DNA of 64,000 nucleotides from contig NC_132888.1 of the NCBI RefSeq assembly GCF_030463535.1, positions 2,143,470-2,207,469 of the forward strand. Direction: 5' to 3'. The stretch's first letter is position 1. Each line of letters starts with the position of its first letter. A program made the position numbers and the translations under genes. This DNA is from Salminus brasiliensis. Taxonomy: Eukaryota; Chordata; Actinopteri; Characiformes; Bryconidae. Positions 1 through 64,000 of the stretch are shown piece after piece. The notes under the pieces are model-generated. The model did not search any database and was not told where the DNA came from. It worked only from the letters and a program-made list of their open reading frames with translations.

Positions 1-435
1 GCCTTCACAGCTCTAAAGTGGAGCAACTGTCTAACTTCCTGCTTGTGAAGAGATTTAGGAGATCATAAGCTCAAATCCCCTCAACGCCACAGCCCTTCAT
101 AATCAGGAGTCTTACAATAGGAAGCCCTCCCCTGATGTGATAGGGGGCGCTCTAACTTGAAGATGGGAATAAGTAACAGTAAACAGATTAATGGGGCGGA
201 GCCACAGAATAAATGATTTTGAGGAACAGCTCAGTATGGATTGTTTATAGAAATGTGAAGTCAGAAAAAAACACTGTAAAATTGGATACTGCATCAGTTT
301 AAATGAGACTAATTTTAAATTTGATACAGTATTTGTGGGGGGGGGTTGTGGGGGGGGTGTCAAAATAATATATGCCTCATACCTTACCTACATCCTTTAA
401 ACCACCAAATAATTGTATTATACTGTATAAACTGA

Positions 436-1864
<1,429 letters not shown>

Positions 1865-2599
1865 GAGAAGAAGGGTCTGAGAATAAACAGAAAACCGACA
1901 GGCTCCTGTGGTGTAAATAGATCATGTGAAGCGCGCCCCCTGCCTGCCACCCTTAATACTGCCTCCTGCCTGTCTCTGCACCCTCCCTATCATGTGTGTG
2001 TGGTGTATGTATGAGCACATGGGTGTATGCAAGTGTGTGTGTGTGTGTATGGCAGACCCGCTTTAGCAAAGTGATAACTCAGTTCATAAGTACTGTAACT
2101 CTCCATGATTTAACCCCTCTATACAATTACTGCTTATTAGTGATAATGATAGGAAAGCAGCTGCGTACAGAAAAGCCCCGGCTGTGAGATGTAGAGGGCT
2201 TGGCTGCTGTGTAAAATGCGATGCCGTGCTCCGTTTCGTGTGTGTGCTTCCGCAGGTTAGATGTCAAAGTGCTTTTTCCCTGAGCTTCTCTAGAGTCCTG
2301 TTGTTTTGATCACACCACTGCACAGCGAGACGGCACAGAGCTGCTTCACGCTCTGAGTGGAGCTGGACAGTAGGACCGCTTACAGGACAGGGCTTAAATA
2401 TTCAGCCTGATAAAGGATCTGATATCATGGCAACAATCAAGTCTTTAAACCATCTTTAGCATTTTTATTAACATGAAAATTATATTGACGTTAATCCTTA
2501 TGTTTATTTATCACTAATATTATTGTTTTATGGGACGTGCTTTTTTCACATTGCACTTTCAAGTCTGAGCTTTGATCATTCATAAAGCCTTGTAGCGCT

Positions 2600-3330
2600 T
2601 AATATTGTAGTAATTACCCAATAATGTAATAACATCTGGAAAAACAATACAATTAAACTCAGATTTACTAACTTGCCTAATAAGGTAAGTGACCATGTAA
2701 TGTCATTCTTACCAATAGTTTTGGTTATTTATTAAATGTTTAGGTTGATACCTAATTTACATTATTGGGAATTTAGTAATTTATTACAATATTGTTACAT
2801 TTTGGGAATAATTACATTATTAGGACATATTACAATTTTAAGCATTACAAACCTGATTTAATGACATACCTAATAATGTAATACAGAGTGTCTCATTTCC
2901 TTTAATAATATAATACATTATTACATTATTCGGTTGTATTACATTTCTTAAATTATTTAGCTATTTATTTTGAAATTATTATTATTATGACCAGAGAATC
3001 CTGCTTATTAACTTAGTCAGTAATGTAATAACTTGCCTAATAATGTAATACAGGGTCCTGACCATTAGTGTAACACAACTGTAGTTAAGTGTTAAGTGCA
3101 GTGTTACATTTCTAGGATTATTACATTACTGGGAATTATTTTTTATTAATTGTGCACGTAACATGGTCAATAATATAATAACTTAAAAAAAGAGTCTTAT
3201 ATCATAAATAACAATATTGGAAATTTATTCCATTTTCATTTTCACAATTCTAGGATCATTACACTATTGGGAAATATTACAATATTAACTGCGACAAACC
3301 CGAAATACTTAACCATAAATGAATTGTTAA
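2600..3330. repeat. Degenerate TAATGTAAT-rich repeat
   Basis: Many scattered copies of words such as CCTAATAATGTAATA and ACATTATTGGGAATTATT, spaced unevenly. It looks like an old, decayed AT-rich minisatellite. Confidence 0.6.
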
Positions 3331-4563
3331 TTTGCACAGTTTTGAGTCATGGCTGCTAATTTACACCTGACCTCCCTTAATTTTATTCTATTCTATTTCA
3401 TGTATGCACACTTCTAAGCATTTTCACTGACAGATTGATGATTGATTACAGCACCAGATTAATGGAATATTTAGGGTTATATCACATTCTAATAATAACC
3501 ATAATATCAGTAGGATCTAGAATGTCAGAAATTGAGATATTGAACTAGATAATGAGAGCAGTTTATCACTGATGGCATGTTTCCTGCTTGCTTGGCCTTC
3601 ACACTGACCCTGTAGATCATATCCACCTGTACTGAAGGATATAACTGAGACGACCTCTCTCCTGATGGGTCACCGTGTGCAGTGATTAGCATAATCGATC
3701 GTTCACCCAGGTCTAAATTCAGTGTTGCTTTTGGAATGGAAACCTGTTGATTGTCTGATTTATCGGTATACTCTAGACTATTCTGACGGAGACTATTCTC
3801 ACTCCACACACCAGAGCCTGCTGTGTGCTGAGATAAGGACGATGCCTACACTTCAGAGATGTTCTACCATTGGCCTTTCCACTGATGATGCTCATTCAGG
3901 CAAAACCTGCCTGTGTGTAGGGTAGTGTTGTGGTGGAGAATGACCAGCCAGTCGTTCATCACAGCTGCCAGATCTACTTGCTTTGGATGGCAGGAGTTTG
4001 GAGGAGGTGTGTGCCTTGGGCCAGCCAACCCGTAGAGCACGGACCTCCCCACCCTCACACAAGCAGGTTTTAAAGATTGAGAAGCTGCCTGACGTGGGTA
4101 TCAATACATCTGCGGTGAGAAAACGGCCCACATCAGCAAACCGTCAGATTCTTTTAGCCAAATGAGAAATGAGAGGACTCGTTCTGTTGACTTTGAAGGA
4201 CTTCTGGCGATGCCTCTCGGTGCTGCGATCAAGTACTGTCCATTCCTTTCTGTTTGGTCCATTTGATAAAGCTCTGTATGTGACAGCATGCTGTATATAG
4301 ATATTCGACTGTTTAAAGCTAATGCATTGAAGCTCATTTACCTCCCTGCAGTATATCAGTAGCATCTACATAAGACTACTAGTTAGAGCAGATTATATTG
4401 TATTACTTTGTTGGGCTGAGGAACCTCGTTCTCCAGAACCTCCTCGGCCCGCTGAAAGATCCAGGAGTGCAGTATATCAGCACATTACAGAACATCGGCA
4501 TCCTAGGACATATTGTAGACGAGCAGGATATCTGGCGGTTGTTTTTAAATACTGTAAGTGGTG

Positions 4564-4566
<3 letters not shown>

Positions 4567-4594
<28 letters not shown>
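4567..4594 (+). repeat. (CT)n microsatellite
   Basis: Uninterrupted CT dinucleotides, 28 bp. Confidence 0.9.
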
Positions 4595-4595
<1 letters not shown>

Positions 4596-4892
4596 GTCAT
4601 CTTCCTTCCTGCTCTCAGTGGACCATGTTAATACTTTAAGATGCAGAACATCCTAAACCTGAACCTCCTTCCTTCACGAGTTCACTCACTCTGATTTTGC
4701 AGCGTGAAGCGATGCTCCAGGGCACGTCCTGCAGACTAAGGTGCATCTCCTGTAACTGCTTCTGCATCTCTGCTGTGTATATAAACCAAACTGTGGACGG
4801 TCTGGTGCGCAGGTGTAACCTCTTTATACCGTGAGTGGGTAGACTGTAGTGTCTGTAATGTCTGTGGACACTTAACACTTTGTTGGACGTGA

Positions 4893-4898
4893 AATAAA
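4893..4898 (+). terminator. kif1a: Candidate poly(A) signal of kif1a
   Basis: AATAAA in GTGAAATAAATGTGCGAC, followed by CA dinucleotides about 10-20 nt on and no later gene before espnl. The hexamer alone is weak evidence. Confidence 0.4.
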
Positions 4899-5079
4899 TG
4901 TGCGACACCAATGTCATAAAGCCGCCTCTGCCTCCTTCCGTGCGTCTCGTCATGCGTCATGAGTGTGTTGTCTGATTACGATTACCTGAAGCCGCTCTAG
5001 GGTAGCGCAGCCTGGCTGACCGCCCTCCAGATTTGTGCTTGCACACTCTCCAGATATCCTCCAGATGTTCATACCAAAT

Positions 5080-5276
5080 ACACAATATGGACAAAAGTAT
5101 TGGGACGCCTTAAAAACGGTATTAAAAAAAGTTGATCCTGCTTTTATTGGAGTAACTGTCTCTACTGTGAGGACTGCTGTGAGGTCAGGATGTTGGATAG
5201 ATTATCACCACCCCGCATCATCCATACCAACTCCTCAAGTCATCTTATTCAAAAGTACTGGAAGGGGCACCAACCA
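5080..5276 (+). mobile_element. MITE family A, truncated copy
   Basis: It begins CACAATATGGACAAAAG and keeps the family words GTTGGAGTAACTGTCTC-like (here with ATTGG), GAGGTCAGGATGTTGGAT and AAAAGTACTGGA. The right half is missing. Other copies in the window define the family. Confidence 0.75.
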
Positions 5277-5629
5277 AGCCACCTAGCTGTCCCTGACAGA
5301 CTACTGATAAAGGCTCAGTTATGCTCAACGTTGAATATGGATGCAGATTAATTTCATCCATGCTAAATAGCAAATGATTCAGGTGAGACACAAGAGAGCC
5401 TGGCCACTAGCTGTTTATCCTGTTGTGTCAGCAAATGACTGCAGAAGTGCCGGTGGGTGCCCATGAGCAGGTTCTTAGTGAATGGGGGTGAATGGCTAAA
5501 AACCCAAAGTTAAAAAATTGTCTAACCACTTGTCCAGTATCCTCCTTTAATGTTGGGAATGAGATGTAGATTTAGTATTTCACTAAAAAAAATCTAATTC
5601 CAATCAAATTTAAAATGTATTTATTTATT

Positions 5630-6570
5630 ATTTATTAAAATTGTATCTATTGCACTTTTCACAACGAATGTTTTCACAAAGCAGCTTCACAGACAAACGG
5701 ACTTCAGACCTTCATAACTGGCAAATGATATGTAGCAACACATTCACTCTGATCCAACACAACATACACATACATACAGGACACATACATCACTCCCCAT
5801 AAAGCACCTGATGGGCCTCTCAGACACCAACACCTGTACACACTGTCCAGCACAATAGATGACCACTATCATGGATTCTGGAACTGTGCCCCCCCAGACA
5901 GTTTTGGTCGCCATGGTCATGGGAGAGCTATCCAAGATCCTCAGCTTCAGCATCCCACTCTCCCACACACTGTAGCTTAAAGCTTTGTGACTTTTCCTCT
6001 CTACCAACCCCAAAACATCTGCATACATTCATCCTTGTTTCTACAAAAGTGGCAAAAATCATTTTACTCAACAGGAAAGACCGAACAAAGTGAATAAATA
6101 ATGAATAAATAATAAATTTACCAGTACATTTACCATGAAAGATCATATCAATAACTACAACAACGTCTGGTCCCCAGTCTTGCCATTTATCCAGAGCTGA
6201 TCCCTCCACTTCAACTCAATTATTTGTTTATTTATTTATATATATATATATTTGATCTTTTATTGCTCAATACTTTACAATTACAATTACAATGACACAC
6301 CCTATCTGTTGTCCTGTCTTGTCGTACATTGTTCATTTGTTTGTGGAACTGTGATCCTGTATCTGTGCACAAATAAAAAAAAATAAAAATAAAAAAGCAG
6401 CTTTACAGAGATCCAGGTTCGAGCCCCTTCTGAGTGAGCCAGTGGCAGGAAAGACTCCCTCAGGTGGAGAGGAAAAAACCTTAAAATGAACCAAGGCTCA
6501 AATGGGGAACCCGTCCTTCACTGGATATTAAGAATGAAAAACAACAGTGAAACTAAACTGAATTATGAAT
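5630..6570. repeat. Dispersed fish repeat
   Basis: The segment 6393-6570 (AAAGCAGCTTTACAGAGATCC, AAAGACTCCCTCAGGT, GGAACCCGTCCTTC) matches 23008-23210 in the espnl gene at many words. The 5' part (5630-6390) holds AAAGCAGCTTCACAGAC and AT-rich DNA. No coding function was seen. Confidence 0.6.
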
Positions 6571-7059
6571 ATTCATAAAAGATGAAAACCTGGGTGAGAA
6601 ATCACACCTCTATTTTTTTCCATCTGTCTACAGCAGCCATGTTTTGGACAGTAGAGATGCCAGCAGTCCTGCAACTGAGAGCTGGCTGGGTGGCGAGCTG
6701 ACGCTGGAGTATTCTCGAGCTTTAAAGCATCTGTCTGCAGTGCGGAAACAGGGCCGGCCCAAGCTTTAATGGGGCCCTAAGCAGATTCATTTGAGCCAAC
6801 CCCCCCATACCGCCACCTCAGCCCTAGATGCTTCATGATTTAATAGGGAGACAGATATTGTGTAATACGCTGAAGCACTCGGGCCTTTATCCACCACCCA
6901 AGTGGCGCATATCTGCATTTGCTCAACAGTGGCAGCAGCAGCCAACAGCAGGAGCTGATTAATCTATTATCGGTGTGCCAGCTATGAAGTTCTCACCAAT
7001 CCAGAAGCCAGCAGTGGAGCGTGGAGTCGGCTGAACGCATAGGCATGGGGCCGGAGATG

Positions 7060-7800
7060 ATGATCCTGGCATCTGTATTCTTTAGCAGACGCTCTTCTCC
7101 AGAGCGAGTTACAAAAGAGCTTCACTGTTTACTGAAGAAGAACCTCAGCTAGTTAGAATAGACTAAAATTCAGATCCTCTAATCTTAGACTCTACTAAAC
7201 ACAAGTCAATATGGAGACCATAATACTCTACTCTACACCCAAGTGCTCTCAGAAGAGGAGGGTCTTCAGTCTGGGTTTGAGGACAGCGAGTGTTGGACTC
7301 TGCTGTTTGGACACTCAGGGGAAGTTCGTTCCACCACTTCAGTGCAGGACAGTAAAAAGTCTGGACGCTCGTCTTCCGTGGATCTTAATGGATGGCGGGT
7401 CGAGCCGAGCCGTACTTGAAGCTGGAAGGGCTCTTGGTGCAGATCAGCTTTTGACCGTCGTCATCAAGTACGGAGGGGCTGGCTGGTCCAGTCTTGGCTT
7501 TGTAGACCAGAGTCAGGGGTCTGAATCTGATGACCTGGGCAGCGTTGAAGACAGCTGCAGGGGTCTGATGGCGTGCAGAGGAAGACCAGCCAGAAGAGAG
7601 CTGCAGTAGCCAAGTCTGGAAGTGACGAGAGACTGACTGAGTTCCTGGGCGACTCTCTAGAGAGGAAGGGTGGAATTCTCCGGATGTTGTACAGGAGAAA
7701 TCTGCAGGACCGAGTTACGTTTGCAGCATTACTTGAGAGCGATAACTGATCATCCATGATGACACCAAGGCTTCTGTAGATGGAGTGACCAGTGTGTTCC
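7060..7800 (+). repeat. Dispersed fish repeat (GCAGACGCTCTT type)
   Basis: It starts with TTTAGCAGACGCTCTTCTCC and runs through a long block (GGGGAAGTTCGTTCCACCAC, GGATGGCGGGTCGAG, GCAGTAGCCAAGTCTGG) that I recognise as a high-copy fish interspersed sequence. A 132-codon open frame at 7211-7609 lies inside it and is not a gene. The exact family is not known to me. Confidence 0.6.
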
Positions 7801-8154
7801 TATCAGCTAAACCTTTAGTCAACCTGCTGCTCAGGTCTGACTGTCAGCCCACAAGCTGTCCCTCCTTTGGGACTTGTGGGTGCAGCTCAGGTGTCACTTT
7901 ATAGGGGTGGGGTGGAGAGGGTGTAGAATGGTCCGGAGCCGGGGTTAACATGTCTATGCACTTATGATTTTGGTCCACTTTTACTTAATATGTAGTTCGG
8001 TACTCAGCTATTATATTATCAGCACTGGTTTTACTGGTGTGTTACTGGTTAATTACCAGTCATTACAGATATATGGGATTATTAATTCCATTAAACCAAT
8101 AAAAGTACAGCTTTAAGACGAATGCTAGTGCTGCTATTTACCTGTACTTAAATT

Positions 8155-8545
8155 CACTAAATGGACAAAAGTATTTGGACACCTGCTCATTCATTGTGTC
8201 TTCTGAAATCAAGAGTGTTAAAAAGAGCTGATCCTGCTTCTGTTGAAGTAACTGTCTCCACTGTCCAGAGAAGAATAATACTTTCTACTAGATTTTGGAG
8301 AATTAAGGCATTGCTGTGAGGATTTGATTGCATTCAGAGACAAGATGTTTGGATGATTGATCACCACCCCAACTTCATCATCCCCAACTCTCCAACTCTC
8401 TAGAGAACACAGCTCTTCCACTGCTCCACAGCTAAATGCTAGGGGGTTTTATACCCCTTTAGCCCATGCCTGGTGCCAATAGGTTCCTGTTTATGTTTCA
8501 GAGGGTCCTATTCTATTGGCAGTACTTGTCTACACCCAAACATAA
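8155..8545 (+). mobile_element. MITE family A copy upstream of espnl
   Basis: It starts CACTAAATGGACAAAAG and keeps the internal words GTTGAAGTAACTGTCTCC, TTTGATTGCATTCAG, TTATACCCCTTTAGCCCA and CCTATTCTATTGGCAGTA. The right terminal repeat is missing. It lies 230 bp before the espnl start codon, so it overlaps the likely promoter or 5' UTR. Confidence 0.8.
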
Positions 8546-8774
8546 TGTGACTTTTCACCAACCTGTCCCTTTAACTATAGCATCTCAACCTGTCCCTCGC
8601 TTCCCTCACTCAGTTCAGCTGACCATCTGTCCCTCAGTCAGGCATTCTGGCTGCAGCTCAGGTGTCATTTTTAGAGAAAGGGATGGGGGTGTGGTGAGGT
8701 CCAGAGAGACAGGACAGGACCCCTGTCAGTTCAGTCCCAGTAGAGCAGAGCAGCACAGTGCAGGGCAGGGCAGT

Positions 8775-9068
8775 ATGGTTCTCCACAGGGTGATCCAGGC
8801 TGCCCGTGAGGGTGATCTTGAAGCTCTGAGGGTCCTGCACCAGTCTGGCCACCTCAGCTCAGCCATCACTGACCCTCAGGGGGCCACGCCCGTCCACCAC
8901 GCAGCCCGCTGTGGCCAGCTCGACTGCCTGCGCTTCCTTTTGACGGAGGCCGGTCTCCAGGGCCACTGTCGTGCCATGAATGGAGCCACGGCAGCACACG
9001 ATGCTGCAGCAACTGGACACACTCAGGAGATGCGGTGGCTTCTGGGACATGGAGACTGTGGGATTGAG
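8775..9068 (+). CDS. espnl: espnl coding exon 1
   Basis: 98 codons, phase 0 end at GAG|gtgagg. N-terminal ankyrin repeats: [34 protein letters not shown] and [22 protein letters not shown] begins only about 16 bp after the donor. Confidence 0.93.
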
Positions 9069-12000
9069 GTGAGGTGAGATGTGTGCAATATGGACAGAAG
9101 TATTGGGACGCCTGCTCATTCACTGTTTCTTCTGAAATCAGGGGCATTAAAAAAAGTTTCTCCTGCTTTTGTTGGAGTAACTGTCTTTCTACTAGATTTT
9201 GGTGGAGCCTTGCTGTGAGGATTTGATTGCATTTAGCAACAAGAGCGTTAGTGAGGTCAGGATGTCATCCCAAAGGTATTGGATGGAGCACCACCATCAT
9301 TCCAGAGATTACAGCTCTTCCACTGCTGGGGGGGTTTATACCCCTTTAGCCCACGCCTGGCAATAAGCATGGTGGTTTATCCAGAGAGACCTATTCTATT
9401 GGCAGTATTTCTCCACAGGTGCAAGTTAAAGTAGCTAAATGCATTAATTACAAGGAGTGTCCACAAACATTTGGGCATATAGTGTCATTCTGCAACCATA
9501 GCAAGTAGCAAGGTCTTGGTTCTGGAGTCCTCCTGCCCTGCATAGTTTGCTGTAAATGGGACATCCAGCCTGAAACTTCAACTTCATGGTGATAACGAGA
9601 TCCTACAGAGCTCCCAAACTGTTCAGGTAGCAAGATCCTGGTGGTGTAGAGCAGGGGTGGGGAACTGAGGGCCGATGTCCTACACACTGTTCTGATCCCC
9701 CTGCTCTGACATACCAGCTAAGAAAAAAGAAATGTACCACCAAAAATGAGCGAAGACATTGCAGAACCACTTTTGGATCCATGAAGAACCACAAACCTTC
9801 AGACTCACAAACTAAAAACCAAGCTAAAAGCGGTTCTGCTGTGGCCTCACTTAAGAAACTCTTTGGATCTCCTTTATTAAGCAGGAAAATCACCAAACTG
9901 TGCAGGCATGTGGCCTACAGCACTGGAGTTCTCCACCCTTGGTGTAGAACCTAATAAACACACACAGACTCCATTCAGATTCCTAGCACCAGCCTTTCTT
10001 CTTCCAAAAAAGCTCCTCCCACCTTTAAGACATCTTTGCAGTGGTGGTTTACCTTGACTTTAACTTGCCTGGAGATGATTGCAGCAGCACTGCAGGAGGT
10101 AAGCAACTCTTTGGCTGGAGTGAACCTTCAGTAAGCTCCTTCCTGAGTGTTTATGCAGGACTGTGATGCTCCTGGACTGAGAACCTCTACTGGTCTACCA
10201 GCTTATTTTCTTCATTTTTATAATAAATTTTGACATTTTTATAAATTACAGTTCTTGAAGAAGCAGAATTAGTCTAGAAAACACTGCAAAACATTATACT
10301 GTACAAAGGCTGCTTGCATGTTCATGAGTGGGTAGGACCAGCAAGCTTTTTGCTTGGTTTATAAGGATTATTTAAGAATTGTGAAATCTCATGTTCAATT
10401 TGTAGTGGTGAATGATATGATATTGATATTTTTGTGTATCATTCAAAATTATTTAATCAATACACAACATTTATGGCTTTATTCTATAAAACCTTAGTAT
10501 TATGTTTTCATACATTTCCAGTCTTTAAGGCATTCATCTGACCACTAGAAACAGTAATATTAAACTGTAAATACAAAACACAACCACAAAAACACATTTT
10601 TACAAATAGTCGGTCGCACCACCTGACATTATTTGGAGGGTAAAATTAAAAACATAGTCAAAAATGACTTTATACACTTCAAAATGTAATTTCACCAATG
10701 AAACACACTGTCCTGGTCTCAGAAATATGCATTATGTCCAAAATGTATGACCCATTGACGGTGATGCTGTTAATGGTTCACTGGTTTTGAACTTTGGCTC
10801 CACCGAATTATAAAAAGGGGTGGCATCACCCCATTGTTTACTTTTACACATTAGTGTCATAAATAAGGAGCTTCTACGCCGCCGTTATCCACTGATGCAT
10901 GTGCCATAATGCACCTGTTCAGGATCAGGATGGGGAAGGAGCCACAGCCCTGCACCTGGCCACGAGGTTCGGCCATGCTGAGGCGGTGCAGTGGCTGCTG
11001 TCTGCAGGGGGCAGCACCGAGGCAGAAACGGACTGCGGAGCACTTCCGGTCCACTACGCTGCTGCCAGTGGACATCTCACCTGTCTCAAACTGCTTGTGT
11101 CACACTCCCCAAGGTGAGACGACCACACCTGGACACCTGCACATGCATGCAAGTATTCAGCAGCCTCAGGTAATGTTCACAACCAACATCAGGACAGGAT
11201 CTGGGATTTTCAGCACAATTAATGAATGGTCAACAGAATGGTCAGACTAGTTGGAGCTGACAGAAAGGCTACAGTAGCTCAGATGACCTCTCTGTACAAC
11301 TGTGGAGAGCAGAAAAGCAGCTCAGACTAAACACCACCACCACCTCCAACCTTGAGGAGGATACAGAGCTCCACCAGCAGAAGAACCACGGCAGGTTCCA
11401 CTTCTTTCATCCAAGAACAGAAAGCTGAGGCTGCAGTGGCTCACCAGCTCAACACTGGACACCTGAAGACTGGAGGAGAAGCGTCGCCTGGCCTGATGAG
11501 TCTGGATTGTTTGAGGAGCACAGATGGTAGAGTCAGAACTTGGTACCAATGGACCCAACCTGCTTTGTGTGAGCAGCCCAGGCTGGTGGAGGTGGTGGTG
11601 TAATGGTGTGTGCAAGTGCATGAGAGTGTGTGTGAGAGAGTGTGTATTGTCCATGCCCTGGGTAGCACACAAAGGCAGTCGCTGAGAGTCACGTTGAAGG
11701 CACTCTGGAGCGGTGCGTTAGTGATGCCAGGCCAGGGGGGGTCAGACATATGTTAAACGGATCCTCTTGGCTCAGAGCTTAATAATACATGAACTGCTTC
11801 CTACCTGCCACATGTCAGCACCTGTGCTTATATACTGGACCAGGCTCCACCCCTCATCACTCCCATGTCTAGTACCTATGATCGTCTAAGGCAGGTTGGG
11901 CTCATGGATTCATGCTGTTGGCTCCAAGTTCTGACTCTACCATCTGTGCTCCTCAAACAATCCAGACTCATCAGGCCAGGCTACGCTTCTCCTCCAGTCT

Positions 12001-12727
12001 TCAGCTGTCCAGTGTTGAGCTGGTGAGCCACTGCAGCCTCAGCTTTCTGTTCCTGGCTGAAAGAGGTGGAACCTGCAGTGGTTCTTCTGCTGGTGGAGCT
12101 CTGTATTCTCCTCAAGGTTAGAGGTGGTGGTGGTGTTCAGTCTGAGCTGCTTTTCTGCTCTCCACAGTTGTACAGAGTGATCATCTGAGCTACTGTAGCC
12201 TTTCTGTCAGCTCTAACCAGTCTGACCACTCTGTTGACCCCCTCACTGGATGCTTTTTCTGTTGAGACTGTTGTGCTGAAAATCCCAGATCTCTCGTTTG
12301 TCTCCATTCTGATATTTGATGTGAACATTATTTGAAACTTATTTGAACAAATGCTCTGGTCCAGATATTCAAATGACCTCCGCAGTGTCGTCCCCAGGCC
12401 TGTGGGAGGCACTGCAGCTAATACTGTTACAAATGAACACTCTGCCCCAGATCAACCAAAGCACACAAATCCTATGTACAGTACAAACCTTTCAGGTGTG
12501 TGGACCGTCAAATGGCCACCGGGGCCACTCCCCTTTACCATGCCTGTCAGGAGGGTCACCTGCATGTGGTGGAGTACCTGGTGAAGGACTGTGGTGCAGA
12601 TGTACACCTCAGAGCCCAAGATGGCATGAGCCCCCTGCACGCTGCAGCGCACATGGGGCACTACAGCCTGGTGGTCTGGCTGGTGAGTCTCTCACATTTT
12701 TCACTATATATTTGACTGCACTGTGAA

Positions 12728-12773
<46 letters not shown>

Positions 12774-15700
12774 ATTCTGCACGGGATGGAAATTCCTCTG
12801 TGGGATGCCCCGATAGGGAGAGATCCAGGTATATTTTAATGGATCGGGTACTGGCTATTTTAATCCCAATCCAGTTCCTAGTCTTTGTTTTTACCACGGC
12901 CTTCAGAGCGCCATCTATTGTCCTCAAGACGCCACTAAAGGACATTATCCCCAGCCGGCTGCTGTAGCAGCAGTGTGGACGTTCTCAGAATGAATGGTCA
13001 GACTAGTTGGAGCTGACAGAAAGGCAACAGTAGCTCAGATGGCCACTCTGTACAACTGTGGAGAGCTGACCATTCACAGAACTGCTTGCTCACCTTTCTC
13101 TGTTTATAAACCAGCACTGAAGAACCCGTTCAGAACAGAGAGGAGGCTAACGCTAATGCTAACACACACACACGCTATAGAAACCCCAATCACACACACA
13201 GCACATTCACTATAAACCAGTTACTACACACCAGTAGACCAACAACCACAGATACCAGTCCAGAGCGTGTACCACTACACACTCATACACACACACACAC
13301 AGGAAGTGATCAACCCAGAAGTCTGATTATAGAATCTGATCCTGAAAATAAAAGATTTTACTGAAGCCATTAATCAGCAGCTCGTCTGATCTAAACTGTG
13401 GAGCTGGATTATTATTTATACACACAGAGACCAGATTGGATTGGATCAATATCGTCTGATACTCAGCATTAAGAGACTCGGATCGGATCAGGGGGATAAA
13501 ATAAAGTGTTGTAAAGTTTATTAATTACACTTGCCTTGTACACTCATTGACCTTTTATCAGAAACACTCATCAAACACACTAATCAGCCATAACATTAAA
13601 AAGTCAAAAGTCAATATCATTGATGATATGGTTTCAGTGGCTCCTGTTAAAGGGTGGCTCTATTAGGCAGCAGGTGGATGGTCAGTTCTTGAAGGTGATG
13701 AAGGCACAAGGAGGCACAAGGGAGGCCTACACAATATTAGGCAGGTGGTTTTAATGTTTTGGCTGATCGGTACCTACGCCTCTGCTCCTCAGGCTTCCTT
13801 CACAGATGTAGACGTGTCCTGTCAGGATCAGAATGGGGCCACTGCTCTGCACTTTGCTGCCAGTGAGGGTCACCACCGCATCCTGGAGCGCCTGCTGCTG
13901 ATGGGGGCCAGAGTTCTGCGGGACAGCTGGGGTGGGACACCTCTGCATGACGCTGCAGAGAATGGAGAACTGGAGGTGATGCACTCAGTGGAGGTGTAAA
14001 ACATGCATGTGTGAAATTTGACCAATTGATTTGAAGGTGGGGATTCAAATGAACTATTATTATTAATAGTTATAATTATGAATAATTCTTTTATATAGAT
14101 ATTTTTATGTTTACTATGCAAATATGTTCTCCAGTCACATTTGTGGATTCAGAGTAAATAGGACTAATGGGTACAGCCAACCTGTATGTATTCCCACCCC
14201 ATCACTAGTGAGGGTGAGACCAATACACACCCCCTCTGACACGTGCACAGCCAGCCACACCTCTCTCTCGAACTGCTGCTGATGCGACATCACCAGGCAA
14301 CCACAGTCCACAATCCACAATCACAGTGACAGCCCGTTGGACCACCCAGGGCCCACTCATGGTGAAATTTTGCTAGCTCATAATTCATTGAACTTAAAGG
14401 TGCCCTAGAATAAACAATGAATAATCTTGGCCTGGTTTCATAACAATGAGAGTTTGGTAAATGAAATAGATTTCCCATGAACCAGAGCGGTAAAACAGGC
14501 CAATTGCAAAACCCCTACACTGTTACATCACAGTCCTGACTCTTTATATTAAGCTCAAGCTCAAGCATAAAGCTAATCCAGTCGACTGGCTACGATGTCT
14601 TCAGCTAGCTGAGCGCACACAGCACACCCCCATGTTTTGCACCTCGATTGTGATTGTAACTGATCCTCCCTCAGTGCTGCCGAGTCTTGTTGGGAAGCCA
14701 TGTCAGCCCACTGGAGAAGGATGTGGACGGCTTCAGTGCAGTCGACCTGGCGGAGTACAATGGCCATGGAGACTGTGCCGCACTCCTGCGCTCCACTCAG
14801 GTGGGTTACGGAATTGTCTTCTGCCACAAATCTAGTCCGCTATTGATGATCTGGTCCCAATGGCACCTGTGCAGAGTGGATATGCAGGTGATGTGTTGGA
14901 AACAGGGTCAGGACATCTCCACCAAAACATCAGGCAGGTCCAGTATGCAGTGGTCAGTACCTACCTAATGTGCTCCAAGGAAAGACAACGGAGTCATGGG
15001 CAGAGTCAAGGCTCACTGATGCTCATGGAGGTCCCACCCACCTCATCCAACTTACAGGACTTAAAGGATCTGCTGCTGCAAAGCCTTTATATACGATACC
15101 TCAGCACCAGATGCCTCATCATTCCATAAATTATAATAGAAAGGTGTGAAAAGTATTGACACTCATTCCTCAGGTAGAAGTGAGTGGAGATACGAGGGTT
15201 TAAAAGACTTCTATAGAAGCTGAAGTATCGACTGAAGCTTTTTACTCCAGTAAAAGTGTAAAAGTACTGGTTTCAGAACAACTTCAAGTAGAAAAGTAAA
15301 AGTAATGGAAGGAAAACAAAGACTGAAAGCTTAGGCCGCGCCACAGGGGTCTATAGTGCACTCACAGGATTTATCTGGAGAGGGTTTTTATTGATGACGA
15401 GCCGGAATGAAAACTAAGGGAAATGAAATAGGAGACTGAGGCTGTTTTTAAAATGGAAGGAGGAGAAAGTTCAGATAATTGGGGGAAAATGTGAGAAGTA
15501 GAAGTAAGGTAACAAAGTATTTGTACCATTCACCAATAAATATTTGTATTTTTATCTTGATATCTTGGTGCTTTTGAGGGCCCCCTGGTGACGCTGGGGC
15601 CCTAAGCAGCGGTATAATTCCTGTATACCCTGGGCCGGCTCTGGAGCTTGAGTTTGGAAAGTTAGGTGTTTCTAATAAAGTGGACATTGAGAGTATCTCA

Positions 15701-18700
15701 TTGTTGTAGATAAATGCAAGACAGCACAAACCTGTATGAAGCTCTTTGGTCCCACTTACCTCATTTCTGCCTGCAGTGACTCTATACTACCACCCACTGG
15801 TGTAATGTGGCATGTTATGTACTCCAAACTGCAACGTTGAGCTTTTAAACATATTGATCTGATTAAAATTTAATTAACTTTTTTTCAACTGGGGTTAATT
15901 TTATGTCATGTTCTGTAAAATGTAAAGATAATATGATGACCTTGTCCTGGTCTTCAAAACAGCCATATTCATCAGTGATCAAGGTCACACAGTGACAAAA
16001 GCGGTGGGCAGCCATTGCTGCAGCACACAGGAGCATGAAGGGTCTTACTTAAGGGGTGGCAAGAGTGGCAGTTTGCCGAGCCTGGGTATCACACCCACAG
16101 CCCGGTGCCCCAATGCTCTGGGTGTGTCCTAGTTCATGTGTGTGTGTGTGTGTTCACTACCACACACAGATGGGTAAAATACGGAGGACTTGACCTTTGC
16201 AGAACCCTCCATGCCCTTCTTTTGAGACGTTCCTTGAAGGATTTACTGGGGCGTTTTGGGTCATTGTCATGTTGCATGGTCCATCTGTGCTTCAACTCCC
16301 ATTGTCTCACATTGTCCTCAAGCCCCTCTGATACAGTGAAGACTTCCTAGTGGATTCTGTGTTGGAGAGCTCTCCAGGCCCCTCTACAGCAAAGCAGCCC
16401 CAAACCATGACACCCATGACATTTCATCCTGTACTTCATCCTGACATCAACTGTGGCGTTGTTACCTGAAGGTCCTGTGATGTCTGTTTTGTGACTTCTT
16501 GTGGTCTGCTCTTGGGCTGAACTTGCTAGATGTTCGAACGTTGTTGTGTGGAGGATTTGATTGCATTCAGCCCCATGGGAGGGGCACAATTGCTACTCCA
16601 ACTCTTCCCAATTCCAGAGACAGCAGGTCCACTGCTCCACAGCCCGATGGGCAAGGGGACCCTAGGCCTATGTGCTTAACTGTGTAAATGATTCTGGTAT
16701 CTTCAAATTATGTAAAAAAACAAGGTTCTACTGATGCTGTAACATTAGTACCCTTCATACCTGACAGGGACCAGTGTTGGGGGGTAAACTGTGGAACGAA
16801 TTTCTCAGTCAGGCGCTATCAGCTATCACCCCCACCCTCACTGCCTCAGCTCCAAAGCTGTAGAGCAGAGACATCCGAGCTCTGCCTTCTCAGGTGTCGC
16901 TGCCCTAAACCAGAGGGTTTGTCAGAGAGTGTGTTTCCACGCCTGTGTGTTTTGCAGTCTCTCTTGCCAAAGCAATCCATCAGGGGGCTGGCAGGCAGCT
17001 GTGTTGTGACTTCCTGCTAATGTAGGGATTCGGCCTTGTGTTCTCATTGGCAGGGCCTCCAATGTAAACGACCATGCAAAGCCCTTCTAGATAATAATCT
17101 GTTAGAAATATCATAACTGAGTGGATGTGTGAAATCATTGGGCCCCTAGATTCATATCTACAACCTTTACACTAATTAGCCAAAACATTAAAACCAGGTG
17201 AAGTAAACATTGATTATCTGGTTACAGTGGCACCTGCAGAACTGTGATGTTCCAGATGACTGGGTCAGGTCATCTCCGTATCTCAGCATGCAGTGCCTAC
17301 CAAAAGTGCTCCAAGGATGGACAACCGGTGAACCGGTCATGGGCTCCCAAGGCTCATTGATGCTCATGTAGGCCTCACCTCACAACTTACAGAACTTACA
17401 GTATCTGCTGTAGCATCTAAAGGTGTCCAGATGCCGCAGGTATTCTTGTGGAGTCTATGCATTATGGGTTAGAGCTGGTTTGGTGGGATGAGAGGGCCCA
17501 CATAATATGGGGAGGGAGGTAGTTTTAATGTTATGGCTACTTACATCCACTGCTGTCTGGGTTTTAAGGTTATTTTACCTGTGTACAGGTGCTGCATGGT
17601 TACAGTACAGCCAGCAGGGAGCGGTATAGCAGGCTCTCATTGAGGCTGTTAATGAGATACATTATAGATGATTGATTAGTTTTAATATACAATATGCATG
17701 TATATATTCATAATTGATCAATTTTATGTCATTATCTGTTCACATTACTGGACATTGGATAAACCTGACCCTAATGCACTGATCAGTCCTGGCTATTTAC
17801 ATTGAGTTGCTGTTAGTTACGTAATCTCCAGCACTCCGACCCCCCTCCGCGCCTGCCTTTCAGGCCTGTTCTGTACATACAGTGCGTCCACATGACTGGA
17901 CCGGACACTGAACCCCACCGTTGAATTATTCAGCATCACCTCTGTAGAAGACCTCCCGTCTCAGAGCATTGTTCATACGGTGGGCACGCTCAGGCATTGG
18001 GCCATAGATTGACTGTCAGGTGAGAGTAAGCTGAGCTGCTCCTTCACTGGTCAGGATCTCCACCCAGGCTGGACCTGCTGCCCACTGTAAGTCCTTTCTG
18101 ATCTCCTTCCCCAAACTTCAAACTGTTGTAGCGTTGATTTCATGATTGACACTTGAGCAGTGTTGGTATGGCTCTCTCCTATAGTAGCGTTCTGATGGAT
18201 TACTGTTATTATTGAGAGTGACCGCCACACGGGACGGCTGTTTTTTCTCGTATTTGTCGTCAAGTAATGGGACAAATCAGAGGTTTTATGGGTTCTGGTT
18301 CTTTTAAGTGTTTCTTACTTGTACTTGTACTAGAAGGGAGAACCTGTCTAATGCAGCAGTGGTCACTGGGGGCTGCATCCACTGCATTTCTATACAACCT
18401 GCTGCAGGACAGTGACACTATACTCTATATACTAGTGACCTTGGCGGTACTGGCACAGTACTGCTTGTGGATATAGCATGTATAGCGCGTGTGTATACTG
18501 GATTTTCTTTTCTTATTTAATTAAATGTATCATCACTGATATGCAAATACCTCTCCAAAATGGAAAGTTCAGCACATTTCTATTGGTCCATTCCTCATGA
18601 CATTCGAATACAATGTGAAAATTATTATTAGATTGTCAAATTATGCCAAGAACTTAAAAAACAGCCAATAAATATGCCTTCAGTTTCATTTGTTTTAGTA

Positions 18701-20866
18701 AATGACAGTAAAATCATTAAAACTTTTAAAAACTTTAGATTTTTAATGACCATAACATTAAAACCAGGTGAAATAAACAACACTGAGTTCTAGTGGCTCC
18801 ATCTGTCAAGGGGTGGATCTACATATTAGGCAGCAAGTGAACGGTCAGTTCTTGAAGGTGATGAAGCGAAATGGAAAAAAATGGACAAACGTAAGAATCT
18901 GAGACACTGACAAGAACCAGACTGTAAGGTTCTAGATAAACGTCTGGGTCAGAACATCTCCACCAGAACATCAGGCAGCAGGTCTTGAGGTGGGGTGTTC
19001 TCAGTATGCAGTGGTCAGTACCTGCCAAAAGTGCTCCAAGGAAGAATAACTGGTGAACTGGTGACAGGGTCATGGGCTCCCAGGGCTCAGTGATGCATAT
19101 GGGAGGCAAAGGCTAGAGTGTCGGGTCTGATCCCACACAGGAGCTACTGCACAATGCAATATCAGGTGGTTTTAATGTTGTGGCTGATCTGCCTGCTGCA
19201 GGTGGCCAGTGTCCATATAGGATAGCATTGCCAGTTCAATGTATATGCAGGACTGAGATACATGATGATACTGAGAAGATCATCACTACAGTATTATTAA
19301 AAATTGCTATAATTTTGTATAACGTAGTATAAAAATATCAAAAGTATTTATTTAATATTCGATATTATTTATTAATATTGTCTGATGAAGACGGTAGACT
19401 GTGTTCTGGGTCTGGCTGATTATGTGTGTGTTAGAGAGTGTGTATCTGTGGATGATTGCTGTAGTGTAGCAGGCATTGCCCTCCCTCTGTCAGACTGGGA
19501 TTTGATCCCCCACATGGGCCAGAACACTACACCACTGAGTCACTTTAAATAAGTGTAAATACAGCCTTCGACCGCACGCGCTGTGTGGAGTTTAAGGCCC
19601 TCCATCACGTACAGGCAACCTGACCTGTCCGATACAGGGGCGGGGCTCTATAGGCGGCCTTGGTGTAGCGGAATAGGTGGAGGTGTACTGTACATGAAGA
19701 CTGAAGGTTCAGATCCTGCACCCAGTTCTATATCATATCTTTAACCATGTCCAAATGTTTGCGGACACCCCTTCTATGCATGAATGCATTCAGCTACTTT
19801 AAGTTGTACCATTGCTGACACAGATGTGCAAATGCACACACACAGCTGGTCTAGTCCCTGTAGAGAAAGAAGTGCTGCCAATAGAATAGGACTATCTGCA
19901 GGAGAGTCAACATCATGACCACCATGCTGCCTAATGCCAGGCGTGGGCTAGTAGAGGGGTATTGAGGAGCTGTGGAGCAGTGGAAGAACTGTGCTCTCTG
20001 GAATGATGGTAGTGGAGCCTTCTTCTTCTCTGGACAGTAGAGACAGTTACTCCAACAAAAGCAGGATCAGCTCTTTTAATCCCCTTGATTTCAGAAGAAA
20101 CTATGAATGAGCAGGCATCCAAATACTTTTGTCCCTATATTGTAGATTATTAATAAGCATGGCTTATTAAATCCTGGACTCACAACCTAGCTTTGTTTTT
20201 ACCGAAATGAGGAAACAAACTGACGAAACAATGACTGAGAGAGTGTCCCAATACTTTTGTCCCTATAGTGTAAATGTACACTGGGCAGGGTCTTCTACAG
20301 TGTCATGCTGATGTGTGTTATCTAACTCCCTAACTAATTCCCTATGTTGTTTCTTAGCCTCAGGAGACAGTGGGCACTAACCTTCCCCCAGAGGTGATTC
20401 TCATAGAAGAGGAAAGGACCCCTTTCCTGGACATTACTGACCAGTCCAGTGACCAAAGCCCTGCTGCTGTGATGGAGATTAGCAAGGTAATGAATGAGCT
20501 TATGGCCATAAGGATGTGGTGGAAGGGGAGATTCATCTTGTGGAATCCAATGCTGTGAGAAATTGATATTTATATAAATAAATAAAGTTATAGACATAAA
20601 AGACATTAGAAAGTCCACCAGGGAAATGAAGCAGATGGACATGCTGTAAAAGATCAGGCATATTCCGAATCCCTGTGTTTCTGGTGTGGTCTCAGCAGCC
20701 GGTGAAGGAGGTGCCTCCTCAGCCTCGCATCTCCCAGACATGTCCTGACCTGTCTTCTGCACACAGTTCCTTCACACCATCTGCCAGAGCTGGAGCCGGC
20801 TCCATCCAACATGTGCAAGTAGCCTCTGCAGGTGAGGACCTATAGTGTACTACAATGAGTCATTAT

Positions 20867-20905
<39 letters not shown>

Positions 20906-23900
20906 TATTATTATAATCTTTAACCTTTTTATTATCCCTGTAGTTCTTTTGACCCCTGTCTAAATGTGGCCCTTTTCACTTAATAACAGCTCTCTGGAGC
21001 AGATCAACATCATGACCCTATTGACACCATGCTGCCTAACGCCAGGCATGGGCTAGTAGAGGGGTATAAAGCCCCCCCAGCATTAAGGAGCTGTGGAGCA
21101 GTGGAAGAGCTGTGTTCTCTGGAATGATGGTGGTAGAGCTTAATTCAGTACTTTTGGGATCAGTTTGAGGATGATGAGTTGGGGTGTTGATCATCATCAT
21201 CCAACATCCTGACCTCACTAACTCCCTTGTCGCTGAATGCAACCAAATCCTCACAGCAATGCTCCTCCTCCAAAATCTAGTAGAAAGCCTTCTTCTCTGG
21301 ACAGTAGAGACAGTCACTCCAACAAAAGCAGGACCGGCTCTTTTTAGCCTTGATTTCAGAAGAAACTATGAATGAGCAGATGTCCCAATACTTTTGTCAA
21401 AATAGTGTATTGAAATGAACAGAATCTGAGGAGAAAACCCTGGTTTTGCAAGTTAACAGTGAACTGAACTCAGCTTACATGTGTTTGCTTTTACAGTCGT
21501 GTCTTCACTTAACGCTGTGAAGCAGCTTGAGGAGAACGATGCACTGATGTCTCAGATACAGTCCATGAGGTCTTGGAGACATGCGGGAATGACTGCGGTC
21601 TTCACTGGACACACCGTAAACTCCTTTATTATCTCTAACAACTGTAGGATCTCTTGATTGACGGCTGTTGACCTGCATGTCAATAAATGATGGGGTTGGG
21701 TTTACAGGCCAGGGTTCTCTCAATGAACCCAGCAATTAATCTAGTACTCTTGATTCATGTCATCCTATTCTGATGCTTGACTATATGTCCAAATGTTTGT
21801 GGACACCCCTTGTAGTAGACACACAGCTGGTCTAGTCCCTGTGGAGAAGTACTAACACCAGTGGCCAATAGAATAGGACTCTCTGGAGCAGATAAACATC
21901 ATGACCCTATTGGCTCCATGCTGCCTTATAATGCCAGGCGTGGGCTAGAGGGGTATAAAGCCCCCCAGCATTAAGGAGCTGTGGAGCAGTGAAAGAAGTG
22001 TGTTCTCTGGAATGATGGTGGTGGTGCTCCATCCAGTACTTTTGGGAATGGGATTTGAGTTTGGGAGTTGGAGATGATGAGGTGGGGTGGTGATTAATCA
22101 TCCAACATCCTGACCTCACTAATGCTTTTGTCGCTGAATGCAATCAAACCCTCACAGCAATGCTCCTCTTACAAAATCCAGCAGAAAGTCTTCTTCTCTG
22201 GACAGTAGAGACAGTTACTCCAACAGAAGCAGGATCAGCTCTTTTAATCCCCTTGATTTCAGAAAAAACAGTGAATGAGCAGGTGTCCCAATACTTTTGT
22301 CAATATAGTGTATTTCATTAATTAGCATGGCTAATGTCTGGACTTGCTTTTACAGAAAGGAGGAAACGAACTGGTTGTAATCCCAATGGAGGAAGCGAAT
22401 CCCGCAGACATCGATTCTCTGGTTCCTACCCACGACGAGCACGGGAAGCCTATCGCTGAGTGGAAGAGGCAGGTGATGGTGCGTAAGCTTCAGGCACGAC
22501 TACAGGACAATGAAGGCCAACAGCAAAAGGTAAACACTGCCATCTCCAAACCGCCACCTATCCAACGTAATGCTGAGTTTTCCCAGTGTTAGCTACAGCA
22601 AATTCCACTCAAAACACAAACATACACACACACACACACACACACTATACACACTGTAGACACTGTCACACACTGTCCCCTATCTCATGGACTGGGATAC
22701 TGTCAACCACTGCAATCTTATGCATGTCATAATGTAGCTTAGTGGTTTAGAGGATGAGAGGGGCCCATCTCTACTGTGGAAGATACAGGGCCTAGGCCTA
22801 ATTTTGGAAATTAGGGATGTCCTTATCCAAACCAGTGGAGACTCAAGGCTGATACAGGCATATTGCTGGCTGGAACACAGTGGTAAAAACAAAGGATAGC
22901 CAACACTCGATCCAATTGCGATTCTTTCTTTCGTTTTTTACCACTGTGTTCTATTCAATATAATTACATTTTTATTAATTTAGACTTTTAATAACAAATG
23001 TTGTCATAAAGCAGCTTCACAAAGATCCAGGCCTCTTTTGAGCAAGTTAGTGGCAACAGTGGCAAGGAAAAACTCCCTCAGGTCTAGAGGAAGAAACCTT
23101 GAGAGGAACCAAGACCCAAAAGAGGAACCCTTCCTTCCCTTTGAAACCGTATCAGAATAAAAATCAAAACAGGAATAAAAACAACAATAAAACTAAACTG
23201 AATTAAGAAAAAGTGTGAGTGAGATGATAAAGTCCTGCAGGTAAACAGTCAGAAGCAGAGTCCTGCAGTGAGGTGAGCATGAGTCAATGCGAGGCCCCAG
23301 AGCAGGACAGCGGGCAGGAGCGTTGTGGAGATCCAGGTCAGGTGGAACCAGGATGGAACAGTTCCAGTTCCTGGATCCGGAAATCTCAGTACATGAGAAA
23401 GAGAGAGAGAGAAATCAGAATAGAGGGAAAAACACAAGGGGTCAGGAGGTGATGATATAGCACATGGGGTAATATAGCGTGATAGGATCCAATCAATGGA
23501 CTTGTTTCAGCAGCAGGCAGACAGCAGGGGGCAGCTCAGCACATAGGGGAGGTGTTCTGATGTTTAGGAGTATGAACAGACTGACGTATGGCCAGTATAC
23601 ATACAAGCTCCATCAGCAAGGAGAACAGTACAGTGCACTGATGGATTCTCAGAAAGCTTGAGGTCCCGAACACCACTGGGAAGTTTATTCCGGAGTTGGG
23701 GAGCCTTATAGAAGAAAGCTCTTCCTTCAACGTTGATTCTCCTAAAGCGAGGAACTGACAGAAGGCCTCGAACTCAAGGTCTTGAGTCGCCACTGGTTTG
23801 GATAAGGACATCCCAAATTTGTCCTCTAGGCATCATTAAAATACATTATTCCCAGCTTAAATACAAGCCTTTGCATTACTAAGGGTGTCCAAACTTTTGA

Positions 23901-25475
23901 ATACCCCCCCTGACCTTTAGATTTTTGTTATTTCACATTTTTTAAATGTAGCTGTGGATCCAGTTCTTCAGTACTTCAGTATTGTGATTCTTTCATTCCT
24001 GCCAGGATAACGGCGACAAATGTATGGACGGCTGGAGATACTCAAAGATCCACGATGCTATTTTGGGCCCCTTCGGTGAGCTGCTAACAGAGGACGACTT
24101 GGTGTACCTGGAGGGTCAGATTGAGACCGTTTCACTTCAGAAGAAGTGCCAGGCCTACGAACTGGAGTTAGCCCGTCTGGTTGAGGAACTGCGAGTTATC
24201 CTCCCGACTCCGATCGTCAATATCACTGTCAATACTCGCCAGCTGCCAGATACAGTGGACTCTCTGGCCCTGCCGGTGTGGTGCAGCCGCATTTCAGGCA
24301 TCGTAAAGAGCATGAGCCTGCTTCTGAACAACCTTGCCGAGAGAAATGGAGAATCGGAGGACGGCATCTGTAAGATCCCCAACAAAGAACTGGCTTCCGT
24401 CTTCGCTGTGCAGCCAGAAAGACAAAGCTCTGTCCGGGGCAGAAGGGAGAAGGTGGAGATGGAGATTCAGATGTCTGGCGTTTCCGTGCGAAATCTGAGG
24501 TCCAATTTCGAAGGTCAGATAGGAAAGATTTACCCGTTCTCTGGGTTGTCAAACAACCTATCCAAGTCCACCTCCAGCACTAAAGAGCAGACGAACAATT
24601 CCAGCTGCCCGGTGAGTGTCGTCCAAGACGCCGGTGTCCTCAACGGCAACAGCGATGTCCTCAAGGAACCAGCTAAAGTGATGGAGACCACCAGCTTGCG
24701 CAAAGAGCGGATCGTTGTCCTGTTCTTAAGCCACTGGAAGAAGTCAGCCTACGCTATCTCAATGCGAGCCAGACTGAGGCAAGACATCGACACGCAGAGA
24801 TCCGCGGAGAACTACCTCAAGAACCACACCACGACATCTCCAGTTTCCCCGACGAGGAACGGCTCATTGTATCACCTCTATAAACAAAGGATGGCTATCG
24901 GCAAGATGATTCATAACTGGAGGGCCATCACCTTGGGAGTTCCCTCTCGCCAGATTCGGAGCCTCCGGAGAAAACGGATCACCTACTCCCCGGAGCACTT
25001 CTTGCCACGAGTGGACGGTGCCCCCGTGTCATACGACAGCCTGACTCTCGACCTCTTCATGCTGGGCTATTTCCACATCCTGGAGCAGGACCTGCCTGCT
25101 GAAGAGAGGAAGATGAGGCACCTGCTCTGCTTTGAGGTCTTCGACCATATTGGAGCGTTCCCCTGGGAAACAGTGAGGGAGTTTCATCGAGCCGTGCTGA
25201 GAGACATCGAAGCTGGAGAGCGGGACTGGAAGGACGGGTTTGAAGACGTCAAGGCCCAGTTCTTCGGGACGAAAAGGGTCCCTGCATCCTTGAAGCCTCA
25301 GACGGCCGCTGGGGTTAAGGCGGATGGGAACACGGCGCAAAACGGCATGGTCCACAAGGCAGGTGGGAACACGGACTTCTTGTGTTTCAACAATGATGAG
25401 ATCTGTAAGTACATCGACCGTAGTTTTGCCTTCTGGAAGGAGAAGGAAGCTGAGCTGTTTGACTTTGAACGCTAG
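8775..25475 (+). CDS. espnl: Espin-like protein (ESPNL), complete gene, 10 coding exons
   Basis: Espnl is an actin-bundle protein of hair-cell stereocilia and a cargo of class III myosins; espins bundle parallel actin. Exons: 8775-9068, 10923-11113, 12496-12682, 13793-13975, 14675-14800, 20364-20486, 20696-20831, 21497-21615, 22356-22529, 24006-25475. All have AG/GT borders and matching phases, giving 1000 codons, close to the roughly 1005 I recall for human ESPNL. Residues 1-327 form about ten ankyrin repeats ([49 protein letters not shown]). Residues 328-453 are a low-complexity linker. Residues 454-511 hold the espin-family motif [16 protein letters not shown]. Residues 512-1000 are the ESPNL-specific C-terminal half ([35 protein letters not shown]). 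The ATG has A at -3 and G at +4. I see no stop or frameshift. Short linker exon 8 is the least certain. Espin itself is excluded by the large ESPNL-type last exon. Confidence 0.95.
9085..9484 (+). mobile_element. MITE family A, both ends present, in espnl intron 1
   Basis: Left end GCAATATGGACAGAAG, right end GTGTCCACAAACATTTGGGC then ATATAGTG. The two ends are related as imperfect inverted repeats. Internal deletions make it about 400 bp. It sits directly behind the exon 1 donor. Confidence 0.85.
9485..10922. other. Rest of espnl intron 1
   Basis: Nothing coding. A short interspersed motif GCAGGGGTGGGGAACTGAGG lies at about 9651 and AT-rich unique-looking sequence at 10200-10850. Confidence 0.6.
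10923..11113 (+). CDS. espnl: espnl coding exon 2
   Basis: Starts [18 protein letters not shown] after ttcag and ends in phase 2 at CCAAG|gtgaga. Two ankyrin repeats. Confidence 0.93.
11165..11600 (+). pseudogene. Tc1-like transposase remnant (+)
   Basis: Broken frames give [21 protein letters not shown] text, then [14 protein letters not shown] text in other frames. This order matches the DNA-binding and first catalytic part of Tc1-like transposases (ADRKATV..., W(S)DES). Frameshifts and the short length show it is dead. It lies in espnl intron 2 and is inverted relative to 11900-12335. Confidence 0.7.
11900..12335 (-). pseudogene. Tc1-like transposase remnant (-), inverted partner
   Basis: The reverse complement matches 11165-11600 over most of its length (for example the words around GGTAGAGTCAGAACTTGG and GCTGAGGCTGCAGTGG). 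On the minus strand a fragment reads [18 protein letters not shown]. The two copies can pair as a stem with a loop of about 300 nt. Confidence 0.7.
12496..12682 (+). CDS. espnl: espnl coding exon 3
   Basis: Phase 2 start, phase 0 end at CTG|gtgagt. Encodes [20 protein letters not shown] and [20 protein letters not shown], two near-consensus ankyrin repeats. Confidence 0.94.
12731..12771 (+). repeat. (GT)n microsatellite
   Basis: About 20 GT units, 48 bp after the exon 3 donor of espnl. Confidence 0.95.
12772..13500. repeat. Interspersed repeat fragments, including a third Tc1 piece
   Basis: 12985-13065 repeats the Tc1-like words GAATGGTCAGACTAGTTGG and GCTGACAGAAAGGC seen at 11230. The flanks (GGGAGAGATCCAGGTATA at about 12818; GACTCGGATCGGATCAGGGG at about 13475) look like one interspersed element interrupted by others. 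No gene was seen. Confidence 0.5.
13581..13771 (+). mobile_element. MITE family B, short copy next to espnl exon 4
   Basis: It starts TAATCAGCCATAACATTAAA and ends GGTGGTTTTAATGTTTTGGC then TGATCGG. These ends are inverted repeats of each other. Internal word GGTCAGTTCTTGAAGGTGAT is shared with copies at 18840 and 52270. The exon 4 acceptor lies about 20 bp after its end. Confidence 0.85.
13793..13975 (+). CDS. espnl: espnl coding exon 4
   Basis: 61 codons, phase 0 at both ends. Contains [20 protein letters not shown] and [15 protein letters not shown]. Its acceptor lies about 20 bp after the end of a MITE. Confidence 0.94.
13976..14674. other. espnl intron 4
   Basis: Nothing recognised apart from AT-rich sequence at 14040-14130. 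No repeat family was identified. Confidence 0.5.
14675..14800 (+). CDS. espnl: espnl coding exon 5
   Basis: 42 codons, phase 0 at both ends, ending CAG|gtgggt. Encodes [16 protein letters not shown] and [20 protein letters not shown], the last ankyrin repeat. Confidence 0.92.
14850..15120 (+). mobile_element. MITE family B, internal fragment
   Basis: Contains ACATCTCCACCAAAACATCA, TATGCAGTGGTCAGTACCTA, GTGCTCCAAGGAAAGACAAC and AACTTACAGGACTTAAAGGA, all found in order in other B copies. Both ends are missing. Confidence 0.7.
15143..15366 (+). repeat. Dispersed 225-bp repeat, copy 1
   Basis: Nearly identical to 28168-28394 (shared words AGTGGAGATACGAGG, TTTTACTCCAGTAAAAGTGT and GCTTAGGCCGC). 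Both copies are followed within about 200 bp by AAGTAAGGTAACAAAGTAT. Confidence 0.85.
16100..16650. repeat. Decayed transposon fragments in espnl intron 5
   Basis: GGGTCATTGTCATGTTGCAT resembles the antisense of a transposase stretch also seen at the right edge of the window (GGGTCGTTATCATGTTGG). 16540-16640 shares GGATTTGATTGCATTCAG with family A. No intact frame remains. Confidence 0.4.
16651..17170. other. Unassigned part of espnl intron 5
   Basis: Two overlapping short open frames (to 110 codons, 16688-17020) have no recognisable motif. Not called as exons because the phases do not fit between espnl exons 5 and 6. Confidence 0.4.
17171..17541 (+). mobile_element. MITE family B copy
   Basis: Left end ACTAATTAGCCAAAACATTA, right end TAGTTTTAATGTTATGGCTA, with the internal B words (TCTCAGCATGCAGTGCCTAC, AACTTACAG). 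About 370 bp. Confidence 0.8.
17542..18747. other. Unassigned part of espnl intron 5
   Basis: No repeat family or exon recognised. Mostly AT-rich with a GC-rich patch near 17830-18080. Nothing supportable. Confidence 0.4.
18748..19192 (+). mobile_element. MITE family B copy, near full length
   Basis: Left end GACCATAACATTAAAACCAG, right end AGGTGGTTTTAATGTTGTGG then CTGATC, about 445 bp. It is the longest B copy in the window and gives the internal order of the family. Confidence 0.85.
19645..19730 (+). repeat. tRNA-like (SINE-like) fragment
   Basis: GGCGGCCTTGGTGTAGCGGA could hold an A box, and about 40 bp on AAGGTTCAGATCCTGC resembles a B box. No cloverleaf or CCA-type end can be drawn, so this is at best a tRNA-derived repeat. 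Confidence 0.35.
19746..20146 (-). mobile_element. MITE family A copy (reverse)
   Basis: Starts ATGTCCAAATGTTTGCGGAC and ends ATACTTTTGTCCCTATATTG, i.e. the family in reverse. A small separate tail of the same family (CCAATACTTTTGTCCCTATA) lies at 20239-20272. Confidence 0.85.
20364..20486 (+). CDS. espnl: espnl coding exon 6
   Basis: 41 codons ([18 protein letters not shown]...), phase 0 at both ends, acidic linker after the ankyrin domain. It follows a 5.6-kb intron. Confidence 0.8.
20696..20831 (+). CDS. espnl: espnl coding exon 7
   Basis: Starts [20 protein letters not shown] and ends in phase 1 at GCAG|gtgagg. Pro/Ser-rich linker. The acceptor may be 20696 or, 3 bases later, 20699 (tandem cagcag). 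Confidence 0.78.
20870..20905 (+). repeat. (ATA)n microsatellite
   Basis: A run of ATA/AAT triplets in espnl intron 7. Confidence 0.9.
20990..21411 (-). mobile_element. MITE family A copy (reverse), one end missing
   Basis: Starts inside the family at CTCTCTGGAGCAGATCAACA and ends CCAATACTTTTGTCAAAATA then GTG. About 420 bp, in espnl intron 7. Confidence 0.85.
21497..21615 (+). CDS. espnl: espnl coding exon 8
   Basis: It follows gcttttacag. Phase 1 in and phase 0 out at ACC|gtaaac. Encodes [20 protein letters not shown] and a basic stretch. The phase fit on both sides supports it. No family motif was recognised. Confidence 0.72.
21779..22313 (-). mobile_element. MITE family A copy (reverse), near full length
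   Basis: Both ends are present: ACTATATGTCCAAATGTTTG on the left and CAATACTTTTGTCAATATAG then TG on the right, about 535 bp. It ends 43 bp before the espnl exon 9 acceptor. Confidence 0.88.
22356..22529 (+). CDS. espnl: espnl coding exon 9
   Basis: 58 codons, phase 0 at both ends (AAAAG|gtaaac). Contains [20 protein letters not shown] and then [15 protein letters not shown], the conserved espin/ESPNL motif. Confidence 0.93.
22630..22646 (+). repeat. (CA)n microsatellite
   Basis: Short CA tract in espnl intron 9. Confidence 0.8.
22950..23830. repeat. Dispersed fish repeat in espnl intron 9
   Basis: AAAGCAGCTTCACAAAGATC, GGAAAAACTCCCTCAGGTCT and AGAAACCTTGAGAGGAACC match the 6393-6570 block. 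The right part (TTCCGGAGTTGGGGAGCC, GAAAGCTCTTCC) appears to belong to the same high-copy element. Not coding. Confidence 0.6.
24006..25475 (+). CDS. espnl: espnl last coding exon (10)
   Basis: 489 codons and TAG, starting after tgccag. Encodes [49 protein letters not shown] and [17 protein letters not shown]. This is the large ESPNL-specific C-terminal region, in one open exon. Confidence 0.95.
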   Translation, partial: DNGDKCMDGWRYSKIHDAILGPFGELLTEDDLVYLEGQIETVSLQKKCQAYELELARLVEELRVILPTPIVNITVNTRQLPDTVDSLALPVWCSRISGIVKSMSLLLNNLAERNGESEDGICKIPNKELASVFAVQPERQSSVRGRREKVEMEIQMSGVSVRNLRSNFEGQIGKIYPFSGLSNNLSKSTSSTKEQTNNSSCPVSVVQDAGVLNGNSDVLKEPAKVMETTSLRKERIVVLFLSHWKKSAYAISMRARLRQDIDTQRSAENYLKNHTTTSPVSPTRNGSLYHLYKQRMAIGKMIHNWRAITLGVPSRQIRSLRRKRITYSPEHFLPRVDGAPVSYDSLTLDLFMLGYFHILEQDLPAEERKMRHLLCFEVFDHIGAFPWETVREFHRAVLRDIEAGERDWKDGFEDVKAQFFGTKRVPASLKPQTAAGVKADGNTAQNGMVHKAGGNTDFLCFNNDEICKYIDRSFAFWKEKEAELFDFER

Positions 25476-25642
25476 TGCTGTTTGCGTGTGGTTGCTCTGT
25501 TGTGGGAATAGCAGGTCCTAGTGGACCGGATTTGAGCTGCAGATGATCTGTGTGTTTTTACTGAGACTCTGAAGGTTAGTAAGAATGTCTCTTAGTCACT
25601 GAATGCTGCTCCGTTCTTCTACCATTCTTTCTTGCTACACCA

Positions 25643-26870
25643 GCTCAAGCTGGTTAAGCTGGTCCACTAGCAGGACCAACCTGACCAACCTTGCCAGGCT
25701 TGTCTGACCAAGCACTCTATACAGGACCAGCATGACAATCATGACCAAACTGGTTGATCAGCATAACCAGTATTACTATCAGGACCAAGATGGTTGACCT
25801 GCTTATCCATTGACCAGCATAGGATATCTTTTCATTTGAGTTTAATGGTTCAGCTGGTCTAGCAGCAGGACCAACCTGACCACCCTTGCCAGGCTTGTGC
25901 ACTGTCAGGACCTGTACTGGTTGACCAGGATGACCAAGCACCCTATACTGGACCAGCATGACAATCATGACCAAGGTGGTTGACCATCATGACCAAACTG
26001 GTCGACTAGTATGACTGTCAGGATCAAACTGGTTGACCAGTATGACCATCAGGACTAAACTGATTGACTAGTTTGACCAAGCATGTTGACCGGCATGACC
26101 ATTAGGACTAAATTGGTTGACCCGCATGACCATCAGGACCAAACTGATTCACCAGTCTGACCAGGCTTGTTTACAATCTTGACCAGTATAACAATCATGA
26201 CCAAGCTGATTGACCAGCATGACCAGTATTACTATCAGGACCAAGATGGTTGAATAGTATGACCAAGCTGATTGACCTGCATGATCAAGGTGGTTGACCC
26301 GCATGGCCTGCAGTAAGACTATCATGACCAAACTGGTCGACTAGTATGACCGTCAGGACCAAACTGGTTGACCAGTCTGACCAAGCACCCTATACTGGAC
26401 CAGCATGACAATCATGACCAAGCTGGTTGACCATCATGACCAAACTGGTTGACCCGCATGACCGTCAGGACTAAACTGGTTCACCAGTATGACCAAATTT
26501 GTTTACATGCTTGACCAGTATGACCATCATGACCAAGCTGATTGACCACCATGACAGTCAGGACCAAACTGGTTGACTAGCAACCACCTGACTGTGCCTG
26601 TCCACCAGTATAACCAGTGTGGCCAAACTGGTCAACCAATATGACCAGCTTGATGTCCCGCTTGGTTAAGCTGGTCATGCTGATAAACCAGCCTGTCCAT
26701 CACACTCAAATGAAAACACACCCTCTTCCGGTCAAGAGCTAAGCTGTTTTTCTTACCAGAGTAGGATGACCACCTGGATGAGCAGCTTTTCAACCTCACT
26801 GACCATCAAAGACCAGCTTAGACCATCTGAAACCAGCCACCAGCAGAATCTGGTCTTGATCTGGATATTC
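25643..26870 (+). repeat. GACCAG-type minisatellite, array 1
   Basis: Dozens of degenerate copies of words such as GACCAGCATGACCATCAGG and GACCAAACTGGTTGACCAG, roughly 20-30 bp period. It begins 168 bp after the espnl stop, so it may be in the 3' UTR. The same family recurs at 27275 and 38152. Confidence 0.9.
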
Positions 26871-26919
26871 CAGTAGAGTATAAATCTAGCAGGTCAGTGA
26901 GGGACAGTCTAGTAAAATG

Positions 26920-26986
26920 TGGTGGGTGTGTGTGTGTGTGGGGGTGGTGTGGGTGTGTGTGTGTGTGTGTGTGGGGGGGGGGGGGT
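26920..26986 (+). repeat. (GT)n with G-run
   Basis: GT tract broken by G-rich spacers and ending in about 14 G. Confidence 0.9.
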
Positions 26987-27088
26987 TGATACAACTTATG
27001 AATAATGAAACAGATGTAAATTCAGCCAAAATAGAAGCACACTTCATGAATCCACAGGTACGTCATTTTGATATGCTGTTTTCTCTCG

Positions 27089-27094
27089 AATAAA
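27089..27094 (+). terminator. espnl: Weak candidate poly(A) signal for espnl
   Basis: AATAAA in CTCGAATAAACTTCC, about 1.6 kb after the espnl stop and between two minisatellites. No other support. Confidence 0.2.
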
Positions 27095-27274
27095 CTTCCA
27101 GTTTGTCTGAAATACAATATTTGAATAATTTGGTGTATTTTGTATTTGTGGTCACTGAAGAATGGTTTATTGTCCCGTCTCATGAACACAGAAAAGCCTC
27201 GGTTTCCCGGACCGCCATTGGCTGCACAGAATGGTCAATGGCATTCCAACAATGGGGTGTTTGGGACCAGAATA

Positions 27275-27618
27275 TCTCAAGCTCAAGCTGGTTAAGCTGG
27301 TCTACCAGCAGGACCAACCTGACCAACCTTGCCAGTCTTGTGCACTGTCAGGTTGACCAGTATGACCGTCTGACCAAGCACTCTATACAGGACCAGCATG
27401 ACAATCATGACCAAACTGGTTGACCAACATAAACAGTATGACTGTCAGGACCAAAATGGCTGACCTGCTTATCCATTGACCAGCATAGGATATGTTTTCA
27501 TTTGAATTTAATGGTTCAGCTGGTCTAGCAGCAGGACCAACCTGACCACCCTTGCCAGGCTTGTGTACTGTCAGGACCTGTACTGGTTGACCAGTATGAC
27601 TGTCAGGACCAAACAGGT
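27275..27618 (+). repeat. GACCAG-type minisatellite, array 2
   Basis: Same family as array 1 (CTGGTCTACCAGCAGGACCA, GACCAGCATGACAATCATGA). It is flanked by a 40-bp direct duplication (27238-27280 and 27620-27660, word GGCATTCCAACAAT). Confidence 0.88.
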
Positions 27619-28167
27619 ATGGCATTCCAACAATAGGGAGTTTGGGACCAAAATATCTGCTCTTTATTCTGGAAAGGTTCTGTGACCTAAAATGACCTCT
27701 ATTTTCTATTTTAAGTACCATTTCATGTGACCCTGCCTGGCAGGGGCGCTGTCAGGGAATTTGGGCCCATAAAAAGTCAGTTACAGGCTCTTAAAATCAT
27801 CCTAACGTCCCCCCTGCTATCTGGTGAGGCACTCAAGCTGTGCCCTCAGAGCCTTAAGATAGAGCCCATATTTACCAGTGTTTAGATGTGAAGGGCCCAG
27901 GACCTCATAAACATGGTTTGGGACTTACGACACAGTAGCGATGCTGGGCAAGGCCAGTGCGGTAGCGAAGCTAACGCTGCCATAGCGAGGAAACACCACG
28001 GTAGCCATGCTAGGTGCGATGGTAAATGGTACTAAACGATGGTAATGGTACTAATGCTGTGGTGGCGGTGAGGCCGTCACGGTCACAGTTTGTCTTTGCA
28101 CCATATCCCTTTATAATAATATTATTCTAATAAAGCAAAGAGAGCCAACCTCAGCTTACCTAAGATC
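27619..28167. other. espnl-rab6b spacer
   Basis: Nothing recognised beyond the duplicated flank of the array and short GGTAGC(G/C)A(A/T)GCTA words near 27960-28060. Confidence 0.4.
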
Positions 28168-28394
28168 AAAGGTGTCAAAAGTATTCACACTCACTCCTCA
28201 GGTAGATGTGAGTGGAGATACGAGGTTTTAAAAGACTTCTATAGAAGCTGAAGTATCAACTGAAGCTTTTTACTCCAGTAAAAGTGTAAAAGTACTGGTT
28301 TCAGAACGACTTCAAGTAGAAAAGTAAAAGTAATGGAAGGAAAACAAAGGCCAAAAGCTTAGGCCGCTCCACAGGGGTCTATAGTGCACTACAG
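28168..28394 (+). repeat. Dispersed 225-bp repeat, copy 2
   Basis: Near-identical to 15143-15366, with only scattered substitutions and small indels. Confidence 0.85.
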
Positions 28395-28699
28395 AGTTCA
28401 CATTTGGAGCTGATATCCTAGTGAGGAGTCAGATGACCCCTCCTCTGCAATTCTCACTTTTAGCTGACCTGAAACTACACCTGAATCAGCACCTCCATCA
28501 ACTAATGAGCACCAAGCTTCTATGTTAACCAATGTTACTTAAGTAAGGTAACAAAGTATATGTACTGCGTTACTTCACCCCTCTGCGCAGCACAGATACT
28601 TATTAGCATTGTGGCTTAATGTAGTCCATCAGTCAGTCGGTCACTCAGCCAGTCTGTAAGTGTTAGGAGCTCCAGCAATAACATATAAAAAAAAGTAAA

Positions 28700-28700
28700 A

Positions 28701-28752
<52 letters not shown>

Positions 28753-28796
28753 TTTTATACTTATATATAATATAATATACTTATATATTTAAAATA

Positions 28797-28841
<45 letters not shown>

Positions 28842-28880
28842 TTATTATTTATTTATTTTAAATATATAAGTAAGTTAACA
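28700..28880. repeat. (AT)n with 21-bp inverted repeat
   Basis: Two AT tracts. The second is bracketed by a perfect 21-bp inverted repeat (28780-28800 and 28850-28870, core TATATTTAAAATAAATA). Confidence 0.9.
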
Positions 28881-29339
28881 CACACTATACACACTACTGC
28901 GAGGCTGTGTGTGTGTTCTCAGTAGGCACTCCACTGAGTGATATTTAGACCAGCTCCAGCCTCTACAGCAGACCTGGCTACTTCAGGTACGACTACTAAA
29001 GATCCTATAATGCCACAATTACACTGTGTACTCTTTTCGAGGCCTGCAGCGCCCCCTTGTGGGCAGATGGTCACTGGTTAAAGCTTCCTCAGGAAGATGG
29101 CCTACGCTCTCAGATGCAAATACCATCTTACACTAAACAAAATTATTAAGTCCAACAATAATACATTTATTATATTAGTATTTATAACCTGTTTCAGATC
29201 CAAACTCTGGTAGAGCAGTGTCTTCATCACAATTAGGTGGAAGAACTTTCTGTGAGGAGCTTTTAGAGGTTATAGAGCCTCAACAATAGCATACAACATC
29301 CAGACACTTTTTCATAATTGCTAGACGTTCTATGTAATA

Positions 29340-31230
29340 ATGACTTCACATCTCATTACGAGATACTGAGATGTGCCTGTGATTACAAGAGAATCTCATA
29401 TAATGGTCTTATAATGACCAGATCTTCTAGTATCTCATAATAACAAGATACTTTCTCATAATTACAAGATTTTATTTTATAGTTGCAAAGGTTTTCTGTG
29501 TAATATTTGCAACTTATCTCATGAGACACCACGCTATGATTAAGACAAGAATAAACAATAACGAGCGACAACCATGCACTTATAATTATAACTTATAACT
29601 CATAATTATTATTCATAACTAGAGCCTCAGACGTCTGCTTCCATTTACCTCCACTGTGAACAGCTCTGACTGGGTAAGGTTATCTAGAACTGAGCGTTTC
29701 ATAGCAAACCCACCATACCCACCAACCCCACCAACCTCCTATCTTGGCTGTTAGCTCTGAAAGGAGTACACAGTGCAATGAAATGACATTTCTACCAGAA
29801 CAAGGTGCAACATGGCACAATACAGTACAGGACAGACTGCAGAAAGTGCAACGTGCAACACAGTACAATAAATACAATCAATATAATAAATACAATAAAT
29901 ATAATAAATACAATTATAAAATAAATATAATAAATACTATAAATATAATAAATACAATTATAAAATAAATATAATAAATATAATAAATACTATAAATATA
30001 ATAAATACCTCTCAATTCCGAGTAGAGGTAATGAGGGTAAGGTGTATAAATATTTAACAGGTAGGTATTGATATTAAGGTGTATAGAAATGTAACATGCC
30101 GTGCCGTTATATGCAGACAGCTGGTACTGAGCTAGTAAAGTGTGGAATATATAAATAAGAGAAACAGGATGCAGACAGGGTAAAATGCTGTGGGCCGGTG
30201 GTAAAATATCTCAAAATAACAAAATGCACTGTAATTACATGATAATCTGTCATAAATACATGTCAATTATTATTACATATCTCGTAATAATGAGAGACTT
30301 TCTCATACATTACACTAATACAGGCTTGTAGAGTACAATCAAACACTGGCTAAGTATCAAGTGCAGAAATGGGTAAAAACATGGGGCAATAATGCAAGAA
30401 CAACATGAGACAGGGTGCTTAAACAATAATTACAGTAGATAATAAATAAACAAATAAAATAAATATCTGCATGTACATGTGCAAATGTGTTTATTAAGGC
30501 TGGGTGATTACAGTGCAAGCTACATATCTCATGTGAGAAATAGAACAAATGTTTTTTTTTAAAGATATAGCATCTCAAAATATATATTTTTGTATTTACA
30601 TAATCTATATACAATATATACATAATATACATATATACATACATAATTATAAGTATGTCATAATTAGATATTTCTCATTAGAACACTGTCTTGTAATGAC
30701 CAGATCTTCTAGAATTTCATAATTACAAGAATTTTATGTCATAGTTACAACATATTTCATTATTAATTTTTTTTTACCTCATAATAATAATAATAATAAT
30801 CTCATAATTTTCTCATAACCACATATTCTCTATGTAATATTTGCAACCTATGCAAATGCAATACTTTTATTGTAATATTGTTAGAATCAAAACATTTATT
30901 TTTAAATATAGTATCTCATAAAAAATAATATTTTGTATTTATAATATTTATATATAATATAATATCATATATTACATATTAGTAATGTGTAATATAATAT
31001 ATATTATTATAATATAATAATTGTATGACATTTTTTTTGTACCTCATAATAATAATAAACTCATAATTTTCTCATAAGCACATATTTTCTATGTAATATT
31101 TTCTTGTAATCTTGTTAGAATGAAAAAATGTTTTTATTTTTAGATATAGTATCTCATAAAATATATATTTTGTATTTACACAATCTATCATAATTATACG
31201 TATTTATTTACTCAATTAAAATAATAATAA
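29340..31230. repeat. AT-rich decayed repeat field
   Basis: Recurring words CTCATAATTACAAGAT, TCTCATAATAACAAGA and TATGTAATATTTGCAA at irregular spacing. It includes a tight TAATAAATACAA array at 29865-30008 and AAT runs at 30780 and 31215. No gene. Confidence 0.6.
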
Positions 31231-31559
31231 TAATAATTTCATTTGAACTATTATGATTTCTTGTTATTTTGCTTGAGACCATCACACAGACCAGTCTCAG
31301 GACTTTGCCTGCTCATGCTTACCCAGGCCCATAAAAAAAGCCATTCCCACCATTTAGACCAGAACATTGCAGCTGGGCCTCCCAGTGCACCCAATATCAG
31401 CAACCACTGTGATGTTCACTACCTTGCAAGATGCAGCAAACCACCCTAATCTCACCACCATCTTCAGCATTTCCTGCTCTGCTGCATCAGATTTGACCCC
31501 AGGCTGTGCATGTGGCAGCCTGTGGTTGCTCACAGGTCTGGCTTTGCACATTGCATTGA

Positions 31560-40814
<9,255 letters not shown>

Positions 40815-42094
40815 TATAGCGCCCCCTCATGGACACCTTCATTTACACAACCTGCTTGTTCTGTTGCTTCCCATGGGTCAGCATCCAGTTGAACGTAATG
40901 ATTGGACATAGGCTTTTTACATCCGACTGAGTGGGCCAAACGTTATCAGAGCTCTCAGATGTACAAAATCACATCCACATTGTCAACACCGATGCCGAAA
41001 AACAAACAAACAAACAAACAAAAGAGAAAACATGTAACAAATACAGAGGAAATACATGCTGTTGAGAATATGTAGGCAATGAAATGACACACATACCGTT
41101 TCTTTGGGATGAAGTAGTAGAAATAAGTTTTACGTTACGTTATGTTTTGTATTTTTCTACATGAAGTGAGGCGCTAGATGATGCCTTCATAGATATAATG
41201 AGACTATGGAGAATATGGAGAATATAGAACAGGCAGGGGCAGCAGTGTACTGGGTCATCATTCTTTCTTACACTTCATGCATGTCAGCCCTGGATTCATA
41301 GGTACAGTCACTTATTTCAGTCCCCTACTCGCAATTAGGGTTAGGAAAAACAGCAAAAAGGCTTTGAGGTTAATGGAGAAGACCAGAAATGACCAATGTG
41401 GCCTTGTGTAGGCCTGTCCAGATAAAGCAGAGGAGTCTGGTGCAGTGAATAGAAGCTCTGCATTGAATTTTTCTGGATTGACACATGTTTTTATTACACA
41501 TATTTGATCAGCATAGTGTTGTCATTCCGTTCCAATGCTTTTGGCAGTGCCTGTGATGACGTAATAGGTTTTAATCATCTGAAAACACGCCAATATACTG
41601 CCTCACATTCCTCAAACATATATTTGTTTTTACGTGACTTTGACGACATGATCACGAAACCTCGACTGGTCACATACCCCCTCATCCCATCGCAGCCCCG
41701 CCAATCTGCCCGCTTCGCATGTCTCAGTAACCCGAGCCTGGCGTAGACTGCCTACAGTCAGTCCACTATTAAGGTACGGCTTAAAGGTACAGTGTAAAAG
41801 AGGCCTGGTGTGTTTCATCCCGGCTCCATCCGCACACTTTAAGATCTGCCATGCTGTACTGTATTGTATATAGTATTTATATTATCATTGGCATCCGTCA
41901 AAGACGACTCACGCTCGCCTGATCTGAACTACTTTCCGAAATGAAAAGGGCTTCACTCCGATCCGTTGTCGTTCTCTCCCACCTGGGCGAGGTTCTTCAC
42001 TAGCAGGGTTGGTTTCGGTTGATTGGGTTGATTTGGGCATTTTGCTGTTGCCTTATATGGTCTAACACATTGAGTTCTTTTGAGGAGCTGTCCC

Positions 42095-44010
42095 AGCAGG
42101 CACTGGACGTCGGTTTGACGTTAGAAAGATGTTGGGCTCTTAATGTCGGACAGATTGATTTGATGTCAAAACCCGGCGTATAAATGTTGAATTTTGGTCA
42201 CATTCATCAAACACCAACATTAGGTTGACAACAAGCTCCAACATTGTACAAATGTTGAATTTTGGTTGGAAATCAAAGTCACTTTCATCAATCACCAACA
42301 TTAGGTTGACATCAAGCTCCAACGTTGTACAGATGTTGAATTTTGATTGGAAATCAAAGTCATATATTCGTGAAAATCCAACATTAGGTTGACATCATGC
42401 TTCAACGTTGTACAAATGTTGAATTTTAGTTGGAAATCAAAGTCACATTCATCAATCACCAACATTAGGTTGACATCAAGCTCCAACGTTGTACAGATGT
42501 TGAATTTTGATTGGAAATCAAAGTCATATATCCGTGAAAATCCAACATTAGGTTGACATCATGCTTCAACGTTGTACAAATGTTGAATTTTGGTTGGAAA
42601 TCAAAGTCACTTTCATCAATCACCAACATTAGGTTGACATCAAGCTCCAACGTTGTACAGATGTTGAATTTTGATTGGAAATCAAAGTCATATATCCGTG
42701 AAAATCCAACATTAGGTTGACATCATGCTTCAACGTTGTACAAATGTTGAATTTTGGTTGGAAATCAAAGTCACATTCATCAATCACCAACATTAGGTTG
42801 ACATCAAGCTCCAACGTTGTACAGATGTTGAATTTTGATTGGAAATCAAAGTCATATATCCGTGAAAATCCAACATTAGGTTGACATCAAGCTCCAACGT
42901 TGTACAGATGTTGAATTTGTACAATGTTGGTCGGATTTGAAATTCACATATCCAACACTTGTTTACAGCGTTGGGGCTTGATGTCACAGATGTAGAATTC
43001 CAGTTGGAACTCATTGATCAAAATCCGACAGTGGGTTGACAACAAGCTCCACACATTAGACAGATGTTGAATTTTGGTCACTTCATCATGACCACATCAT
43101 GAAAACATATCAACATCTAACAACATTAGAATTTCACGTTGTGTGGACATTAACATTATGAAATTTAGCAGGCGTTTAGGATTTTGATTACTTAACATCT
43201 TAAAATTAACTTAAAACCAACAAACAACGTCAGATTGACGTTGGCATTAGACATTGACCTGACATAGAATTTTGGTTAGAAACCAACATCACAAAAAACA
43301 ACATTGGGATGCTGTCAAGCTCCGAATGTTGGTCAGTTATCACCATGACTTAAAACCAACAACATATCAACATCTTACAGTGTTAGAATTTCACGTTGTG
43401 TGGATGTTATGAAGTTTAGCAGATGTTTGGTTTTGGTCACCAAACCTCACAACTAAATGTTTGACTTGGAAGTGACGTCTAGAAGATGTTAGATTATGGT
43501 TGCTTAACATCTTAAAACCAACATAAAATCAACGTCAGCTGTCACCAACACAGTATCAACACCGTATCAACATCTAACAACGTTAGAATTTCATATTGTG
43601 TGGGCCTTAACTTTATGTTAGGTTTAGCAGACGTTTGGTTTTGGTCACCAAACCTCACAACTAAAAATTTTGACTTGGAAGTGACGTCTAGAAGATGTTG
43701 AATTCTGGTTGCTTAACATCTTAAAATCAACATAAAATCAACGTCAGCTGTCACCAACACCGTATCAACATCTAACAACGTTAGAATTTCACATTGTGTG
43801 GGCCTTAACGTTATGTTAGGTTTAGCAGACGTTTGGTTTTGGTCACCAAACCTCACAACTAAATGTTTGACTTGGAAGTGACGTCTAGAAGACGTTGGAT
43901 TCTGGTTGCTTAACATCTTAAAACTAACATAAAATCAACATCAGCTGTCACTATCCTACATCACATTGACGTTGGCTTCAGACGTTGTCCTGACGTTGTT
44001 GGTGGTCAGT
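42095..44010. repeat. GTTGAATTTTGGTTGG satellite-like field
   Basis: 42140-42920 is a tandem of 164-bp units, each made of two diverged half-units (AACATTAGGTTGACATCAAG ... TTGTACAGATGTTGAATTTT). 43020-44000 is a second family of about 200-bp units (AACAACGTTAGAATTTCAC, AGACGTTTGGTTTTGGTCAC, GACGTCTAGAAGA). Many units are near identical, so expansion is recent. Confidence 0.92.
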
Positions 44011-45009
44011 TTGGGTGCTGAAGAAACCATTTAAAATCGTATTGTCCAGCAGCTTTTACAGCGGGTTGCTGTTACCGTTGTTATTATTAAGAAGGGAACA
44101 CAGTACTGGAGGGAGCTGACTTCACCACACCTACAGATTATATCAATAATCAATTCTAACAGTTTATTCCGACAAACCTCAGCAATTCTAGGACTTTCAA
44201 ATGACATCAGAATTGACACAAATTCATGTAGAATAAGAGTCTGAGCCTGTATAAAGGTTTATGTAGGCTTATGCAGGTGTTATGCAGCCTCAGGAGCACT
44301 GCCCTTCAGTACAGTGACGTCAGGACTACAGCAAGGAGGACTGTTTTGAGGTTTCACTCAAATTTGAGGTATTTCGAGGTTATTTCTGTCTCCGTTATTG
44401 TTGTTGCACAGCAACCGATGGCCAGCCGTTTGGTTTTGCTTTGAACTTCTAATACATGCACTTTGTTCCAGTGTCTTGAGAGAGGGAAACATGCCGTTGT
44501 CCGCGCCGTAATGTCATCAGATACGCTGAATTGTGTCACTTTTCCCCTCGTGAGTATTCAGTAGAGCACATTTTGGACCCAGGTGCAGAGCATTCATACA
44601 GAACGATGGTGGTTTCCCACCTGGAGGACGCTGATCTCGCTCTCCTGTGTGGATGAAAGTCCTCAGATCCAGATGGGATGTGCTAAACGGAGCAAAGCTG
44701 GGGGAGAATGTACAGAAACGTGGTTTAAGGCCACTCTATAAGATTCAGGTCATTTCACCAATATGCTAAAGGAATGTGAACTGTTTACTTATCACGGTAG
44801 TAGTCGTAGTTTAATCTTTAATATTTCATAATAATGTCTTATTTGATATATATATATATGTGTATTTTGTTCTGTTTGTTTACATGAATGCACTGACACC
44901 ACTGTGTATAGACGTTTATGAATTAATGACGGCTGTTTTTTTTTTTTTTTTTTTTTTTAGCCTTTGTAAAGATCGTTGAGATCTGGTCAGTTCATTTCCA
45001 GTGCATGTA

Positions 45010-45553
45010 TACTCTTAAAAAAATGGGGAACACTGCAAACCTTGCAGAAATTATATATTCAGAAGTGTAATCCTCTTAAATGTGGTCCAAGTATCGACTA
45101 TTTCTCATTTTAAAATGATTATAGAATAATTATAATTATCATAACATCAGTGAACTAATTTCTAGATTATTTTAATTGACTTTATTTATCTTGTTTTCTT
45201 TTTATTCATTTAAGAATTAATAGATATTTCAGCTATTGTGAAGAAATACAAGCAAAATGCAGATAAAGTGACTTTAAAAACAAGTAAAAATAAGTTCATC
45301 CTAAATTAATGAGAAATATCATGTGAAATATCACATACCTACACTGGATTTAAGAGGATTTCACATGCTCAGATGATTTTGTGCAGCATAGAAACACATT
45401 TCTGGTTTCTATAAAGAAGCATGTCTGTAGTAGAGAAGGTTCTTCAAACCTTTCAGAGGTTCTTCACCCTCACGCCTCTCTCTTACACACATGGTTCTTC
45501 TATGGCTTTGCTCAAAGAACCATTTAAAGCACCTTTCATTTTAAGAGTGTCAT
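45010..45553. mobile_element. Possible MITE with ACTCTTAAAA ends
   Basis: Left ATACTCTTAAAAAAATGG, right TTTCATTTTAAGAGTGTCA, with AAAGAACCATTTAAAGC near the right end as in common fish elements. Only about 10 bp of the ends are clearly inverted. Confidence 0.45.
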
Positions 45554-46606
45554 TTTTCCGCTAGATGAGATATACAGTAGAAGCAGTAGTCACGTGACCA
45601 TGATTTTGATGGTCATCAGGAGTTAACCATGAGATAGAATCACTGGAAACCTTAAATCTTGTGCTTGTAAATCTGCTGACAGCTCAAGAACGCTGCGAAC
45701 AGTTCAGTCTTAGCGAGTTTAATCATCATAAATATAGTCTTCATTTTCATATTTCTCAGTTTGAGATGATTAGAGAAATATTATGATATTATTTGACTCA
45801 TTTCTGGGGTTTTTTTTACTTGTTTGGAGTGATTATTTAGTGAAATCTGGCAGATTATTTTGCTAAATTTAAAAATAATAAATAATTCAGATTTGGTCAG
45901 AGATTGTGATTAAAACAAGCAAATAAATGAAAGTAAATAAAATAAAAGTGAATAAAATGACTTAAAAACTAAAACAAATGGTAGAAATATGTTAAAAATG
46001 AGTTGAAAATGTCTGTAATATTTTTTCTAACAATTTAAAAAAGAGAAATATCAGATATTTAGACTTGATTTAAGAGGATTTCACTTGCGGAGGTGATTTT
46101 GTTGCAGTAAAATCACAGGATTGAATAGGTTTAGACTTAATTCACCTCCTACTTCTCTCACACTCTCATATTTAACCTGTACTGTCCAGCCTTTTACGTC
46201 ATTACCTTCCACTTCTGTGACACTAGTGTGCCTTCTGTTATTCTAACACCAAAATGCAAAGCTCTCATTGTATGGCTAGAACCCGAGAACAGGGACGTGA
46301 AGGGTGGCGGTCATTTGCAAAGCGCACTGAAGTGACCCCTGCGCCCGGGTGGTTTCATGGCGTTTGTGTGATGAAATAACTCCTTTAATGAAATCCTGTG
46401 TTCACTCTGTCCATCAGCGAGGTTGAAAGGTGTAGCAGGTCCAGTGTGAGAGGATGCTGAGTGTGTGTATGACCAGACGCACCGCGGTGCCGTGAGCTCG
46501 CGGGGCATGCTGGGACTGTGGCCATGGGCTTGAGCAGAGCAGTGCAGTTGGCTCTCTATTCATTCTGTATGGACATTTATGAGCATGACATCCGTCTGAA
46601 AAGATC

Positions 46607-46612
46607 AATAAA
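46607..46612 (+). terminator. rab6b: Candidate poly(A) signal (rab6b)
   Basis: AATAAA in AAAAGATCAATAAACTCTG with a GT-rich stretch 20-30 nt on. It lies about 95 bp before the first 42-bp minisatellite array. Confidence 0.4.
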
Positions 46613-46703
46613 CTCTGTGTTAATACCACACATCTGTGTGCCTTCTCTTCCTGCCCTTAGCATGGCTTTATCAGTGCTGTGAAAAAGTGTTTGCCCCTGT
46701 CTA

Positions 46704-47700
46704 GGGGGTTTCTAATAAAGTGGCCAGTGAGTGGAAGCATAAGGTGTTTCTAATAAAGTGGCCATTGAAGAAGCACAAGGTAGGGGTTTCTAATAAAGTG
46801 GCAATACAAGAAGCACAAGGTAGGTGTTTCTAATAAAGTGGCCAGTGAGTGGAAGCACAAGGTAGGTGTTTCTAATAAAGTGGCCAGTGAGTGGAAGTAC
46901 AAGGTAGGGGTTTCTAATAAAGTGGCCAGTGAGTGGAAACACAAGGTAGGGGTTTCTAATAAAGTGGCCAGTGAGTGGAAGTACAAGGTAGGGGTTTCTA
47001 ATAAAGTGGCCAGTGAGTGGAAACACAAGGTAGGTGTTTCTAATAAAGTGGCCAGTGAGTGGAAACACAAGGTAGGGGTTTCTAATAAAGTGGCCAGTGA
47101 GTGGAAGCTTAAGGTATGTGTTTCTAATAAAGTGGCCAGTGAGTGGAAACACAAGGTAGGGGTTTCTAATAAAGTGGACAGTAATGGAGCTATAAGATAG
47201 GGGTTTCTAATAAAGTGGCCAGTAATGGAGCTATAAGATAGGGGTTTCTAATAAAGTGGCCAGTGAGGGGAAGCACAAGGTAGGGGTTTCTAATAAAGTG
47301 GACAGTAATGGAGCTATAAGATAGGGGTTTCTAATAAAGTGGCCAGTAATGGAGCTATAAGATAGGGGTTTCTAATAAAGTGGCCAGTAATGGAGCTATA
47401 AGATAGGGGTTTCTAATAAAGTGGCCAGTGAGGGGAAGTACAATGTAGGTGTTTCTAATAAAGTGACCAGTGAGTGGAAACACAAGGTAGGGGTTTCTAA
47501 TAAAGTGGACAGTAATGGAGCTATAAGATAGGGGTTTCTAATAAAGTGGCCAGTAATGGAGCTATAAGATAGGGGTTTCTAATAAAGTGGCCAGTAATGG
47601 AGCTATAAGATAGGGGTTTCTAATAAAGTGGCCAGTGAGGGGAAGTACAATGTAGGTGTTTCTAATAAAGTGACCAGTGAGTGGACGTTTATAATAAAGT
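46704..47700 (+). repeat. 42-bp minisatellite, array upstream of the aire promoter
   Basis: About 24 units of TTTCTAATAAAGTGGCCAGT followed by GAGTGGAAGCACAAGGTAGG or by AATGGAGCTATAAGATAGGG (two sub-types). Nearly every unit holds AATAAA on the + strand. Open frames on both strands arise because 42 is a multiple of 3. Confidence 0.97.
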
Positions 47701-48086
47701 CTTCAGTAGTGGAGTAGTGACCCTCAGTGTGGGGTTCCCCTGCCACAAACACTTCAGTTGCACTTTTGGAAGGGCAGGTGGGCAGAACAGAGAGAGAGTC
47801 AAAGTCTCCTTTTGGTCAACTGTGGACTTTCCAGAATTCTACTCAGAAATGAGCCTGTGTGAATCTGCTAAACTGTAAACGACTTTGACCCTCCGGCAGT
47901 GTGTTAAAACACCTCCCTCAGGACCTACATCTCAGCATTCCAGCTGCAGTTTCCCAAGCAGCTTCACCATCAGAGCGTCCCTGAAGGCCTAAGCAGGTTA
48001 ACGGCCCCTCAAGCCCAAAGACCACCAGAGATTCCACCTCTTCTCACACAGACAGGTGGGATAAGCAGCAGAGCCATCAAAGCAGA
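47701..48086 (+). promoter_or_regulatory. aire: Unique island between arrays, aire upstream region
   Basis: About 490 bp of non-repeated sequence (47701-48190) separates the two 42-bp arrays and contains the TATA box and the first exon of aire. No specific factor site is certain. Confidence 0.5.
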
Positions 48087-48092
48087 TATAAA
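48087..48092 (+). promoter_or_regulatory. aire: Candidate TATA box of aire
   Basis: GATATAAAGC, about 30 bp before the presumed start site near 48117, followed by a short leader that ends in a strong splice donor. Confidence 0.6.
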
Positions 48093-48116
48093 GCTGACCC
48101 AGTGGAGAGTGAGGAA

Positions 48117-48155
48117 CTGCCTCATCACAGCTCATCACCACCACCACCAGCAGCG
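48117..48155 (+). other. aire: Probable non-coding exon 1 of aire
   Basis: Leader with CATCACCACCACCACCAGC ending AGCAGCG|gtgagtac, an excellent donor. The next strong acceptor is ctactttctag at 51994, six bases before the aire ATG. No ATG in the leader. The start site is estimated from the TATA box. Confidence 0.6.
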
Positions 48156-48189
48156 GTGAGTACATTCTCTTCACCCAACACCAGTTTTC

Positions 48190-51100
48190 TGTAGTAGCAC
48201 AGGGTAGGTGTTTCTAATAAAGTGGCCAGTGAGTGGAGACACAAGGTAGGGGTTTCTAATAAAGTGTCCAGTGAGTAGAAACACAAGGTAGGTGTTTCTA
48301 ATAAAGTGTCCAGTGAGTAGAAACACAAGGTAGGTGTTTCTAATAAAGTGTCCAGTGAGTAGAAACACAAGGTAGGGTGTTTCTAATAAAGTGGCCAGTG
48401 AGTAGAAACACAAGGTAGGGTGTTTCTAATAAAGTGGCCAGTGAGTGGAAGCACAAGGTAGGTGTTTCTAATAAAGTGGCCAGTGAGTAGAAACACAAGG
48501 TAGGGTGTTTCTAATAAAGTGGCCAGAGAGGGAAAGTACAAGGTAGGTGTTTCTAATAAAGTGGCCAGTGTGTGGAAGCACAAGGCAGGTGTTTCTAATA
48601 AAGTGGCCAGTGAGTGGAGACACAAGGTGGGGTGTTTCTAATAAAGTGGCCAGGGAGGGAAAGCACAAGGCAGGTGTTTCTAATAAAGTGGCCAGTGAGT
48701 GGAGACACAAGGTAGGGTGTTTCTAATAAAGTGGCCAGGGAGGGAAAGTACAAGGTAGGTGTTTCTAATGAAGTGTCCAGTGATTGGAAGTATAAGGTAG
48801 GTGTTTCTAATAAAGTGGCCAGTGAGTGGAAGCACAAGGCAGGTGTTTCTAATAAAGTGGCCAGTGAGTGAAGACACAAGGTAGGGTGTTTCTAATAAAG
48901 TGGCCAGTGAGTGGAAGCACAAGGTAGGTGTTTCTAATAAAGTGGCCAGTGAGTGAAAGCACAAGGTAGGGGTTTCTAATAAAGTGGCCAGTGAGTGGAA
49001 GCACAGGGTAGGTGTTTCTAATAAAGTGGCCAGTGAGTGAAGACACAAGGTAGGGTGTTTCTAATAAAGTGGCCAGTGAGTGGAAGCACAAGGTAGGTGT
49101 TTCTAATAAAGTGGCCAGTGAGTGGAAGCACAAGGTAGGTGTTTCTAATAAAGTGGCCAGTGAGTGGAAGCACAAGGTAGGGGTTTCTAATAAAGTGGCC
49201 AGTGAGTGAAGACACAAGGTAGGGTGTTTCTAATAAAGTGGCCAGTGAGTGGAAGCACAAGGTAGGTGTTTCTAATAAAGTGGCCAGTGAGTGAAAGCAC
49301 AAGGTAGGGGTTTCTAATAAAGTGGCCAGTGTGTGGAAGCACAAGGCAGGTGTTTCTAATAAAGTGGCCAGTGAGTAGAAACACAAGGTAGGGTGTTTCT
49401 AATAAAGTGGCCAGTGAGTGGAAGCACAAGGTAGGTGTTTCTAATAAAGTGGCCAGTGAGTGGAAGCACAAGGTAGGGTGTTTCTAATAAAGTGGCCAGT
49501 GAGTAGAAACACAAGGTAGGGTGTTTCTAATAAAGTGGCCAGGGAGGGAAAGCACAAGGCAGGTGTTTCTAATAAAGTGGCCAGTGTGTGGAAGCACAAG
49601 GCAGGTGTTTCTAATAAAGTGGCCAGTGAGTGGAAGCACAAGGTAGGTGTTTCTAATAAAGTGGCCAGTGAGTGGAAGCACAAGGTAGGTGTTTCTAATA
49701 AAGTGGCCAGTGAGTAGAAACACAAGGTAGGGTGTTTCTAATAAAGTGGCCAGGGAGGGAAAGTACAAGGTAGGTGTTTCTAATAAAGTGGCCAGTGTGT
49801 GGAAGCACAAGGCAGGTGTTTCTAATAAAGTGGCCAGTGAGTGGAGACACAAGGTGGGGTGTTTCTAATAAAGTGGCCAGGGAGGGAAAGCACAAGGCAG
49901 GTGTTTCTAATAAAGTGGCCAGTGAGTGGAGACACAAGGTAGGGTGTTTCTAATAAAGTGGCCAGGGAGGGAAAGTACAAGGTAGGTGTTTCTAATAAAG
50001 TGTCCAGTGATTGGAAGTATAAGGTAGGTGTTTCTAATAAAGTGGCCAGTGAGTGGAAGCACAAGGTAGGTGTTTCTAATAAAGTGGCCAGGGAGGGAAA
50101 GCACAAGGCAGGTGTTTCTAATAAAGTGGCCAGTGAGTGGAGACACAAGGTAGGGGGTTCTAATAAAGTGGCCAGTGAGTGAAAGCACAAGGTAGGTGTT
50201 TCTAATAAAGTGGCCAGTGAGTGGAAGCACAAGGTAGGTGTTTCTAATAAAGTGGCCAGTGAGTGGAAGCACAAGGTAGGGGTTTCTAATAAAGTGGCCA
50301 GTGAGTGAAGACACAAGGTAGGGTGTTTCTAATAAAGTGGCCAGTGAGTGGAAGCACAAGGTAGGTGTTTCTAATAAAGTGGCCAGTGAGTGAAAGCACA
50401 AGGTAGGGGTTTCTAATAAAGTGGCCAGTGAGTGGAAGCACAAGGTAGGGGTTTCTAATAAAGTGGCCAGTGAGTGAAGACACAAGGTAGGGTGTTTCTA
50501 ATAAAGTGGCCAGTGAGTGGAAGCACAAGGTAGGTGTTTCTAATAAAGTGGCCAGTGAGTGAAAGCACAAGGTAGGGGTTTCTAATAAAGTGGCCAGTGT
50601 GTGGAAGCACAAGGCAGGTGTTTCTAATAAAGTGGCCAGTGAGTAGAAACACAAGGTAGGGTGTTTCTAATAAAGTGGCCAGGGAGGGAAAGTACAAGGT
50701 AGGTGTTTCTAATAAAGTGGCCAGTGTGTGGAAGCACAAGGCAGGTGTTTCTAATAAAGTGGCCAGTGAGTGGAGACACAAGGTAGGGTGTTTCTAATAA
50801 AGTGGCCAGGGAGGGAAAGCACAAGGCAGGTGTTTCTAATAAAGTGGCCAGTGAGTGGAGACACAAGGTAGGGTGTTTCTAATAAAGTGGCCAGGGAGGG
50901 AAAGTACAAGGTAGGTGTTTCTAATAAAGTGTCCAGTGATTGGAAGTATAAGGTAGGTGTTTCTAATAAAGTGGCCAGTGAGTGGAAGCACAAGGTAGGG
51001 GTTTCTAATAAAGTGGCCAGTAAGTGGAAGCACAAGGCAGGTGTTTCTAATAAAGTGGCCAGTGAGTGGAGACACAAGGTAGGGGTTTCTTATAAAGTGA

Positions 51101-51958
51101 CCAGTGAGTGGAAGCACAAGGTAGGGGTTTCTAATAAAGTGGCCAGTGAGTGGAAGCACAAGGTAGGGGTTTCTAATAAAGTGTCCAGTGATTGGAAGTA
51201 TAAGGTAGGTGTTTCTAATAAAGTGGCCAGTGAGTGGAAGCACAAGGTAGGGGTTTCTAATAAAGTGGCCAGTGAGTGAAAGTATAAGGTAGGTGTTTCT
51301 AATAAAGTGGCCAGTGAGTGGAAGCACAAGGTAGGGGTTTCTAATAAAGTGGCCAGTGAGTGGAAGCACAAGGTAGGGGTTTCTAATAAAGTGGCCAGTG
51401 AGTGGAAGCACAAGGTAGGGGTTTCTAAAGTGGCCGGTGTGTGGAAGTTTGTGATAAAGTGGCCAGTAAGTGGAAGCACAAGGCAGGTGTTTCTAATAAA
51501 GTGGCCAGTGAGTGGAGACACAAGGTAGGGGTTTCTTATAAAGTGACCAGTGAGTGGAAGCACAAGGTAGGGGTTTCTAATAAAGTGGCCAGTGAGTGGA
51601 AGCACAAGGTAGGGGTTTCTAATAAAGTGTCCAGTGATTGGAAGTATAAGGTAGGTGTTTCTAATAAAGTGGCCAGTGAGTGGAAGCACAAGGTAGGGTG
51701 TTTCTAATAAAGTGGCCAGTGAGTGAAAGTATAAGGTAGGTGTTTCTAATAAAGTGGCCAGTGAGTGGAAGCACAAGGTAGGGGTTTCTAATAAAGTGGC
51801 CAGTGAGTGGAAGCACAAGGTAGGGGTTTCTAATAAAGTGGCCAGTGAGTGGAAGCACAAGGTAGGGGTTTCTAAAGTGGCCGGTGTGTGGAAGTTTGTG
51901 ATAAAGTGGCCAGTAGTGGAGCTATAAGGTAGGTGTTTCTAATAAAGTGGCCAGTAAA
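48190..51958 (+). repeat. 42-bp minisatellite filling aire intron 1
   Basis: About 89 tandem units of 42-43 bp (AAGGTAGGTGTTTCTAATAA then AGTGGCCAGTGAGTGGAAGC and AC). It occupies nearly all of the 3.84-kb inferred intron (48156-51994). Variants repeat in order with 85-bp and 169-bp periods (two and four units). Both strands are open for long stretches; these are not genes. Confidence 0.98.
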
Positions 51959-52000
51959 ATTAGCCTCAGTCCTGTTCTCCTCTCTACTTTCTAGTCCGGA

Positions 52001-62812
<10,812 letters not shown>

Positions 62813-63231
62813 GTGAGACTCTGAAGCCCTTCTTTCAGCAGCATTATTCGATTGTTATGGACAGTATATATATATACTTTACCAAAATGGTAAAATTACT
62901 AGAAAAGGTCAAACATTTTTGAACTCTGAATGGAAGCCAATATAAAATATGAGTTTATTCCAAGTGATTTAGAGCATTTCTATTGATCCATTCATCCAGA
63001 ATGATTGACACAGTGTTCAGAAGCAGCTACATGATGAAAACTAAAAACAGACAAAAATGGAGCTTCAAAATATGGTTTTCACCATTTCATATAAATATAT
63101 ATGATTATGTAGTATATATGTTGTGTATATATATTGTGTATATATTTGGGGTGTAACCATCATAGTGTGGTTTGGTGCACACAGACATATATATAATATA
63201 TAAAAGGAAAAAATAATAATTGATATATATA
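62813..63231. other. aire intron 10, left part
   Basis: AT-rich with short TA tracts (62867, 63100-63140, 63187-63200). No exon seen. Confidence 0.5.

Positions 63232-64000
<769 letters not shown>

Follow-up and report, generated by a model that had tools for sequence, protein, structure and literature searches.

Intron 1 of aire carries a tandem array of a 42-bp unit in which a splice-donor-like word stands beside an AATAAA, and a second block of the same repeat lies upstream of the gene's promoter. We favor, with a probability of roughly 0.7, the reading that the array is a transposon-derived minisatellite grown by block duplication, whose RNA signals were inherited from its founder and are probably near-silent. 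In the window, by which we mean the whole 64-kb stretch of DNA analysed, the array, its two blocks, the motif counts, the solo copies of its core, the block duplications and the predicted fold were established directly. Nothing that we tested clearly singles out the intron over the upstream block. An earlier sequence-only reading had described intron 1 as a field of U1-guarded premature poly(A) sites; most of what it observed is right, though the array extends further and the donors are poorer than first stated.

A 42-bp minisatellite flanking the proposed aire promoter

TRF detected a single 42-bp tandem family in the 64-kb window, at 46708-51447 and 51447-51894, its longest row having period 42 and 112.7 copies. 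We anchored units on GTTTCTAATAAAGTG with up to 3 substitutions, plus three named degenerate forms, and tiled 115 units with the consensus GTTTCTAATAAAGTGGCCAGTGAGTGGAAGCACAAGGTAGGT: 25 in the upstream block (starts 46708-47687) and 90 in the intron block (starts 48210-51935). With 115 anchored head-to-tail copies and a unit in the 10-100 bp range, the array is a minisatellite. The 90 intron units (67 of 42 nt, 20 of 43 nt, one of 41 nt and two of 26 nt) bear out the ~89 copies previously claimed for intron 1, and the intron limits proposed then, 48156-51994, are exact, the donor and acceptor being read directly in the sequence. The array had, however, been taken as a feature of intron 1, and the 25 further units at 46708-47717, 5' of exon 1, had been missed; as this second block precedes the promoter/exon-1 island, the array is no peculiarity of the intron. 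Stretches of the two blocks are 86-87% identical over ~1 kb, with a longest common exact word of 88 bp. The island between them had no self-match in the window (blastn, E 1e-3). The features of the region are as follows.

46607..46612, + strand: AATAAA of the likely 3' end of the upstream gene (putative assignment), with TGTA upstream and T-rich DNA downstream
46708..47717, + strand: upstream block of the minisatellite (25 units), flanked by the likely 3' end of the upstream gene and by the aire promoter
47718..48195, + strand: unique island between the blocks, 478 bp, with the TATA-like box and the proposed non-coding exon 1
48086, + strand: TATA-like ATATAAA, putative promoter
48118..48155, + strand: proposed aire exon 1 (5' UTR), its putative start ~30 nt past the TATA-like box
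48156..51994, + strand: aire intron 1, donor GCG/GTGAGT at 48156 and acceptor CTACTTTCTAG ending at 51994, use predicted
48196..51955, + strand: intron block of the 42-bp minisatellite, 90 units, two of them shortened to 26 nt
51995..52148, + strand: aire exon 2, with the ATG at 52001 and the start of the HSR domain; 3' end approximate
52677..52850, + strand: aire exon 3, rest of the HSR domain; ends approximate
60063..60203, + strand: PHD finger stretch of aire, matching the AIRE PHD structure 1xwh (E 2.7e-19)

The gene is identified as aire because its predicted protein has both an HSR domain and a PHD finger of the AIRE type. Exons 2 and 3, joined by hand, matched HSR PF03172 (E 5.6e-25), and 60021-60224 matched PF00628 (E 3.2e-8). 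Among solved structures, the HSR stretch alone matched only Sp-100 (E 0.01); the PHD stretch matched CHD4 (1e-20) slightly better than AIRE 1xwh (2.7e-19), with SP140 far behind (1.2e-10). A SAND candidate at 56935-57177 gave no Pfam match. Exon 1 is proposed as a used exon from its sequence, and its donor at 48156 precedes the first anchored unit by 54 nt and is not part of the array.

Several further features of the neighborhood were recorded. Tandem arrays make up ~49% of 46700-62000 over aire (sum of TRF spans), comprising the 42-mer blocks, a 92-mer at 55911-56606, a 26-mer at 59190-59916 and a 75-mer at 60520-61825. The last, 17 copies of a 75-bp unit with 95% matches, is open for >200 aa in + and - frames; it sits ~0.3 kb after the aire PHD stretch and is probably intronic. 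Upstream of aire, and on the same strand, lie ankyrin repeats (8463-9077) and a Ras-family GTPase stretch (36254-36463), presumably of an espin-like and a rab6-like gene, respectively. A 495-aa frame at 23988-25475 gave no Pfam match. The GC skew of the + strand is 0.49-0.50 in both blocks (46708-51955) and -0.15 in the promoter island; given a skew of ~0.5, R-loops downstream of the aire promoter are conceivable.

Dispersed core and block duplication

Two solo copies of the repeat core lie elsewhere in the window.

15664..15691, + strand: solo copy of the core (GTGTTTCTAATAAAGTGGACA...)
53015..53052, + strand: solo copy of the core (GTGTTTCTGATAAAGTGGACAGG...), downstream of aire exon 3

The copies at 15664 and 53024 have 23 bp in common at 95.7% identity. 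Additionally, the primer CTAATAAAGTGGCCGGTGAGTG of a (TA)4(CA)7 locus of a toad matches the unit at 21/22 bases. The core around AATAAA is thus dispersed, on few cases (2 solo copies in 64 kb and the one toad primer), and the family is represented here by three loci of the window and by that primer. Since the solo copies and the primer contain this core, AATAAA most likely came with the dispersed founder. We take the dispersed element to be, perhaps, an L2-type sequence ending in a microsatellite; a LINE body was not identified next to the copies. The DNA adjoining the two solo copies showed no match between them (blastn, 1 kb upstream of each). A 38-bp piece of another dispersed repeat (94.7%) sits 0.65-0.76 kb upstream of both and blurs the history of the solo copies.

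Exact 26-base and 22-base core patterns had 0 matches in viral contigs, and the 22-base pattern had 0 in genome contigs; the two collections are described as covering viruses and prokaryotes, so that a zero in them means little. In literature full text, aataaagtggcc is printed in one paper and taataaagtgg in five. Among the titles and opening abstract lines listed for fish aire gene structure, and for minisatellites in relation to intronic polyadenylation or splicing, none concerned such an array, subscription papers lying mostly outside the coverage. Other dispersed repeats are present in the window: the copies of 228 bp at 15140-15367 and 28168-28394 are 94.7% identical and probably represent a recent one, and another, 84-88% identical, occurs at 52248-52446 (between aire exons 2 and 3), 18825-19023 and 62209-62362.

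The intron contains an exact self-repeat of 274 bp (offset 1268) and the upstream block one of 205 bp (offset 207); both indicate recent block duplication, and the 274-bp repeat, in the one sequence examined, makes polymorphism of array length among individuals likely. The 110 full units of the array collapse to 37 distinct sequences.

We infer the identity of the founder, the splicing and the silence of the signals as follows. A dispersed transposon-like sequence with GGTGTTTCTAATAAAGTGG, near the aire promoter, would, by amplification, have given rise to the 42-bp minisatellite that flanks the promoter/exon-1 island, and the array would have grown and been homogenised via duplication of multi-unit blocks, recently too. 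AATAAA would stem from the founder and the donor-like AAGGTAGG from the other half of the founder unit, both being copied along. Nascent aire RNA would then fold into a row of hairpins that expose AAUAAA in their loops and are joined by linkers carrying the donor-like word. Splicing would start from the authentic exon-1 donor, given its first place in the transcript and the strength of the authentic acceptor, and the array would be excised in full with the intron. Its internal signals would be mostly silent, and U1 bound to the donor-like words may contribute passively to this.

Unequal exchange between the two direct-repeat blocks would delete or duplicate what they enclose, so the blocks may recombine to remove or double the aire promoter and exon 1. 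The dose of aire sets immune tolerance, and such blocks around the promoter of a tolerance gene predict structural alleles.

Donor-like words, AATAAA and their possible effects

The intron has 83 AATAAA on the + strand and 0 on the - strand, and all 25 upstream-block units keep the motif. An 8-of-9 donor, AAGGTAGGT, had been ascribed to each unit; only 29 of the 90 intron units have it, while 41 have AAGGTAGGG, with 7/9 matches, 14 the GC donor AAGGCAGGT, two AAGGTGGGG and one AGGGTAGGT, none being recognised in 3. The 25 upstream units carry AAGGTAGGG (8), AAGATAGGG (8), AAGGTAGGT (3), AATGTAGGT (2) and two single forms, and 2 carry none. U1-complementary AAGGTAGG(T/G) is present in 70/90 intron units. 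Measured distances confirmed the proposed order and spacing of donor and AATAAA: from donor +1 to AATAAA there are 12 nt at 61 of 86 donor-like sites and 13 nt at 20, and the next donor-like site begins 24 nt past AATAAA in 81/83 cases.

On a vertebrate donor PWM, AAGGTAGGT (6.01) lies above the exon-1 donor (5.13) and AAGGTAGGG (4.85) below it; the donors of exons 2 and 3 scored 3.51 and 0.73. Sites of at least 4.85 number 70 in the intron block. Predicted U1 duplexes reached -10.0 kcal/mol for AAGGTAGGT, -9.7 for AAGGTAGGG and -5.5 for the GC form, compared with -9.1, -9.3 and -5.6 for the donors of exons 1-3. AATAAA together with a donor scoring at least as high as AAGGTAGGG occurred in 0 of 16,746 42-mers from the rest of the window (overlapping, step 7, both strands) made tandem, of which 561 had only AATAAA and 242 only the donor. 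Similarly, none of 9 other arrays, hand-picked from the TRF list, had both motifs in one unit. Because the copies descend from one founder, the pairing is one amplified coincidence, not 83.

Tests for selection used 110 full units (37 distinct), leaving out three truncated and two edge units. AATAAA is intact in 23/23 full upstream units versus 82/87 full intron units, and the seven intron units without it represent 4 forms, 3 of them seen twice. A GT donor is present in 73/87 intron versus 14/23 upstream units (Fisher P 0.02); the 8 upstream AT-donor units are only 2 distinct types, so this difference may be one event. AATAAA was kept in 14/14 units following a GC-donor unit and, in the upstream block, in 8/8 units following an AT-donor unit; it persists behind both, so guard and signal do not co-vary. 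Neither motif was significantly spared by substitution: AATAAA took 3 of 33 events versus 4.7 expected (P 0.29), and the donor word 7 of 33 versus 7.1. Among the 37 distinct units, columns 1-15, which hold the anchor word, contain 7/555 non-consensus cells versus 102/999 elsewhere. These 15 columns, around AATAAA, took 5/33 substitution events versus 11.8 expected (P 0.008, GC-weighted 0.03), a depletion that is not significant once the best window is searched for (P 0.13-0.17). Collectively, these tests are negative or weak and do not clearly point to selective retention of the motifs in the intron; a mild constraint on the AATAAA block, alike in both blocks, is possible.

We compared the context of the 83 intron AATAAA with that of 63 other + strand AATAAA. 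Downstream G+T content was 0.54 versus 0.46, and T content 0.23, below the 0.30 of the others. TGTA occurred within 60 nt upstream of 1% of intron AATAAA, 16% in the upstream block and 22% of the 63 others. The GT-rich downstream element that had been claimed is present, with G+T raised; its GTGTTTC part, however, is base-paired in the predicted hairpin, and T is lower.

Of four sense stretches folded, three were from the intron (126, 132 and 101 nt; z -5.23, -7.11 and -3.85) and one from the upstream block (126 nt; z -4.14); one antisense stretch had z -1.25. As dinucleotide shuffles destroy the repeat, we also shuffled the unit around the two motifs, which were kept in place, and made the result tandem again; the predicted energy of four consensus units was reached by 0/400 of these shuffles. 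Per nucleotide, three intron kilobases were predicted to fold at -0.34 to -0.37 kcal/mol, their antisense at -0.16 to -0.19 and the upstream block at -0.28, against a mean of -0.28 and a best of -0.36 for 19 other kilobases; the predicted fold of the array is strong, yet within the range of this window. The hairpin comes from a near-palindrome centred on GGCC with 20/37 self-complementary positions, above the 95th percentile of shuffles (18) and below the 99.9th (22); the TAGAAACAC variant has 24/37. In the predicted fold AAUAAA lies in the loop and AAGGUAGG in the linker, while GUGUUUC, half of the GU-rich element, forms the 5' arm of the stem, where its pairing would weaken the poly(A) site. 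Both motifs are mostly unpaired in the real stretches (predicted 0.71 and 0.74 versus an array mean of 0.43). Against motif-keeping shuffles, AAUAAA exposure was not raised (0.66 versus a mean of 0.76) and donor exposure not clearly so (0.77 versus 0.58; reached by 14.5%).

Pairing of the arms was counted in 98 of the 115 units, after exclusion of 3 truncated units and of 14 with gaps in the arm columns. The arms pair in at least 96/98 units at 6/8 positions; the remaining two positions are paired in 69 and 77 units. The 5' arm is nearly invariant except at one position, and the 3' arm changes mainly by transitions that face U or G and preserve pairing anyway, which is no proof of selection on the hairpin. 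Such a stem, as modelled, may favor slippage and array growth.

Could the units instead be functional poly(A) sites that U1, bound to the donor-like word, keeps in check, so that U1 shortage relative to transcription, or a long array, would end aire transcripts in intron 1? The layout and spacing of the motifs, their predicted unpaired state and the U1 duplexes of the main donor types, close to that of the real exon-1 donor, fit this, and base-paired U1 is known to suppress signals within introns (PMC6946686, in excerpt). We nevertheless consider it unlikely: the motifs are equally present upstream of the proposed exon 1, where aire transcripts would not extend (read-through from the upstream gene could reach them), guard and AATAAA do not co-vary, TGTA is scarce, downstream T is low and the downstream element base-paired, and exposure is not above that of motif-keeping shuffles for AAUAAA, nor clearly so for the donor. 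A passive effect is possible, given U1 pairing like that of the exon-1 donor, an unpaired donor word and higher G+T. It is improbable that a repeat with a donor word beside AATAAA spreads in sense within genes as copies born U1-guarded, that its ~90 units form an attenuator in aire with a leak set by U1 supply and array length, and that recombination between the blocks, by deleting or doubling promoter and exon 1, makes aire dose differ among individuals.

We also doubt strongly that the ~70 good GT donors act as decoys that compete with the exon-1 donor and, by copy number, extend the 5' UTR cryptically or slow splicing. Their scores bracket that of the exon-1 donor, and human factor VII intron 7 offers a precedent; in that same precedent it is the most upstream donor, here that of exon 1, that wins (PMC6627357, in excerpt). 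The AG within the units, moreover, has a poor pyrimidine tract (45%, versus 85% at the true acceptor), for which we also rejected unit-internal pseudo-exons.

That the upstream block is a terminator, its 25 backup poly(A)-like sites stopping same-strand read-through into the aire promoter, is very improbable: it begins ~100 bp past the AATAAA at 46607, all of its units have AATAAA and both genes lie on the + strand, but intron 1 has these units as well, and termination there would be harmful.

Three other candidates were rejected. Frames open for up to 282 aa on the - strand follow from the 42-nt unit, and the 20 intron units of 43 nt break frame, so a coding role was dismissed. No four-run G-quadruplex motif was found with GGG (loops 1-12) or GG (loops 1-7), G4Hunter giving 0.46, and 46000-53200 had 0 Rfam matches at gathering score.

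Under the preferred reading of a near-silent minisatellite, 83 sense AATAAA tolerated in one intron would show the weakness of a bare AATAAA. If the sites were ever used, the array would be a natural experiment on U1 protection, probably one that varies in length.

Comparison with known systems

By analogy, the closest precedent is the repeat of human F7 intron 7, a 37-bp minisatellite in which, we presume, every unit is donor-like. The aire units agree in this, 73 of the 87 full intron units having a donor-like word with GT. Both are intronic tandem repeats with donor-like words, and the copy number of F7 is variable; of the F7 donors, only the most upstream is used normally (PMC6627357, in excerpt). 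The authentic F7 donor lies in the first repeat, whereas the aire donor at 48156 lies outside the array. The F7 passage, as excerpted, names no poly(A) signal in the unit (PMC6627357), whereas nearly each unit of the aire array has AATAAA.

The array resembles U1 telescripting of intronic poly(A) signals in having a donor-like word close to AATAAA in an intron. Known telescripting cases rest on RNA data, whereas the aire array is known from sequence, and units outside the gene share its motifs. A further parallel is the SVA in TAF1, reportedly the insertion of X-linked dystonia-parkinsonism. Like the aire array it is intronic and repeat-bearing, and it disturbs host mRNA processing (PMC13144358, in excerpt); unlike the array, it is a single insertion of a different repeat with a known disease effect.

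The aire-region copies differ from L2 LINE tails in that no LINE body was identified next to them, and the L2 link is tentative. They are like transposon-derived minisatellites and L2 tails in having a short core at scattered loci, including one toad microsatellite locus, and a predicted stem-loop; the 3' tails of stringent-type L2 LINEs (UnaL2, ZfL2) likewise carry a stem-loop (PMC5135761, in excerpt).
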